In this document: in pieces, positions 1 to 64,000 of the stretch | How positions within the stretch are numbered: position 1 is the stretch's first letter | Layout of the letters: each line of letters starts with the position of its first letter | Assembly: GCF_000828655.1 (NCBI RefSeq) | Contig: NZ_AP014509.1 | Span: 1,922,001-1,986,000, forward strand | Length of the DNA: 64,000 bases | Direction of reading: 5' to 3' | Source: Thermotoga caldifontis AZM44c09 | Lineage (GTDB): Bacteria; Thermotogota; Thermotogae; Thermotogales; DSM-5069 | Notes under the pieces: generated by a model | The model's database searches: none | Seen by the model: the letters and a program-made list of their open reading frames with translations, nothing else | What the model was told of the DNA's origin: nothing | Program-made: the position numbers and the translations under genes

Positions 1-447
1 GAAGAGCACGCGTATTATCTCTGAAAAACCGTAGGTCACTATGGCCAGATAGTCTCCCTTCACGCGCAAGCACGGTGCACCGACGAGAAAGCCCATCAAG
101 CCAGCCAGAACTCCCCCTATGAGTAGCGCCGGGAAGAATGGTATCTGAATCTGGTTGAGTGGCCATATGAGAGGCTTCATGAAGAAATTCACCGCCTTCA
201 ATTCTGGCGACATGTACAGCAAAGCTGACGTGTATGCTCCTATCGCCATGAACCCCGCGTGCCCAAGCGAGAACTGTCCCGTGAACCCGTTTATCAGGTT
301 CAAACTCACTCCGAGTATCACGTAGATCGCCGCAACGTTCATGATTCTCAGCACGTACGCGTCGAAATGTGTTTGCGCATAATGTATAAAGAGGAAGAAG
401 ACCAGTAAAGAAGCGATGGTAAGTAAATACGAGTATTTCTTCTTCAT
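1..447 (-). CDS. livM: Branched-chain amino acid ABC transporter permease LivM (3' part beyond window edge)
   Basis: Inner-membrane permease subunit of a HAAT-family (Liv) importer. The first 149 codons are visible. A hydrophobic segment follows the Met-Lys-Lys-Lys start, and then comes the LivM-type signature around residues 45-75 (SLNLINGFTGQFSLGHAGF, then AIGAYTSA). The frame is open to the left edge, so the C-terminal part lies outside. The ATG at 447 is preceded by a GGGAGGAA ribosome site lying between it and the livH stop, 15 bases upstream. It is last of the visible livK-livH-livM order, and the ATPase genes livG/livF would be expected next, outside the window. The family call is firm; the transported substrate (branched-chain or another amino acid) is inferred from the family only. 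Confidence 0.9.
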   Translation of the reverse strand, partial: MKKKYSYLLTIASLLVFFLFIHYAQTHFDAYVLRIMNVAAIYVILGVSLNLINGFTGQFSLGHAGFMAIGAYTSALLYMSPELKAVNFFMKPLIWPLNQIQIPFFPALLIGGVLAGLMGFLVGAPCLRVKGDYLAIVTYGFSEIIRVLF

Positions 448-462
448 GGCGGTCTTCCTCCC

Positions 463-1341
463 TCAGGCTTCCCCGAATAAGCCCGTAGGTTTAAAGAGCA
501 ACATCAACACTAAGATGACGAATATGAACGCGTCTCTGTATCCTGCAACATCTGGTAGAAAAGCTACAAGTAACACGGATATCATTCCTATCAAAAATCC
601 TCCAACGAGTGCTCCTTTTATACTACCTACTCCTCCTATAATTGCAGCCGTGAACGCCCTCCAGCCAGGAAAAACGCCCATGAAGGGCCAAATCTGTGGA
701 TACCTAAGAGCCCAGAAAATAGCGCTGATCGCAGCCAGACTTGAACCAAGTGCGAAGGTGAAAGTTATTGTTCTGTCAACATGTATGCCCATCAGTTTTG
801 CTGTGTCGAAATCGTACGCAAGCGCTCTCATCGCCAAACCCATCTTGGTCCTGTAAACCAAGAAATTCAAAAAAAACAGAACCCCAACACAAACCAGTAT
901 CGTGACCACCGTCACCATCTGCATGCGTACCCCGCCCACAATGAGTGTTTTATTCAAAACCTCAGGTCGGTAGAAAGCTTTCTGTCTCCCTCCAAAGAAA
1001 ACAACCGCGAAATTTTCTAAGAAAAATGACATACCGATCGCAGAGCACAGCGACGAGATTCTCGGTGCGTTTCTCAAAGGTTTGTAAGCGACTTTTTCTA
1101 CCAGAATTCCTAACAGGGCCGTCAGAAAAATACCGATCAAGAATGCAAGCCACCAGGGGAAAGAGAACAGAACAATACCGTAGTAAACGAAGAAAGTTGC
1201 CATCATAAAGATGTCGCCATGGGCGAAGTTCACGAGTTTTACGACACCGTAGACTAAGGTGTAGCCAATCGCGACCAATCCGAATACAAAGCCCAGGGCT
1301 ATTCCATTCGCTAAGTGCTGCAGAAACATGGTCCAGTCCAT
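463..1341 (-). CDS. livH: Branched-chain amino acid ABC transporter permease LivH
   Basis: Second permease of the Liv-type importer, 292 residues, the usual length. It has about eight hydrophobic segments. The N-terminal region carries the typical LivH pattern (GYTLVYGVVKLVNFAHGD, about residues 26-43), and a later GGVGSIKGALVGG motif (about residues 236-248) matches the conserved permease loop that contacts the ATPase. The ATG at 1341 is preceded by GGAGGTG at 8-base spacing. It follows livK after a gap of about 55 bases that holds a strong hairpin, so permease expression may be lower than that of the binding protein. Confidence 0.92.
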   Translation of the reverse strand: MDWTMFLQHLANGIALGFVFGLVAIGYTLVYGVVKLVNFAHGDIFMMATFFVYYGIVLFSFPWWLAFLIGIFLTALLGILVEKVAYKPLRNAPRISSLCSAIGMSFFLENFAVVFFGGRQKAFYRPEVLNKTLIVGGVRMQMVTVVTILVCVGVLFFLNFLVYRTKMGLAMRALAYDFDTAKLMGIHVDRTITFTFALGSSLAAISAIFWALRYPQIWPFMGVFPGWRAFTAAIIGGVGSIKGALVGGFLIGMISVLLVAFLPDVAGYRDAFIFVILVLMLLFKPTGLFGEA

Positions 1342-1361
1342 TTTCTGGCACCTCCGGATAT

Positions 1362-1390
1362 GAAAACGCGCAGGCGTGTAGCCTGCGCGT
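1362..1390 (-). terminator. Hairpin between livK and livH (partial terminator)
   Basis: On the minus strand a 10-bp perfect stem (ACGCGCAGGC / GCCTGCGCGT) with a 5-base loop is followed by TTTTC. It sits immediately after the livK stop and before the livH ribosome site. The short T run suggests a leaky terminator or an mRNA-stabilising hairpin. The same arrangement recurs after the peptide-binding protein gene at 58816-58847. Confidence 0.7.
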
Positions 1391-1395
1391 CAATA

Positions 1396-2517
1396 TCACT
1401 CGGAAGGTCTGACCGTCGTGACGTACACAAACTTGCCGTCTTTCACAACCCTTATCACAGCATCTTTGATGGCATCACCGTTCTGGTCCAAGGTTATGTA
1501 ACCCGTCGCGCCTTCGAAATTCTTCGTCGCTGCAAGCGCGTCTCTTATAGCCTTAGGATCTGCCGATCCAGCCCTTCTGATGGCATCTACTACGAGCATG
1601 TACGCATCGTAACCGAGGGCAGCAAATGCGCTCGGATCTTTGCCGTACTTTTCTCTGAAGGCTTTTATGAATTCAGCTGCTCTGGGTGTAACGATTGCCT
1701 CGGTATCGAAATGCGTGCTGAAGTAGCATCCTTCAACTGCTTTTCCGCCAACTTCGAGAAATTCAGGTGCTTCCCACGTATCACCACCAAGGAAGATCTG
1801 GTTCATTCCGAGTTCCCGCGCCTGCTTGATTATCAGTGCCGCTTCCCCATAAGCTGCTGCCGGTACAAAGATGACATCTGGGTTCTTGCTCGCAGCGAAC
1901 GTGAGCTGGGCTGTGAAGTCTTGATCTCCGGTTTGGTACGAAATCACTCCGAGAATAGATTTCTTGTTGTTCGTGAGCTTTTTGAAGGCTTCCTGGAAGT
2001 AATACGACAATCCAACAGAATAGTCGGAGGCAATGTCCTGTATAACGACAGCTGTCTTCGCCTTGAGCTTTTCAACTGCAAACTGCGCCATCACGGTCCC
2101 CTGGAATGGATCTATGAAGCAAACTCTGAAAACATAAGGCTTTCCAAGGGTGACCAGTGGATTTGTTGGTGAACAACCGACCATGGGCACACCAAGTTTG
2201 TTGGCAACTTCACTTCCCGGAATGGCAACAGCGCTCCCATAACTACCAATGATAGCAACAGCTTTGTGGTATTCGATCAACCTGGCAACCGCATTGGCTG
2301 CCTCAACTTTGTCACTCTTGTTGTCAACGAGCACAAGTTCGATAGGTCTGCCAAGGACTTCTTTGACCTGTTCGTGCGCAAGATAGATACCCTCCATCGT
2401 CATCTGACCGCCTGCTGCGTAGGGACCTGTCATGGGTTCGAACACGCCTATCACGATGGGCTCAGCCGCAAACGCCAGTGCTACCATGATCAAAAATGCC
2501 AGTACTGACCACCGCAT
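1396..2517 (-). CDS. livK: Branched-chain amino acid ABC transporter substrate-binding protein LivK
   Basis: Periplasmic receptor of the Liv importer, 373 residues. The chosen ATG at 2517 gives a clean signal peptide (MRWSVLAFLIMVALAFA, cleavage near AFA-AEP), followed by the family opening (IVIGVFEPMTGPYAAGGQ) of type I periplasmic receptors. A longer in-frame start at 2562 would put 15 odd residues before the signal peptide and lies next to the -10 box, so I reject it. The ribosome site GAGGGGGTG precedes the 2517 start. It is the first gene of the livKHM order. Substrate specificity cannot be read from the sequence. Confidence 0.93.
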   Translation of the reverse strand: MRWSVLAFLIMVALAFAAEPIVIGVFEPMTGPYAAGGQMTMEGIYLAHEQVKEVLGRPIELVLVDNKSDKVEAANAVARLIEYHKAVAIIGSYGSAVAIPGSEVANKLGVPMVGCSPTNPLVTLGKPYVFRVCFIDPFQGTVMAQFAVEKLKAKTAVVIQDIASDYSVGLSYYFQEAFKKLTNNKKSILGVISYQTGDQDFTAQLTFAASKNPDVIFVPAAAYGEAALIIKQARELGMNQIFLGGDTWEAPEFLEVGGKAVEGCYFSTHFDTEAIVTPRAAEFIKAFREKYGKDPSAFAALGYDAYMLVVDAIRRAGSADPKAIRDALAATKNFEGATGYITLDQNGDAIKDAVIRVVKDGKFVYVTTVRPSE

Positions 2518-2570
2518 GTGAAACACCCCCTCATGTGAAAAGTTTCGCCAGCCATTGATCATTATACATC

Positions 2571-2599
2571 ATCTTAACAAAAAAGAGTAATCAACGAGA
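2571..2599 (-). promoter_or_regulatory. Candidate promoter of livKHM
   Basis: On the minus strand a perfect TATAAT (2571-2576) lies about 55 bases before the livK ATG, in the only non-coding gap upstream. No good TTGACA-like hexamer is present at 16-18 bases, so this rests on the -10 element and its position. Confidence 0.45.
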
Positions 2600-2606
2600 A
2601 AGATTA

Positions 2607-3620
2607 TCACCAGCGCGCCTTGTGGTCCTCCGCCCAACCGATGGCATCTTCGATGATGTAGAGGTTACGATCCGTGTCCCTGACGAAACCTTTGAACTTA
2701 CCTATCATCTGGTGCATCTCCGAAGAGATCAGCACGAAGTTGCTCTTAGAGATCCTTTCGAAGAATGGATGGAATTCCAGCTCTATTTCATCGCTGGACT
2801 TCGTGTATATGTGCCAGGGTTTGAACAGATCTTTCCTGTCGTACTCAAAAACGACGTCGCTGTTCAGCTTGTGCAACTTCCCATCCACGAAAACCGCATT
2901 CTCGTTCGTGCCGGTTCCGTCCGTCCATTTTCCGCCGAGGTTCACGCCTACAACACGATCCTTCACCGTGGTGGAAAAACTCGCCCAGTTCCAGGAAGTT
3001 CTGTATTTCCAGACACCTCTCCCAAAATCGAGCGTTGCAAAAGAATCGCTCACGTTGAATTCATAAATTCTGTTTCCAACCAGCAATGTACCTTCGGCCG
3101 GCAATCCGACACATTTGGTGGTCAGTTGAAACCTTCGCCAGGACCACGGTACGACCACCGTTAAAGATTCGTGGTCAGCCCAGTAAACCTTTATTTGTGC
3201 GTCGATTCGACCCAAACGCGTGTGTGGAACTGTGGTGCTTATAATCACTTTCCCTCGATCGGCCTCAAACTTCACACGCACCTTCTTCGATTCGAACGAC
3301 ACACTTTCGTACGGCGTCTGTGGCAGGGAACAACCTTTTCCAAAAGGCGTCGTGATGGATTCTTCGACAAAATCTTTACTGTTGAAATCGAGAAAGTAGG
3401 CGAACACCGTGCCCAGATAATCCAAATTGCACACCGTGATCGAGAAAAGACAGTTCCTGTTCGCCACGGCCCAGTAGTTCCATTTCTTTTTTCTGAGAAA
3501 GTGACCCTTCAGGTTCGCTCGAATCAGTGGCCTTCTGCTCCAGCCGAGTGCATTGGGATTGAGCCGTCCCCAGCCAACGCAAAGATCAACGTTCTGCGTT
3601 ATCTCCCCGCTTATTTTCAT
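2607..3620 (-). CDS. DUF2804 family protein
   Basis: Member of DUF2804, function unknown to me. The family opening is clear: a CVGWGRLNPNALGWSRRPL segment (about residues 14-32), then KKKWNYWAV and a DYLGTVFAYFLDF segment. A second conserved block (GVNLGGKWTDGTGTNENA) lies near residue 235. The protein is beta-rich with no signal peptide or membrane segment. The start at 3620 (MKISGE) follows a GGGGGTGG ribosome site; the longer ORF start at 3650 lacks one. It overlaps the end of sdaAA by about 35 bases, which suggests cotranscription with serine dehydratase and the upstream PFK-like and hppA genes. No enzymatic role can be assigned from sequence. Confidence 0.8.
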   Translation of the reverse strand: MKISGEITQNVDLCVGWGRLNPNALGWSRRPLIRANLKGHFLRKKKWNYWAVANRNCLFSITVCNLDYLGTVFAYFLDFNSKDFVEESITTPFGKGCSLPQTPYESVSFESKKVRVKFEADRGKVIISTTVPHTRLGRIDAQIKVYWADHESLTVVVPWSWRRFQLTTKCVGLPAEGTLLVGNRIYEFNVSDSFATLDFGRGVWKYRTSWNWASFSTTVKDRVVGVNLGGKWTDGTGTNENAVFVDGKLHKLNSDVVFEYDRKDLFKPWHIYTKSSDEIELEFHPFFERISKSNFVLISSEMHQMIGKFKGFVRDTDRNLYIIEDAIGWAEDHKARW

Positions 3621-4485
3621 CCACGCCACCCCCACTGAAAAAACGTTCAAGAAGTTTTAGGGCTGTTTTCGTTGCCGCGATACCACCCAGGCCTGTCTCT
3701 CTCAGCTCCTCGGGAAGCGACTTGCCAACCTTGGCCATGGCTTCGACGACTTCATCGAAGGGCACCACACTCTTTATCCCTGCAAGTGCCATCTCTGCGG
3801 CCGCAACCGCTACGGCAACGGCCGTGGCGTTCCGTTTGACACACGGAACCTCCACGAAACCTCCTATGGGGTCACAGACCAAGCCCATCAAAGATTTCAA
3901 ACAGATCGCAGCCGCGTGTGAAGATTTTTCAGCGTCCTGCGTCAAAACGTAAACCATCATACCACTGGCCATGGCGGCTGCCGTACCTATCTCCGCTTGG
4001 CAGCCCGCCTGTGCACCGGAGATGGAGGCCGTCCTCGCGACGATGTCTCCTATGACACCTGCAACGATGAGTCCTTCAACGAGTCTTTCTTCCTCCACGT
4101 TGAGAACCTCGGCCAGGGCATAAACGACACCGTGCATGACACCGCACGAGCCAGCGGTGGGACACGCGACGATGCGCTTCATTGCAGAATTGGCTTCCGA
4201 AACAGATAGGGCCGCTGTCATCGCCACGTGCATGAATTGATCGATGAACTTTGGGGTGTGTTTCGAGAACAGATACGCGTTCTCTCCGCAGAGTCCGACC
4301 AGAGTTTTCTGCCGTTTAGCATAGTTCGATTCGGCTATGTCCAACATGGTGTGCAAGAGCAAACGAATCTTCGATCTGGTCTCGGACGGATCGGAACCAT
4401 CCTCAAGCATCTGCGCCACCAGCACGATCTCGTGGAAGGGTTGATCGGCCTTTCGCGACATTTCTAAAAGTTCTGAGAACGTCAT
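3586..4485 (-). CDS. sdaAA: L-serine dehydratase, iron-sulfur type, alpha subunit
   Basis: Catalytic chain of the two-subunit [4Fe-4S] L-serine ammonia-lyase, which converts serine to pyruvate and ammonia in the cytoplasm. It is 299 residues, normal for the alpha chain. Cluster-ligand cysteines are visible in CPTAGSCG (near residue 109) and CDPIGGFVEVPC (near residue 205), along with the GAQAGCQAEIG segment. The ATG overlaps the beta-subunit stop by four bases (ATGA). In this operon it sits downstream of a pyrophosphatase and a PFK-like gene, an unusual partnership. Its presence fits peptide and amino-acid fermentation. Such enzymes are oxygen-labile, consistent with an anaerobe. Confidence 0.95.
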   Translation of the reverse strand: MTFSELLEMSRKADQPFHEIVLVAQMLEDGSDPSETRSKIRLLLHTMLDIAESNYAKRQKTLVGLCGENAYLFSKHTPKFIDQFMHVAMTAALSVSEANSAMKRIVACPTAGSCGVMHGVVYALAEVLNVEEERLVEGLIVAGVIGDIVARTASISGAQAGCQAEIGTAAAMASGMMVYVLTQDAEKSSHAAAICLKSLMGLVCDPIGGFVEVPCVKRNATAVAVAVAAAEMALAGIKSVVPFDEVVEAMAKVGKSLPEELRETGLGGIAATKTALKLLERFFSGGGVDENKRGDNAER

Positions 4486-5147
4486 GCCCCACTGACTCCC
4501 AACAGCCTGTCTTTTGGAACGAAGTAATGTTTCAGTACGACATCCAGCTTGCCAAGTTTTTCCGCATCGTATCTCGATTCGTCCAGTTCAAGGATCGCCA
4601 CGGCCAACTGTTGAAGCATGTTGATCCTTCTAAGATAAAGGTTCGCTATGTTCGCTTCGATGCAGGACAGAATCTTCATCAATGCTCCTGGTTCGTCTTT
4701 GTTGAGAATTATCAGCGTATCGTAGTTCCATCCAAGTTCGCACTCCACTTCGTCCACCCGCGTTATCTTTATGCTACCACCACCGATGGAACAACCCTCT
4801 ATCTCGTGCCACTCATCGCTGAGGAACCTGATACGCACCGTGTTGGGATGAACGTCTCTGAGATCCACGCTTTCAAAACTGAACTTCAATCCCAATCGCC
4901 GCGCCAGCTCGTAGGATTCCACGATCCTCTCATCGTCGTAATCTAAGTCCAGAATCCCTGCCAGCAAGGCCTTCTTAGTTCCGTGCCCATCGGCAGTCTT
5001 CGCGAAAGACCCGTGCAACAAAAAGACGACTTCTCTCGGCAGACTCGAAGAAAATTTTCTCGCAAAGCGCGCAATTCGCATCGCACCGAGCGTGTGAGAA
5101 CTGGAAGGTCCAACCATCACGGGTCCAAGAACCTGGAGCAAGCCCAA
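4482..5147 (-). CDS. sdaAB: L-serine dehydratase, iron-sulfur type, beta subunit
   Basis: Beta chain of the Fe-S serine dehydratase. The N-terminal GPVMVGPSSSHTLGAMRIA segment (about residues 8-26) is the family signature, and the C-terminal half has the ACT-like pattern (YDTLIILNKDEPGALMKIL) that probably binds a regulator or the alpha chain. Start choice: a GAGGTG ribosome site is 6 bases before a TTG at 5147, while the ATG at 5153 is only two bases from it, so I prefer TTG. The ATG would add two residues. It is translationally coupled to sdaAA by ATGA. Confidence 0.92.
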   Translation of the reverse strand: MGLLQVLGPVMVGPSSSHTLGAMRIARFARKFSSSLPREVVFLLHGSFAKTADGHGTKKALLAGILDLDYDDERIVESYELARRLGLKFSFESVDLRDVHPNTVRIRFLSDEWHEIEGCSIGGGSIKITRVDEVECELGWNYDTLIILNKDEPGALMKILSCIEANIANLYLRRINMLQQLAVAILELDESRYDAEKLGKLDVVLKHYFVPKDRLLGVSGA

Positions 5148-5157
5148 AATCATCACC

Positions 5158-6168
5158 TCAATAGAAAAGTTTCACGAGCGATCTCAGATGCTCTTCCACT
5201 GTCCTCACGTTCAGCATCGTCTCGCTGTACGGAACCTCAGTCACCGTCAATCCTCTCATACCAACGGCATGGTAGATCCTTGCCGCCTTGATCATTTCCA
5301 CAGCCCTCGTGGCCATCAGCGTGGCTACGAGGCGGTCCATGGCGACGGGGCTCCCACCACGCTGCAGATAACCAAGGTTCGTGTATCTCCATTCCACACC
5401 GAACTCTTTGAAATTCTTCTCCACGAACGATCCTATCGCCTGAGCCGCGGGAACTTCCTGAGAAAGACCCAGGTTACGGTAGAAATCTTCGGGCAACCTG
5501 ACACCGCTTTCAACAACGATGATCGAGAACCTCTTGTGCCCTTCGTAACGTGTCCTTATTTTCCTGAGAAGATCGTCCGGGTCGAAGGGCTCAGCACTCG
5601 AAACGACATAATCGGCCCCTCCGGTGAGTCCTCCCACCGTGGCGATCCAACCACCCGGTTTTCCCATCGTCTCGACTATCATCACCCTGTGGTGAGATTC
5701 CGCAGTTGAATGAAGAACATCGAGCGCGTTCTTGACGTTCTCAACCGCGGTGAAGAAGCCTATGGAAAAATCGGTGAAGGAAAGATCGTTGTCTATCGTG
5801 GCAGGAATCAACAAGGATGGCACGTTCTTTTTCGAAAGGTTCAGCGCAGCCCTGACACCGAGCCTGCCGCCGAGGATGATCAACGAGGTGATCGCGTACT
5901 GTTCTACCTTCTTCTGAACCAATTTCATCTGCTCTTCATCCTCAGGAACCAGCAGAGATGTTCCCAGTATGGTCCCACCTTTGTGAAGGATTCCGGACAC
6001 GTTCGTCTTCGTCATCACGTCGAGCTGATCCTTCAAGAATCCTTCGAAGCCGTCCTTAACACCGAGCACCTCGATGTCGAGTTCGGACGCTTTCACAACC
6101 ACAGCCCTGATCGCCGCATTCAAACCTGGACAATCGTTCCCCACACAGAGAATCGCCACTCTTTTCAT
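5158..6168 (-). CDS. Divergent 6-phosphofructokinase-family protein with altered phosphoryl-donor site
   Basis: PFK fold, 336 residues, but not a standard enzyme. The fructose-6-phosphate side is kept: TIDND (124-128) with the catalytic Asp, the Arg before VMIVETMG (R161), the Glu of VVESGV, the Arg of EWR, and LQRGGSP. The donor side is altered compared with E. coli PfkA. The GGD of the first loop is G-N-D (residues 10-12), Arg72 is Leu72, and GGDGS is GGRLG (100-104), so the Mg-binding Asp is replaced by Arg. MGR is MGK and the active-site His before LQRG is Tyr. It begins 6 bases after hppA and runs into sdaAB, so it is probably cotranscribed. Two ordinary PFKs are also in the window (11493 and 18135). 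It could be a sugar-phosphate sensor, a PFK subunit, or an enzyme with another donor. Confidence 0.85.
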   Translation of the reverse strand: MKRVAILCVGNDCPGLNAAIRAVVVKASELDIEVLGVKDGFEGFLKDQLDVMTKTNVSGILHKGGTILGTSLLVPEDEEQMKLVQKKVEQYAITSLIILGGRLGVRAALNLSKKNVPSLLIPATIDNDLSFTDFSIGFFTAVENVKNALDVLHSTAESHHRVMIVETMGKPGGWIATVGGLTGGADYVVSSAEPFDPDDLLRKIRTRYEGHKRFSIIVVESGVRLPEDFYRNLGLSQEVPAAQAIGSFVEKNFKEFGVEWRYTNLGYLQRGGSPVAMDRLVATLMATRAVEMIKAARIYHAVGMRGLTVTEVPYSETMLNVRTVEEHLRSLVKLFY

Positions 6169-6174
6169 TCGTTC

Positions 6175-8121
6175 TTACCTCCCCACCATCGTGGCAATCA
6201 CCACGGAAGTCACAGCCATGAGCTTTATCAGAATGTTGATTGAAGGCCCCGCGGTGTCTTTGAGCGGATCTCCAACCGTGTCTCCGACCACGGTCGCTTT
6301 GTGCGTCACAGACCCTTTACCCCCAAAGTGTCCTTCCTCAACGTACTTCTTCGCGTTGTCCCAAGCTCCACCCGAGTTGGACATGAATATTGCTACCATC
6401 ACACCACAAACCGTGGCGCCTATCAAGAGTCCGGCCGTACCAACCGCACCCAGACTGAAATAAGTCAGGATCGGTGAACCCACGGCCAGCAAACTTGGGA
6501 GCACCATTCTCCTGAGTGCGCCACGCGTGGCTATCTGAATGCATCTCGTGTAATCTGGAAGATTCTCACCAGATATGATACCCGGAATTTCCCTTATCTG
6601 CCTCCTGATTTCCTCGACCATTTCATCCGCCGCATAACCAACGGCCTTCATCGTCAGAGCACTGAAGAGGAACGGAAGCATGGCCCCGACCAGTGCCCCA
6701 ACGAAGAGGGCAGGTTGCCTTATATCGAAGTTCTCCACATGCGAGACGTTGGCAAAGTTTGCGAACAAAGCCAGGCTCGTCATCGCTGCAGAAGCTATCG
6801 CAAAACCTTTCCCCATGGCAGCTGTGGTGTTACCAACCGCATCGAGCTCGTCTGTTATCTTCCTCACATCGTCACCGAGTCCTGTCATCTGCGCGATGCC
6901 ACCTGCGTTGTCGGCGATGGGACCGTAGGCGTCTATGGCCAAACTCATACCCAAAGTTGCGAGCATACCCACCGCGGAGAGCGCCACACCGTAGAGACCA
7001 AGGAGCCTGTGACAGAAAACCACACCGGAGACTATCATCAGCGTCACCACGAAGGTCGATTCCATTCCGAGTGCCAGACCGTTGATGAGGAAATTCGCAG
7101 GGCCCATCAACGCGGATTTTGCGAGCCTCTCGACGCGCGCTCCGGAGGTGTAGAACTCCGTGAACAAACCTATGGAAATTCCTATGATCACACCAACGAG
7201 AACGGCGAAGAACTCGGCAAAGCTTTTCTGAAAGAAGGAATACAGAAACAAGGCCGCGACCAGTGCAAGGTTGGCAACGATCGTGCCGAGTCTCAGCGCC
7301 GTGGCCGCATCCTTCGCCCTGTCACTGAGCGATCGGGTCAACAGCACGGCGAAGATGGAAGCGAGCAAACCAACCGAGACCGTGAACAGTACCAGGTCCA
7401 GCTTCTGTTTTTCACCGAGAGCGGAAGCCAGAGCGAGCGCTGAGAATATCGAGCCAACGTAGGACTCGAACAAGTCCGCACCCATGCCCGCCACATCACC
7501 CACGTTGTCTCCGACGTTGTCCGCGATGACGGCAGGATTTCTCGGATCGTCCTCAGGTAGGTTCGCCTCCGTTTTTCCCACGATGTCAGCGCCGACGTCG
7601 GCCGCCTTGGTGAATATGCCTCCCCCAACGCGCGCGAACAGTGCCACAAAGGATGCGCCCAAAGAGTAGTAACTCACCTTGGTCACGTCTCTGGTCAAAA
7701 CGTAGACTACTGTCAATCCCAGTAATCCCAGTGACGAAACGGTCAAACCCATCACGGCACCGCCGCTGAACGCGATCTTCAAAGCTCTCCCAAGGCCCTG
7801 TCTCGCCGCCCAGCTCGTGCGAACGTTCGCCTTCGTGGCTATAGCCATACCAAAGAAACCGCTCAGCGTCGAAAAAGCCGCACCCACTAAGAACGCGCCT
7901 GCGATCTTCCACCCCAGCGAGAACCCAAGCAACGAAGAGAGAGCGAGTACGAAAGGTAGAAACACCTTGTATTCGCTGAACAAGAAAGACCTCGCACCGT
8001 CCTGGATGATTTTTGATAGCTGTACCATCTTTTCGCTGCCGGGGCTGCTGTCTAAGATTTTGAAGGCCAAAAACAAAACGTAAGCTATTCCCAAAAGGGA
8101 AGTAATGAGCACAAAGAACAA
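6175..8121 (-). CDS. hppA: Membrane-bound ion-translocating pyrophosphatase, K+-dependent type
   Basis: Integral membrane pump that hydrolyses pyrophosphate and moves Na+ or H+ outward. It is 648 residues with many hydrophobic segments. Substrate-site motifs are clear: DVGADIVGKTEANLPEDDP near residue 175, then AVIADNVGDNVGDVAG and GADLFESYVGS. The GNTTAAMGKGFA segment near residue 410 carries Ala where K+-independent pumps carry Lys, so a K+-dependent enzyme is predicted. Whether Na+ or H+ is moved I cannot tell. The start is TTG at 8121, eight bases after GGAGGTG. It is shorter than the 726-residue Thermotoga enzyme I remember. It is first gene of the operon with the PFK-like and serine dehydratase genes. 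Confidence 0.95.
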   Translation of the reverse strand: MFFVLITSLLGIAYVLFLAFKILDSSPGSEKMVQLSKIIQDGARSFLFSEYKVFLPFVLALSSLLGFSLGWKIAGAFLVGAAFSTLSGFFGMAIATKANVRTSWAARQGLGRALKIAFSGGAVMGLTVSSLGLLGLTVVYVLTRDVTKVSYYSLGASFVALFARVGGGIFTKAADVGADIVGKTEANLPEDDPRNPAVIADNVGDNVGDVAGMGADLFESYVGSIFSALALASALGEKQKLDLVLFTVSVGLLASIFAVLLTRSLSDRAKDAATALRLGTIVANLALVAALFLYSFFQKSFAEFFAVLVGVIIGISIGLFTEFYTSGARVERLAKSALMGPANFLINGLALGMESTFVVTLMIVSGVVFCHRLLGLYGVALSAVGMLATLGMSLAIDAYGPIADNAGGIAQMTGLGDDVRKITDELDAVGNTTAAMGKGFAIASAAMTSLALFANFANVSHVENFDIRQPALFVGALVGAMLPFLFSALTMKAVGYAADEMVEEIRRQIREIPGIISGENLPDYTRCIQIATRGALRRMVLPSLLAVGSPILTYFSLGAVGTAGLLIGATVCGVMVAIFMSNSGGAWDNAKKYVEEGHFGGKGSVTHKATVVGDTVGDPLKDTAGPSINILIKLMAVTSVVIATMVGR

Positions 8122-8161
8122 AGCAGGTGCACCTCCTTTGCAAATATTTCCTGATAGTTAT

Positions 8162-8191
8162 ATCATACCCGAGCTTCACTCATCGAATCAA
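8162..8191 (-). promoter_or_regulatory. Candidate promoter of the hppA operon
   Basis: Minus strand: TTGATT (8186-8191), 18-base spacer, TATGAT (8162-8167), ending about 40 bases before the hppA start. The -35 element lies inside the 3' end of the deacetylase gene, so some read-through from the dap operon is also possible. Confidence 0.55.
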
Positions 8192-9266
8192 GGAGGTGCA
8201 CAAGAAGATCCCCAGCGACTGGGATCAATTCGTCGGCGGGGAGAAAACGTGGAGAATGAAGACCCTCGATTCTTGGTTTCTGTCTGACACCGAACCAGAA
8301 CATCAGGGTACGGAAGTGCCTCGAGAAATAACCAAAATCTTCGGCGGTGAGCTTTCTCTCGCACTCAACATATTCGATACCATTTTCTTCGCATACACGT
8401 CTCAGCACAGACAGAAGGCCCTCATCGATCATCACTTCAGGGTACACCGCCGCTGGATTCACAGAAACCTTGACTCCCGTTTCGTCTTCAACCTCTCTTG
8501 CAAAGCTTTGAAGTACTTCGATCACACCGTGCAGTCTCTCAGTTTCACTCACTCTCACCGTTCCCTCGATCAAGGCTTCACCGGCCACAACGTTTCTGAT
8601 CTGACCCGCAAGGAGCCTTCCGAACCAAACGAGATCATCCTTCCAATCCCATGCGTACACCCGATTCAGAAACATCACGGCACTTTTTAAAGCGTCTCTA
8701 CCAAGCCGGTGCTGGGCGACGTGAGCAGATCGCCCCTCCACACGAACGTTCACTTCACAGGAAGCGCTGAAGAGAGGGCCAGGCCTGCTTGCGACCACGC
8801 CCGCAGGATATTCGTCCGTCACATGCATGGCTACGGCTGCTTTGACATCACAATCCCATCGCGTGATGTGTTCAACGATCTTCCTCGCACCTGCACCGCT
8901 CTCTTCAGCCGGTTGAAAAACGAACAAATAATTTCCCCGTTTGTCTTCTTCCACGATCCTCCTCAGCGCCCAGCAGACCGCCGCTATGTGGAAATCGTGA
9001 CCACAAGCGTGCATTCTTCCGTTGCTGGCCCGGAATGGATAATCCGTCTCTTCTGGTATGGGTAACGCATCCATCTCTGCCCTCACGATCACGTAAGGTT
9101 CGTGCTCTCTCCTTTCCAGGAACACCAGCACTCCGGTTCCCAGTGTGAGGATATTGTTCAATCCGAGCCCACGGACGAACTCGACTATCAATCTCTGGGT
9201 GTTGTACTCTTCGAACGCGAGCTCAGGATTTTGATGAATCAACCTTCTCAACGTGATCTCGTCCAT
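8163..9266 (-). CDS. M20-family amidohydrolase, probable N-acetyldiaminopimelate deacetylase
   Basis: Metal-dependent amidohydrolase of peptidase family M20D, 367 residues. Metal-ligand motifs are present: RAEMDALPIPEE (near residue 62), ACGHDFH (near 91), the catalytic EE of QPAEESGAGA (near 120), and AMHVTDE. A RSAHVAQHRLGRDA segment lies in the dimerisation domain, and a C-terminal His is in LHSP. Context decides the substrate: it follows dapH and a class III aminotransferase with overlapping frames, matching the last step of the acetylase route, N-acetyl-L,L-diaminopimelate to L,L-diaminopimelate plus acetate. By sequence alone it could be an N-acyl-amino-acid or hippurate hydrolase. Confidence 0.87.
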   Translation of the reverse strand: MDEITLRRLIHQNPELAFEEYNTQRLIVEFVRGLGLNNILTLGTGVLVFLERREHEPYVIVRAEMDALPIPEETDYPFRASNGRMHACGHDFHIAAVCWALRRIVEEDKRGNYLFVFQPAEESGAGARKIVEHITRWDCDVKAAVAMHVTDEYPAGVVASRPGPLFSASCEVNVRVEGRSAHVAQHRLGRDALKSAVMFLNRVYAWDWKDDLVWFGRLLAGQIRNVVAGEALIEGTVRVSETERLHGVIEVLQSFAREVEDETGVKVSVNPAAVYPEVMIDEGLLSVLRRVCEENGIEYVECERKLTAEDFGYFSRHFRTLMFWFGVRQKPRIEGLHSPRFLPADELIPVAGDLLVHLLDSMSEARV

Positions 9267-10404
9267 ATGCCTCGTTCAAACTCCTTTCGAACAATTCCAG
9301 CATCTCCTCGATCTGATCAAAACTGATGTTCAGTGCCGGAAGGAACCTCACAACGTTGCCAGAAACCACGTTCAAGAGCAAACCGTTTTTCAGAGCTACC
9401 TGCTTCAGTACTTCCGGATCGACGCTGACCTCAACGCCTATCATCAAACCCAGTCCCTTCACTGCCAGTATCCCTGAACCCATTTGGAGCAACCTTTCTT
9501 TCATGAACCTGCCCTTTTCGGCGACTCGATGAATGAACTCGTCTGTGAGTTTGTTCAGAACGATTCTCGCACCAGCCAGCGCCACGGGATTCGGTGCGAA
9601 GGTTGAACCGTGCTCTGAATAGCCGAAAACGTCTGCGACATCCTCAAGAAAGAGCACCGCGCCGAGTGGCAAACCTCCTCCGAGCGCCTTGGCCACCGTT
9701 ACGATATCGGGTTGAAGATCGAAATGCTGGTACGAGAAGAACTTGCCCGTCCTGCCCAATCCCGCCTGGACCTCGTCAGCCACCAGAAGAAAACCGAACT
9801 CTTGCCTGGCCTCCTCTATGAGTTTTGCGAGTTCACCATCCAGGACGTTCAAACCACCGCTTCCATGAACACACTCCACGAAAACTGCCGAGATCTCTTT
9901 TCCCTTCTCGTTTAACAGTTTTTCGAACGAATCAACGTCGTTGTGTGGAAGGAAAATCACGTCAGAAAGCAGTGGCTCGAAGGGTTTTCTCAAACCAGCG
10001 AAACCTGTCACGGACAGAGCAGCGATCGTTCTGCCGTGGAAGTTCCTTTCGAACGACACGATCAATCCTTTTCGCAACTTCTTGACGGCTTTCAGAGCAG
10101 CCTCGTTCGCTTCTGCGCCCGAGTTTGTGAAGAACACCTTGCCGGTTCTGCCAGTTCTCTCGATCAGTTTCTCTGCCACGATTTCTGCATCTTCATCGAG
10201 GAAAAAGTTCGAAACATGCATGTATCGCTCCATCTTCTCGATCATGGCCTTTCTTATGTCTTCATCACCGTGACCAAACGCCAGCACACCGATTCCGGAG
10301 AAAGTGTCAATGTAGCGTTTTCCGTCCGTGGAGTAAATGTATATCCCCCTGGCTCTGTCGATCCGGATCGGAAAGGGTTTGTAAACTGGGCAGATGTGGC
10401 TCAT
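9223..10404 (-). CDS. Class III aminotransferase, probable N-acetyl-diaminopimelate (or acetylornithine) aminotransferase
   Basis: PLP-dependent aminotransferase of the ArgD type, about 393 residues. Visible motifs are FTNSGAEANEAALK (near residue 90), NFHGRTIAALSVTG, the PLP-ring Asp in LLVADEVQAGLGRTG (near 210), and the Schiff-base Lys in VTVAKALGGGLPLGA. In the acetylase lysine route this step gives N-acetyl-L,L-diaminopimelate from the keto form with glutamate. ArgD-type enzymes often also act on acetylornithine. The ATG at 10404 follows AGGTGAT by 5 bases; a GTG at 10413 overlapping the dapH stop is the alternative. It overlaps the deacetylase gene by 44 bases, so the three genes are one transcription unit. 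Confidence 0.87.
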   Translation of the reverse strand: MSHICPVYKPFPIRIDRARGIYIYSTDGKRYIDTFSGIGVLAFGHGDEDIRKAMIEKMERYMHVSNFFLDEDAEIVAEKLIERTGRTGKVFFTNSGAEANEAALKAVKKLRKGLIVSFERNFHGRTIAALSVTGFAGLRKPFEPLLSDVIFLPHNDVDSFEKLLNEKGKEISAVFVECVHGSGGLNVLDGELAKLIEEARQEFGFLLVADEVQAGLGRTGKFFSYQHFDLQPDIVTVAKALGGGLPLGAVLFLEDVADVFGYSEHGSTFAPNPVALAGARIVLNKLTDEFIHRVAEKGRFMKERLLQMGSGILAVKGLGLMIGVEVSVDPEVLKQVALKNGLLLNVVSGNVVRFLPALNISFDQIEEMLELFERSLNEAYGRDHVEKVDSSKS

Positions 10405-10409
10405 ACCGA

Positions 10410-11171
10410 TCACCTGATCGTCGTGTTGATATGCCTCAGCGCTTCGACTATCTTCGTCTTTTCTTTGGTTCTGTCGTCGACTCTCTTTACGAAGCGTGCG
10501 GGAACACCCGCAACAACGGTGTAAGGTTCCACATCGTTTATCACGACAGCACCGGCTGCCACGACGGCCCCCCTTCCCACCCTCACACCCTCGAGGACCA
10601 CGGCGTTGGCGCCCACGATCACTTCGTCCTCAATGATGACCGGCGTTGCACTCGGAGGTTCCAGCACGCCGGCGATCACGGCCCCCGCACCTATGTGACA
10701 GTTCTTTCCAATGATGGCCCTCGCACCAACAACCGCGTTCATATCGATCATGGTTTTCTCACCAATAACTGCCCCGACGTTTATGATCGCACCCATCATG
10801 ATCACGGCACCATCACCGATCTTCACCATGTCCCTGATGATCGCACCGGGCTCGATCCTCGCGTTGTACTTCGTCAGATCTGCCAGCGGCAAGGCGGAGT
10901 TTCGTGCCAGCACTTGTACGTGGAAATCTTCAATCCGGTCAGGGTGAGATTCGATCAACCTTTTAAAATCTTCGTATTCAGCCACGACGATCCCGAAATC
11001 ACCGTTTCCAAAGAAGCGAACCGCTGAAAAATCGATCTCACTCAACTTTCCCTTCACGAAAGCGACCACGGGCGTTCTTTTTCTGGACCTGCTGATCAGT
11101 TCGATCAGCTGTTCAGTGCTTTGAAGATCCGCAGCTTCAGAACTGGTACTCTCCAGAAGTTCACCCGCCAT
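10410..11171 (-). CDS. dapH: Tetrahydrodipicolinate N-acetyltransferase
   Basis: Left-handed beta-helix acetyltransferase, 253 residues. It transfers acetyl from acetyl-CoA to tetrahydrodipicolinate, committing carbon to diaminopimelate for lysine and peptidoglycan. An N-terminal helical domain is followed by hexapeptide repeats from about residue 90 (IEPGAIIRDMVKIGDGAVIMMGA; VIGEKTMIDMNAVVGARAIIG; HIGAGAVIAGV) and the DapH-typical EPPSATPVIIEDEV segment. The start at 11171 has AGGAGGGG just upstream; the longer ORF is non-coding leader. An intrinsic terminator sits 20 bases before the ATG, so expression probably depends on antitermination (see 11189-11347). Confidence 0.93.
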   Translation of the reverse strand: MAGELLESTSSEAADLQSTEQLIELISRSRKRTPVVAFVKGKLSEIDFSAVRFFGNGDFGIVVAEYEDFKRLIESHPDRIEDFHVQVLARNSALPLADLTKYNARIEPGAIIRDMVKIGDGAVIMMGAIINVGAVIGEKTMIDMNAVVGARAIIGKNCHIGAGAVIAGVLEPPSATPVIIEDEVIVGANAVVLEGVRVGRGAVVAAGAVVINDVEPYTVVAGVPARFVKRVDDRTKEKTKIVEALRHINTTIR

Positions 11172-11188
11172 ACTCTCACCCCTCCTAT

Positions 11189-11220
11189 AAAAAACCGGGC
11201 TACCTTCTCGGTAGCCCGGT
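11189..11220 (-). terminator. Intrinsic terminator in the dapH leader
   Basis: Minus strand: an 11-bp perfect stem (ACCGGGCTACC / GGTAGCCCGGT), loop GAGAA, then six T residues. It lies between the leader reading frame and the dapH ribosome site, so it must be bypassed for dapH to be expressed. Confidence 0.88.
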
Positions 11221-11277
11221 GATCTTTTCTCCGTCCGGTGTGCTACAACGAACGCACACCGCCACAGATCACCGGGC
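11214..11277 (-). promoter_or_regulatory. Antiterminator pairing in the dapH leader (putative lysine attenuator)
   Basis: On the minus strand, segment GCCCGGTGATC (11267-11277) is exactly complementary to GATCACCGGGC (11214-11224). The latter contains seven bases of the 5' arm of the terminator. Pairing of the two encloses a perfect 8-bp hairpin (CGGTGTGC / GCACACCG) and excludes the terminator. The first segment lies inside the leader frame, starting about eight bases after a cluster of four Lys codons, so ribosome position could choose between the folds. The base pairing is seen directly; the amino-acid signal is inference. Confidence 0.7.
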
Positions 11278-11347
11278 GGTTGCACTTCTTGTCTTTCTTC
11301 ATTTCGATGTGAACCTTCAACTCCTCAGAAAACACGTTCACGCACAT
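11243..11347 (-). CDS. Putative Lys-codon-containing leader peptide of the dap operon
   Basis: Short frame of 34 codons from an ATG at 11347 (AGAGGGAG lies 11 bases upstream) to TAG at 11243. An internal ATG at 11302 would give 19 residues beginning Met-Lys-Lys-Asp-Lys-Lys-Cys. The Lys cluster immediately precedes the antiterminator segment, and the stop codon lies at the base of the small hairpin, the layout expected for transcription attenuation of a lysine pathway. I do not recognise the peptide as a protein family. A non-translated role, with the frame being chance, cannot be excluded. Confidence 0.5.
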   Translation of the reverse strand: MCVNVFSEELKVHIEMKKDKKCNRPVICGGVRSL

Positions 11348-11465
11348 CGATCAATCTGCTCCCTCTTGCCTTGGATTGTAATGCTGTTCACGATAAACGT
11401 TGCTGAACAGAAACGAAAGACTGCCTGACAAAACTGTTACGTTCCCGCTGGTTGTGGGCCGTGCT

Positions 11466-11471
11466 TATAAT
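11466..11471 (+). promoter_or_regulatory. Candidate -10 element of the PPi-PFK gene; remainder of the 11172-11492 gap
   Basis: TATAAT lies 21 bases before the GTG start, so the transcript would have a very short leader just containing the AGGAGGTG site. No convincing -35 is seen. The rest of this gene-sparse stretch is the dapH leader on the other strand. I could not place the promoter of that leader; TACAAT near 11371-11380 on the minus strand is a weak candidate. Confidence 0.4.
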
Positions 11472-11492
11472 CTTCATCAGGAGGTGTTCACA

Positions 11493-12752
11493 GTGTCCGA
11501 TCGTCTCGCGATCTTAGTTGGAGGAGGACCAGCCCCTGGCATCAACAGCGTTATCAACGCCGTGACCATCGAAGCGGTGAACAACGGCCTTGAAGTGATA
11601 GGCATCTACGATGGTTTTGAACACCTCATGAAGGGCAGAACGGATATGGTGAGACCGCTCAGCATTTCCGATGTGTCCAGAATTCACACCGAAGGTGGTT
11701 CGATCCTCAGAACCTCGCGGGCGAACCCCACCAAGAGCCAGAAAGACCTGGAGACAGTTGTGGAGACTTTAAAAAAACTGAACGTGAAGTACCTCGTGAC
11801 CATCGGTGGAGACGATACCGCCTCTTCTGCTTCTGCCATTTCGAAGGTCGCGGGTGATACCATCCGCATAGCACACGTACCAAAAACGATCGACAACGAT
11901 TTACCCCTGCCGGGCGGTATGCCCACGTTCGGTTACGAAACCGCTCGACACGTCGGTGCCGAACTGGTTTACAACCTCCTTCAGGATTCGAGGACCACGA
12001 ACAGATGGTATTTCGTCGTCGTCATGGGAAGAAAAGCGGGTCACCTCGCGCTCGGCATAGGCAAAGCGGCGAGCGCCACCATAACAGTCATCGCGGAAGA
12101 GTTCCGAAAAGAGAAAATCAGTCTCGCAGAAGTGTGCGATGTACTTGAAGCTGCAATAATAAAACGCAGGGTATTAGGAAGAAACGATGGCCTGGCGGTC
12201 ATCGCCGAGGGAATCGGTGAAATACTGGATGAAAACGAACTCGCAAGCATACCGGGTGTCATAGTCGAAAAAGATCCACACGGTCACATCAGATTGAGCG
12301 AGATACCGCTGGCAACGATACTCAAGAGGGAAATCCAGAAGCGGTTCGCCGAGCGCGGAGAAAAGATGGCGATCGTCGATGTGACGCTCGGTTACGAACT
12401 GAGGTGTGCTCGACCGATACCTTTCGACATCGATTACACCAGAACCCTCGGTTATGGGGCCGTGCAGTTTTTGCTGGGAAAGATCGCTTCCAACATGAAG
12501 GCCGGGATGGTTTGTCTGGACCAGGGAAGAATAACGATTCTGCCTTTTGAAGCATTCACCGATCCAGAGACGGGAAGGAGCAAGGTGAGGCTGGTTGATC
12601 TGAACTCCGAACACTACAAAGTCGCGAAGAGTTACATGATAAGGCTCACAAAGAAAGACCTCGAAGATCCTGTAATGCTCTCCAAGCTCGCAGCTGTAGC
12701 GAAGATGACTCCCGAGCAGTTCAGAGAGAGGTTCGCAAGAATAGCAGATTGA
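11493..12752 (+). CDS. pfp: Pyrophosphate-type 6-phosphofructokinase
   Basis: Phosphorylates fructose-6-phosphate with pyrophosphate in glycolysis, a reversible reaction. It is 419 residues, the size of the Thermotoga PPi-PFK. Motifs: ILVGGGPAPGINSVI (residues 7-21); GGDD at 105-108, where the second Asp (in place of Gly104 of ATP enzymes) marks PPi use; KTIDND at 131-136; and a MGRKAGHLALG segment. The GTG at 11493 follows AGGAGGTG by six bases. It is a lone gene, ending at a strong terminator. The membrane pyrophosphatase about 3 kb away competes for the same substrate. Confidence 0.94.
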   Translation: MSDRLAILVGGGPAPGINSVINAVTIEAVNNGLEVIGIYDGFEHLMKGRTDMVRPLSISDVSRIHTEGGSILRTSRANPTKSQKDLETVVETLKKLNVKYLVTIGGDDTASSASAISKVAGDTIRIAHVPKTIDNDLPLPGGMPTFGYETARHVGAELVYNLLQDSRTTNRWYFVVVMGRKAGHLALGIGKAASATITVIAEEFRKEKISLAEVCDVLEAAIIKRRVLGRNDGLAVIAEGIGEILDENELASIPGVIVEKDPHGHIRLSEIPLATILKREIQKRFAERGEKMAIVDVTLGYELRCARPIPFDIDYTRTLGYGAVQFLLGKIASNMKAGMVCLDQGRITILPFEAFTDPETGRSKVRLVDLNSEHYKVAKSYMIRLTKKDLEDPVMLSKLAAVAKMTPEQFRERFARIAD

Positions 12753-12756
12753 AAAA

Positions 12757-12779
12757 CCCCGGCATCAAGCCGGGGTTTT
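12757..12779. terminator. Bidirectional intrinsic terminator
   Basis: A 7-bp GC stem (CCCCGGC / GCCGGGG) with loop ATCAA is flanked by AAAA before and TTTT after, so it works in both directions. It serves the PPi-PFK gene on plus and the small Lys/Glu-rich gene at 12781-12855 on minus. Confidence 0.88.
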
Positions 12780-12780
12780 C

Positions 12781-12855
12781 TCATTTCTTGCCCTTCTTTT
12801 CTTCTTTCTTCGTCGTTTCCTGTTTCTTTTCCTCTTTCTTCTGACCGCACGCCAT
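12781..12855 (-). CDS. 24-residue Lys/Glu-rich small protein
   Basis: ATG at 12855 to TGA at 12781, beginning Met-Ala-Cys-Gly-Gln and then made almost wholly of Lys, Glu, Gln and Thr (about 12 Lys). A strong GGGGGGAG ribosome site lies six bases upstream, and the stop codon sits against a terminator. The frame therefore has every mark of a gene despite its size. It lies 45 bases after the HAD hydrolase gene and could be the last gene of that unit. No membrane segment. The composition suggests nucleic-acid or ribosome contact, but no function can be assigned. Confidence 0.6.
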   Translation of the reverse strand: MACGQKKEEKKQETTKKEEKKGKK

Positions 12856-12900
12856 CTTTCTCCCCCCCTTTGAATCCGATTCGCTCAAACCCATTTCGAG

Positions 12901-13560
12901 TTATTCAGAGAACAGTTCTCGCAGGTCTTTTTTTCCGTCTCTGGAAAACAGCTCTATAGACTTGTATTTCATGCCAACGCTCGTGCAAGATCCATCTAAA
13001 AGATCGTCATCACCTATCATGAGACAGTCTTTCGGGTCAACCGAGATGGCTTCACAGATTTCCAAAAAGTACCTCGGATCTGGTTTACAGAAGTGGGAGT
13101 TCTCCATGAACGTTGCGTAGTCGAAATCGGACAGGCTCAAACTGATCCATCTCAGACGTTTCTCAGTGGCACTTCTTGGGAAAATCGGATTCGTGGCAAG
13201 TACAACTAAAAGTCCCAATTGCTTCGCCTTCCTGAGTAACTCCAGAGTCTTCTCGTTCGGTTTGACCAGACCGTTGAGTGCTTCGAACTCTTCACTGTTG
13301 TAGAAGCTATCGAACACTTCCTTCCAGTCGAATTTCTCAAACTTGTCTGTGAGACACTTCACGAATCTTTCGTAGTTGTTGACCCTTCCATCGGAACACT
13401 TCGTGATCTGTGCTAAGCAATCGAGTATTTCAAAGTGATCCAAAGCCGTTTTGTATTTTTCCACCAGGAACACGTTGAAATTGAAAAAATACTCTTCGGC
13501 AAACCGTTCTTCGTCTACGACCGCGAGCGTTCCGTCGTAATCGAGTAAGAGCGCTTTCAT
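12901..13560 (-). CDS. HAD-superfamily hydrolase
   Basis: Haloacid-dehalogenase-type phosphatase, 219 residues. Motif I is LLDYDGTLA (residues 4-12, nucleophile Asp7), motif II is the Thr of VVLATNP (near 120), the motif III Lys is in FCKPDPRYF, and motif IV is MIGDDDLLDG (near 190). A helical cap lies between motifs I and II. The ATG at 13560 follows GAGGTG by six bases. It is downstream of gcvPB with a gap of about 54 bases, so it is possibly cotranscribed with the glycine cleavage genes. The substrate is unknown; small-molecule phosphate esters are usual for this group. Confidence 0.88.
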   Translation of the reverse strand: MKALLLDYDGTLAVVDEERFAEEYFFNFNVFLVEKYKTALDHFEILDCLAQITKCSDGRVNNYERFVKCLTDKFEKFDWKEVFDSFYNSEEFEALNGLVKPNEKTLELLRKAKQLGLLVVLATNPIFPRSATEKRLRWISLSLSDFDYATFMENSHFCKPDPRYFLEICEAISVDPKDCLMIGDDDLLDGSCTSVGMKYKSIELFSRDGKKDLRELFSE

Positions 13561-13614
13561 TCACATCACCTCACTTTCTTCCTCTCGCCCCCTCTTTGGA
13601 TTTTTCTCGATAAG

Positions 13615-15051
13615 TCAACGATATCTATAAATGGGATTCTTGGTGGCCGTTACATCATCCAGCCTTCTAATCGGTGTGGTGTACGGCGCGTTCTTGACCA
13701 ACTCCGGATTGTTCGTCGCTTCCTCGACTATTTTACCCACAATCTCGGCGAATTTGTCAAGTGTCTGCTTGCTTTCCGTCTCCGTGGGTTCGATCATCAT
13801 CGCTTCATGGACGATCAGCGGGAAATAGATCGTCGGGGCGTGGACCCCGTAATCCAGCAACCTTTTGGCAACGTCCAGTATGCGTACACCTGTTTTCTTG
13901 ACGAACTCACTCCCGTCGATAACGAATTCGTGCATACAGGTTCTGTCAGAAGCCATTCTGAAATGCTTGGAAAGTAATTTCCTCAAATAGTTCGCGTTCA
14001 GAACGGCCATCTCACTCGCGTGCTTCAACCCGTCCTTTCCCATGGTCAGTATGTAAGCATAGGCTTTGACGAGGACGGCGAAATTTCCATAGAAACTCCT
14101 CATTCTACCGATGCTGTCCGGCAGATCGTAGTCAAGGTAGTAAGAGCCATCGTCGGATTTTCTGACCAGTGGCACCGGCAAAAAGCGTGCGAGGAACTGC
14201 TTTACCCCCACCGGTCCACTGCCCGGGCCTCCCATTCCATGCGGGGCCGAGAAGGTTTTGTGCAGGTTCAGATGAACGATGTCGAAGCCCATATCGCCCG
14301 GCCTGAATCTTCCCATGATGGCGTTCAGATTCGCCCCGTCGTAATAGAGCAAGGCACCCGCTTCGTGAACGAGTTTTGCGATCTCAAGAATATCCTTCTC
14401 GAAAAGTCCGAGCGTGTTCGGATTGGTGAGCATGAGAACGGCGACTCTGTCGTTCAGATGTTTTTTCAACTCCTCCACGTCCAGCAAGCCTTCTTTCGTT
14501 GATTTCAGTTCCACAACTTCGAAGCCTGCCATGGCTGCGGATGCTGGATTCGTTCCGTGTGCGGAATCCGGCACCAGTGCGATCGTTCTCTTCGTGTCGT
14601 TTCTGGAAAGATGGTACGCCCTGACGATGAGCATCCCGGTGAGTTCACCGTGCGCACCTGCGGCTGGCTGCAACGTCATTTCGTCCATGCCCGTTATCTC
14701 GCACAACGCTTTCTTCAACTCGTACATGAGCTGTAGCGCACCCTGGACGGACTCCACTGGCTGGTAAGGATGGATCTCGGTGAAACCCTCGAGCGACGCG
14801 AGGTATTCGTTCACCTTCGGATTGTACTTCATCGTGCAAGAACCGAGCGGGTAAAAGCCTCTGTCTACCGAGTAGTTCTTCGATGCGAGTTCCGTGTAGT
14901 GTCTGACCACGTCAACCTCACTCAGCTCCGGTAGACCCAGCTTTCTGGTCCTGACGAGGTGTTCTGGTATATCCATTTTTTCGAAACGCACACCGGACTC
15001 AGGTAACTTGAAACCGATTCTTCCGGCCGCGGATTTTTCAAAAACCGTCAT
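13615..15051 (-). CDS. gcvPB: Glycine dehydrogenase (decarboxylating) subunit 2
   Basis: PLP-bearing subunit of the split P-protein of the glycine cleavage system, 478 residues. The PLP-lysine segment is [22 protein letters not shown] (near residue 260). Other family stretches are [27 protein letters not shown] and [16 protein letters not shown]. The ATG overlaps the gcvPA stop (ATGA). Together with GcvPA it decarboxylates glycine and passes the aminomethyl group to lipoyl-GcvH. It is the last gcv gene of the run. Confidence 0.97.
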
Positions 15052-16379
15052 TTGGCACCACGCTCCAGGGCGAACACCATTTGATCTATGCTCTCTTTAG
15101 TGTTGACCTCGGTCGCACAAGCGAGTGCGAGACCTTTGTACCTTCTGTCGAACCATTCCAACGGCAGTGGTGCGAGGAAACCTTCCTCGAAGAGCTTTTT
15201 CCAGCGGTGTGGGTAGTTTTCATCAACGAAAAAGACGAACTCGTTGAAGAAAGGACCGCTGAACCTCTGTTTGAACCCTTTCTCTTTCAGTTTCTCGGCA
15301 AAGTAATGGGCGTTCGCATAGCTCCTTTTGGCAACCTCGCGCAGTCCCTCGGGCCCCATGAGACTCATGTAGATGGCGTTGACGAGTGCCATCAGTGCGT
15401 GGTTCGTGCAGATGTTGGAAGTGGCTTTCTCTCGTCTGATGTGCTGTTCTCTGGTCTGAAGGATCATCACGTAACCAGTTCTACCTTCAACATCCTTCGT
15501 TTGTCCTATGATCCTGCCTGGCATCTTTCTGACGTGCTTTTCCAAAGTCGCGAAAAAGCCAACCGTGGGCCCACCGAAATTCGGAGTTATTCCGAGTGGC
15601 TGGCCGTCACCGACCACGATATCCGCCCCGAAGCTTCCGGGCGGTTCGAGCAAGGAAAGGGATATGGGTTCAGCAACAACGATGAATATGGTATCTTTCG
15701 CGATCTCCCGAACGCGCCTTAAATCTTCAATGACGCCGAAGAAATTCGGCTGCTGCACAACCACGGCACAGCTATCTTCGTTGACGAGTTTTGAGAGGGC
15801 TTCCACATCCGTTGCTCCACTCTCGTCCACAGGTACTGATGCGAAATTCAGACCAAAGCCCAGTGCGTACGTTTTACAGGTTTGCACGTACTCGGGGTGC
15901 ACCGCCTCGCTCATCAAGATCTTCTTTCTGCCGTTGATCCTGTGGGCCATGAGCACTGCCTCGGCGAGCGCGGACGCACCATCGTACATGGAAGAGTTCG
16001 CAACTTCCATGCCTGTGAGTTCACAGATCATCGTCTGGTATTCGAACAGAGCCTGAAGCGTTCCCTGCGAAACTTCCGCCTGGTAAGGTGTGTAAGCGGT
16101 TACGAACTCTGGCCTCGAGGCCATGGCCTTCACAACGTGAGGTACGTAGTGAACGTAGATGCCTGCACCCATGAAAACTTTCTCTTTCTCTATCACAACG
16201 TTTTTCTGCGCGATGGATTTGATTTTCTTCACAACGCTGAATTCATCCAGCCCGTTCGGCAGGTTCAGCTCGCGCACGGTCATCGGCACGTCTCTGTAAA
16301 GATCGTCGATCGAATCTACACCTATCGTCTTGAGCATTTCACGTATTTCCTGTTCCGTGTGAGGCACGTAAGGAAACAT
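15048..16379 (-). CDS. gcvPA: Glycine dehydrogenase (decarboxylating) subunit 1
   Basis: N-terminal-half subunit of the split P-protein, 443 residues. Family stretches: [15 protein letters not shown] at the start, [38 protein letters not shown], and the [16 protein letters not shown] segment near residue 330. It has the pyridoxal fold without the lysine and forms a heterotetramer with GcvPB. It starts 2 bases after the gcvH stop with GAGGAGGAA as ribosome site, so translation is coupled. Confidence 0.97.
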
Positions 16380-16380
16380 G

Positions 16381-16752
16381 TTAGCCTTCCTCCTCGCAGA
16401 ACCTCCTGTACGCTTCTTCGTCGAGAAGATCAGAAAGTTCTGCCGGATCGCTCATCTCGATCTTGACGAGCCATCCTTCTCCCTCGGCATCCTTGTTCAG
16501 AAGTTCCGGTTGGTTCGAAAGTTTTTCGTTCACCTCGACGATCTTTCCACTCACAGGTGCGTAGATATCACTCGCAGCTTTGACAGATTCAACACTCATG
16601 AACGCTTCACCTTTCTTCACAACCTTTCCCACCTGTGGCAGATCCACGTAGACCACGTCTCCGAGTTTTTCCTGTGCGTGGTTGGATATACCCACCACCG
16701 CCAGGTTTCCGTTCACTTCAACCCATTCGTGCGTCTTTGCAAACTTCTTCAC
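16381..16752 (-). CDS. gcvH: Glycine cleavage system H protein
   Basis: Lipoyl carrier of the glycine cleavage system, about 123 residues. The lipoylated Lys is in SVESVKAASDIYAPVSG (near residue 58). It opens with KKFAKTHEWVEV, typical of the family. I take the GTG at 16752, eight bases after GGAGG; the GTG at 16761 touches the ribosome site. It shuttles the aminomethyl group from GcvP to GcvT and is then reoxidised by a lipoamide dehydrogenase that is not encoded in this window. Confidence 0.95.
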   Translation of the reverse strand: MKKFAKTHEWVEVNGNLAVVGISNHAQEKLGDVVYVDLPQVGKVVKKGEAFMSVESVKAASDIYAPVSGKIVEVNEKLSNQPELLNKDAEGEGWLVKIEMSDPAELSDLLDEEAYRRFCEEEG

Positions 16753-16765
16753 GAGAGACACCTCC

Positions 16766-17863
16766 TCAAGCCGATGTGGTTTTTACACTCCCTCTGTAAA
16801 AAGGAAGTTTTACGATCCATCCTTTTACAGTCGCACCCTTCATGTCTATCGATACTTCTTCTCCCACCTTCAACGATGAATCGATCATCGCCAACGCAAT
16901 GGAACTCTGAAGCGTTGGAGAAAACGTCCCACTGGTGATAATCCCAACCTGTTTCCCATCTTTCAAAACGGGCATGCCGTGCCTTGCGATACGCCTTCCT
17001 TCGAGTTTCAACCCCCTGATGCGCCTTTTGACCCCCTGCTCTTTCTGGGCGAGCAGGGCTTCTTTCCCGACAAAATCTTTTTCTAACTTCACGACCCAGC
17101 TCAATCCCGCTTCCAACGGTGTCACGGTCTCGTCCATATCGTTCCCGTAAAGCAGGTATGAGGCCTCGAGCCTGCAAACGTCCCTCGCTCCGAGCCCGGC
17201 AGGTTTCAGTGAGAAGTCCTTACCGAGTTCGAGGAGTCCCCGCCAGATGTACACGGTGTCTTGCCAATCGCAACAGATCTCAAAACCGTCTTCACCCGTA
17301 TAGCCCGTCCTGCTGATCAGACACTTCTTCCCGAGAACTGTGAAATTCGCTGAGTGATAATACTTCAAAGATACGATTTCAGGCACGATCGATGAAAGCA
17401 GAGCCTCGCTCTTCGGTCCCTGTACGGCGATCAGACCGTAACGAAATGAAAGATCTTCGACCCGCACGTTGAAACGGCTTGACTGAGATTTGATCCATTC
17501 GAAATCTTTCTGCGTGTTGGCGGCGTTCACCACGAGCATCGCTTCGTCCTCGCCGAGCCTGTAAGCTATGAGATCATCGATGATCCCACCATTTTCGTTG
17601 CACATAACCGAGTACATCGCCTGACCTACGTTGATCGTACTGAAACTGTTCGTCAACAATCGGTCCAGGAACGCGACGGTGTCGGGTCCGCGAACGAATA
17701 TCTCTCCCATGTGCGAAACGTCGAAAAGGGCCACGTTCTTTCTGACGGCTTCAACTTCTGCCACGATGCTCTCGTACTGAAGTGGCATCATCCAGCCCGC
17801 AAAATCAACCATCTTCGCACCCAGTTTGACGTGTTCTTCATAAAGTGGTGTCTTCTTCTCCAT
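16766..17863 (-). CDS. gcvT: Glycine cleavage system aminomethyltransferase (T protein)
   Basis: Tetrahydrofolate-dependent aminomethyltransferase, 365 residues. It releases ammonia and forms methylene-tetrahydrofolate. Family stretches: TPLYEEHVKLGAKMVDFAGWMMP (residues 5-27), LFDVSHMGEI, RTGYTGEDGFEI, GARDVCRLEA and an ITSGTFSPTL segment. It is first of gcvT-H-PA-PB. The start at 17863 follows GAGGAGG by nine bases and overlaps the upstream DUF2007 gene by 26 bases. I see no glycine riboswitch: the only free sequence upstream is the 66 bases before pfkA. Confidence 0.97.
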   Translation of the reverse strand: MEKKTPLYEEHVKLGAKMVDFAGWMMPLQYESIVAEVEAVRKNVALFDVSHMGEIFVRGPDTVAFLDRLLTNSFSTINVGQAMYSVMCNENGGIIDDLIAYRLGEDEAMLVVNAANTQKDFEWIKSQSSRFNVRVEDLSFRYGLIAVQGPKSEALLSSIVPEIVSLKYYHSANFTVLGKKCLISRTGYTGEDGFEICCDWQDTVYIWRGLLELGKDFSLKPAGLGARDVCRLEASYLLYGNDMDETVTPLEAGLSWVVKLEKDFVGKEALLAQKEQGVKRRIRGLKLEGRRIARHGMPVLKDGKQVGIITSGTFSPTLQSSIALAMIDSSLKVGEEVSIDMKGATVKGWIVKLPFYRGSVKTTSA

Positions 17864-18068
17864 GCTTTTGCGCCTCCTCGATCAGTGAACGCGCCTCTTC
17901 GATTTTATCTTCCGGCACGAGTAGGTCCAGCAAACCACCCTGACCGAATATGACGGGATCGAACAATTTTGAAGTCCTCACAAGGACCTCTACACCGTTC
18001 TGTTCGAGCAGAGATTTCAGAAAATTTGCAAGCGTAACGTTGACACCCTCAACGAGGACTTTCCACAA
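17838..18068 (-). CDS. DUF2007-family small protein
   Basis: About 76 residues with the ferredoxin-like DUF2007 pattern: WKVLVEGVNVTLANFLKSLL, NGVEVLVRTS, then FGQGGLLDLLVPEDKIEEARSLIEE. This family is described as putative signal-transducing or PII-like; its role is unknown. Start choice: an AAGGTG ribosome site precedes TTG at 18068 by six bases. The upstream ATGs (18074, 18083) lie on or before that site. It overlaps gcvT, so it is first gene of the glycine cleavage transcript, an arrangement worth noting for regulation. Confidence 0.78.
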   Translation of the reverse strand: MWKVLVEGVNVTLANFLKSLLEQNGVEVLVRTSKLFDPVIFGQGGLLDLLVPEDKIEEARSLIEEAQKHGEEDTTL

Positions 18069-18134
18069 GTGCATCACCTTCATCGTCGTTATATAATCTT
18101 CCAAGGACAATTCTAACACTCTGGGGGGTAGAAA
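18069..18134. promoter_or_regulatory. Divergent promoter region between the gcv operon and pfkA
   Basis: Plus: TATAAT at 18092-18097 with a weak -35, giving a leader of about 30 bases before pfkA and its GGGGGG ribosome site. Minus: TATAAC with TTAGAA 17 bases upstream. Both use the same ATATAA core, so the two promoters overlap and should exclude each other. Confidence 0.5.
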
Positions 18135-19094
18135 ATGAAAAGCATAGCTGTCATGACCAGTGGAGGAGATTCTCCAGGAATGAACGCGGCGATCAGAGCC
18201 GTCGTGAGGTACGGGGTCAGGAACGGTTTGAAAGTTTTCGGTATCGAGAGAGGTTACTGCGGCTTGATAGATGGAGCCATCAGGGAGATGAGCTTCGCTT
18301 CGGTGGCTGGGATCATGGAAAAGGGCGGAACCATACTGCGAACGAGCAGGTGTGGCGAATTCCTGACGAAGGAAGGAAGAGAAAAGGCTGCGAGGAATCT
18401 TGCAAAATTCGGCATAGAAGGGCTCGTCGTGATCGGAGGCGAGGGCAGTCTAACAGGTTCAGTGGTTTTCCACAAAGAGTTCGGAGTTCCAGTGATCGGT
18501 ATACCCGGTACCATCGACAACGACATCGCATACACGGACATGTGTGTGGGAGTGGATACGTGCCTCAACACGGTGGTCGATGCGATTCAGAAACTCAAAG
18601 ACACCGCCACTTCTCACGAACGCGCCTTCATCGTTGAAGTCATGGGAAGAGAGTCCGGATACATCGCGTTGATGTCGGCGATCGCCACGGGTGCGGAAGC
18701 GGTCATCATACCGGAGGTACCAGTGGACCTTGACCAGCTCGCCGCGAGACTGCTCGAAGAGAGAAAGCGTGGGAAACTCAACTGTATCGTCGTGGTGGCG
18801 GAGGGTGCGGGAAAGGCTGAAGATGTTGCAAGGAAGCTTTCAGCAAAAATAGGCTACGAAACGAGAATCTCTGTGCTGGGTCACATTCAAAGGGGTGGAA
18901 GTCCCACGGCTTTCGACAGGTTGCTCGCCACGCGCATGGGCGTCAGGGCGGTACAGGCTTTACTCGATGGTGAAAAGTGTGCGACGACCATACTCAAAGC
19001 TGGAAAGATCGAACTGGTGGAGACAGAAAAGGTTGTGGCCACGAAGAAGCAGCTGGACCTTTCTCTTTACGATCTCTGCATGACGCTGTCGTGA
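18135..19094 (+). CDS. pfkA: ATP-dependent 6-phosphofructokinase
   Basis: Glycolytic PFK, 319 residues, the length of bacterial PfkA. Landmarks: [17 protein letters not shown] (8-24), [10 protein letters not shown] with Arg72, TIDND near 124-128, [13 protein letters not shown], and [14 protein letters not shown]. Position 104 is Gly (GGEGS, 101-105), which marks ATP use. Position 103 is Glu rather than the usual Mg-binding Asp, a conservative change. The ATG follows GGGGGG. It is followed after 11 bases by pyk, the common pfkA-pyk pair. Confidence 0.96.
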
Positions 19095-19105
19095 GGGTAC
19101 GAACT

Positions 19106-20527
19106 ATGACGAAGACCAAGATTCTCTGCAGCTTAGGGCCGAGCAGTGAAAATGAATCAACGATAAAAGAATTGTTGAACGCAGGTGTGAACGGTTTCAG
19201 ACTGAGTGCCACCCACTACGATGTGGACAAACTGGTCACGCTGGTCAAACTGCTCGCTGAAATCAGGAGCGATTCCTCAACGGCCTTCTCGATCATAGTT
19301 GATCTACCCGGTTCCAAGTTGAGAGCAAAACCAGTCTCGAACTTTGAGTCACTGGAGTTACTGGAAGGTGAGACAGTCCTTCTTGTGGAATACGAACTTT
19401 CGACGAACAAGAAGCAGATCACGTTGAATGAACCATCGGTGCTGCGGCTGCTGGGCAAGGACGACATCGTCCTCCTCGACGATGGGAAGGCCCAGCTGAG
19501 GGTCGTCAAGAAGCAAGATAAGTATCTAGAATGCCTGGTGGAGAGGGCTGCAACGATCAAAAAGAATGCAGGGGTGAATCTACCAACCATCGAGCTCTCT
19601 GTTCCTTCCTTCACCGATAGAGACAAAGGCATCGTGAGGCGATTGGCCGATCTTCCGGTGGATTATTACTGTCTATCGTTCGTCAGATCATCGAGAGACG
19701 TTCAGGAAGCCAAGAACTTTCTTGAGACACTGAACTGCGAAGCTGCGATTCTGGCGAAGATAGAAACCAAGGAAGCCGTGAACGATTTTGAAAAGATCTG
19801 CAGTGTCAGTGATGGGATCATCGTGGCGAGGGGGGATCTCGCGATAGAAACATCGCTGGAGGAACTACCCATCCTTCAGAAAAAGCTGATAATGAAGGCT
19901 TCGAAGTTCAAAATCCCCATCGTTGTCGCCACACAGTTGCTCGAGTCGATGGTTGAAAAAGACCAACCAACCCGTACCGAGGTCACAGATATCGCCAACG
20001 CGATCCTCGACGGAGCAGATGCCTTGCTGTTAACTGTTGAAACTGCCGTTGGACAACGACCCGTTCTGGTGGTCGAAACGATGAAGAGAATCGTACAGAG
20101 CGTGGAAAAGCATCTGAATACGTACGGTGTATGGTTCGAGGCCAGACGAAGGGAGCCATCGACTGACACGTCGGACGCTATCGCCAAGAGTTCCTATGAA
20201 ATCGCGAAAGAAACGCGCGCGAAGCTCATCATAGCCTCCACAGCTTCTGGTAGCACCGCACGACGCGTTTCTTATTTCAGACCAGAATGTCCCATTCTGG
20301 CAACCACACCCAAAGAGTTGACCTACCATCAATTGTGCATCGTCTGGGGCGTCATCCCCGTGCTCGTGCCGGAAGTCTACTCCGTCGACATCGTGCTGCA
20401 TGTGGCGGTCGAGAAAGCGAAAGCGCTCGGATACGTGGAACCATCCGATACGGTCGTCATAACGCTCGGAACACCGTGTGGTGTGGTGGGAACGACGAAC
20501 ATGTTGAAGATACACACCGTTGAATGA
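19106..20527 (+). CDS. pyk: Pyruvate kinase
   Basis: Last glycolytic kinase, phosphoenolpyruvate to pyruvate with ATP formation; 473 residues. Landmarks: KTKILCSLGPSSENE (3-17), AKIETKEAV with the catalytic Lys near 220, IVARGDLAIE, TQLLESM and the C-terminal domain. The monovalent-cation site is changed. RxNxSH is RLSATH (32-37), and DTKGPEIR is DLPGSKLR (66-73), with Lys at the place of Glu117 of the rabbit enzyme. Lys at that place is the hallmark of K+-independent pyruvate kinases. The ATG at 19106 lies 12 bases after the pfkA stop; the longer ORF start lies inside pfkA. Confidence 0.95.
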   Translation: MTKTKILCSLGPSSENESTIKELLNAGVNGFRLSATHYDVDKLVTLVKLLAEIRSDSSTAFSIIVDLPGSKLRAKPVSNFESLELLEGETVLLVEYELSTNKKQITLNEPSVLRLLGKDDIVLLDDGKAQLRVVKKQDKYLECLVERAATIKKNAGVNLPTIELSVPSFTDRDKGIVRRLADLPVDYYCLSFVRSSRDVQEAKNFLETLNCEAAILAKIETKEAVNDFEKICSVSDGIIVARGDLAIETSLEELPILQKKLIMKASKFKIPIVVATQLLESMVEKDQPTRTEVTDIANAILDGADALLLTVETAVGQRPVLVVETMKRIVQSVEKHLNTYGVWFEARRREPSTDTSDAIAKSSYEIAKETRAKLIIASTASGSTARRVSYFRPECPILATTPKELTYHQLCIVWGVIPVLVPEVYSVDIVLHVAVEKAKALGYVEPSDTVVITLGTPCGVVGTTNMLKIHTVE

Positions 20528-20540
20528 AAGAGCTTCCGAA

Positions 20541-21404
20541 TCAAAGCGACTCCTTTCGGCGCACCAGTTCGTTGACTATATCGCACGCGAGAGAAACGTT
20601 GTTCTTCAAAAGTTCGATGTTGCTTCTGACGGTTCTCCCGTTGGAGATCTCGGCGAGCTTTGCGAGCAAAAACGGTGTGACGGCCTTTCCTTCTATCCTG
20701 GATCTCTTCAGTTCCTCCTTTGCCCTCCTGTCCCACTCTGAAAGTAGTTCCTCGCTTATCTCGTACTCAGCGGGAATGGGATTGAAGATCAACACTGAAC
20801 CAGGCAAGTTCAACCTGCACTTTTCAAGGTAGATCTCTACTATTTCAGAAACGCTGTCGACCCTCTGCACGGGAACATCGACTTCTCGAACGTAGAAGGC
20901 AGGCAGCTTGTTCGTTCTGTAACCAAGTACCGTAACTTGAAGTGTTTCGAGCATCTCGATCGTCGATCTCAGATCGAGCAAAGATTTCGGACCGGCAGAA
21001 ACAACGATCATGCGCGTTCGTGAAAGTTCCACAAGATCTTGAGAGACGTCCCACCTCTGTATGCCGTGCACACCCCCGATACCGCCGGTCGCGAAAACCT
21101 CTATGTTGTTCATCGCTGCGATCCTCATCGTGGCACTCACGGTGGTGGCCGCCCATGCCTTCTTTGCCAGTGCTACCGCTACCTCCGCGACCCCAACCTT
21201 CATGACATCGTCCCTCATACCCAGCTGAACGAGTTCGTTCAGCGTCAAACCCACCCTGATCTGACCTTCTACTATGGCTATCGTCTTGGGTTCACAACCT
21301 TTCTGTCTGACGAGATCTTCGAGTTGCTGAGCGACCTGCACGTTCAGAGGCCTCGGCAGTCCATGGGCTATCACAGTCGATTCAAGGGCAACCATCCTTT
21401 CCAT
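20541..21404 (-). CDS. psuG: Pseudouridine-5'-phosphate glycosidase
   Basis: Splits pseudouridine-5'-phosphate reversibly into uracil and ribose-5-phosphate. About 287 residues. Family marks: VALESTVIAHGLPRP (near 5), EVAVALAKKAWAATTVSATM, FATGGIGGVHG (near 105), and the AGPKSLLDLRSTIEMLET stretch (near 135) with the proposed catalytic Lys. ATG at 21404 preferred over the GTG at 21419, which overlaps the nitroreductase stop. No pseudouridine kinase (PsuK) is adjacent. Convergent with pyk, 13 bases apart, with no obvious terminator. Confidence 0.93.
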   Translation of the reverse strand: MERMVALESTVIAHGLPRPLNVQVAQQLEDLVRQKGCEPKTIAIVEGQIRVGLTLNELVQLGMRDDVMKVGVAEVAVALAKKAWAATTVSATMRIAAMNNIEVFATGGIGGVHGIQRWDVSQDLVELSRTRMIVVSAGPKSLLDLRSTIEMLETLQVTVLGYRTNKLPAFYVREVDVPVQRVDSVSEIVEIYLEKCRLNLPGSVLIFNPIPAEYEISEELLSEWDRRAKEELKRSRIEGKAVTPFLLAKLAEISNGRTVRSNIELLKNNVSLACDIVNELVRRKESL

Positions 21405-21412
21405 CGTCTTTC

Positions 21413-21913
21413 TCACCACGCTTCGTAGTGAATCCTTTCAGGTTTGAACCGATCGACAGGGTTCGGAGTTTCTGCAGGATAACCAACAGGAACGATCGAA
21501 AACGGTACGACGTGTCCTGGCAGTCCGAAGATCTTCCTGAACGCTTCCACGCGTTCTTCGTTCGGATAAACCCCGCACCAGACCGCTCCCAGCCCGAGTT
21601 CGACCGCTCTGAGCAGGATGTTCATCGTGGCTGCCGAACAATCCTGGACCCAGAAGCCCTTGTAAATCTCAAGGCTCGGATCTGCGCATACCAAGATCGC
21701 TACCGGTGCCTGCAGCACCATCCTGGCGTAAGGGTGAACCTCGGCGATCCTCTGCTTTCCCTCTTCGGACCTGATCACTATGAAGTGCCACGGTTGAGCG
21801 TTTCCTGCCGAAGGTGCGTGCATCGCTGCTCTTAAAAGTTCGGTCACGATCTCGTCTCCAACATCCTTATTTTGGTATTTTCTCACGCTCCTTCTCAAAT
21901 AAATGATGCTCAC
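21413..21913 (-). CDS. Nitroreductase-family flavoprotein
   Basis: FMN-dependent NAD(P)H oxidoreductase fold, about 166 residues. Family marks: RRSVRKYQNKDV near the start, APSAGNAQPWHFIVI (near 38), LGLGAVWCGVYPNEERVEAFRKIFGLP (near 115), and the closing PVGYPAE. Real start: GTG at 21913, six bases after GGGGGTG. The longer 249-residue frame reads through the EamA gene. It follows the EamA gene by five bases. The physiological electron acceptor is unknown. Confidence 0.9.
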   Translation of the reverse strand: MSIIYLRRSVRKYQNKDVGDEIVTELLRAAMHAPSAGNAQPWHFIVIRSEEGKQRIAEVHPYARMVLQAPVAILVCADPSLEIYKGFWVQDCSAATMNILLRAVELGLGAVWCGVYPNEERVEAFRKIFGLPGHVVPFSIVPVGYPAETPNPVDRFKPERIHYEAW

Positions 21914-21918
21914 GTTCT

Positions 21919-22749
21919 TCACCCCCTTTTCAGATTTCCAAGGATCGAAGCGGCAACAAGGATACACATACCGACCAACTGTGAAGACGTCACTCTTTCC
22001 GCGAGCAGCCAGAAAGCGAACAGGGATGCGAAGACTGGTTCGGCCGTGTAGATGAGCGCAGCCGAATTCGAACCCACGTCTTTCTGAAACTTCACCTGCA
22101 CCCAGAAGGCCACGACGGTTGCAAGTATCGAGGTGAAAAGCAGGGCGAAGAGATAACTCCATTTGAATCCCACAGGTCCTCCTAAGGGTGCCAGAAAGAG
22201 ATTGAACAGCGCAGTTAGGAGAAATTGGGGCAACAACAAACCAACTTCGTCGCAGTCTTTGTCATTCGTGTAGCGCGTGACGAGAACGATCTGGATCGCG
22301 AAGGCGATCGCACAGAAAAGGGTCAGTAGATCGCCGAGATTGAACGGATCTGCCGAGGGGCTACTCAGAAGGTACAGTCCCAGGATGGATAGGAGAAAAG
22401 AAAGGATTTGAAGACGCGACGGCCTAATCTTCTCGATGAAGAACGAGAAAACTGGCACGAACGGTACGTACAGAGATGTGATGAAACCGCTCTTGGTCGA
22501 ACTGGTCAGTTTCAACCCGCTCGTTTGCGTTGCGTAGCCTATGCCGATGAACAGTCCCAGTATCAATCCTTCTTTCCAGCGGGGCTTCTTTCTGAAAAAC
22601 AGGAGCGTGAACGAACTGGCGATGAGAAACCTGAACGAATTGTAAAAGAACGGATTGGACCCAGACAGGGCAACCTTCTGAACCGGGAAGGTCAATCCCC
22701 AGGCCACGGTAACGAGGAGCAGTGCCAGGATCGCTCTGACTCTTTTCAT
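21919..22749 (-). CDS. EamA/DMT-family transporter
   Basis: Drug/metabolite exporter of the EamA family, 276 residues, ten predicted membrane helices in two EamA repeats (about 5-125 and 140-270). Typical features are VAWGLTFPVQKVAL in the first helix and YTAEPVFASLFAFWLLAERVTSSQ in the second repeat. The substrate is unknown; amino acids and metabolites are common. The ribosome site GAGGAGGTG is unusually far (about 14 bases) from the only in-frame start. Cotranscribed with the nitroreductase. Confidence 0.9.
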   Translation of the reverse strand: MKRVRAILALLLVTVAWGLTFPVQKVALSGSNPFFYNSFRFLIASSFTLLFFRKKPRWKEGLILGLFIGIGYATQTSGLKLTSSTKSGFITSLYVPFVPVFSFFIEKIRPSRLQILSFLLSILGLYLLSSPSADPFNLGDLLTLFCAIAFAIQIVLVTRYTNDKDCDEVGLLLPQFLLTALFNLFLAPLGGPVGFKWSYLFALLFTSILATVVAFWVQVKFQKDVGSNSAALIYTAEPVFASLFAFWLLAERVTSSQLVGMCILVAASILGNLKRG

Positions 22750-22794
22750 GTGTTGTGCGAGTTCACCTCCTCAGACAATGCTACCAAAAAAATA

Positions 22795-22818
22795 AGAGCC
22801 ACACGCGAGTGTGGCTCT
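22795..22818 (-). terminator. Intrinsic terminator after the zinc peptidase gene
   Basis: A 10-bp perfect stem (AGAGCCACAC / GTGTGGCTCT) around GCGA. On the minus strand it is followed by TTATTTTTTT, and on plus by CAAAATTTTTT. It ends the zinc peptidase transcript before the EamA gene. Confidence 0.85.
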
Positions 22819-22838
22819 CAAAATTTTTTCTAACTCTT

Positions 22839-23528
22839 TCAATCTCTCCTTCCGAAAGCGCCTGCAATGAGGAGCATCCTGAGCAGTTGCAAAACAGCCG
22901 TCGCTGTTGCCGCAACGTACGTCAGCGCAGCAGCCGAGAGCACCTTCTTGACACCCTTGAGCTCTTCTTCGCTCATCAAAAGGCTTTCTCTCAAAAGTTT
23001 GAGCGCCTTTCTGCTGGCATCATACTCGACAGGCAGAGTCACCAGGCTGAACAGCACGGCCAGCGAGAAGAGAACGATCCCGAACTGCCAGAGCCCAGGT
23101 ACTGCAAAGATGATGCCCATTATGAAGAGTATCCACGCGAGAGACGAACCCAAACTCGCGACGGGCGCAAGGATCGTTCTGAACACCAACAGTGGATTCT
23201 TCTGTGCATCCTGTATGGCGTGTCCGATCTCGTGTGCGACCACGCCCAGCGCTGCCACAGATTGACTCGCGTAAGTGGCCGAAGACAACCTGACGACCTT
23301 GCTTCTCGGATCGTAGTGGTCAGTCAAATGGCCCGGCACAGCTTCGACGCGCACGTTGTAGATGCCCGCTATCTCAAGCAACCTCATGGCGAGCTGGCTT
23401 CCGGTGAGTCCTACTGAGGCTCTGAACTTCGAATACTCTGAAAAGGCTGTACTCACCTTGACCTGCGCCCAGACGGCGAGTATGAGCGCGGGTATCAGAA
23501 GCAGAAACGTTGGATCGTAGAAGAACAT
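22839..23528 (-). CDS. Membrane zinc metallopeptidase (YugP family)
   Basis: Neutral zinc metallopeptidase of the YugP group, 229 residues. An N-terminal membrane helix is followed by a zinc site HEIGH in VVAHEIGHAIQDA (near 118-130), two further hydrophobic segments (LAPVASLGSSLAWILFIMG; WQFGIVLFSLAVLFSLVT), and the EYDASRKAL segment with the third ligand. The start at 23528 follows GGAGGTG by five bases. The substrate is unknown. Confidence 0.9.
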   Translation of the reverse strand: MFFYDPTFLLLIPALILAVWAQVKVSTAFSEYSKFRASVGLTGSQLAMRLLEIAGIYNVRVEAVPGHLTDHYDPRSKVVRLSSATYASQSVAALGVVAHEIGHAIQDAQKNPLLVFRTILAPVASLGSSLAWILFIMGIIFAVPGLWQFGIVLFSLAVLFSLVTLPVEYDASRKALKLLRESLLMSEEELKGVKKVLSAAALTYVAATATAVLQLLRMLLIAGAFGRRD

Positions 23529-23583
23529 GCTTTCACCTCCTCGTTCCACACCAATTCTAAGACGATTCTGTAAAACTACATGT

Positions 23584-24828
23584 TCAAATCAGGTGAACGA
23601 AAAGTCCACTCTTGAGTTTTGGTTCGAACCACGTCGACTTCGGTGGCATGATCAAGTTCGCATCCGCAACGCTCATCAATTCTTCCAGAGACGTTGGATA
23701 GAGCGCGAACGCGACTGCCCAACCCTTGTTCAAAACGTAATCTTCGAGCGCGTTGAGACCGTGTATACCGCCAACAAAATCGATCCTCTTGTCTGTCCTC
23801 GGGTCCTTAATGTTCAGAATTCTATCCAGCACCTCTCTCTGCAATATCGAGACATCCAGGGTCGCTGTGGGATCGGATTCAGCCTGCTTCAAGATTTCAT
23901 CCTTCACTTTCAACCTGTACCACGTGTTTGCCAAGAACATACCAAATTCATGCTTTTCCTTGGGTTTGTACGGCTGAGCAGGCGCTTTCTCAACGATGAA
24001 CGCCTGACCCAGTCGGTTCAAAAACTCCTCCACGCTGAGACCGTTCAAGTCTTTCACAACCCTGTTGTAATCGTATATCTTGAGTTGACTGTGAGGAAAG
24101 ACGACACCCACAAAATAGTTGTACTCTTCCATTCCCGTGTGATTGGGATTTCTGCTGGCCATCCTTTCTGCGACTCTCACAGCCGCGGCAGCCCTGTGGT
24201 GACCGTCTGCGATGTAAAACACCGGCACTTCTTCAAACGCTTGCTTGATTTGTTCTACGGCAGCTCTGTCTCTGACGGCGTAGATAGTCTGTCTGACCCC
24301 ATCTTCATCCACGAAATCGTATTCAGGTTCCTGATCGGTGAAAGACTCGATCAGACTGTCTATCTTCTGATTGGAACGATAGAACAGGAACACCAATCCC
24401 GTTTGTGCTCGCAAGCATTCTATGTGTTTGACTCTTTCTTCTTCTTTTTCTTTCCTGGTCAGCTCGTGCTTTTTGATCTTCGAATCGATGTACTCTCTGG
24501 CAGAAAACGTCGCGACCAGACCGGTCTGGGTGTGATCGTGCGAGATCTGTCTGTAGATGTAGAAACAGTCTTGATCCTCCTGGAAGAAGATCCCATCTTC
24601 GATGTACTTCTGAAGGTTTCGCTTCGCCACCGCCAAGGCTTCCTCAGAGGCTGGATCGACCGGACGTTCGAAGTTCACCTCCGGCTTCGTCACTCTGTAA
24701 AAAGCCAGAGGGTTCGACAGTACGATCTTTCGTGCTTCTTCAGAACTTATCACGTCGTACGGTTTCACAGCAACCTTGGCCGCGAACTCCCTTTTTGGCC
24801 TGAGGGCCCTGAAAGGCTTAACAACCAC
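23584..24828 (-). CDS. DUF1015 family protein
   Basis: About 414 residues. The family opening VKPFRALRPKREFAAKVAVKPYDVIS is complete, and the middle has YIADGHHRAAAAVRVAE (near 215) and a closing VADANLIMPPKSTWFEPKLKSG segment. DUF1015 has no established function that I know; the His-rich ADGHHR block looks like an active or metal site. GTG at 24828 is nine bases after AGGAGG; the TTG at 24837 touches the ribosome site. It overlaps the 3' end of ybeY by 11 bases. Confidence 0.9.
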   Translation of the reverse strand: MVVKPFRALRPKREFAAKVAVKPYDVISSEEARKIVLSNPLAFYRVTKPEVNFERPVDPASEEALAVAKRNLQKYIEDGIFFQEDQDCFYIYRQISHDHTQTGLVATFSAREYIDSKIKKHELTRKEKEEERVKHIECLRAQTGLVFLFYRSNQKIDSLIESFTDQEPEYDFVDEDGVRQTIYAVRDRAAVEQIKQAFEEVPVFYIADGHHRAAAAVRVAERMASRNPNHTGMEEYNYFVGVVFPHSQLKIYDYNRVVKDLNGLSVEEFLNRLGQAFIVEKAPAQPYKPKEKHEFGMFLANTWYRLKVKDEILKQAESDPTATLDVSILQREVLDRILNIKDPRTDKRIDFVGGIHGLNALEDYVLNKGWAVAFALYPTSLEELMSVADANLIMPPKSTWFEPKLKSGLFVHLI

Positions 24829-25240
24829 CGCGTTCAACCTCCTTTAAGTACTCTTCCTGTTTGTGGAACATGACCTCTGAACGACTCGTGTCGAACTCGT
24901 GATCGTAACCTGCAAGGTGCAGTGTGGCGTGAATCGTGACCCTCAGCAGTTCCTCCTCATAGTCGCAGCCGAACTTGCGTGCGTTTCTCGATATCACGAC
25001 AGGACAGAGAAATATTTCACCGTATAGATCCTGATCGTTGTAAACGAACGTCAGCACATCGGTCGAACCCTTGACCTTTCTGAAGGCTTCGTTCAACCTG
25101 GCGATGGTCTTTTCACCGACGAAGAAAACATCCACTGAGACGTTTCCTATTTCCTCTTCCACGATTTTCTCAACGATCTTTCGTATTCTCCTGATCGGAA
25201 CCCTGTGTTTCGTTCGATTTTGAATCCGGATTTTCGGCAA
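24818..25240 (-). CDS. ybeY: Endoribonuclease YbeY (rRNA maturation)
   Basis: Zinc-dependent single-strand endoribonuclease acting in 16S rRNA 3'-end processing and ribosome quality control; 140 residues. The metal motif is HATLHLAGYDHEFD (near 103-116), preceded by DVLTFVYND. The start is TTG, six bases after GGGTGA, overlapping the 7TM-HD gene by 71 bases. phoH, the HD gene and ybeY in this order is a widely conserved cluster. Confidence 0.95.
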   Translation of the reverse strand: MPKIRIQNRTKHRVPIRRIRKIVEKIVEEEIGNVSVDVFFVGEKTIARLNEAFRKVKGSTDVLTFVYNDQDLYGEIFLCPVVISRNARKFGCDYEEELLRVTIHATLHLAGYDHEFDTSRSEVMFHKQEEYLKEVERGGC

Positions 25241-26594
25241 GCACGATCACCCGCTTTATCTCTTCCTTGGGATATTCTATCCTCGATTTGAACATGTTGA
25301 GCAAGACTTTGGCGAATTCATTCGCAATCGCCTCGAGATCCTTCAGGGTCAGGCCCGATTCGTCGAGTTCACGCTCGTTGTATATACCCGAAACAATCTC
25401 TTCAACGAGCGACTTGATCCTGCCCGCGCTGGGATTCTTCACGCTCCTGAACGCCGCCTCGACGGAATCCGCAAGCATGATGATACCAGCCTCTTTGAAC
25501 TGTGGTTTCGGACCTGTGTATCTGAATTCGTCCTCGCTGAGGTTTTCACCCATCTCTCTCGCTTTGTGGTAGAAATACTTCTGCACCCGCGTACCGTGGT
25601 GCTGGGGGATCACGTCTTGGACCAGAAGGGGTAACCTGTGGCGACGCGCTAGCTCCAATCCGTATTTCACGTGATCCAGAACGATCAGATGGCTGAGCTT
25701 CGGGTTGAGCTCATCGTGCGGGTTCCTATCCTGAATGTTCTCCGTGTAAAAGTAAGGTCTTTTCACCTTGCCGATGTCGTGGAAATACGCGGCCGTCCTG
25801 GCGAGGATCGGATTCGCCCCGATCTTCTCCGCGGCGGCTTCCGCAAGGTTTGCGAGGATCGTCGAATGATAGTAAGTGCCCGGTGCCCGCAGGGAAAGGA
25901 GCTTGATCAGAGGATGGTTCATGTTACCGAGTTCGACCAGATCTATGTCTGAGTACACCAAGCTCGCGTACTCCACGAAAGGAAGCAATCCGAGGTCTAC
26001 CACCGAGAACAAAAACGGCGCCGAGAGTGAAAACAGAGGATTACGATCGAACGAGAGACCTTCCTCAGAGAACAAGCTCAACAGCAGGAACAAAGCGTTG
26101 CACAACGCTGTGAAAAATGCGGGTCTGATAATCTGCAGCCTTTTCTTCAACCCAGAACCAGTCACGGCAGTGACGATGCTGCTCACCAGGATCAAACCGA
26201 ATTCGATAGGCGTTGGCTCAACGCTCATGATCAGCATAACAGAGAAAAAAACGGCCACACTGACGGCCAACTTCCTGTCGGTCAGGAGGGCGAGCAAGAG
26301 GATGGGAGCGAAGAACGGCGAAGCCAACAGACCGAACCTCACCAGGATCATCCTGGAAACGAAGGAACCGACCAGTAGTATAGAGAAAACGAGTGCAGGA
26401 TAAGCTCTGTGCAATGAAAATGGTTTTCTCTCGAGTTCTGGCGTGACGACAGCCAGCCACAGGACGACCAGTCCCACGTATTCGGCAAGAAATCTTGGCG
26501 GAGCGTGCAGGTTGGGGAACTGGATCAGAAATAGCGAAGCAAGAACTATCGGAAAGTGATACCATCTCTTCGCCAGATCACTTATCGGAGCCAT
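25170..26594 (-). CDS. 7TM-HD family phosphohydrolase (PgpH-like, short form)
   Basis: 474 residues: seven or eight hydrophobic segments in residues 12-215, then an HD domain with HSTILANLAEAAAEKIGAN, YFHDIGKVKRPYFY (near 272) and IPQHHGT. The HD domain resembles that of PgpH, which hydrolyses cyclic di-AMP. The large extracellular HDED domain that normally precedes the membrane part (full-length proteins are near 700 residues) is absent, and the start has its own ribosome site, so this is a true short form. It lies between phoH and ybeY with overlaps at both ends. Confidence 0.9.
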   Translation of the reverse strand: MAPISDLAKRWYHFPIVLASLFLIQFPNLHAPPRFLAEYVGLVVLWLAVVTPELERKPFSLHRAYPALVFSILLVGSFVSRMILVRFGLLASPFFAPILLLALLTDRKLAVSVAVFFSVMLIMSVEPTPIEFGLILVSSIVTAVTGSGLKKRLQIIRPAFFTALCNALFLLLSLFSEEGLSFDRNPLFSLSAPFLFSVVDLGLLPFVEYASLVYSDIDLVELGNMNHPLIKLLSLRAPGTYYHSTILANLAEAAAEKIGANPILARTAAYFHDIGKVKRPYFYTENIQDRNPHDELNPKLSHLIVLDHVKYGLELARRHRLPLLVQDVIPQHHGTRVQKYFYHKAREMGENLSEDEFRYTGPKPQFKEAGIIMLADSVEAAFRSVKNPSAGRIKSLVEEIVSGIYNERELDESGLTLKDLEAIANEFAKVLLNMFKSRIEYPKEEIKRVIVLAENPDSKSNETQGSDQENTKDR

Positions 26595-27516
26595 TCTTTT
26601 TCCTCTCGTACTCTTCGTAGGCCTTTATTATGTTCCTCACGACAGGGTGTCTGACCACGTCAGCATCGCTCAGGTACACGAAACCTATACCATCGATGCC
26701 TTTCAGTATCTTCTCGCACTCGATAAGTCCGGACTGCTGCCTGTCTATGTCCACCTGTGTCACATCCCCCGTGATCACGGCTTTGGAGTTGAAACCTATG
26801 CGCGTCAGAAACATCTTCATCTGCTGGTGTGTCGCATTCTGAGCTTCGTCCAGAATGATGAAACAGTTGTTCAGCGTTCTTCCCCTCATGAACGCCAGCG
26901 GGGCTATCTCTATGATACCCCTCTGCCTGTAGGCGTAGAACTTGTCGGCGGAGATCATATCCAGAATGGCATCGTAAATGGGCCTGAGGTATGGATCCAC
27001 CTTCTCGACCAGATCGCCCGGAAGAAAACCCAACTTCTCACCGGCTTCGACCGCGGGCCTGGTCAGAACGATGCGCTGAACCAATCCGTTCTTCAGGTAA
27101 TCTAAGGCCATGGCTACCGCCAGGTAAGTTTTGCCAGTTCCAGCCGGTCCTATCGCAAAGACCACATCGTACTTCTTCATAGCCTCTATGTACTCAGACT
27201 GGCCCTTGGTCTTGGGCCTAATCCTTCCAACCAGAGGCGGCTGTTGCGGTACATCTGAAGCTTTCGCTGAGTCGGAGTAGAAACTCACCAAGGCTTCGAA
27301 TTCCTGCCAGTCCAGAGCATAACCTTTTCTTGCGGCGGCGATCACCTGAGATATGATGTTCTCAACTATTTCAACGGCTGTTTCATCGTTCCCGGCGACT
27401 ATGATTCTCTTGTCCGAGACGTCGATGCTCACAGGAAAACGTTTCTTCAAAAATCTCAACCTGTTGTCGTACTGGCCAAGCACGACAACCATGTCAACAC
27501 TCTCAGGGATTTCCAA
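26578..27516 (-). CDS. phoH: PhoH-family ATPase
   Basis: Cytoplasmic ATPase, 312 residues. An N-terminal KH-like region (to about 70) is followed by Walker A GPAGTGKT (near 121-128), LTRPAVEAGEKLGFLPGDL, Walker B CFIILDEAQNAT and TGDVTQVDID. It is probably an RNA-linked helicase or ATPase; its cluster mate YbeY supports a role in RNA metabolism. Start is uncertain: TTG at 27516 lacks a near ribosome site, while an in-frame CTG 15 bases upstream lies eight bases after GGAGGTG. Confidence 0.93.
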   Translation of the reverse strand: MEIPESVDMVVVLGQYDNRLRFLKKRFPVSIDVSDKRIIVAGNDETAVEIVENIISQVIAAARKGYALDWQEFEALVSFYSDSAKASDVPQQPPLVGRIRPKTKGQSEYIEAMKKYDVVFAIGPAGTGKTYLAVAMALDYLKNGLVQRIVLTRPAVEAGEKLGFLPGDLVEKVDPYLRPIYDAILDMISADKFYAYRQRGIIEIAPLAFMRGRTLNNCFIILDEAQNATHQQMKMFLTRIGFNSKAVITGDVTQVDIDRQQSGLIECEKILKGIDGIGFVYLSDADVVRHPVVRNIIKAYEEYERKKNGSDK

Positions 27517-27566
27517 CGTTCTGGTAGCCAGTTACTCACCACCTCCAAACACGATTATAATCGTCA

Positions 27567-28766
27567 TCACCTCTCGTGGTCGTCGAGGAGGGTTATCAAA
27601 GACTTCAAATACTTGCTCCTGGAAGGATGTCTCAACTTCCTTAAAGCTTTCACCTCGATCTGCCTTATTCTTTCCCTTGTCACGTTGAAGTACTGACCGA
27701 CCTCTTCGAGCGTTTTGGCCTTGCCATCGAGCAGTCCATAGCGCATCTTCAGCACCATCGCTTCCCTGGGGTTCAGGGTCTTCAGAACCTTTTCCAGCTC
27801 TTCCCTTATGAGCATCCTCATGGCTTCCTTCTTTGGAGAGGCTATGCTTTCGTCGGCGATGAAGTCTCCCATCACGGAATCTTCGTCTTCACCAACTGGA
27901 GACTCCAGAGAAACAGTTTCACGTGACGCCTGCAGCACTTCTTCGATCTTTTCTACAGGTTTGTTCATCAGCTTGGCGAGCTCTTCCACCGTTGGCTGTT
28001 CACCGTACTTCTGATAGTACTCCCTGCTAACCCTGTTCAGCTTGTTGATCGTTTCGACCATGTGCACCGGGATCCTTATGGTCCTCGCTTGATCGGCGAT
28101 CGCGCGCGTGATCGCCTGCCTGATCCACCAAGTTGCGTAGGTGCTGAACTTGTAACCCTTCCTCCAGTCGAATTTTTCTACGGCTTTGAGCAAACCGATG
28201 TTGCCCTCCTGAATGAGGTCGAGGAAAGAGAGGCCGCGGCCAATGTAACGTTTGGCTATACTCACCACCAACCGCAGGTTGGACTCAATGAGTTTTTTCT
28301 TGGCCCTCTCGTTTCCCATCTGGGCGCGCCTCGCGAGTTCCCTCTCCTGCGACGGTGTGAGCAACGGTATCTTCCCGATCTCCCTCAGGTACATCTTTAT
28401 CGGATCTTTGAGGGACACGTTGTCGTAGACCTCGGGACCTTCTTCTTCCACGGCCGAGATGCCTTCAACTTCAGACTCGATCTCGTCAAGAGACTCCGGC
28501 TCGGAGTCCTGGATCGTTATCTTGTTCTTTTCCAGTTCTTCGTAGATCCTCTCGATCAATGAAGAATCGAAGCCGTCGTAATCCGGCGGGAAAGCGCGGT
28601 CTATATCATCGTAGGTGATGAATCCTTTCCTTTTACCGAGCCTGATGAGGTTCTTGATCTTTTTCTCTATCTCCTCCGGGCTGAGTACCTTGGCGGGTTT
28701 TTCTTCTTTCTCATCGTAGAGCGCCTTTTCTTCCTGCTCTACCATCTTTTCCTTTTCAGGTTCCAC
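27567..28766 (-). CDS. rpoD: RNA polymerase primary sigma factor SigA (RpoD)
   Basis: Housekeeping sigma-70, 399 residues from the GTG at 28766 (six bases after GGGAGGTG). Regions in order: an acidic 1.1-like segment; 1.2 ([17 protein letters not shown]); 2.1-2.4 ([17 protein letters not shown] through [18 protein letters not shown]); region 3 ([11 protein letters not shown]); and 4.2 ([20 protein letters not shown]). The start lies 11 bases inside dnaG, so dnaG-rpoD is one unit as in many bacteria. Confidence 0.97.
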
Positions 28767-30432
28767 CTCGATCACCTCCCAGTGATCTGAGTTGAGAAAC
28801 CAGCTCAAGCCGTTTTTTCAAGAGGAGGCTACGTTCTTCGTCGTTCTGACAAGAAGTCAGTTTACTGTCGATTTGTGACAATTCCCTTTCAACAGCTTTT
28901 CTCGCAAAACGCCTTTTCACGTCGCTCAGCATCTTGTTCGGATCGCCTTCGGGTATCTTTGCCAGCACTCTGAACGCGTATTCTCTCAAGTCTGTATCCA
29001 GCTCGGACAGATCCCTGTTTTCGCGCAAGAAGGATAGCAACCTTTTCGTTCTCTCGGAAAGGAGCTGTGGATCTATCTCATCGATCTCGTTCCTCAATTC
29101 TTCATGCGTTATGTACAGATAGACTATGTAGTCTTCTTCGTTCGGGAGTGTGGCCTCAACGATCGGTGTGACCGGCTTGCTCTGGAGTCTGAACATCTCA
29201 CCTACTTGTGCTGTAGAAAGCCTTGTCCTTTTTGAAACGGCTTCAACCAACTTTTCGTACCTGTCCATCCTCCTGTCTCTCAGCAGAATCTGAGCCCAAA
29301 TTTTGAGTGTGCCGATGTATTTTTCAAGGCCCGCACTGGTTGAGACGTTGAAGAATTTCTCGTAGACCTCCACCAGGTAATCTTCGAAAGGAATCGACCC
29401 TGAAAGGAGTTTTTTCAAGAACTCGGGCCCGTATTTCTTGTAGACATCGTCTGGGTCCTTTTCGGGCAACCTCAGGATCGCAACGTCAAAAGAAGCTTCG
29501 AGCAGAACTTTCAAAGATCTCAACGTCGCTTTGACACCAGCATCGTCGTTGTCGAAGCTCAGAATCACGTTCTTTGTCAGAGGCACGAGCTTCGTTATGT
29601 GTTCCCTCGTCAAACTGGTGCCGAGAACCGCAACCGCGTTGGTCACACCGGCCCTGTGGAAGGCCAGGGCGTCGAAGTAACCTTCGCAGATCACGGCAAA
29701 GTCCAGAGCTTTGATGGCCTTCTTTGCCTTATCCAGCATGAACAGCACCGTCTTTTTTGAGAAAAACTTCGTCTCGGGAGAGTTCATGTACTTGGGTTCT
29801 CGATCGTCTAGGCTCCTGCCTGCGAGAGCAACTATTTTGCCGTTCTCGTCCCTTATGGGCAGTATCAATCTGTTTTCAAAGAGGTCCACACCCGTGCTCG
29901 GTCTGTAGAGCCCATACTGCAACGCTTTCTCGTCCGGCAAGGACATGGCCCGTGCCACCCTTTGGGCGATACGGGAGTTCTGGGGACTGAAGCCGAATTC
30001 GAAAGACCTCACTTCTTCCTCGGAAAATCCCCTCCTGATGAGGTACTCAACGACGGGCCTGTGCTGTTCGAGCTGTTTCCTGTACTCCGTGAAAACCCTC
30101 GTGAGGTACTCTACGTAGACGTCTTTTTCCGAACGACCTGAGGATACTTTGAGCTCTATTCCCGCCATTTTGGCGAGCCTTTCCAGAGCTTCCTGGAAAG
30201 AGATGTGTTCTATTTCCTGAAGGAACTTGATCGCATCGCCAGCCGCTCCGCAACCAAAACAGTGGTACAGCTTCAGGTCTGGATTCACGAAAAAAGATGG
30301 GGTCTTTTCAGTGTGAAACGGACACAACCCCCTGTAGCTGGAACCCACCTTTTGTAGAGAGACGTACTGGGAAACGAGCTCGACGATGTCGACAGACTTT
30401 TTGATCCTTTCTATGAGATCCCTGTTCACCAT
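28756..30432 (-). CDS. dnaG: DNA primase DnaG
   Basis: Synthesises RNA primers at the replication fork; 558 residues. Zinc-ribbon: [15 protein letters not shown] then [11 protein letters not shown] (near 37-65). RNA-polymerase core with [22 protein letters not shown]; Toprim with [11 protein letters not shown] (near 249) and LSFDNDDAG (near 293). A helical DnaB-binding C-terminal end follows. No obvious ribosome site precedes the ATG at 30432. First gene of dnaG-rpoD. Confidence 0.97.
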
Positions 30433-30496
30433 CGTGAGGTTACTCGCGGAAGCTTCACCGGTCTTGTTTGACTGGCGAATGAACGAAACGGTTCAA

Positions 30497-30513
30497 AGGG
30501 GGCACAGGCCCCC
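30497..30513. terminator. GC hairpin between rpsI and dnaG
   Basis: GGGGGC / GCCCCC-type stem around a short ACAG loop, inside a larger imperfect inverted repeat (GAAACGGTT / AACGGTTTC). Only a short T run follows on the minus strand, so it is at best a weak rpsI terminator. Confidence 0.5.
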
Positions 30514-30520
30514 AACGGTT

Positions 30521-30934
30521 TCATCTCTTGGAGTACTGAGGAGCCCTGCGGGCTTTCTTCAGTCCGTACTTCTTCCTCTCCACCATCCTCGGGTCTCTCG
30601 TGAGCATGCCCTTCTCTCTCAACGTTGGTCTCAAGTTCTCATCGAACTGCACGAGCGCCCTCGCAAGCCCCAACCTCACTGCACCAGCCTGTCCGGAAAG
30701 TCCTCCACCCCTGACGTTGATCATCACGTCGAACTTTCCAACCATGTTCGTCACAACGAGCGGTTCCATCGCGTGCTTGGCTCTCACCGTGTCTTTAAAA
30801 TACTCTTCTGCGTTTGAGTATTCCTTGTCGTTTATGATGAGCTTTCCATTACCAGGTTTCAGATACACACGGGCGACGGAAGTCTTCCTTCTACCAACGC
30901 CATGGTAAATGACCTGTTCGGTAGCGACGGCCAT
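30521..30934 (-). CDS. rpsI: 30S ribosomal protein S9
   Basis: Small-subunit protein, 137 residues. Marks: [18 protein letters not shown] near the start, [19 protein letters not shown] (near 75-94), and the basic C-terminal tail [17 protein letters not shown], whose last Arg reaches the decoding site. GGAGGGTG precedes the ATG. It follows rplM by 14 bases, the universal rplM-rpsI pair. Confidence 0.98.
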
Positions 30935-30948
30935 CGTTCACCCTCCCA

Positions 30949-31392
30949 TCATATTTCGATCGGTATTGGCTTTTGAGCTTCGTGGGGGTGTTTATCAGAA
31001 GCGTACACTTTGAGCCTCTTCAGGTACCTGTCTCCAAGTGCTCTCTTGGGCAACATTCTTTTCACTGCCAGGTATATCAACCTTTCGGGATGTGTCTGGA
31101 GCAGTTGCCTCGCCGTTTGCATCTTCAATCCACCTGGATAATTGCTGTGGCGGTAATAGATCTTCTGATCGAGTTTCTTACCCGTCAGGACGACCTTGTC
31201 CGCGTTGATGACCACCACGTAGTTGCCGTTGTCAACGCCTGGGAAGAACGTCGGTTCGTTCTTTCCCATCAAATACTTGGCTATCTGACTCGCAAGCCTA
31301 CCAAGTACTTTCCCGGACGCGTCGACCAGATACCATTTTCCTCCAGCGTTCCTCACGATCGTGGTTTTCTGTATCGGTAAAGGGCGTGCCAT
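30949..31392 (-). CDS. rplM: 50S ribosomal protein L13
   Basis: Large-subunit protein, 147 residues, normal length. Marks: [25 protein letters not shown] (near 17-41), [27 protein letters not shown], and [31 protein letters not shown] precedes the ATG. Lies between rpmA and rpsI, so the rplU, prp, rpmA, rplM, rpsI genes may form one transcript. Confidence 0.98.
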
Positions 31393-31405
31393 TTTCTGTC
31401 CCTCC

Positions 31406-31678
31406 TCATTGTTCCTGTGGAATGACCTTTACGAACTTTCTGTTCCTTCTCTCGTAAAACTTGACAATCCCATCCTTGAGAGCAAAGAGTGTGAAATCCC
31501 TGCCGCAACCCACGTTCTCTCCCGGATGGATCTTGGTTCCTCTCTGCCTCACGATTATGTTACCAGCTCTGACCAACTGACCGTCTCCAACCTTCACCCC
31601 AAGGTACTTCGGATTGCTGTCCCTGTTACCTATCGAACCGCTCTTCCTACGACCGAACAACTGTATGTCGATTTTCAT
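31406..31678 (-). CDS. rpmA: 50S ribosomal protein L27 with cleavable N-terminal extension
   Basis: Large-subunit protein near the peptidyl-transferase centre, 90 residues. Core marks: [44 protein letters not shown]. The N-terminus reads MKIDIQLFG then RRKSG. The IQLF-type extension resembles the LQFFA motif that the Prp protease removes from L27 in Firmicutes and Thermotogae, and the prp gene is directly upstream, overlapping by 32 bases. Maturation is therefore predicted to expose the basic tail. Confidence 0.96.
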
Positions 31679-31982
31679 CGATCTTCACCTCCACCGACAA
31701 GTTTTGTGGGTACTGCGACCTGATGTTATCAACGCTTCGATAGAGTTCTTCGATCAAAAGATCCGACATTTCGCTCGGCTGAGCCAGTTCTACTTTCAAC
31801 CTTGCTGGTCCCTTTTCAACGATGGCCCCACAGCGTTCGGCGAGCATTCTTGCCGTGTGCTGTGCCAATGCGCTCACGGCCGCACAGACGATGTCTCTTC
31901 CCTTGGCATCGAATTCGCTGTGACCTTCAAAAGAGAAGGAGACGTAGTGGCCGTTCACCGAAGTGAACCTCGCCTTTATCAC
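31647..31982 (-). CDS. prp: Ribosomal-processing cysteine protease Prp
   Basis: Cleaves the N-terminal extension of L27. 111 residues with the active-site His in FEGHSEF (near residue 20) and Cys in [12 protein letters not shown] (near 33), the conserved pair of the family. GTG start overlaps the rplU stop (GTGA). Located between rplU and rpmA as usual in organisms with extended L27. Confidence 0.93.
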
Positions 31983-32302
31983 GAGCCCTCACCAACGTTG
32001 ATCTTCTCGATCCTGACCAGAGTGTACCACTGTCTGTGTCCACGCCTTCTTCGAACGTTCTTCTTTGGCCGGTACCTTATCGACATCACCTTTCGGGCTT
32101 TCTCGTGTTTCATCACGATGCCTTGAACGCTGCAACCTTCCACGTAAGGCTGACCTATCTTGACTCCCTGGTCTGTAGAGACGTGAACCACACGGTCGAA
32201 CACGACCGGTTCACCCTCTGCTTGCGGCAGTTTCTCCACCGCCACGATGTCACCTTCACTGACACGGTACTGCTTTCCGCCAGTTTCGATGATCGCGTAC
32301 AC
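31979..32302 (-). CDS. rplU: 50S ribosomal protein L21
   Basis: Large-subunit protein, 107 residues. Marks: YAIIETGGKQYRVSEGD at the start, HEKARKVMSIRYRPKKNVRRRRGHRQ (near 70-95). The GTG at 32302 is five bases after GGGAGGTG; upstream codons in the long ORF belong to the leader. First gene of rplU-prp-rpmA. The leader forms a long two-part stem (32326-32384) a few bases before the ribosome site. Confidence 0.96.
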   Translation of the reverse strand: MYAIIETGGKQYRVSEGDIVAVEKLPQAEGEPVVFDRVVHVSTDQGVKIGQPYVEGCSVQGIVMKHEKARKVMSIRYRPKKNVRRRRGHRQWYTLVRIEKINVGEGS

Positions 32303-32325
32303 GCACACACCTCCCTGGTAAGACA

Positions 32326-32384
32326 GGCACTGAAAAACGTAGTTCCACCGAACCGTGGAACCTTTATGACGTTTTTCAAGTGCC
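32326..32384 (-). promoter_or_regulatory. Structured mRNA leader of rplU (putative L21 autoregulatory element)
   Basis: On the minus strand, GGCACTTGAAAAACG pairs with CGTTTTTCAGTGCC (14 bp with one bulged base), and within it GTTCCAC pairs with GTGGAAC (7 bp, loop GGTTCG). The base of the stem ends about ten bases before the rplU ribosome site. Ribosomal-protein leaders that bind their own product have this position; L21 leaders are known in Firmicutes. The structure is seen; the ligand is inference. Confidence 0.65.
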
Positions 32385-32405
32385 GAACGTATGATCAGCA
32401 CGAGT

Positions 32406-32414
32406 ATTCTATCA
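32406..32414 (-). promoter_or_regulatory. Candidate extended -10 promoter of rplU
   Basis: Minus strand TGATAGAAT, an extended -10 (TGnTAGAAT), at 32406-32414. A transcript starting near 32399 would contain the whole leader hairpin. No good -35 hexamer is present, as expected for extended -10 promoters. Confidence 0.45.
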
Positions 32415-32490
32415 CCACTATCATTAAGGTTTAGAAAATAAAACTTTACACAAACGTTCCGCACCCCCACGTCTTCGACGCTTCGCCCTG

Positions 32491-32524
32491 GAAAAATATG
32501 AAATTGGAACTTGAAAAATATGAA
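32491..32524 (+). repeat. 12-bp direct repeat with 22-bp period at the 32557 gene promoter
   Basis: GAAAAATATGAA occurs exactly at 32491-32502 and again at 32513-32524, start-to-start distance 22 bases (two helical turns). The second copy overlaps the -35 element of the promoter. This spacing places both copies on one DNA face, as in an operator for a cooperatively binding regulator. Confidence 0.7.
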
Positions 32525-32539
32525 GATATGCTTTACAAT
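32511..32539 (+). promoter_or_regulatory. Promoter of the 32557-33470 gene pair
   Basis: TTGAAA (32511-32516), 17-base spacer, TACAAT (32534-32539), close to the sigma-70 consensus. The start codon is about 17 bases downstream of the -10, so the leader is very short but includes GAGGTGG. Confidence 0.7.
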
Positions 32540-32556
32540 TTTTGTGAGGTGGTCAC

Positions 32557-33078
32557 ATGGTGCTCGCAGTGACTCTGATCGTGGCGGGACTTGGATTGCT
32601 GATCTTCGGTGCCAGGGTGTTTTTTGCTGTGCTGTTCCTCGCCGCAGGGCTCTATCTCATCATTTCACTTTTGAAGATCAGGATCAGGAACAAAAGAAGG
32701 CGAGAGAAAGAACTTTCTTTCCTCAAAGAACAGCTCAGAGACAAGCTCAGTGAGGAAGATTTAGAATGGCTCACGAGCTTTTTCACATCACCGACGGGAA
32801 GAAAACTCATCGTCTGGATCGAAGACAAACATGACAACACCACCGTGAGGATCTCGATACCCGTTTCGTTGATCCTGCTTTTGAAACCGTTCCTCAACTC
32901 GCTCGCACCGATCGCTGCACGGTTTTTGAACAAGAAGATACCTTTCTCCGTGTCGGAAGAAGATCTGAAGGTCGCGATGAAGTTGATCAATTCTTGTCTT
33001 GACGAGATATCAACGTACAGGGGAGACTTCGTCCTCGTCGAAACTGAAACCACAACGGTCAGGATCGGTCTGGTGTGA
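32557..33078 (+). CDS. Small membrane-anchored protein, related to the next gene
   Basis: 173 residues, not a family I can name. The first 40 residues are two adjoining hydrophobic segments (VLAVTLIVAGLGLLIFGAR; FFAVLFLAAGLYLIISLL), then a basic KIRIRNKRRREKE stop-transfer run, then a cytoplasmic domain. The last 85 residues (KLIVWIEDKHDNTTVRISIPVSLILLLKP to the end) align by eye with the C-terminal domain of the next protein: same IP-S-LLLKP core, a helical segment, and a closing beta-hairpin with TTVRIGLV versus TIVRVFVG. Its stop overlaps the next gene's ribosome-site region. It has its own good promoter and a direct-repeat operator candidate. Confidence 0.75.
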   Translation: MVLAVTLIVAGLGLLIFGARVFFAVLFLAAGLYLIISLLKIRIRNKRRREKELSFLKEQLRDKLSEEDLEWLTSFFTSPTGRKLIVWIEDKHDNTTVRISIPVSLILLLKPFLNSLAPIAARFLNKKIPFSVSEEDLKVAMKLINSCLDEISTYRGDFVLVETETTTVRIGLV

Positions 33079-33092
33079 AAGGGGGGAAATCG

Positions 33093-33470
33093 ATGAGGGA
33101 TGAACTTTTGAAGCTGTTCAAGCTCGTCAGGGACGGTAAACTGAGTCCAGAGGAAGCGGTGGAGATAGCAGAGACCGTTGGAATCTTTTCACAGCCCCAG
33201 GAGATGACGAAGGAAAAATCGTCCAGAAGGATGCTCTACGTTCAGATCAGGAGTCCCAAGGGAGAAAAGGTCGATGTGAAGATCCCTCTGAGTATGGCAC
33301 AGTTGTTGAAGCTCTCTTTACCTGTCTTCAAAGAGAAGATACCGAACGTCGATGTGGAAAGTATATCGAAGCAACTGGATCAGGTACTTGAAAAACTGGA
33401 AGAATTCGAAGGAGACATGGTGAACATATCGAGCGAGGATGGCACAATCGTGCGTGTGTTCGTGGGCTAA
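33093..33470 (+). CDS. SHOCT-like domain protein
   Basis: 125 residues. The N-terminal RDELLKLFKLVRDGKLSPEEAVEIAETVG (2-30) is the short amphipathic helical hairpin of SHOCT-like proteins. A linker leads to a domain shared with the preceding gene (MLYVQIRSPKGEKVDVKIPLSMAQLLKL onward). Such proteins in Clostridia and Thermotogae often sit near membrane-anchored or stress regulators; no biochemical role is known to me. ATG at 33093 follows GGGGGG. Likely cotranscribed with 32557-33078. Confidence 0.75.
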   Translation: MRDELLKLFKLVRDGKLSPEEAVEIAETVGIFSQPQEMTKEKSSRRMLYVQIRSPKGEKVDVKIPLSMAQLLKLSLPVFKEKIPNVDVESISKQLDQVLEKLEEFEGDMVNISSEDGTIVRVFVG

Positions 33471-33474
33471 CGTT

Positions 33475-33483
33475 GTGGTAAAA
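33475..33483 (+). promoter_or_regulatory. Candidate extended -10 promoter of valS
   Basis: TGGTAAAAT just after the SHOCT gene stop and about 34 bases before the valS start. No strong -35. No T-box leader fits in this space. Confidence 0.35.
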
Positions 33484-33516
33484 TTCTCTCCGAAGGATCC
33501 TGGAGGTGCAAAAAAC

Positions 33517-36101
<2,585 letters not shown>

Positions 36102-36105
<4 letters not shown>

Positions 36106-37424
36106 ATTATCTCCAGATGCTCGAATACCTTTACAAAGAAAGACCTTCAGGAAAGATCACGCTGGGCCTCGAGAGGATCGCCAGGCTCTGCGAGATGCTT
36201 GGAAATCCTCAGAACAGTTTTCGCAGCGTTCACATCACGGGGACCAACGGAAAGGGATCCGTCACCAAGCTCTTGAGTAACCTGATGATAGAACACGGTT
36301 TTCAAACTGGCGGTTATTACTCACCACACCTTTCAACGTTCAAAGAGAGAATCCTCGTGAACGAAAGGTTCGTGCCTGACGAGCTGTACTCAGAATGCTT
36401 CGAGCGGGTACAGAGGTTCGCCCGGATCATGGACGAGGAGGGGGAGACGAACAAACCCAGTTTCTTCGAATTCACAACGGCGATGGCGTTCTGCATCTTC
36501 CAGAGGTTGAACGTTAGAACGGCCGCAATAGAAGTTGGTCTCGGTGGAAGGTTCGACGCGACGAACGTTTTGAAGAGCGATGTGGCCGTCATAGTCACGG
36601 TGGATTACGATCACATGCACATCCTCGGTGACACTCTGGAGAAGATCGCTTTCGAGAAAGCTGGCATCGTGAAAGATTCGATCCCGACGGTGTGTGGTGA
36701 GACCAAACCAGGACCAGTCGAAGTGATCAAGAACGTTTGCAGAGAAAAACACAGCAAGCTTCATCTTTTCGGTGTAGACTTCACTTTCGAGAACACCGAA
36801 ATGAAGCTCAACGAGAACAGATTCGATTTCAAAGGTTTGAAAGACTTCAGAGCCCTCGAACTGACGCTCAACGGTGAGCACCAGTTTCTGAACGCCGCGG
36901 TGGCACTCCAGGCGTTTTTGCTGTTCGCCGAAAGGGTCGGTTTCGAGGTCAAGGAAGCTGCCGTTCGGAGGGCACTGAAGAAGACGACCCATCCTGGGAG
37001 GTTCGAAGTCATCGAAGGAAAGCCGAGGTACATTTTCGACGGGGCACACAACGCGCCGGCCGCGGCGAGTCTGAAAAAGACCATCGAAACGTACTTGAAA
37101 GGTGAAAAGCTTGCAGGACTCGTCGGTGTACTGGACGATAAAGACAAGGTCGGGGTGCTCTCACGGCTCGGACCACTGTTCGAAAGGCTGATTGTAACGC
37201 GCGTGATCTCTCACCGCTCTGTGAAACCTGAAGAAACTTACGAGATAGCGAAACAGTTCAACAGGAACGTCTCGTTCGAACCGGATCCCATCAAAGCCAT
37301 AGAGACGCTAAAGCAGGAGGGCTGGCCGACGATAATAATAACAGGTTCGCTGTACCTCGTCGGGTACATAAGGGACTACGTTCTGGACGGAAAACTGGAA
37401 CCAGAATGGTCGATCGTGAGGTGA
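36102..37424 (+). CDS. folC: Folylpolyglutamate synthase / dihydrofolate synthase
   Basis: Mur-ligase-type enzyme adding glutamate to folates, 440 residues. P-loop HITGTNGKGSVTKL (near 45-58), FFEFTTAMAF, VGLGGRFDATNV, and the second-domain HPGRFEVIEGKPRYIFDGAHNAPAA (near 300-325). ATG overlaps the valS stop (ATGA) with GGAGG upstream. valS-folC-ruvA is a tight run. Supports the folate pool used by the glycine cleavage system. Confidence 0.96.
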
Positions 37425-37430
37425 GCCCTC

Positions 37431-37997
37431 TTGCTGAGGGCCGTTCAGGGTCGGGTAGAGGCAATAAAAGGTAACTCCGTGTTGTTGAGCGTCTCAGGTT
37501 TCGTCCTTCAAATCCTCTGCGACCAGAAAACCTTAGAAGCTTTGAGAATCGGTGAGGACGTCAAACTACACACACATCTCGAATTCAACCAAGATGGGTT
37601 CACGCTCTACGGATTTTTCGAAGAAGAACAGCTCGAAATCTTCGAAAAAGTTACCAAAGTTTCGAAGATCGGTCACAGGACGGCTCTGAAGATCCTTTCT
37701 TCTCTCGAACCTGAGGAATTCGTCTACATGATCAAGAACAATGATGTGGAAAGGCTCTCGCAGGTGCCTGGTATCGGTCGAAAGACGGCAGAAAGGCTCG
37801 TATCGGAGCTGAAGGATGAAGAGTTCTCCATCGTGCCGAGCATGAACAGAGAATATCTGGATGCGATCGAAGCTTTGACGGTGCTCGGCTTTTCGAAATC
37901 AGACTCGCGAGATGCGGTGAGAAAGGTTTTCAAACCGCACATGAACGCGGAACAGATAGTGAAAGAAGCTCTAAGGTTACTCTCCAAGAAGGTGTGA
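37431..37997 (+). CDS. ruvA: Holliday junction helicase subunit RuvA
   Basis: Tetrameric DNA-binding subunit of RuvAB, 188 residues. OB-fold domain 1-62 (VQGRVEAIKGNSVLLSVSGF), tandem helix-hairpin-helix (KIGHRTALKILSSL; QVPGIGRKTAERLVSELK), and C-terminal RuvB-contact domain (DAIEALTVLGFSKSDSRDAVRKV). TTG start with GGTGAG six bases upstream. The first hairpin reads KIGHRTA rather than the common GVGPKTA. Confidence 0.95.
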   Translation: MLRAVQGRVEAIKGNSVLLSVSGFVLQILCDQKTLEALRIGEDVKLHTHLEFNQDGFTLYGFFEEEQLEIFEKVTKVSKIGHRTALKILSSLEPEEFVYMIKNNDVERLSQVPGIGRKTAERLVSELKDEEFSIVPSMNREYLDAIEALTVLGFSKSDSRDAVRKVFKPHMNAEQIVKEALRLLSKKV

Positions 37998-38479
37998 GCG
38001 TGCTCGAGTCTGTGTCGAACCCGACGCTCGGTTACAGACTCGATCCTGGAGAGCTCGGTCTGTGGAACAGTGCTTCGGCTGGGCGAAGCATTCTGCGCGT
38101 GCTCACACAGGAGATCAGTAACTGGCTGTACTTCAAGAGGAAGGTCGAGCGGGAAGGCGGAGTGATAATACAGGGTGGCATCAGCCTCGATCTCAGAAAG
38201 AGAGGATCCTTCCTCGCAGCAGTAGCCGGCAGAACGACGGTGTGGGTGTACTATCCTGGAGAGAAAACGCAGGCCAACTTGGCTACGGAACAGCAGTACA
38301 AGCAACAGATACAGGAGAGGATCAGGGAACTCGAAAGCCAGCTGAATTTTGCCACACCGGAGGAAAGGGAAAAGCTGGAGCAACAGATTCAGCTTCTGAG
38401 GATGGCCATGAATCTGCCACTCCAGCTCGTTCAGATGCTCCTCGAACCTCTCGGATTACTCTTCAACGCGACCGCCTGA
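37994..38479 (+). CDS. Uncharacterised protein with C-terminal coiled coil
   Basis: 161 residues, not recognised. The GTG start overlaps the ruvA stop (GTGA), so it is translated with ruvA. Residues 1-90 look globular (LGYRLDPGELGLWNSASAGRS; VIIQGGISLDLRKRGSFLAAVAGRTTVWVYYPG). Residues 92-135 form a strongly charged helix (EQQYKQQIQERIRELESQ; ATPEEREKLEQQIQLL), and the end is hydrophobic (LPLQLVQMLLEPLGLLF). No signal peptide. Its 3' end overlaps the HD-GYP gene on the other strand by 24 bases. Confidence 0.75.
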   Translation: MSVLESVSNPTLGYRLDPGELGLWNSASAGRSILRVLTQEISNWLYFKRKVEREGGVIIQGGISLDLRKRGSFLAAVAGRTTVWVYYPGEKTQANLATEQQYKQQIQERIRELESQLNFATPEEREKLEQQIQLLRMAMNLPLQLVQMLLEPLGLLFNATA

Positions 38480-39331
38480 AAGTTTCTTTTCCATCACCCT
38501 CACGAAAACTTCAACCAACTCCGGATCGAACATCTTACCGCTCTGATTTTTCACCATCTCGAGGGCTTCAACCTCCGTCTTTGGTCCAGTACCCCACTCG
38601 GATGTGACGAAGTGCGTGAGCTCGTCGAAATAATCACAGATCGCTATGATCCTGGCGAAGAGTGGTATCTCTTCACCTCTCAACCCATCCGGATAACCTT
38701 TTCCGTCCCACCTTTCGTGGTGAGATCTCACGGCAGGCACGACATCCCACAAGTATTCGATGGAAGACAGATAAACCGCTCCCATCACAGTGTGGTCCTG
38801 CGGCATATTCTCGAAGATCCTGATCCTCGTGGGAGTGTACATCATCAACTGTTCTATGCCTATCTTTCCTACGTCGTGAAGCATCGCACACTCTTTCAAC
38901 AGAGTTTTCTGCTTTTCATCCAGTCCGAGCTCTTCAGCCATCTCGAGACACAAACGTGCCACTCTCTGTGAATGACTGAACCCTTCCTTGTCCTCCGTCT
39001 CCATCAGGACAACCATCGCCTGCAGTATGCCGCTGATCACTCTCCGAGCGAGTCTGTAACTGGTCAGCGAGGCTTTAGAGTCTTCCCTGTCAACGTAAGA
39101 TTTCACGAACGCCCAGATCGAATCGTAACTGCCAGGCTCGTTCACGAATCTGGCTACCAGCTTTCCAGCATCGTACAGTTCCACAGATTCCTTCTTTACG
39201 ACCAGCTGCGGCGATAGGCCTTCTTTCAAAGAATCGGTGATGAACAGAGTGGAAGTTGGTTCTTCTGCCAAACACAACCTTTCAAAGCGTTCACTCAACG
39301 CATCTTTCTCCTTGAGAATTCTACACACCAT
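38456..39331 (-). CDS. HD-GYP domain phosphohydrolase
   Basis: 291 residues. The C-terminal half is an HD-GYP domain: SHSQRVARLCLEMAEELGL (near 122), MLHDVGKIGI (near 150), HHERWDGKGYPDGLRGEEIPLFARIIAICDYFD (near 205-237). Such domains hydrolyse cyclic di-GMP or related dinucleotides. The N-terminal 100 residues are of unknown type. The GYP triad is GKGYPDG as expected, so activity is likely. Starts 3 bases before the thrS end; same strand as thrS and perhaps read from its promoter. Confidence 0.92.
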   Translation of the reverse strand: MVCRILKEKDALSERFERLCLAEEPTSTLFITDSLKEGLSPQLVVKKESVELYDAGKLVARFVNEPGSYDSIWAFVKSYVDREDSKASLTSYRLARRVISGILQAMVVLMETEDKEGFSHSQRVARLCLEMAEELGLDEKQKTLLKECAMLHDVGKIGIEQLMMYTPTRIRIFENMPQDHTVMGAVYLSSIEYLWDVVPAVRSHHERWDGKGYPDGLRGEEIPLFARIIAICDYFDELTHFVTSEWGTGPKTEVEALEMVKNQSGKMFDPELVEVFVRVMEKKLSGGRVEE

Positions 39332-39334
39332 CCT

Positions 39335-41251
39335 TCATCCCTCTAACAAATTCTTCAATGAACGAGTCTTTATTTCCTCAACAATAATACTCAAAACTTG
39401 ATCGACATGCTTGGGCCCGAGATCTGTTCCTTTCCTCGTCCTCACGGAGACCTTGTTCTCGTTCATTTCCCTGTCACCAACGATGAACATGTAGGGTATC
39501 TTCATCGTCTGCGCTTCTCTCACCCTGTAAGACAGAGTTTCATGACGCGCGTCGAGCTTGATTCTAACACCGCTGTTTGAAAATTTCTCAACGATCTTTT
39601 CTGCATAATGTGTGTGACGATCAGAAATCGGTAGCACCACGACCTGCGTCGGAGCGAGCCAGGTGGGGAATGCACCGGCGAAATGCTCTATGAGTATTCC
39701 CAAAAACCTTTCCAAGCTTCCGTACTTGGCCGTGTGTATCATCACGGGCCGAACCTGTGAACCATCCGAATCGACGTAGTAGAGGTCGAACCTCTGCGGC
39801 ATGAGAAAGTCCAGCTGTACCGTCGCACACTGCCAGGTCCTGCCTATGGAATCCTTCACGTGAAAGTCGATCTTGGGACCGTAGAAAGCCCCTTCGCCCT
39901 CTTTTATCGTGTAAGGTAACTTGATGGAGTCCAGCGCATTTTTCAGCGACTCCGTGGCCATGTTCCATGTTTCCACGTCACCCATGTGGTTCTCCGGCAT
40001 GGTGCTCAGCTCGACGGAGTATTCAAAACCGAACTGTGCGTAAATTCTTTCGATGAGTCTTATGATGCCGACGATCTCTTTTTCTATCTGGTCTATCCTG
40101 CAGAAGATGTGCGCATCGTCCTGTGTGAAGCTCCTCACGCGCAACAAGCCGTGCAGCACTCCGCTCCTCTCGTACCTGTGGACCCTACCGAACTCGAAGT
40201 ACCGGATCGGCAAATCCCTGTAGGACACAGGCCTGCTCTTGTATATGAGTATGTGGCCTGGACAGTTCATCGGTTTTATGGCGAAGTTCTGATCTTCTTT
40301 CGATGTGAAGTACATGTTTTCCTTGTAGTGATCCCAGTGGCCCGACATCCTCCAGAGTTTTTCACTCATCACCAGAGGTGTCATGACCTCCTGATACCCG
40401 CTTGCCAGATGCAGCTCCCTCGAAAAATCCATTAGCTCGCGCAGGATGATCGTTCCAGCGGGTGTGAAGATGGGCATACCGGGCGCGTTCTCGTGATCTA
40501 TGAAGAATATACCGAGTGCGGGCCCAAGTTTTCTGTGGTCTCTCCGCTTGGCTTCCTCGATCATCTCGATGTATCTGTTCAACTCGTTCTCGTTCGCAAA
40601 GGCTGTTCCGTAAATCCTCTGGAGCATCGGGTTGCGCTCATCACCCCTCCAGTACGCCCCAGAGAGCGAGAGCAACTTGAAATGCTTCACCATTCCGGTG
40701 GAAGGAAGGTGTGGACCTCTGCACAGATCGACGAACTCTCCCTGCTTGTAGAACGTCACGGTCTCTTCCTGCATCTCGCTCAGCAACTCCACCTTGTATT
40801 TCTGACCTCTGCTCTTCATGAACTGGATGGCTTCATCCCTCTTCATCGTGAAACGCTCTATCGTAAGGTCTTCTTCGATGATCTTTCTCATCTCCTCTTC
40901 GATCCTTGGAAGGTCTTCTTCCACGATCCTGCCATCGACGATCTCGAAATCGTAGTAGAAACCGTTCTCGATGACCGGGCCTATGCCGAGCAGGACTCTG
41001 TTTTCACCGAAGATCCTCATCACCGCCTGGGCCATTATGTGTGACATGGTGTGGCGGTACACCTGGGGAGCCACAGGGTGATCGAGCGTGACGAACTCTA
41101 TCTGTCCAGAAACGACTTCGTCCCGAACGTCGATCAGCTTCCCATCGAGCAGTGCCGCTATAACTCCGCTGTATTTCATTCTCTCCGCGAGGGCCTTCAC
41201 AGAGATCGGAGCCTCAAGCTTCACCTCTCCTGTGTTTTTCACGATCAGCAT
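39335..41251 (-). CDS. thrS: Threonyl-tRNA synthetase
   Basis: Class II synthetase, 638 residues. TGS domain 1-60; editing domain with [11 protein letters not shown] (HxxxH near 67) and [10 protein letters not shown]; class II motif 1 region; motif 2 [31 protein letters not shown]; zinc ligands Cys in KPMNCPGH and the two His; motif 3; anticodon domain from [19 protein letters not shown] at 41251 preceded by GAGGAGGTG. Only 28 bases before the divergent gap, so no T-box. Confidence 0.97.
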
Positions 41252-41332
41252 CCCAACACCTCCTCTTTTAGATCAATAGTACCACATAGGTGTATCATAA
41301 TTGTTGAAGTGAAGAGTGGGGAGCTGGTGCGA

Positions 41333-42460
41333 TTGAGAATAAAAGTGAAACGGTTGTTCACCCCAATCAGAGAGCTTCAGGATGTTTCTATCACTGTGGA
41401 AAACAGCAAAATCGTCGCGATAGAAAAAACTAAGCTTCACGCTGATCGATACTATCCGATAGTTGTACCCGCGTTCGTGGACAGTCACACACACGGTGCT
41501 GCGGGCATAGACGTGATGAACGCGAGCTTCGAAGAATTTTTGAAGCTCTCCTCCTTTTACGCCCAGCACGGTGTGGGACGTTTTTTTCCAACGACCGTGT
41601 CTGACACCTTCGAAAACATTGCACGCGTGGCAGAAAAGGTCAAGAAGGCGATGCAGATCAAAACTCCAGCTGCAAAGATCGCAGGCCTGTACATCGAAGG
41701 ACCGTACCTCAGTCCCGGCAAACGCGGTGCTCACAGACGAGAACTTTTGAAAGAACCGGACCCCGACGAACTGGAAAAATTCCTCTCTCGGTACGGCGAC
41801 ATCGTGAAGGTGTTCGCCATAGCGCCGGAACTGAAGGGTGCGGAGCGAGTCATCAAGCTCTTGCGGAGGCGTGGAATAATCGTGAGCATCGCGCACACGA
41901 ACGCCACCTTCAACGAAACACTCGACGCCATAAAAGCCGGGGCAACCAGGGCGACGCACGTGTTCAACGCGATGAGGGAGTTCAACCACAGAGAGCCCGG
42001 TGTGGTTGGGGCCGTTCTGACGAACAAACGAGTCTATTGTGAGATCATATGTGATCTGGTTCATCTCCATCCAGCGACGGTTCAGATCGTTACGAAAACG
42101 AAGGGACCTTTCAAAACTCTCCTGATCACCGATTCGATGTCCGCCACGGGACTCGACGATGGGGTGTACGAGCTCGGTCAGATGAAGGTCGAGGTCAAAC
42201 ATGGTGTAGCGAAGCTTTATGGTCAGGAGACACTCGCCGGTAGCACGCTCACCATGGATCGGGCCGTCAAAAATCTCGTCTTCGAACTCGGTGTGCCCCT
42301 GAGATCTGCGTTCATCATGTCGAGCTTTACACCTTCCAGGGCGAGTGGTATCGAACCGAACCTGCTCGAAGAAGGTACGATGGCGGACTTCGTCGCACTG
42401 GACGAAGAACTGAACCTGCTGGCAGTTTACATCGATGGTCAGCTGGTTCACGGAGTTTGA
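41333..42460 (+). CDS. nagA: N-acetylglucosamine-6-phosphate deacetylase
   Basis: Amidohydrolase converting GlcNAc-6-P to glucosamine-6-P plus acetate, 375 residues. Metal and substrate marks: VPAFVDSHTHGAAGIDVM (near 48), GLYIEGPYLSPGKRGAH (near 120, with the metal-binding Glu), VSIAHTNATF, ATHVFNAMREFNHREPG, and the catalytic Asp in LITDSMSATG (near 262). TTG at 41333 lies nine bases after GGGGAG; GTG at 41327 is the alternative. Divergent from thrS; no nagB or transporter beside it. Confidence 0.92.
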   Translation: MRIKVKRLFTPIRELQDVSITVENSKIVAIEKTKLHADRYYPIVVPAFVDSHTHGAAGIDVMNASFEEFLKLSSFYAQHGVGRFFPTTVSDTFENIARVAEKVKKAMQIKTPAAKIAGLYIEGPYLSPGKRGAHRRELLKEPDPDELEKFLSRYGDIVKVFAIAPELKGAERVIKLLRRRGIIVSIAHTNATFNETLDAIKAGATRATHVFNAMREFNHREPGVVGAVLTNKRVYCEIICDLVHLHPATVQIVTKTKGPFKTLLITDSMSATGLDDGVYELGQMKVEVKHGVAKLYGQETLAGSTLTMDRAVKNLVFELGVPLRSAFIMSSFTPSRASGIEPNLLEEGTMADFVALDEELNLLAVYIDGQLVHGV

Positions 42461-42476
42461 TCGAGGGGGCAGGGCG

Positions 42477-45400
42477 ATGAAACTCAAAAGCATGTTCCTG
42501 CACGGGTTCAAATCTTTCGCCAGACCGACACGACTGAACTTTTCAGAAGGCGTCACCGCGATAGTCGGTCCCAACGGAGGGGGAAAGTCGAACATCGTCG
42601 ATGCGATCCGCTGGGTCTTCGGTGAACAGTCGATGAAACAGCTCCGCGCGGAGGAAAAGTTCGACATCATCTTCGCAGGTTCCAGCACCACCCCTGCCAG
42701 CTCGTCCGCCTACGTTGAGCTGACCTTCGAACACGATGGTGACACTTTCACCGTCGCACGTTCACTCTCCTCTGATGGGAAGAACGTTTACATGCTCAAC
42801 GGTGAACCGGTACGTTTGAAAGACATCCACGAAAGGTTCGCTGGCACGGGGGTGGGCAAGGAGCTCTATTCCATAGTCGGTCAGGGACAGATAGAGAGAA
42901 TCACCAACGCGACGCCCGAGGAGATGAGGGCCCTTCTCGAGGAAGCGGCTGGAACTTCCTTCTACAGGGAGAAGAAGAGAGAGGCCCTGCAGAGACTCGA
43001 AAACGTCTCCAGCAACCTGACGCGCATACAGGATCTTCTGGTAGAGCTTGACAGACAAAGAAAATCGCTCTATCTGAAAGCGAAAAGGGCGGAACGGTAC
43101 AAAGAATACTCGGAAAGGCTCGAAGAAGTGAGAAAGTTCTTCTTCGGAAACGTTCTGAAGAGGGATTTAAGAAGGTTGGAAAACCTTGAGGCGCAGTTCG
43201 CCGAGAACCAGGAAAAGATCAACCAGGTGCAGAAAAGGCTCATAGAACTCGAATCTCAATGGTCATCGATCAAAGAAGAATTCGCAGAGGTTGATAAAGG
43301 TATAGAAGCTTTCACCAACCTGCTCGAGGACTACAAGAAACGTCAAGCTGCCCTCAGCGAGATGAGGGAGATTTACAGCAAAAAGCTGAACGAAATGGAA
43401 AACCGGTACGTTGAACTCACAACGAAGGTCTATCTGATAGACGAGCAGGTGTCACAGTTGAAGAAGAGAAAAGATGAACTCAGTCTCATCTTCAAAGCCC
43501 TGCTCGAAGAGGTGAATCAGAAAGAAGAACAGCTCAGAGAGGTGGAGGCGATCAGGCAGGAAATACTGTCCAGATACTCGGAAAAGGAAAAGAACGCGTT
43601 GCTCTTGAGAGAACAGCTCGCCGGTGTCGAAAAGAAAAAGATCGCTCTGGAGAACGAGCTGACCAAACTCGACGAGACCATGGAAGATCTCAGAAAGAGG
43701 CTCTCCATGTTGCAGACACAGCTTGCGGCGAAGATAGAACGTTTGAACGCACTTCAGTACGAACTTTCCACCCTGTTTGAAAAATCAAGCAAGGCGAGCG
43801 ATCGCAAGAACAAACTTTCCGAGGAGCTCAAACAGATCGAGTTACGAACCAGCGAATTGAAGACCAGACGGGAACAGCTGGTTGCGGACCTTGAAGAAAT
43901 TCGCAGGAACCTGAGATACCTGGACGAAGAAGAGAGAAGACTGCGCAATTTGATCGCCAGTTACGAGGGCTATTCCCGAGCGGTGAGAGCCATCTTTGCG
44001 AAGAAAGCCGAGGGGGAATTTCCCAACGTTCATGATGTGGTCGGAAACCTGCTCAGCTTCCAGCTCGAACACGCGAAGGCGATAGAAGCACTGCTGGGTG
44101 GGGCTGTACAACACGTTGTGGTCGAAACTGCGGAAGACGCTCAGAGAATCATAGAGTGGCTCAAGAACGAAAAGATCGGTCGCGTGACGTTCCTTCCTCT
44201 GGATCTGATAGAACCGCAATTCACGAGAATGAGAGAGGCGGAAAACCATCCCGGTTTCGTGGGTTACGCCGCACAGCTGGTGAAAGTCTCTCCACAGTTT
44301 TCGTCCCTGCCGAGTTACCTGTTCGGAAGCGACATAATCGTGAAAAAACTGGAAGACGCGATAGATATGAAACGAAAGTACAGGCTGAGATGCAGGGTCG
44401 CCACGCTCGACGGAGAACTCGTTGGACCACACGGTTCCATAACGGGCGGCGAATCTTCACTCGACAGGTCCGATTCTCTCATCGTGAGGAAGGCCAGGCT
44501 CGGCGAGATAGCAGCGCAGAGGATGCAGTTAGCGTCGAGCGAAAAACGGATAGACTCGGAGTTGAAAGAAGTGGAAAGGGAACTGGAAGAGCTCAAAAAG
44601 CATCATGAACTCGTCGAGAGGGAGCTCGTGGAAGTCATGACACAGGACAGTCTGACGAAGAGGATGATAGAGGAACTGTCCAGGAGTTTCGAAGATGTGA
44701 AGAAGGAACTCGATTCGCTCCAGCAGCTGGAAAGGGAATACAAGAGCCGTTCTGAGGGATTGAAACTCAGAAAACAGGAAGTTCTGAACCAGCTGGACGA
44801 ACTGCGTCTTCAAGAAGAAAAACTACATGAAAGCATCGAAGGCTTCGACAAAGAACTGCAGCTCGAGAAGCAGTCGCTCGATGAGATCTCCACAAGGTAT
44901 TTCGATCTGAAAGCGGAACTCACAGGAGCCTTGGAGAAGAAGCTGCACTACGAATCTGAACTGGAGAGGATAAAGAACCAGACGGAGAAACTGGCTGAAG
45001 AAAAGCTGAACCTGCAGAGGCAGAGCGTTGAACTCGAGACACAGATAGAAAAGATCAAAGTTGAGCTTCTGGAGAACGCAAAGGAACTCGAATCGATACG
45101 CAAAGAGACCGAAGAGCTCTTTGAGACCATGAGGATGCAGAGGATGGACAAGGATCAAAAACTCGCCCAGCTGAACGATATAGAAATGAGGATGAACGAA
45201 CTCAAGGAAGAAAGGGAAAGGCTCAGAGAAAACGCTCACCATTTAGAATTGCTCGTTCAGGAAGTTAAAAACCGTATAGAGCAACATCTGAAGGAGATCG
45301 ACATGGAATCTGCGCAGAAAGTGGAAGAATTGAGCGAAGAGGTTCTCGAATCGCTGAAAAACGAGATGGAGGATCTCCAGAACAAGATAAAGTACCTCGG

Positions 45401-46028
45401 TCCGGTCGATCTGACCGCCATCGAGGAGTACAACGAGATCGAAAGAAGGTACGAAGAACTGCTGGTGGAGAAAAAAGACCTTGAGGATTCCAAGAGAAAG
45501 ATCGAGGAGCTCATAGAAAAAACCGATGAAGAGGCACGGAAGAGGTTCCTGGACGTGTACGAGCAGGTCAACGCGGCCTTCTCTCGCTACATCTCGCAGC
45601 TCTTCCCGGGAGCCGAGGGAGAAATCAAGCTGGAACCGGGCAAGGACCTGCTCGAGGCGGGCCTCGAGATATCCCTCAAGAAACCTGGAAAGAGGGTTCA
45701 GAAATTGCAGCTGCTTTCTGGCGGAGAAAAGTCCCTCGTTGGCATAGCGTTGCTCTTCTCACTCATGGAGGTCAATCCGAGTCCCTTCTACGTACTCGAC
45801 GAGATCGACGCCGCGCTCGACGAGTTCAACGCCGAGAGATTCAAACGCATGCTCACGATAAACAAAGAACGCGCACAGTTCATCGTGATCACGCACAACA
45901 AGGTCGTCATGGAGGCCGCGAGCACGCTCCACGGTATAACTATGGTGGATGGGGTATCGAACGTGGTCCCGGTGGAGCTGGAAACGCTGGCCGTTCGGGA
46001 GGAGACGTATGGAAGAGAAAACACTTGA
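42477..46028 (+). CDS. smc: Chromosome segregation ATPase SMC
   Basis: 1183 residues. Head: Walker A GPNGGGKSN (near 31-39), signature LLSGGEKSLVG and Walker B FYVLDEIDAALDEFNA near the C-terminus. Two long coiled coils flank a hinge around residues 500-670 (VVGNLLSFQLEHAKAIEALLGG; CRVATLDGELVGPHGSITGG). Start at 42477 after AGGGCG; the ORF extension upstream belongs to nagA. DNA-loop condensation motor. The first Walker A serine is Gly (GGGKS), a small change. Confidence 0.97.
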   Translation: MKLKSMFLHGFKSFARPTRLNFSEGVTAIVGPNGGGKSNIVDAIRWVFGEQSMKQLRAEEKFDIIFAGSSTTPASSSAYVELTFEHDGDTFTVARSLSSDGKNVYMLNGEPVRLKDIHERFAGTGVGKELYSIVGQGQIERITNATPEEMRALLEEAAGTSFYREKKREALQRLENVSSNLTRIQDLLVELDRQRKSLYLKAKRAERYKEYSERLEEVRKFFFGNVLKRDLRRLENLEAQFAENQEKINQVQKRLIELESQWSSIKEEFAEVDKGIEAFTNLLEDYKKRQAALSEMREIYSKKLNEMENRYVELTTKVYLIDEQVSQLKKRKDELSLIFKALLEEVNQKEEQLREVEAIRQEILSRYSEKEKNALLLREQLAGVEKKKIALENELTKLDETMEDLRKRLSMLQTQLAAKIERLNALQYELSTLFEKSSKASDRKNKLSEELKQIELRTSELKTRREQLVADLEEIRRNLRYLDEEERRLRNLIASYEGYSRAVRAIFAKKAEGEFPNVHDVVGNLLSFQLEHAKAIEALLGGAVQHVVVETAEDAQRIIEWLKNEKIGRVTFLPLDLIEPQFTRMREAENHPGFVGYAAQLVKVSPQFSSLPSYLFGSDIIVKKLEDAIDMKRKYRLRCRVATLDGELVGPHGSITGGESSLDRSDSLIVRKARLGEIAAQRMQLASSEKRIDSELKEVERELEELKKHHELVERELVEVMTQDSLTKRMIEELSRSFEDVKKELDSLQQLEREYKSRSEGLKLRKQEVLNQLDELRLQEEKLHESIEGFDKELQLEKQSLDEISTRYFDLKAELTGALEKKLHYESELERIKNQTEKLAEEKLNLQRQSVELETQIEKIKVELLENAKELESIRKETEELFETMRMQRMDKDQKLAQLNDIEMRMNELKEERERLRENAHHLELLVQEVKNRIEQHLKEIDMESAQKVEELSEEVLESLKNEMEDLQNKIKYLGPVDLTAIEEYNEIERRYEELLVEKKDLEDSKRKIEELIEKTDEEARKRFLDVYEQVNAAFSRYISQLFPGAEGEIKLEPGKDLLEAGLEISLKKPGKRVQKLQLLSGGEKSLVGIALLFSLMEVNPSPFYVLDEIDAALDEFNAERFKRMLTINKERAQFIVITHNKVVMEAASTLHGITMVDGVSNVVPVELETLAVREETYGRENT

Positions 46029-46536
46029 AAGCAAAACCGTTTTTGCTGGTAGAATCATCACGGTCAAGGTCGATCGTGTGTCGCTGACCAACGGGCGGAC
46101 TTCCTTAAGGGAAGTCGTGCTGCATCCCGGTGCCGTGGCGGTACTTCCGCTCTTCGATAACGGTGACGTGGTCTTGGTGAAACAGTTCAGATATCCTGTG
46201 GGAGAAGTCCTGATCGAGGTACCCGCAGGCAAACTGGATCTGGGTGAGAAACCGGAACAGTGCGCTCTCAGGGAACTTCGCGAGGAGACCGGTATAAATG
46301 CGGGCAAACTTGAGTACGTCGGTTTCTTATATACCAGTCCAGGTTTCTCCAACGAGAGGATACACCTTTACATCGCCGAGGAGCTCAGCCAGCACGAACA
46401 GGATCTCGACGTCGATGAAATCGTCGAAACGATCAGATTACCTCTCAAAGATGCGCTCAGGATGTGTATCGATGGTGAGATAACGGATGCGAAGACGGTG
46501 GCCCTGCTGTCACTGGCATTCTTGAAAAGGGGTTGA
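46009..46536 (+). CDS. NUDIX hydrolase, ADP-ribose pyrophosphatase type
   Basis: 175 residues. NUDIX box GKLDLGEKPEQCALRELREETGI (near 73-95) with the REEL-type RELREETG core, preceded by VVLHPGAVAVLPL and QFRYPVGEVLIEVPAG, typical of ADP-ribose/NDP-sugar pyrophosphatases, and followed by YTSPGFSNERIHLY. ATG at 46009 overlaps the smc end by 20 bases, with GGGAGGAG upstream. Confidence 0.93.
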   Translation: MEEKTLESKTVFAGRIITVKVDRVSLTNGRTSLREVVLHPGAVAVLPLFDNGDVVLVKQFRYPVGEVLIEVPAGKLDLGEKPEQCALRELREETGINAGKLEYVGFLYTSPGFSNERIHLYIAEELSQHEQDLDVDEIVETIRLPLKDALRMCIDGEITDAKTVALLSLAFLKRG

Positions 46537-46541
46537 AGAGC

Positions 46542-47123
46542 GTGGTTAAGGTTTTTCTCAACGGTCAGGAACTGACGTTTTCGAAAGACGAATTCGGCAA
46601 TCTCGGAGAGCTTTACGAACGCGTCGCCCCGAAAGGCATGGTACTGAAAACGATCAGCATAGACAGCGAGAGAGTCGAACCCCACAAGCTTTCGGAGAGG
46701 CTTTCAGAACCACTCCACGAAGACGAAACGATCACGATGGAGTTCGCCACCCCGCAGGACTATCTTGAAGAAATGTTGCCCAGCATCCTGCACTACATAG
46801 ACACGGTGATCAACTTGCTGCCGAACGTGGCCGCAAAGGTGAGGGAGCTGGAACCCAGCGCGTTCAAGGACATAGAGGATCTATCGAACGCCATCTCGGC
46901 ACTCGATGATTTGAGGCAGAGTGTGCTGGCAATCGTACCGATGGAGATGGATGACAATTCTGAAGTGGTCGCCAAACTGAAGAACTTTTTGAAAGCGCTC
47001 GAGCGGCAGGATATGTCCTCCATAGCCAGCTGCTTGGAACAGGAAATACCGCAGGTCATGAAATTCTACTCGAACCTCTTCCAGAGGGCTCTCTTGAAAC
47101 TGAGGGAGGCGAAGCTTTCATGA
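46542..47123 (+). CDS. Uncharacterised protein between NUDIX and fliS genes
   Basis: 193 residues, not recognised. Residues 1-65 look like a small beta-grasp fold (VKVFLNGQELTF; MVLKTISIDSERVE; ETITMEFATP); the rest is all-helical and acidic (LEEMLPSILHYIDTVINLLPNVAAKVREL and onward). GTG at 46542 lies nine bases after AGGGG. The stop overlaps the fliS ATG (ATGA), so the two proteins are made together, which hints at a flagellar or chaperone partner role. No membrane segment or signal peptide. Confidence 0.75.
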   Translation: MVKVFLNGQELTFSKDEFGNLGELYERVAPKGMVLKTISIDSERVEPHKLSERLSEPLHEDETITMEFATPQDYLEEMLPSILHYIDTVINLLPNVAAKVRELEPSAFKDIEDLSNAISALDDLRQSVLAIVPMEMDDNSEVVAKLKNFLKALERQDMSSIASCLEQEIPQVMKFYSNLFQRALLKLREAKLS

Positions 47124-47524
47124 TGAAGGACCACTATCTCGAAAATGCGGTACTGACAGCCAGCCCTGCCAAGCTGATCGAGATGCTGTATGAAAGATCT
47201 GTGGAGCTTCTGAAGGAAGCGAGGGAGTTCATAGAAAAAGAGTACTTCATAGAGGCCAACGAACGGATCAAGAAAGTGCAGGACATACTGATAGAGCTGA
47301 ACGCTTCCTTAGACATGGAAAAAGGTGGGCAGATCGCGCAGTCTTTGAGGTCGCTGTACCTTTACATGTACAGAACGCTGGTGGAAGCGAACATCAAGAA
47401 GGACTTGAAGAAACTCGACGAGATCTTAGGTTATTTTGAGGAACTCCTCGAAGCTTGGCGGACCGCGATGAAGTCTACCAACGTCGATAAAAAGTCCCAG
47501 GGTGGGTTCAACATCTCGGTGTGA
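47120..47524 (+). CDS. fliS: Flagellar export chaperone FliS
   Basis: Binds flagellin C-termini and prevents premature assembly. 134 residues, all-helical. Marks: YLENAVLTASPAKLIEMLYERSVELLKEA (near 6-34), the family signature, then ANERIKKVQDILIELNASLDMEKGGQIAQSLRSLYLYMYRTLVEANI. The only clear flagellar gene in the window, implying flagellin elsewhere in the genome. Confidence 0.94.
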   Translation: MMKDHYLENAVLTASPAKLIEMLYERSVELLKEAREFIEKEYFIEANERIKKVQDILIELNASLDMEKGGQIAQSLRSLYLYMYRTLVEANIKKDLKKLDEILGYFEELLEAWRTAMKSTNVDKKSQGGFNISV

Positions 47525-47536
47525 CGGGGTGAACCC

Positions 47537-48376
47537 ATGTACGAAACGGTTAGGGTTTCTGAGTTTCCGACACTCAGATTCTTGCAGCTGGTGAACCAGA
47601 TTTTTGAAGATTACCCGATACCTATCAAGTGGGATCTGTTTTCCTTCAATCTGGATGTGCGTGAGAACTCCGTTTCACTCACGGATTCCTACGTCTTTTT
47701 CAAAAACGGCAAGCCCGTGGGATTCGTTCTGTGCTGCATCAGAAAGAACAGGGGAAGGATCGATTCGATGGGAGTCGTCAAGGAAGAGAGAAACAAAGGG
47801 CTGGGAGGGGAAATCCTGTCTTTCTGTCTTGAAGCAATGAAGAAGAGAAACGTCACAGACGTGGTGCTCGAAGTTCTCGCGAACCAGGAGAAGGTTGTAC
47901 GTTTCTATTCCCGCTTCGGATTCAGAGTCTCAAGAAGGCTCGTCTCCATGATCAGACACCTGCCAGTCCCGTCGGTCTCTGCCAGGTTTCTCAAAGCGGA
48001 GAGAGAATCCATTCACAAAAGTGCGCTCGAAGCTCTGGTGAAATTTTCCAGACGCCCCAACTGGCAAAGAGAGCCTCTCACCCTCTTACTGTCCGCCGAC
48101 AGGTACAGGATGGCCAGAGCCGCACATCCTCTCTCTGGTTATGTCGTCTGGGGAAGGAGCGAAGAAAACGCGTTCATCGTGGACTGTGCCCCAACCAGCA
48201 CAGAAACTTCTTACACAGAGCTTTTGGAGCAAGCCGTCAACTACGTCTGCTCGATCGAGAACAGAAAAGTTTGCTTCATGGGGAACGTTCCTGAAGACGA
48301 TCCGCTCTACGAAGCGGCGGATCAGACGGGTTTTAAACCGCTCTTCGAACAGTACGAAATGATTCTCAAGCTCTGA
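47537..48376 (+). CDS. GNAT acetyltransferase with extra C-terminal domain
   Basis: 279 residues. N-terminal GNAT domain: IDSMGVVKEERNKGLGGEILSFCLEAM (near 76-102) contains the acetyl-CoA loop (R-N-K-G-L-G-G), then VLEVLANQEKVVRFYSRFGFRVSRRL. The C-terminal 130 residues (PLSGYVVWGRSEENAFIVDCAP; FMGNVPEDDPLYEAADQTGFKPLFEQYEM) look like a second degenerate acetyltransferase half, as in other two-domain GNATs. Substrate unknown. Confidence 0.87.
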   Translation: MYETVRVSEFPTLRFLQLVNQIFEDYPIPIKWDLFSFNLDVRENSVSLTDSYVFFKNGKPVGFVLCCIRKNRGRIDSMGVVKEERNKGLGGEILSFCLEAMKKRNVTDVVLEVLANQEKVVRFYSRFGFRVSRRLVSMIRHLPVPSVSARFLKAERESIHKSALEALVKFSRRPNWQREPLTLLLSADRYRMARAAHPLSGYVVWGRSEENAFIVDCAPTSTETSYTELLEQAVNYVCSIENRKVCFMGNVPEDDPLYEAADQTGFKPLFEQYEMILKL

Positions 48377-48386
48377 GGTGATGTTG

Positions 48387-49358
48387 ATGCTGGTACTCTT
48401 TCTCAACAGACTCGACGATCGATGGCTGAAAAGGATCGAAGAGATGAAGAACAAGTATCCCGGTATCACTTTCAAAACGCGCCACGAAGGCTCTCTGGAT
48501 TCTCTCCTCAGCATGGCCGACGTGGTGGTTACCGCGAGGCTCTCCGCAGAGGAGATTCAGAAGGCGCAGAAGCTGCGATTGATCATCGTTCCGATGGCCG
48601 GCGTCAACGCCTTGGACTGGCAGGCAATCAGAGAAAGAGGAATACAGGTGTGCAACTGCCATTCGAACGCTTCCGCCGTTGCCGAAAGGGCGCTCGCACT
48701 CGCACTCTCTTTACTCGGCCGCGTGGTCGAATACGATCACGATCTGAGGTACGGCGTATGGCACGGCTATTCGGTGCACGGGGGAGAGAAAGACTACTGG
48801 GTCAGCTTGCAGAAAAAGAAGGTTTGCATCGTTGGCTTTGGGCACATCGGTCAACACCTCGCACGACTTCTACAACCGTTCTCCTGCGAGATCGTGGCGG
48901 TCAAAAGGACTGCCCCCATGGTGAAGGATCGGATCACCTCCGATTTGGATTGGGCGATCGAAACGAGCGATGTGATTTTCATAACCGTACCGCTCACCAA
49001 AGAGACCAGGAACCTTTTCAACAGAGAAAGATTGTTCAGAATGAAGAACAAGTTTCTCATCAACGTGTCGAGGGGCGAGGTGGTCGACGAACAGGCGTTG
49101 TTTGAAGCCCTGAGGGACGGCGTGCTCGCGGGTGCCGCGATCGACACCTGGTACACGTATCCCTCTACCGACAGGGAATGTGTCCTTCCGAGCAGGTTCC
49201 CATTCAACACGCTCCGCAACGTGGTCATGTCGCCGCACGTCGGTGCTCACTGTGAAGAGGCTTTGAACAGCTTGATGAACGAAACGTTCGAAATCCTTGA
49301 GAAATACATTGTCACCGGTGAGCTGATGAACCGGGTGGATCCAGAGTGTCAGTATTGA
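48387..49358 (+). CDS. D-isomer-specific 2-hydroxyacid dehydrogenase
   Basis: NAD(P)-dependent oxidoreductase, 323 residues. Substrate-domain Arg-like region VPMAGVNALDW; Rossmann GFGHIGQHLARLL (near 154); catalytic Arg in NVSRGEVVDEQAL (near 231); catalytic His in MSPHVGAH (near 290). The usual Glu region (AAIDTWYTYPS) is of the short C-terminal type. ATG at 48387 follows GAGGTG by six bases. Substrate unknown: phosphoglycerate, glyoxylate and lactate are all possible. Confidence 0.9.
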   Translation: MLVLFLNRLDDRWLKRIEEMKNKYPGITFKTRHEGSLDSLLSMADVVVTARLSAEEIQKAQKLRLIIVPMAGVNALDWQAIRERGIQVCNCHSNASAVAERALALALSLLGRVVEYDHDLRYGVWHGYSVHGGEKDYWVSLQKKKVCIVGFGHIGQHLARLLQPFSCEIVAVKRTAPMVKDRITSDLDWAIETSDVIFITVPLTKETRNLFNRERLFRMKNKFLINVSRGEVVDEQALFEALRDGVLAGAAIDTWYTYPSTDRECVLPSRFPFNTLRNVVMSPHVGAHCEEALNSLMNETFEILEKYIVTGELMNRVDPECQY

Positions 49359-49759
49359 AAAGTCGCCTTTCAAGGAATTTGACCCTGTTTGGCATCGGAA
49401 CGGCGTGCATCGTTCTGGATGGCGGGTTCTTCGATCTTTTTCCTTCTTTGATCCTCTACATGCTGCTGGAATATCTCTGGTTCGAATCCGTGTTCGATCC
49501 TCTGCGTGTCATGATCGTCCTCATGTTCCACTCGATAGCTTGTTTTGCCGATCTACACATCGGTTACATTGTCCTGTTCATTCTCTACGTTCTATCTCTG
49601 GTCTGGCGGGAATATTTTCTGAAAGCTTTCGTTCCATTCCTGATCTATTCAGCTGCACTCTGTGTGAGCTTCGTTTTCATGAAGAGCCACTGGATCGGTG
49701 CGGTAATCTTCTCGTTGCTGGGCTTAACGCTGTGGAGGGTCAGAATTGAAAAGGTCTAA
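49346..49759 (+). CDS. MreD-like membrane protein
   Basis: 137 residues, almost entirely hydrophobic, about five membrane helices. Too divergent to place by motif, but its position immediately before PBP2 with overlapping ends (and the 2-hydroxyacid dehydrogenase end overlapping its GTG start) is that of mreD. MreD links MreBC and PBP2 in rod-shape synthesis. The call rests on context and topology. Confidence 0.6.
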   Translation: MSVLKSRLSRNLTLFGIGTACIVLDGGFFDLFPSLILYMLLEYLWFESVFDPLRVMIVLMFHSIACFADLHIGYIVLFILYVLSLVWREYFLKAFVPFLIYSAALCVSFVFMKSHWIGAVIFSLLGLTLWRVRIEKV

Positions 49760-51401
49760 GATCGCCGTGTACGTGCTGCTCATCGCGCCGTTTCTCCTCT
49801 TGCTCGGCCGGGCGTTCGTGCTTCAGGTCCTTGAAGAGAGAGCGCACAGAGAATACGTCGAATCGCTCAGAATCCATTTGAGGAGTCTGGATGCCCCGCG
49901 CGGTCGCATACTGAGCAGAGATGGTGTGGTGCTCGCGTGGGATGAAGAAGAACTCGTGGCACACGCCACGCTCGCGACGGATTTCGATGAAGTTGAGAAG
50001 ATATTGGGACAGGAAAGAAAGCTCCAGCTCATACTCGAAGGCAGACTGACCGTCACGCAAGTTGAGGCGGCGAGTCTTCAGAAGGCGGGAGTCTACATAG
50101 AAAAACGTTATGTGCGTAAATACAGAGGAACAGCGCCGCACGTTGTTGGCTACGTCGATGCTTCCCGAAACGGTGTGGCTGGGGTGGAGAAACAGTACGA
50201 TTCCCTTCTGAAAGGCAAACTCGGATACGAACTGGTGAGCATTTCTCCTTCGGGAAAAACCCTGGGCAGGTTGCTCACCTCTCCTCCGCTCCCTGGAAAA
50301 GACGTGGTTCTCACGATAGATTCAAGACTTCAAGAGTATGCAGAAGAACTCCTGAAAGAGTCAAATCACAGGGGAACGATCATAGTTCAATCCATCAACG
50401 GAGAGATCCTCGCGATGGCATCGAATCCCGGTTTCAATCCGAACGATCTGGTTGGCGGTATCGAGCCAAGACGATGGGAAAAACTTGTAAACGATCCCAA
50501 CGCACCGCTTCTGAACCGTGCAACGAGTTCGCTTTATGCTGTCGGTTCGGTGATAAAACCACTCTACGCGATCGCGTACTTGGAGGAGTTCGGTTCGGAA
50601 CAATTCGTGGTGAACTGTCCGGGTTACTACGAATACAGGACGTCCGACGGTAGAGTCGCAGGGGTGTACAAAGACTGGTACAGTCCTGGACACGGTGTGA
50701 CAGACCTGCGAAAAGCACTGCGCGTTTCGTGCAACGTTTTCTTTTACCAGCTCGCTTTGAAACTCGGCATCGAAAAGATGAAACTGTGGGCGGATAAGTT
50801 CAGGATCGCCTCCAGAACGGGCATCGATCTGCCGGGTGAAGTGGAAGGATTGTTTCCAGATCCATCCTGGAAACAGAGAAGGTTTGGAGAGATTTGGTAT
50901 CCCGGTGATACGATCCTCTGCGGTATAGGCCAGGGTTTCATACTCATGAGTCCCATACAGGTTCTCAATTTCTTCAACACTGTAGCGAACAGAGGAACGT
51001 GTTACACACCGCACGTACTGCTCGAGATTTTCGATCCGAACACCAGGTCGAAAGAGACAGTCCAACCTGTGGTCTCTTTCACAGTTGATCTGGAACCCTC
51101 GGTTTGGTCTTTTCTTTCGAACGCGCTCGTCGAGGTGGTTTCTTACAGGGACGGTCCGGCCGACGAAGGCACGGCCTATCAGGCATTCAGGGGTGCGACG
51201 TTTCAAGCGGCTGGAAAGACTGGAACGGCCGAAGTGGGTAAGCCTGGAGAAAAATCACATTCGTGGTTTGCCGGTTTCAGCCCCGTCGAGAAGCCGCAGG
51301 TGGTGGTCACGGTGTTGCTCGAGAATGCGGGTGCCGGTGGTGAAGCGGCCGCGCCCGTAGCGAGGAAAATTCTGGAATACTACTGGGAGTTGAGAAAATG
51401 A
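49746..51401 (+). CDS. mrdA: Penicillin-binding protein 2 (peptidoglycan transpeptidase)
   Basis: Class B PBP, 551 residues. N-terminal membrane anchor (6-27), dimerisation domain opening with DAPRGRILSRDGVVLAW, transpeptidase with active-site SVIK in YAVGSVIKPLYAI (near 262), SCN in RVSCNVFFYQLA (near 326) and KTGTAE in AAGKTGTAEVG (near 497). TTG start with GGAGGG upstream. With MreD-like protein it supports lateral wall synthesis. Confidence 0.95.
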   Translation: MKRSKIAVYVLLIAPFLLLLGRAFVLQVLEERAHREYVESLRIHLRSLDAPRGRILSRDGVVLAWDEEELVAHATLATDFDEVEKILGQERKLQLILEGRLTVTQVEAASLQKAGVYIEKRYVRKYRGTAPHVVGYVDASRNGVAGVEKQYDSLLKGKLGYELVSISPSGKTLGRLLTSPPLPGKDVVLTIDSRLQEYAEELLKESNHRGTIIVQSINGEILAMASNPGFNPNDLVGGIEPRRWEKLVNDPNAPLLNRATSSLYAVGSVIKPLYAIAYLEEFGSEQFVVNCPGYYEYRTSDGRVAGVYKDWYSPGHGVTDLRKALRVSCNVFFYQLALKLGIEKMKLWADKFRIASRTGIDLPGEVEGLFPDPSWKQRRFGEIWYPGDTILCGIGQGFILMSPIQVLNFFNTVANRGTCYTPHVLLEIFDPNTRSKETVQPVVSFTVDLEPSVWSFLSNALVEVVSYRDGPADEGTAYQAFRGATFQAAGKTGTAEVGKPGEKSHSWFAGFSPVEKPQVVVTVLLENAGAGGEAAAPVARKILEYYWELRK

Positions 51402-53188
51402 TCCTGAGACGGCTCCACGAAATTCTCGAGAGTGTCGAAAAGCCCGCAAGGTACATAGGCGGTGAATACAACCAGATCGTCAAAGATCCATCCCGTGTGA
51501 AGTTGAGGGTTGGACTGCTGTTTCCGGACGTCTACGAAGTTGGCATGTCGAACCTCGGACTGATGATCATCAACGATGTGCTCAACAGTATGGAAGAAGT
51601 GTGGGCCGAGAGGATCTTCATGCCCTGGATCGACATGATGAACGAGATGAGGAGGAAAAATCTTCCTTTGTTCACCCTCGAATCGAAGACAGCGGTCAGA
51701 GATCTGGACGTTCTTGGAATTTCGCTCCAACACGAATTGCTGTACACCAACGTACTCCACGCACTCGAGCTCGCAGGGATACCCATCCTCGCGAGAGAAA
51801 GAACGCAGGTCGATCCCATCGTGATCGCCGGTGGTCCGTGCACGGTGAATCCAGAACCGATCGCACCCGTGTTCGATGCCATGGTGATCGGGGATGGAGA
51901 GAGTGTGGTGAGAGAAATCGTACAGGTTCTGATCGAGACGAAGGGCATGGAGAGAAGCGAGAGGTTGAAGGTTCTCTCAAAGATCGAAGGTGTCTACGTT
52001 CCTTCTCTCTACAGCGACGACGTTCCACCGAAACCAGTCGAACCTGGCGTTCCCGAGAGAGTGAAAAGAAGGATCGAACCAATGCTCAAACGAAAGCTGA
52101 TCAGACGCATCGTACCACACATGCAGCTCGTCCACGATAGAATCTCCATCGAAATCATGCGCGGTTGCACGAGGGGATGCAGGTTCTGCCAGGCAGGATT
52201 CATCTACAGGCCTGTCAGGGAAAAGTTCTCGAGCGAGGTCCTCGAGGAGGCGTTGCAAACCCTGGCATGTACAGGTTACGAAGAGATTGGATTACTTTCA
52301 CTTTCCAGTGCGGACCACACGGCGATAATCAAGATCGTCGAAGATCTCAAACAGATCTCAGATTCAAGGTTCATATCCGTTTCCATACCTTCGACCCGTC
52401 TGGATGCCTTCGGTGTCACGCTGGCAAACAACATCGGTGGGGCGAGAAGAACGGGTTTGACGTTCGCTCCCGAAGCGGGAACGCAGAGATTGAGGAACGT
52501 CATAAACAAGAACGTTTCGGACGAAGATTTCGTCCGGGCGCTGGAGCTCGCAAGAAAAAACGGCTGGCACAGGGTGAAACTGTATTTCATGGTGGGACTC
52601 CCGACGGAAACAGACGAGGATCTCAGAGGCATAGTTTCCATGGCGAAGATCGCGAAGAAAATTGGATTCGACCTCGTCACTCTGTCCGTAGCGATGTTCG
52701 TTCCCAAACCCCACACACCTTTCCAGTTCGCCGAACAGAAGGATCTGGAGTACTTCGAACATGCGAAGAGTGTCCTTTCAGAAGCCAAGAGATTCGCGAA
52801 GCTCGACTTCCACGATCCGAAGATGAGTATGGTTGAGGGTTTGCTGTCGAGGGGAGATCGAAAGGTGTTCTCCGTAGTCATGAAAGCTTACGAGCTGGGC
52901 GCGTGTTACGACAGCTGGCAGAATTTGTTCGATTATTCGAAGTGGACGAAAGCCCTGGAAACGGTAGGTTTAAAGCTGGAACAGTTGCTGAAAAGCAGAT
53001 CGGTCGATGAACCCTTACCCTGGGATCACATCGACATCGGTGTGGACAAATCTTTCCTGGTGGAGGAATTGAAAAAGGCTCTGAAGGCAGAGACCACACC
53101 GGATTGCAGGGAAATCTGTCAGCTCTGCGGCGTGTGCAGTTCCAGGGTGAGAAACGTTCTGGAGAGGAATGTCCTTGAAGCTCGCTGA
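51398..53188 (+). CDS. B12-binding-type radical SAM protein
   Basis: 596 residues. N-terminal cobalamin-binding-like domain (RVGLLFPDVYEVGMSNLGLMI; IVIAGGPCTVNPEP; VIGDGESVV), then a radical SAM core with CTRGCRFCQAG (near 250-258, three Fe-S cysteines) and GLTFAPEAGTQRLRNVINK. C-terminal Cys cluster CREICQLCGVC (near 569). It matches the TIGR03960-type family as I remember it; partner proteins of the DUF2344 kind often follow, but are not adjacent here. ATG overlaps the PBP2 stop. Confidence 0.9.
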   Translation: MILRRLHEILESVEKPARYIGGEYNQIVKDPSRVKLRVGLLFPDVYEVGMSNLGLMIINDVLNSMEEVWAERIFMPWIDMMNEMRRKNLPLFTLESKTAVRDLDVLGISLQHELLYTNVLHALELAGIPILARERTQVDPIVIAGGPCTVNPEPIAPVFDAMVIGDGESVVREIVQVLIETKGMERSERLKVLSKIEGVYVPSLYSDDVPPKPVEPGVPERVKRRIEPMLKRKLIRRIVPHMQLVHDRISIEIMRGCTRGCRFCQAGFIYRPVREKFSSEVLEEALQTLACTGYEEIGLLSLSSADHTAIIKIVEDLKQISDSRFISVSIPSTRLDAFGVTLANNIGGARRTGLTFAPEAGTQRLRNVINKNVSDEDFVRALELARKNGWHRVKLYFMVGLPTETDEDLRGIVSMAKIAKKIGFDLVTLSVAMFVPKPHTPFQFAEQKDLEYFEHAKSVLSEAKRFAKLDFHDPKMSMVEGLLSRGDRKVFSVVMKAYELGACYDSWQNLFDYSKWTKALETVGLKLEQLLKSRSVDEPLPWDHIDIGVDKSFLVEELKKALKAETTPDCREICQLCGVCSSRVRNVLERNVLEAR

Positions 53189-53786
53189 GGTTTTCTTCAT
53201 TCTGGCAGGTCTGGCCGTGATTCAAAATCTGTTCAGGTTCGTGGGGTTCAGGTCGAGACTCGTCTACCTTTCCATCGCACAGATCTCTTACTCTGCCCTG
53301 ATCTACATTCGACAGCCCATGTTCGGTTTTTCACCCCATCTGAAAGGTTTTATCCCTTTCGCGTTGCTGTTCGCTTTCACGATGATTCTGGGAAAATTTC
53401 TTGGGGCAAAGGCTGCGAACGTGAACATCGAACCTTCGACCACGAACATGCTCACGCTGGGTCTGCTGTTACCCGTGTCCGAGGAACTCTTGTTCAGGGG
53501 AGCCATACTCACACTGTATCCGAACGCGTTCGTCAACGGTCTGATCTTTTCAGCGATACACCTGTTCAACGTTGTCTCCGGCTTCGAACCGTTTTCTTAT
53601 TACAACATGATCTACAGGCTTGCGGCCGGATTCATCTTCGCAGATTCCACGTTGAAAACTGGCAGCCTTTTCTCCGCGACGGTTTGCCACATCCTCAACA
53701 ACTGTCTTGGAATCTTACTGCCTTGGTTTGAACATGAATCCGAGAAACGCCGCCATGATGCTGGACGTGAAAAAGACGAGCAGTGA
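53169..53786 (+). CDS. CPBP-family intramembrane protease
   Basis: 205 residues, about six membrane helices. Glutamate motif SEELLFRG (near 100), second motif FSAIHLFN (near 120) and third HILNN (near 178), the three catalytic blocks of CAAX/CPBP proteases. Ends in a charged tail (HESEKRRHDAGREKDEQ). Start: ATG at 53169 is very close to GAGAGG; TTG at 53175 has better spacing. It overlaps the radical SAM gene by 20 bases. Confidence 0.88.
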   Translation: MSLKLAEVFFILAGLAVIQNLFRFVGFRSRLVYLSIAQISYSALIYIRQPMFGFSPHLKGFIPFALLFAFTMILGKFLGAKAANVNIEPSTTNMLTLGLLLPVSEELLFRGAILTLYPNAFVNGLIFSAIHLFNVVSGFEPFSYYNMIYRLAAGFIFADSTLKTGSLFSATVCHILNNCLGILLPWFEHESEKRRHDAGREKDEQ

Positions 53787-54077
53787 AACGGACACCGCCT
53801 TCATCGTCAGCGTCTGAACGATGAACTGAATGGTCTCCTTCATGTAGTAACCTATCAAAACGTAGCTCAAAACTCCCGCGATGATGAAAGAGACCGTGAG
53901 TACGAGCAGCGTTTTAGAAAAATGTTCAAGTTCTCTTCCCGCCCACCAGGATAAGACGAGCGAGAGCAACCACACCACACTCACCGGCAACGGGGAAAAT
54001 TGGTCCAGAAGCAGTTCGAAAACAAAGGCGTGGTAAGAAAGGATCGTGACCGCGACAAAGAAGGCGATCTTTCTCAT
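53715..54077 (-). CDS. Small integral membrane protein
   Basis: 120 residues, about four membrane helices (KIAFFVAVTILSYHAFVFELL; VVWLLSLVLSWWAG; LLVLTVSFIIAGVLSYVLIG; VSVSLLVFFTSSIMAAFLGFM). Not recognised. ATG at 54077 overlaps the stop of the upstream gene (ATGA), and its own 3' end overlaps the CPBP protease gene by 72 bases in the opposite direction. Functional link to 54074-54508 is likely from the overlap. Confidence 0.72.
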   Translation of the reverse strand: MRKIAFFVAVTILSYHAFVFELLLDQFSPLPVSVVWLLSLVLSWWAGRELEHFSKTLLVLTVSFIIAGVLSYVLIGYYMKETIQFIVQTLTMKAVSVSLLVFFTSSIMAAFLGFMFKPRQ

Positions 54078-54508
54078 TCGATCTCCACCTCTAAGGGGAG
54101 ATACAGGTTTATCTTCAACCAGAGCCATTCGATCGACACGTTACTGTAACCCTGAGCGTGCCAGCTTCCTTGTTCGTAGCCTGCCCACGCGTCTGTGACG
54201 AATTCGGCTTCCTTTTGGCCAAACATGGAATTGGAAACGAGTTTCAGAACGTTTCCCCTTCTGTTGTCCTGGAAATAGACCTGATAATCCACAGGATGGA
54301 TCTTCAAACCACTGAAACCTTCGATCACAACTCTTCCGCGGATGGTTCCATCTTCGAAGCGAACCTTGCAGACGGCCTTCGCTTTCGAGAGTTTATCCGC
54401 GTAATTTCTATAAACGAAAACCCCGGTGGTGTAGTTGAGCACCACCAGGGCCAGCGCGATCCAGAAAACGAACTTCCAGAACTCAGCTCGCTTCGCCCGA
54501 GACAACAT
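54074..54508 (-). CDS. Membrane-anchored protein, extracytoplasmic beta-domain
   Basis: 144 residues. A single N-terminal membrane helix (KFVFWIALALVVLNYTTGVFVY) leads to an extracytoplasmic beta-rich domain (VRFEDGTIRGRVVIEGFSGLKIHP; VDYQVYFQD; WEQ-like EQGSWHAQGYSNVSIEWLWLKINLYLPLEVEIE). Not recognised. ATG at 54508 has no clear ribosome site; TTG at 54535 is possible. Overlaps the end of the upstream ABC ATPase gene and the start of the next gene. Confidence 0.68.
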   Translation of the reverse strand: MLSRAKRAEFWKFVFWIALALVVLNYTTGVFVYRNYADKLSKAKAVCKVRFEDGTIRGRVVIEGFSGLKIHPVDYQVYFQDNRRGNVLKLVSNSMFGQKEAEFVTDAWAGYEQGSWHAQGYSNVSIEWLWLKINLYLPLEVEIE

Positions 54509-55655
54509 AGCACGCAACGAAATGTTTCGGCGCAACTTCCTTCAAAGGAGGATGATCGTTCTTCTCGCAAAAGTCAACGGCATAAGGGCATCTCTCGAAG
54601 AATCTGCAACGTGGAGGAGGATTTATGGGCCTTGGGACGCTACCTTTTATGTTCGGCTCTCCTCGCTTCACTTCGGGATCGGGGATCGGAACGGCCGCGA
54701 GCAACGCCTGCGTGTAAGGATGCAGCGGATTTTTGAGAACCTCCTCCGTTGGACCCTTCTCGACAATCTTGCCAAGATACATGACAGCTATGTCGTTGCT
54801 CATGTACCTGGCAACCGCGAGATCGTGCGTGATGTAAAGGTAACTCATCTCGTGTTCTTCCGCAAGCCTCATCATCAGTTTCATCACACCGGTCCTTATC
54901 GAAACGTCGAGCATGGAGGTTGGCTCGTCCGCGACCACGAAAGAAGGATTCAGTATGAGCGCCCTGGCTATCGCCACGCGCTGCCTTTGACCGCCGGAAA
55001 GCTCGTGCGGGAAACGGAACATGAAAGTTTCCGGTGGGGTGAGCCCAACATCCGCTAATATTTTCGCGACCATTTCCTCCCTCTCTTTGAGATTGCCAAT
55101 TCCGTGTATGTTCAGTGGCTCCGCGACGATATCGAAAATCGTCATCCTCGGGTTCAAAGATTCGTACGGATCCTGAAAGATCATCTGGATCCTCCGCCTC
55201 AACTGCCAGATGCGCTCTCGCCTGTTTTTGAGCAAATCATCCACGAATTTGGCTTCGTTTCTGCCAAGATCGAGAAACCTCTGCGCGTAGATGGCATCTA
55301 TGCCCTTCAAAGACTTCAGCTGTTCGTCACTCATGCTCGCAAACCTCTTCACGTAAGTCTGCTGCACGTATCTTCGCGCTGCCGATTCGTCTTCGTACAG
55401 CAACGGTGTCACGTCTTCCTGCTCGACTACGATCCTGCCAGAGGTCGGTTCTTCCAGTCCGACCAGCACTCTCCCGGTGGTGGTCTTCCCGCAACCGGAT
55501 TCACCCACCAGAGCGAGCGATTCCTTCCTTCTTATCTCGAAGCTTATGTCATCAACTGCGTAGACGAAATTTTTCACCTTTCCGAAGATCTTCCGCTCCG
55601 CAGGAAAGAGTTTTCTAAGGTTCTCTATCTTCAGCACCACATCGTTAGTCTGCAT
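54483..55655 (-). CDS. Oligopeptide ABC transporter ATPase (OppF/DppF type) with insertion
   Basis: 390 residues. Walker A GESGCGKT (51-58), Q-loop in QMIFQDPYESLNPRM (near 157), signature LSGGQRQRVAIARAL, Walker B FVVADEPTSMLD, H-loop ITHDLAVARY, and C-terminal Cys-rich oligopeptide domain (CRFFERCPYAVDFCEKNDHPP). OppF proteins are usually near 320 residues; the surplus is a charged helical insertion of about 60 residues (roughly 82-145) between Walker A and the Q-loop. ATG at 55655 follows GAGGTGG. Overlaps oppD by 11 bases. Confidence 0.92.
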   Translation of the reverse strand: MQTNDVVLKIENLRKLFPAERKIFGKVKNFVYAVDDISFEIRRKESLALVGESGCGKTTTGRVLVGLEEPTSGRIVVEQEDVTPLLYEDESAARRYVQQTYVKRFASMSDEQLKSLKGIDAIYAQRFLDLGRNEAKFVDDLLKNRRERIWQLRRRIQMIFQDPYESLNPRMTIFDIVAEPLNIHGIGNLKEREEMVAKILADVGLTPPETFMFRFPHELSGGQRQRVAIARALILNPSFVVADEPTSMLDVSIRTGVMKLMMRLAEEHEMSYLYITHDLAVARYMSNDIAVMYLGKIVEKGPTEEVLKNPLHPYTQALLAAVPIPDPEVKRGEPNIKGSVPRPINPPPRCRFFERCPYAVDFCEKNDHPPLKEVAPKHFVACYVVSGEAS

Positions 55656-56643
55656 AGAAACGCACCACCTCGTTAGGCTGGACAGGATGATGACAGGCCA
55701 AAAAGTGGCCTTTCTCCACTTCACGGTACTCCGGTTCGATCTCCATACACGTTTGATCCGCCTTGGGACATCTCGGTGCGAAGCGACAGCCCTTCGGTGG
55801 GTTTAAAAGGTTCGGTGGCTCACCGGGTATCGTCACGAGCTCGGTCTTTTCACCGACTGTGCTCGGGAACGCGTGCATCAAACCGTACGTGTACGGGTGC
55901 ATGGGCCGTTTGAAGATCGTCACAGCATCGGCCAATTCTACGAACTTTCCAGCGTACATGACAGCGATTTTATCGCTCACCTCGGCGATCACAGCGATGT
56001 CGTGCGATATGTAGATCATCGCCATGTTCAGTTTCTTCTGGATCTTTCTTATCTCCTTCAAGATCCTGTCCTGAACGATCACGTCGAGTGCCGTGGTCGG
56101 TTCGTCCGCTATGATCACCTTTGGATCACAGGCGAGTGCCATGGCGATGACGGCCCTCTGTTTCATCCCACCGCTGTACTGGTGTGGATACTGCTCCATG
56201 CGGGACGGATCGAGCCCAACCAGGGTGAAGAGCTCCGCAACCTTTTGCTTGGCCCTGTCTATGGGCATGTCCGGGAAGTGGTTCTGGATGGCCTCAACGA
56301 TCTGATCGCCAACCTTGTAGACGGGGTTCAGAGAGTTCATGGCCGCCTGGAATATCATGGAGATTCCGCGCCATCTGTATTTCCTCATTTCCGATTCCGG
56401 CAACTTCACCAGATCCACAGGCCCATTTCCCATATCGAAGAGCACGCTGCCGGATACGAACTCGGCGTTTTCTGGCAACAATCTGAGGATCGTCATCGAT
56501 ATCGACGTTTTTCCACAACCAGACTCACCCACTATACCCAGGCTTTCCCCTTGATCCAGATCGAAGTTTATACCGTCCACAGCCTTCACATATCCCATCT
56601 TCGTCCTGTAATACATCCGCAGGTCTCGCACGGACAGGAGCAC
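55645..56643 (-). CDS. Oligopeptide ABC transporter ATPase (OppD/DppD type)
   Basis: 332 residues. Walker A GESGCGKTS (near 41), ISMIFQAAMNSLNPVYKVGDQ, signature YSGGMKQRAVIAMAL, Walker B VIIADEPTTALD, H-loop ISHDIAVIAE, and the oligopeptide tail PPNLLNPPKGCRFAPRCPKADQTCMEIEP with the cysteines that can hold an Fe-S cluster in such ATPases. GTG at 56643 is five bases after AGAGGTGA; GTG at 56652 overlaps the permease stop. Confidence 0.93.
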   Translation of the reverse strand: MLLSVRDLRMYYRTKMGYVKAVDGINFDLDQGESLGIVGESGCGKTSISMTILRLLPENAEFVSGSVLFDMGNGPVDLVKLPESEMRKYRWRGISMIFQAAMNSLNPVYKVGDQIVEAIQNHFPDMPIDRAKQKVAELFTLVGLDPSRMEQYPHQYSGGMKQRAVIAMALACDPKVIIADEPTTALDVIVQDRILKEIRKIQKKLNMAMIYISHDIAVIAEVSDKIAVMYAGKFVELADAVTIFKRPMHPYTYGLMHAFPSTVGEKTELVTIPGEPPNLLNPPKGCRFAPRCPKADQTCMEIEPEYREVEKGHFLACHHPVQPNEVVRFYAD

Positions 56644-56648
56644 CGAGA

Positions 56649-57629
56649 TCACCTCTTTCTCAATCTTGGATTGACGATCTCTTCAAGTCCTCGACCCAAG
56701 AAGTAGAACGACGAGCACAGCAGCGTGATACACGCACCCGCCGGGAGCCACAACCACCAGTACGCCCCAATGCTGCTACCCATGAGATAACCGGAAGATT
56801 CAGCCATCTGGATGATAACGCCCCAGCTCATGCGTATGTTGGCCAACCCGAGGAAAGAGAGGACCGCTTCTGTGAATATCGCGCCGGTGACGTTGAACAT
56901 CATGTAAAGGAAAGAAAGGGGAAGGATGTTCGGGATGATGTGGCGGAATATGATGTACGCATCGCTCGCGCCCGTCGATTTTGCGGCATCTATGAAAGGT
57001 CTGACCTTGACAGTCAATGCCTGAGCCTTCAAAACCAGTGTTATGGACCCAAAGCCCGCAAGGATGCCCATGATGAGGGCAAGTCTGAACAGAGTCAGTT
57101 CCATGAACGCGCTCAGGACCATGAGCAGTGCCAAGCTTGGGAATAACATGATGATGTCCGCGAGCCGCATGAAGAACGTGTCTATGACCCCACCGTAATA
57201 CGCAGCGCTGGCTCCTATGATCGTGCCTATGAAGACGGTTATCAGAGCCGCAGTGATACCGAGCACGAACTCTCTCGGCGTACTGTACATGATCATCGCG
57301 AAGATGTCCCTACCCAGCGGATCGGTACCCAGAGGATGTCTCAGCGACGGAGGCGAGGGATGGCTCACTATGTACGGATCAAAACCGACGATCGGATCGT
57401 ACGGCAGGAAGGTCTGGTATGTGAACAAATCGTTTTTCCAGAAGATGTTCTTCATGATCAGTGGATAAACCGGGTAAAGAAGGCCAAAGATCGCGAAGAA
57501 TATTATCACGCCCAGGCCAAAAAGAGCGAGCTTTCTCTCTTTGAAAAGTTCCCAACCGGTCCTGAGAGATCTCAACCAGAGTTTGAACCTTATCTTCCAG
57601 AGCGGCTCAACAACGACCATCTCAGTCAC
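56649..57629 (-). CDS. Oligopeptide ABC transporter permease (DppC/OppC type)
   Basis: 326 residues, six membrane helices. N-terminal LFKERKLALFGLGVI opening, HPLGTDPLGRDIFAMIMY (near 98), the EAA-type loop AAKSTGASDAYIIFRHIIPNILP (near 219), and closing EIVNPRLRKR. GTG start after GGAGTG. Forms the channel with the next gene upstream. Confidence 0.95.
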   Translation of the reverse strand: MTEMVVVEPLWKIRFKLWLRSLRTGWELFKERKLALFGLGVIIFFAIFGLLYPVYPLIMKNIFWKNDLFTYQTFLPYDPIVGFDPYIVSHPSPPSLRHPLGTDPLGRDIFAMIMYSTPREFVLGITAALITVFIGTIIGASAAYYGGVIDTFFMRLADIIMLFPSLALLMVLSAFMELTLFRLALIMGILAGFGSITLVLKAQALTVKVRPFIDAAKSTGASDAYIIFRHIIPNILPLSFLYMMFNVTGAIFTEAVLSFLGLANIRMSWGVIIQMAESSGYLMGSSIGAYWWLWLPAGACITLLCSSFYFLGRGLEEIVNPRLRKR

Positions 57630-57643
57630 AATCGATCACTCCC

Positions 57644-58795
57644 TCAATACCTTATGCGCGGATCGAGCACCGCATACATTATGTCGGCCACCAAATGTGC
57701 GATGAGGACGAAGATGCCAGTGAAGACCAGAAGGCCTATCAACAACGGGGTATCTTGACTGTTGAGCGCTTCCAGATAGGCACGCCCCATTCCGGGCCAG
57801 GAGAACATGGTTTCGGTGATGATACCCCCACCCACCGTGGCACCAAGACTGATGACGAAATTGGTGACAAGAGGTAAAAGCGCATTTCTCGCCGCGTGTT
57901 TGTCTCTAACGACGCCGTCTGGTAAGCCTTTGGCCTTCGCGGTGGTTATGTAATCTTCCTTTATCACATCGAGCATCGTATCGCGCATGACGAGCATGCT
58001 ACCGGCAAAAGAGTACAACGTGAGTGTGAGCACGGGAAGCACCATGTGCTTTATGATATCCCAGGCGTAGATAGAATAGCCTGAGAGGATCCATATCGAA
58101 ACTGATACAACAATCGTGGCAATGGAAGAAACGTAAAGTGTGAGCTTTTTTGCGGGAATCGTCTTGAGTCTGTTGGAAACCAGCAACGCTATTAGAAAAA
58201 CTATGAGGAAAACCAGAGCGTTTGAAAGAAGCCTTATAAAAATCGTTTGGGCGGACAAAGGTGCGTTCTTCCATAAGTTCGGGTCGATGAACTGGTTCAA
58301 AGGTAAGATCTTCAGGATCACACCGAACAACCATATGTTGAAGATGGCGAGCAACGGTAAGAATATCGTCCAGAAAACTATGCCAACGAAGGTGGTCGCT
58401 TTGTCCAGCACGCCACTCCTCTTCCACGCTGCGCGTTTACCAAGGCTGTATCCAAGGGCATACGACACAAGCGTCGAAGTGACGAAAAGAAAAACGGTCC
58501 TGGGGAGCCTTTCAGCGATTATCGTTGTAACCTTCGTGGGAAAGTAAGAAAACGAGATTCCTAGGTCCAGTTTCAGGAAGTTTCTCATGTATATCAAATA
58601 CCTCATGTGAGCAGGTTTGTCGAAACCGAACTGCCTCTTCAAATTCTCTCTGATCTCGGGCGTGAGTTTCGGATTGAGAAGGTACTGATCGACAAAACTT
58701 CCTGGCATCGCCTCGATCAACCAGTAGACCACGGTCACGTAGATGAAGAGTAGTATCACTATTTGCAACACTCTTTTTCCCAGAAATTTGAGCAC
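57644..58795 (-). CDS. Oligopeptide ABC transporter permease (DppB/OppB type), extended
   Basis: 383 residues. Opens with LKFLGKRVLQIVILLF, then the long extracytoplasmic loop, six-plus membrane helices, the EAA loop YITTAKAKGLPDGVVRDKHAARNALLP (near 282), and closing YAVLDPRIRY. DppB is usually 306-335 residues; an additional hydrophobic region (about 205-255) before the EAA loop accounts for the surplus. GTG at 58795 follows GGGAGGAG by seven bases; upstream codons lie in the terminator region. Confidence 0.94.
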   Translation of the reverse strand: MLKFLGKRVLQIVILLFIYVTVVYWLIEAMPGSFVDQYLLNPKLTPEIRENLKRQFGFDKPAHMRYLIYMRNFLKLDLGISFSYFPTKVTTIIAERLPRTVFLFVTSTLVSYALGYSLGKRAAWKRSGVLDKATTFVGIVFWTIFLPLLAIFNIWLFGVILKILPLNQFIDPNLWKNAPLSAQTIFIRLLSNALVFLIVFLIALLVSNRLKTIPAKKLTLYVSSIATIVVSVSIWILSGYSIYAWDIIKHMVLPVLTLTLYSFAGSMLVMRDTMLDVIKEDYITTAKAKGLPDGVVRDKHAARNALLPLVTNFVISLGATVGGGIITETMFSWPGMGRAYLEALNSQDTPLLIGLLVFTGIFVLIAHLVADIMYAVLDPRIRY

Positions 58796-58815
58796 GCGCG
58801 ATCTCCTCCCTTTCC

Positions 58816-58847
58816 AAAAACCCAACCGCCCGGAGAGGGCGGTTGGG
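58816..58847 (-). terminator. Hairpin between the binding-protein gene and permease genes
   Basis: Perfect 11-bp stem (CCCAACCGCCC / GGGCGGTTGGG) with loop TCTCC on the minus strand, followed by five T. It lies 24 bases after the binding-protein stop and 20 bases before the permease start, so it likely lets abundant binding-protein mRNA end here with partial read-through to dppBCDF. Confidence 0.88.
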
Positions 58848-58871
58848 AAATCCTACGAGTCTAACGTTCCA

Positions 58872-60704
58872 TCACTGAGCAGCTTTGACCAGAGCGGGAA
58901 CACCACTGACGTACTGCAATCCAGACAGTGTTTGCTCGTACGGGAAGACGATCTGATCAATCCTGTAAGCTTCGATGATCGGTGTGTCGAAGAGGACGAT
59001 GTAGGGCAGATCTTCCGCCAGGATTTCCTGCAGCTTGAAGCCAAGTTCTCTCGCTTTGTTTATGTCAGAAGCGGCAAGGAACTCATCAGCGAGCTTGTCG
59101 AACTCTGGATTGTTGTAGCCAGCTGCGTTGAAGTCACCAACACCAGCGCGCTTGCTGTGGAAGAAGTCCGCCATGTGGTCTGGATAATATCCCAAGCTCC
59201 AACCGAGCATGTAGATATCGAAGTTGAACGGTTCGTCCCAGACCCTCTGCACGATGTAGTTGAAATCGACCAGGTTGGCTTTGATGGGTATACCAATTTC
59301 GTTGGCCCATCTTTCGATGTAGAGTGCCATCGTCGCCCTCATCGGATCGTAGCCGGTACCGGGAGCAAGCAATTCAATCTGCTCAATCCTCTGTCCATTC
59401 GGTGCGATGAGGCCCCTACCCTGTCTAACCACGTTGTTGCCCTCGATCTTCGGTTCAACAACCCATTTGAAGCCCGCTTTCTTGAGCAATTCTATGGCGA
59501 GTTTTCTTCTCTCACCGTAGCTGAGACCGTAACCGGGCGTGAGTTCTGGAACCTTCGGGTTGTACCAGAACGCGTTTCCAACGGGCACCACGCTGTACTG
59601 CGGGAACGCCTGACCACCGAGCACTCTGGAGCACAGGAACTCTCTGTCGATGAGCGCCGCTATGGCCTGCCTGAACTCTTTGATGTTCATCGGATACCTT
59701 CTCATGTTGAAGCACATGTACCTGAAGCCGTTGGTCGTGTTGCTGATGACCTTCACACCGCTCGCCTTGGCCAGCTGGTCTGCCTCGCCTTTCTGCAGAC
59801 CGAGCGAGTTGAACACGAAGCTGACATCACCGTTGATCAGTGCCGTGATCGCGGCAGCCCTGTTCAGATAGATTCTGTAAATGATGTCATCGACATACGG
59901 ACCGGTGACGAGCTCGAGCATCTTTTCACCGGTGGGTTCTCCGTAGCCAACCCAGTGGAAGCCCGTGTTGGGATTCTTGATCTCAACGGCTCCGTTCTTG
60001 TAGAGAATCAGCGTGCTTCCTCTGTCGAAATAGTCAGGTCTTGCAGCCTGTTGTACGAACGCACCTTTTTCCCATTTGACGAGCTTGAACGGGCCTATGA
60101 TGGGCTCGTCGGAATTGTCGTAGTTGTAGAGTGTCTGCAGCGGAGCACCGGTCTTCAAAGCTTCCTGAACTTTTGGCTCCCAGTACTTCTTTTGCAGTAT
60201 GGGCGCCATCAGAGCTCCAAAGTTTGCCTTGGCCAAACTCGGCTGGGTGAAGTACACCTTCACTGTGAAATCGTCAACTTTTTCTGCCTTGACAAAGTAG
60301 TCTGGATCGATCATGCTCGCCCAGTTTCCACCCAGGCCGTATTCCTTGATGAGCTTCAACACCGTGTTCATCGTCCAAACAACGTCATCTGCCGTGAACT
60401 TCGTCCCATCGGACCACACAACATCCTGTCTGAGTGGAATCGTGTAGACCCACAGGTCCCCTTCCTGTTCGATCTTCGGAAGGTCCGCTGCCAGGCTCGG
60501 GATCCAGTCAAACCTCACGTCGGAATAACCGTAGAGTGCCCCGTACCAGGTCCCGAGTACGTAGCTGTTCCAGACCGTGGCGTTCGGTCCGTAGTGGTTC
60601 CACGGGTTCAGAGTTTTTGGCTCCTGCAAGAGCGCCCAGTTGAGCGTTTGTGCGAAGACTGAGAGCACAGCGAGAATCACAGCAAATACCAGCAGTTTCT
60701 TCAT
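58872..60704 (-). CDS. Oligopeptide ABC transporter substrate-binding protein (family 5)
   Basis: Periplasmic or lipid-free receptor, 610 residues. Signal peptide MKKLLVFAVILAVLSVFAQ (cleavage near FAQ-TLN), then LNWALLQEPKTLNPWN, VWSDGTKFTADDVVWTMN, GPFKLVKWEKGAFVQQAARPDYF, FNMRRYPMNIKEFRQAIAALIDRE, and LGYYPDHMADFFHSKRAG. No lipobox Cys. In Thermotogae such proteins carry peptides or, often, oligosaccharides; peptide use fits the amino-acid catabolic genes here but is not proven. Strong promoter at 60743-60770. Confidence 0.93.
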   Translation of the reverse strand: MKKLLVFAVILAVLSVFAQTLNWALLQEPKTLNPWNHYGPNATVWNSYVLGTWYGALYGYSDVRFDWIPSLAADLPKIEQEGDLWVYTIPLRQDVVWSDGTKFTADDVVWTMNTVLKLIKEYGLGGNWASMIDPDYFVKAEKVDDFTVKVYFTQPSLAKANFGALMAPILQKKYWEPKVQEALKTGAPLQTLYNYDNSDEPIIGPFKLVKWEKGAFVQQAARPDYFDRGSTLILYKNGAVEIKNPNTGFHWVGYGEPTGEKMLELVTGPYVDDIIYRIYLNRAAAITALINGDVSFVFNSLGLQKGEADQLAKASGVKVISNTTNGFRYMCFNMRRYPMNIKEFRQAIAALIDREFLCSRVLGGQAFPQYSVVPVGNAFWYNPKVPELTPGYGLSYGERRKLAIELLKKAGFKWVVEPKIEGNNVVRQGRGLIAPNGQRIEQIELLAPGTGYDPMRATMALYIERWANEIGIPIKANLVDFNYIVQRVWDEPFNFDIYMLGWSLGYYPDHMADFFHSKRAGVGDFNAAGYNNPEFDKLADEFLAASDINKARELGFKLQEILAEDLPYIVLFDTPIIEAYRIDQIVFPYEQTLSGLQYVSGVPALVKAAQ

Positions 60705-60742
60705 TCCCTCTACCTCCCTTCACAAGGTTTTGGGTTCGCATA

Positions 60743-60770
60743 ATTATAATACCACATGTTAGCCAGACAA
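60743..60770 (-). promoter_or_regulatory. Promoter of the oligopeptide transporter operon
   Basis: Minus strand TTGTCT (60765-60770), 16-base spacer, TATAAT (60743-60748), then about 40 bases to the ATG, which is preceded by GGGAGG. It begins immediately after the kbl stop at 60771. Confidence 0.7.
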
Positions 60771-62009
60771 TCACACGTTCCAGCGTTCTTTTCTGTACTT
60801 CTCGAGCACGCTCAGAACGTAATCAATGTCTGCTGGGGTGTGGTCCGCGTTGATCTGGAACCTTATCGTTTCGTCTCCCTTAGGGACCACCGGGTAGTTC
60901 AAACCCGTCGCGAGCACACCGTGTTCGATCAGGTAGTTCACCAGATCCGCCGTTTTCTTCGTGTCCCTGACGAGGAGCGGTACGATGGGATGTTCGCTTT
61001 CGATCGTCTCGTAACCCAATCTGATCAGACCTTCACGGAACCTCCTCGCCAAGCCTCTCAGATAAGAGAGTCGTTCCCTTCCCTCCTGGCTATCCAGAAT
61101 CTGCAGAACCTTCAACGCGCAGGCGGCCTCGGCGGGCGTGATCGGGTTCGAGTATATGTACGTGATCGCTTTTTCTCTCAGATAAGTGATTATCGTTTCA
61201 CTCGAGACAACGTAGCCACCGTTGACACCGAAGGCCTTACCGAGCGTTCCTACGAGAAGGTCCGCCCTGCCGTTGGTGACTTCCTCCGTTCCCCTACCCG
61301 TCGGGCCGAAGGCGCCCACGCCGTGTGAGTCGTCCACGACGGTGATGATGTTCTGAGGGAAATGATGATCGTACTTCTCTGCAAGTCTCTGAATCACGTC
61401 GAGCGGTGCGTAATCTCCCCTCATACTGAAGACCCCATCCGTCACTATGATCAACCTTTCAGCCTTGTTGATGCTCTGAACGATCTTTTCTTCAAGGTCT
61501 TTCATGTCCAGATGTTTATAAATGAACCTCTCCTTTGGACGGGCCAGCCTTATGGCGTTTATGATGCAGTTGTGGTTCAGCTCGTCGCTGATCACTATCG
61601 TTTCGGGCGTGACGAGCGACGCTATGACACCTATCACCGTCACGTATGCGGCACTGTAGATCATGGCTTCTTCCCGTCCGTGGAACCGTGCCAGGGCCTT
61701 TTCCAGGTCTCTGTGTGGCTGGAAAGTTCCACTTATGAACCTGACGGCACCGGGTCCAACCCCGAACCTCCGTGCGGTCTCTTCCTCGACCTTTATGATG
61801 TCCTCTCTCAAAGACATTCCAAGGTACGAATTCGAGTTCATCCTTATGAACTCTTTGTCTCCGAAGCCTTTGATCAGATACCTTGGACCTTTGCCATTGG
61901 CTGGTTTTTTCACATCCACTATTATGAACTCTTTTCCCTTCGCCCTTCCTTCACTTCTGAGTTGTTCGAGTTCCGCATTCAGAACCTTTTCCAATCTATC
62001 TGTCGCCAA
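60771..62009 (-). CDS. kbl: Glycine C-acetyltransferase (2-amino-3-ketobutyrate CoA ligase)
   Basis: PLP enzyme cleaving 2-amino-3-ketobutyrate with CoA to glycine and acetyl-CoA; about 412 residues. Family marks: NSNSYLGMSLREDI, GAVRFISGTFQPHRDLEKALARFHG, VVDDSHGVGAFGPTGRG (near 215), and the PLP Lys in LLVGTLGKAFGVNGGYV (near 250). TTG at 62009 is six bases after GGAGGTG. The ATG at 62033 is rejected because it lies within the -10 TATAAT (62032-62037), so it would not be in the transcript. Partner of Tdh, encoded divergently. Confidence 0.94.
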   Translation of the reverse strand: MATDRLEKVLNAELEQLRSEGRAKGKEFIIVDVKKPANGKGPRYLIKGFGDKEFIRMNSNSYLGMSLREDIIKVEEETARRFGVGPGAVRFISGTFQPHRDLEKALARFHGREEAMIYSAAYVTVIGVIASLVTPETIVISDELNHNCIINAIRLARPKERFIYKHLDMKDLEEKIVQSINKAERLIIVTDGVFSMRGDYAPLDVIQRLAEKYDHHFPQNIITVVDDSHGVGAFGPTGRGTEEVTNGRADLLVGTLGKAFGVNGGYVVSSETIITYLREKAITYIYSNPITPAEAACALKVLQILDSQEGRERLSYLRGLARRFREGLIRLGYETIESEHPIVPLLVRDTKKTADLVNYLIEHGVLATGLNYPVVPKGDETIRFQINADHTPADIDYVLSVLEKYRKERWNV

Positions 62010-62031
62010 GAATTCCACCTCCTCCGAACCC

Positions 62032-62037
62032 ATTATA
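62032..62037 (-). promoter_or_regulatory. -10 element of kbl in the kbl/tdh divergent gap
   Basis: TATAAT on the minus strand about 22 bases before the TTG start of kbl. The gap to tdh is only 88 bases, so the two promoters are close or overlapping; for tdh a TACACT (62067-62072) with TTCGTT 17 bases upstream is a weak candidate. Confidence 0.55.
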
Positions 62038-62097
62038 CAATGTTTCGTTTTTGAATCCGTTTGTTGTACACTGTGTGGTGGAAGAGGAGGGATAGAG

Positions 62098-63156
62098 ATG
62101 AAAGCGTTGATGAAAACATCCATGGCGGAAGGTCTGACGATGGTGGAGGTACCGGAACCCGGTGAACCCGGGCCGACCGAAGTCCTGATCAGGGTGAAAA
62201 CGGCTTCCATATGTGGCTCCGACGTGCACATCTTCAGATGGGATAGCTGGGCACAGAGTCGCATAAAACCCCCCCTCATCATCGGTCACGAGTTCTCCGG
62301 GATCGTTGAACGGGTCGGGGAAGCCGTTCAAACTGTCAAGGTCGGAGATTACGTCGCCTGTGAAACTCACATACCATGTCTGAGCTGTGTTCAGTGCCGC
62401 ACGAACAGGATGCACGTCTGCCGAAACATGAAAATTCTCGGCGTCGACACCAACGGAGCTTTTGCAGAATACGTGAAGGTGCCACAAACAGTCGTGTGGA
62501 AGTTGTCGAAAGAGATCGATCCCATCTTCGCATCTGTGATGGAACCTTTCGGTAACGCTGTTCACACAGCGCTCGTCGAAGATCTAACGGGTAAAGTTGT
62601 CCTCATCAGCGGTGTGGGACCCATAGGTGCCATGGCGATACAGGTGGCGAAGGTTTCTGGAGCCGCTCTGGTCATCGCCTCGGAGATAAAGGATTACAGA
62701 AAAGCCCTCGCGCTGAAAAACGGTGCGGATATCGTGATAGATCCCACAAGGGAAGATCTCGAAGATAGGGTGATGCGTTTGACCGAAGGAAACGGTGTCG
62801 ATGTCTTTCTCGAAATGTCCGGTAGCGTGGACGCACTCAAGCAGGGCTTGAAGGTGACGACCAACGGTGGAACGGTGGCGATCCTGGGACTGTATGGAAA
62901 AGAGATCTCATTCAACGTGGACGAGCTGGTCACGTTCAAGGCCCTCAAGGTCTTCGGCATAACGGGAAGAAAAATGTTCGAGACGTGGTACATAGCCGAT
63001 AGACTCTTGAAACACAAAAGGATCGATCTCTCAAAGGTTGTCACCCACGTGATCAGCTTTGACGAGTGGGAATATGGATTCGAATTGATGATGAAGGGAG
63101 AATGCGGCAAGGTGGTCATGAAGTTCGATCATTCGATCATCAAAAGGTACGGATAG
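62098..63156 (+). CDS. tdh: L-threonine 3-dehydrogenase
   Basis: Zinc-dependent medium-chain dehydrogenase oxidising threonine to 2-amino-3-ketobutyrate with NAD; 352 residues. Catalytic zinc: Cys in TASICGSDVHIF (near 38), GHEFSGIVERVG (near 64); structural zinc CLSCVQCRTNRMHVC (near 93-107); nucleotide fold SGVGPIGAMAIQVAKVSGA; C-terminal ITGRKMFETWYIADRLL is typical of Tdh. ATG at 62098 follows AGGAGGG. Its 3' end overlaps the FakA-like gene by 28 bases. Confidence 0.94.
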   Translation: MKALMKTSMAEGLTMVEVPEPGEPGPTEVLIRVKTASICGSDVHIFRWDSWAQSRIKPPLIIGHEFSGIVERVGEAVQTVKVGDYVACETHIPCLSCVQCRTNRMHVCRNMKILGVDTNGAFAEYVKVPQTVVWKLSKEIDPIFASVMEPFGNAVHTALVEDLTGKVVLISGVGPIGAMAIQVAKVSGAALVIASEIKDYRKALALKNGADIVIDPTREDLEDRVMRLTEGNGVDVFLEMSGSVDALKQGLKVTTNGGTVAILGLYGKEISFNVDELVTFKALKVFGITGRKMFETWYIADRLLKHKRIDLSKVVTHVISFDEWEYGFELMMKGECGKVVMKFDHSIIKRYG

Positions 63157-64000
63157 TGCGGCTGACCACCTTCATGAATGTCTATCTGCGGGTTGTCCAT
63201 GACTTTTCTGAAAACGCTTTCCAGGATGGCCACCTCTTCGTCGGTGGCCTCCTGTCCTTTGAAGATGGTGACGACCTCCCTGTTTCTCAAATCCAGCGAC
63301 AGCAGCGCCCTGTGCAACGCCTGCTTCAGTGATTGGCCGTGGGCGATCAGTGACTTACCTTTCAGGACCATGTACTCGCCCTTCTTGATCTTCGTACCGT
63401 TGTGTTTTGCATCCCTGACAGCCCTCGTGATGCTGAGAGCTATGATGTACTTCGCGGCCTCGTTGAATTTATCGGTGAGAACGTCCTCAGATTCGTTCGG
63501 ATCGAAGGCCATCATGGCGGAGATACACTCCTGAACGGTGTTGGTGGGTATCAGAATGACTTTCTTACCGTTTATCTGCTCTGCGGCTTGCCTGGCAGCC
63601 ATGTGAATGTTCGGATTGTTCGGGAAAACGAAGACCACATCCGCGTTGACCCTCTCGATGGCGATCTTCAGATCTGCCGTGCTGGGGTTCATGGTCTGTC
63701 CGCCCCTGACGATCTGATCAACACCCAGATTCCTCAGTACCGCGGTTATGCCCTGACCCGGTGAGACAGCCACAAAACCGTACTTTCTCCTCGGTTCACT
63801 CTGCTGGACAAGGTGCTCGTGCTGAAGCTTCATGTTGTCTATCTTCACCTTCAGCAGTTCGCCGTACTTCAGAGCTTCCTCTATGACCACGCCGGGGTTG
63901 TTCGTATGAACGTGAGTCTTCAGAATCGCAGAATCGTGCACAACGACGGCTGAGTCTCCAACGCTCTCGAGAAAGCTCCTGAATTTTTCTACCTCGGTGT
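63129..64000 (-). CDS. FakA/YloV-like DAK2-domain protein, C-terminal part (5' end beyond window)
   Basis: Open from the right edge, 290 codons visible. The visible part has SVGDSAVVVHDSAILKTHVHTNNPGVVIEEALKYGELLKVKIDNM, then VAVSPGQGITAVLRNLGVDQIVRGGQTMNPSTADL and FVFPNNPNIHMAARQAA, the pattern of the C-terminal domains of fatty-acid kinase FakA (YloV). The N-terminal DAK2 kinase domain would lie outside. FakA works with FakB to phosphorylate fatty acids. Convergent overlap with tdh. Confidence 0.9.
   Translation of the reverse strand, partial: TEVEKFRSFLESVGDSAVVVHDSAILKTHVHTNNPGVVIEEALKYGELLKVKIDNMKLQHEHLVQQSEPRRKYGFVAVSPGQGITAVLRNLGVDQIVRGGQTMNPSTADLKIAIERVNADVVFVFPNNPNIHMAARQAAEQINGKKVILIPTNTVQECISAMMAFDPNESEDVLTDKFNEAAKYIIALSITRAVRDAKHNGTKIKKGEYMVLKGKSLIAHGQSLKQALHRALLSLDLRNREVVTIFKGQEATDEEVAILESVFRKVMDNPQIDIHEGGQPHYPYLLMIE

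Follow-up and report, generated by a model that had tools for sequence, protein, structure and literature searches.

Lysine is a textbook riboswitch amino acid, and the dapH locus of Thermotoga caldifontis AZM44c09 raises the question of what controls a lysine-pathway gene that is preceded instead by a short frame rich in lysine codons and an intrinsic terminator. The window analysed here is the 64,000-nt stretch at positions 1,922,001-1,986,000 of contig NZ_AP014509.1, and window numbering is used throughout. The element is very probably a ribosome-mediated transcription attenuator reading lysyl-tRNA supply. This reading is based on the parts of the element, their conservation, covariation and position, and the codon swaps seen among its relatives; promoter use, leader translation, stalling and a lysine response are what we infer from the sequence.

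The dapH leader and its alternative helices

On the minus strand before dapH, a 34-codon frame runs from an ATG at 11347-11345 to a TAG at 11245-11243, and an internal ATG at 11302-11300 would give a 19-codon version. Lysine makes up 5/34 of the leader residues (binomial P 0.03), and four of the five lie within the six-codon stretch MKKDKK (P about 1e-4, for a single chosen span); the pattern KKxKK does not occur in 3,340 aa of neighbouring proteins. The features of the locus are as follows.

11375..11380, minus strand: TACAAT, a candidate -10 element ahead of the leader gene, spotted by eye; a similar sequence is found there in relatives, and the element is absent from the promoter-scan list
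11243..11347, minus strand: leader peptide gene of 34 codons, MCVNVFSEELKVHIEMKKDKKCNRPVICGGVRSL followed by the stop, from frame reading; kept in-frame in nine family genomes
11294..11299, minus strand: additional Lys codons AAG AAA; 9/9 dapH leaders have a Lys at position -22
11285..11290, minus strand: control codons AAG AAG, invariant in nine dapH leaders and in the register common to Lys, Thr, Met and basic control codons elsewhere
11275..11283, minus strand: segment 1, GCAACCGCC, 5' arm of the protector (anti-antiterminator) helix; pairs with 11263-11254, the inner 6 bp covarying in 26 sequences
11266..11277, minus strand: segment A', GCCCGGTGATCT, antiterminator 5' strand in the protector loop; exact 12-nt complement of 11225-11214, covarying
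11254..11263, minus strand: segment B, GGCGGTGTGC, with segment 1 and segment C as alternative partners, from covariation and partition functions
11236..11243, minus strand: segment C, GCACACCG, 3' arm of the release hairpin B:C, with the strongest covariation among the four helices
11214..11225, minus strand: segment D, AGATCACCGGGC, antiterminator 3' strand overlapping the terminator 5' arm, from complementarity; the pair that A', D and E have in common changes jointly
11189..11220, minus strand: intrinsic terminator, 11-bp stem and T-run, from the terminator scan; 98.9% of cells paired
10410..11171, minus strand: dapH, tetrahydrodipicolinate N-acetyltransferase, the controlled gene (TIGR03532, 343 bits against a cut-off of 232)
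9223..10413, minus strand: ArgD-like aminotransferase, cluster gene 2 (PF00202; TIGR00707 under its cut-off)
8163..9266, minus strand: M20 amidohydrolase, likely N-acetyl-diaminopimelate deacetylase, cluster gene 3 (TIGR01891, PF01546, and the operon order of a relative)

The original prediction had named the frame and its 19-codon internal start, the Lys-rich stretch, an 11-bp terminator and an 8-bp hairpin, all of which are present. The terminator stem is perfect (11220-11210 with 11204-11194, T-run 11194-11189), as is the hairpin (CGGTGTGC, 11261-11254, with GCACACCG, 11243-11236). An 11-nt complementarity had also been described between GCCCGGTGATC (11277-11267) and GATCACCGGGC (11224-11214), so placed that antiterminator and terminator exclude each other; the exclusive pairing stands, and its length is corrected to 12 nt (11277-11266 with 11225-11214). 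Shuffling the frame 20,000 times with its dinucleotide content preserved never gave an 11-nt complement, the longest being 10, and the leader folds with z = -4.2 relative to shuffles. The protector helix, formed by segment 1 and B, lies directly 3' of the Lys codons and encloses A' in its loop. The leader stop codon sits at the foot of segment C, and the last control codon (11287-11285) starts 10 nt before the antiterminator strand. The general features of an attenuator can thus be recognised: a short leader gene with codons for the product (KKDKK, conserved and swapped with the pathway), an intrinsic terminator between that gene and the first structural gene, and an antiterminator incompatible both with the terminator and with a protector overlapping the leader, as judged from sequences, covariation and partition functions. 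The GUAGC of the loop could pair with the GCUAC of the terminator arm, which may give it a third partner.

In the proposed mechanism, when lysine is plentiful the ribosome would traverse the leader gene and then depart, after which segment 1 would pair with B, A' would be held within the protector loop, and D would pair with E to end transcription before dapH. When lysyl-tRNA is scarce, the ribosome would halt at the Lys codons and cover segment 1, so that B would pair with C and A' would be left free; A' would then pair with D before E is synthesized, and RNA polymerase would continue into the dapH, aminotransferase and deacetylase genes.

Conservation, covariation and codon position

The leader upstream of dapH is kept in nine family genomes, including that of the window, with its frame, Lys codons and all segments; two of the family contigs (L031 and L032) carry the name Pseudothermotoga. 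The conservation of frame and complementary segments in close relatives, on which the original prediction depended, is therefore found. Among the nine dapH leaders, indels upstream of the core occur in multiples of three, keeping the frame, and the start-proximal part of the peptide is divergent, while its end reads KKCNRPV[IV]..GGV..L or nearly so. In the tenth family genome (G009), dapH follows dapF, and the element is found before dapF instead. The TTG-TAG leader end (11243-11248) and the entire 11-bp stem (11194-11220) are identical in 9/9 dapH leaders, an identity that exceeds the needs of pairing.

A covariance model built from the nine leaders (R1) and a second from 26 sequences (R2) were used to search 103 Thermotogota genomes. 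Relatives were found before asd in ten genomes, before dapA in three and before dapF in two, and also before lysC; in several families they precede genes for amino-acid ABC transporter binding proteins. In loci from other phyla, flanks of up to 3 kb around dapH showed no such element. Matches judged on reading to be chance were L146, L148, L161, L170, L172, L173, L178, L181, L182, L183 and L185.

The four helices were assessed in the 26-sequence alignment, which was fitted on B:C and D:E only, with slid partners and 500 shuffles as controls. A':D was paired in 88.4% of cells, and its slid versions reached no more than 51%; the corresponding paired share and slid maximum were 91.7% and 47% for segment 1:B, 84.9% and 53% for B:C, and 98.9% and 50% for D:E, the slid partners ranging overall from about 20 to 53%. 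All four helices beat 500/500 shuffles on both paired cells and covariation score; because the sequences are related, these counts are not probabilities, and the slides serve as the kinship control. In 9/26 sequences the pair common to A', D and E (columns 34/131/164) reads C-G-C instead of G-C-G, the three strands having changed together. Covariation of the 11267-11277/11214-11224 pairing, proposed earlier as a check, is thus seen in the wider relatives.

As the zero point of the codon register we took the strand complementary to the terminator arm, so that RNA complementarity alone sets the anchor. In nearly all sites, which are not independent within a genus, the last control codon starts 10 nt upstream of the A' strand, whichever amino acid it specifies; the exceptions are a few sites at 8 nt and some shifted transporter leaders. 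Lys codons occupy this position before dapH, dapA, dapF, asd and one lysC. A leader with four Thr codons, NSGTTTTSNCPP, and the same helix plan precedes homoserine dehydrogenase (G006, L166:1493-1608, minus strand), and the Met-run leaders INMMAMMMRCTDR (L171:1495-1602, minus strand) and IAMMPMMMWCTDR (L179:1499-1625, minus strand) precede stand-alone aspartokinases, which the codons suggest to be methionine-specific isoenzymes. The Lys codons anticipated in relatives are therefore conserved, with Thr or Met in their place where the downstream gene belongs to those branches. Since the codons swap with the downstream gene at one register, the constant position of the pathway amino acid points to a ribosome that reads them, and is the strongest evidence for it.

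Mixed Lys/His/Arg leaders occur before an amino-acid binding protein (L135-L137, L151-L153, L159, L160, L162, L168, L175, L177 and L180), for which the reconstructed AncCDT-1 (5t0w) is the nearest relative of solved structure; these leaders suggest a basic amino-acid transporter downstream. L174, whose codons N-E-R-R-D-H-R lie upstream of a transporter-like gene, was not included in the count, and in L176 the leader frame is present with no terminator located by the terminator finder. L164 (1501-1629, minus strand), from the riboswitch-bearing genome G027, has a Tyr-Tyr-Tyr-Phe-Trp-Phe leader and a three-helix attenuator before DAHP synthase; it looks like a real attenuator of a different helix plan and was left out of the averages. 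L165 (1501-1603, minus strand) has seven Asn codons and a terminator, and the next long gene, AsnRS-like, starts about 550 nt downstream, which is a lead only.

Ribosome position, sign of control and rival explanations

The position of the ribosome was scanned with a 29-nt mask, and pairing was computed in transcripts that end before the terminator 3' arm, because equilibrium folding of the full RNA fails to discriminate between ribosome positions. Across 42 sites, at 37 and 65 C, the mean P(A':D) was 0.96 when a control codon before the last one occupied the A site, fell to about 0.6 for the last control codon, and lay between 0.05 and 0.2 for the codons after it; this drop is partly imposed by the mask, and what is informative is that the control codons end at that point. 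Before D is made, the modelled stall shifts the protector from a median of 10.9 bp to 1.1 bp, and B:C from 0.4 bp to 9.9 bp. In the model A' is free with the earlier Lys codons in the A site, partly covered at the last and covered from the next codon onwards, and it is in the model only that a stall at the control codons frees the antiterminator. A stalled ribosome is thus predicted to block the protector and free the antiterminator, so that lysine shortage should lead to read-through.

The original prediction, in which stalling at the Lys codons sets the choice, gains support from the conservation, the covariation, the codon swaps and the model. It had held that a stall at the first Lys codons leaves A' free, as modelled here, and that the last two codons would cover part of it, which in the model holds for the last one; the sign of control, which it had left open, comes out in the model as read-through. 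Once the RNA is full-length, the terminator is the equilibrium outcome for almost every ribosome position, and the switch must therefore be kinetic. A ribosome that paused at the stop codon would expose A' once more, a limit of the model, so termination under plenty would need quick release of the ribosome and a protector that forms first.

Under the opposite sign, a stalled ribosome would itself occupy the antiterminator strand and thereby promote termination; such a view could draw on the covering of A' by a ribosome at least one codon past the last Lys, and of part of it at the last Lys codon itself. However, whether the leader is of the lysine, threonine or methionine kind, its control codons stop at a point where most of A' is uncovered, and a product shortage that silences its own biosynthetic operon would make little sense, which leaves this reading improbable. 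Marginally better placed, though still hard to favour, is an arrest peptide, in which the nascent chain or ribosome-bound free lysine, rather than a shortage of tRNA, would stall translation as in TnaC or SpeFL. The peptide end KKCNRPVI..GG....L of the dapH leaders is strongly conserved and the terminal TTG-TAG invariant, but the conserved codons sit on paired RNA strands, which accounts for their conservation. Moreover, the residues of the sister elements vary widely and track the amino acid of the gene (Lys, Thr, Met) at a fixed register, which fits codon reading better than a single peptide sequence.

The same tracking by control codons weighs against a ligand-binding RNA, an unknown lysine or diaminopimelate riboswitch with the frame only incidental to it. 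The high conservation of the RNA, and its occurrence in place of the lysine riboswitch, would suit such an element, but the indels upstream of the core keep the frame, the family shares no conserved unpaired core beyond the alternative helices, and there is no Rfam match; we consider it very unlikely. Least credible of all is a plain terminator with a chance upstream frame and constitutive read-through. The strong terminator it calls for is certain, but the A'/D complementarity lies beyond 20,000 shuffles, the three alternatives to the terminator covary, and the codon register is conserved. An attenuator that reads lysine codons remains the preferred explanation.

Pathway context, riboswitch distribution and known systems

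In a more distant genome (G047), a related element heads the complete lysine operon asd-dapF-dapA-dapB-dapH-lysC-aminotransferase-amidohydrolase, which ends in the same gene order; the three window genes therefore resemble the end part of such an operon, one that probably became split in this family. DapB (PF05173, DapB_C) was not found in 7/10 dapH-bearing family genomes (the window's own G000, and G001, G002, G003, G007, G008 and G010). It is present only in G004, G006 and G009, in each case adjoining a dapA with its own Lys leader. The genomes lacking a DapB match contain DapF and DHDPS-family proteins, dapH and its partner genes, and they retain the lysine leader of the dapH cluster. Either an unrelated reductase substitutes for DapB, or the dapH cluster serves another reaction. 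Because no DapB was found in its own genome, the product of the window's dapH cluster is uncertain, the standard lysine pathway may not run there, and the pathway assignment of its Lys leader is weakened. The missing DapB, the protector helix and the phylum-wide occurrence go beyond the original prediction. Around the dapH cluster (window 5158-12752) lie genes for a PPi-dependent phosphofructokinase, a membrane Na+-pyrophosphatase and a second phosphofructokinase-family protein.

The lysine riboswitch is found in most Thermotogales (PMC3766115), and RF00168 matched 57/103 genomes of the phylum here. No RF00168 match was obtained in 11/11 family genomes, including the window and its whole genome, which agrees with the original view that the lysine riboswitch fold does not apply, nor in 23/23 genomes with strong R2 matches (E below 1e-8). 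The mutual exclusion of riboswitch and strong attenuator gives a Fisher P of 1.5e-10, over a handful of clades and so few independent events. Riboswitches occur together with transporter-type attenuators in a few genomes (G080, G083 and G087), and the exclusion therefore concerns the lysine biosynthetic site, where the attenuator appears to stand in for the riboswitch. It is plausible, if somewhat short of probable, that one ancestral scaffold (a GCCCGG/CCGGGC core with a fixed 10-nt distance between codon and antiterminator) spread in Thermotogota, was retargeted by replacement of Lys, Thr, Met or basic codons, and displaced or stood in for the lysine riboswitch in several lineages.

Sister lineages with the same operon under a riboswitch or under ribosome stalling would offer a comparison, and, with the codons swapped at a fixed position, replacing them offers a test of the mechanism. 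The leader codons also provide regulatory evidence on the substrates of uncharacterised thermophile transporters and aspartokinases.

The specificities of known attenuators are his, leu, thr and trp, plus ilv and phe (PMC3766115). In Actinobacteria, no RNA element was found upstream of lysine operons, and the L-box was named as the lysine control elsewhere (PMC1262725). A search of the open literature, with most subscription journals outside its scope, returned nothing apt on a lysine attenuator or leader peptide or on attenuation in Thermotoga. No Rfam leader family (Trp, His, Leu, Thr) reached gathering score in the window and 12 related loci, and the T-box (RF00230) had no match in the window, nor in the leader with permissive filters. 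As an attenuator the element follows classical logic; its lysine specificity, its plan of five segments and its spread across the phylum are not described in the literature consulted.

The Actinobacteria trpS/leuS leaders (PMC1262725) and the Rhodobacterales cysS uORF motif (PMC8632094) share with the dapH element a cognate-codon leader gene and alternative helices. The L-box (RF00168) has the same target, a lysine operon that it controls in sister families within the phylum; the element here takes about 160 nt, including a coding frame. The trp, his, leu and thr attenuators (RF00513, RF00514, RF00512 and RF00506) likewise have a cognate-codon leader gene, a protector, an antiterminator and an intrinsic terminator, and in attenuators of this type stalling leads to read-through (PMC2659441). 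By contrast, the cognate amino acid here is lysine, and the element has five segments, with its own antiterminator strand A' in the protector loop, released by the extra hairpin B:C.
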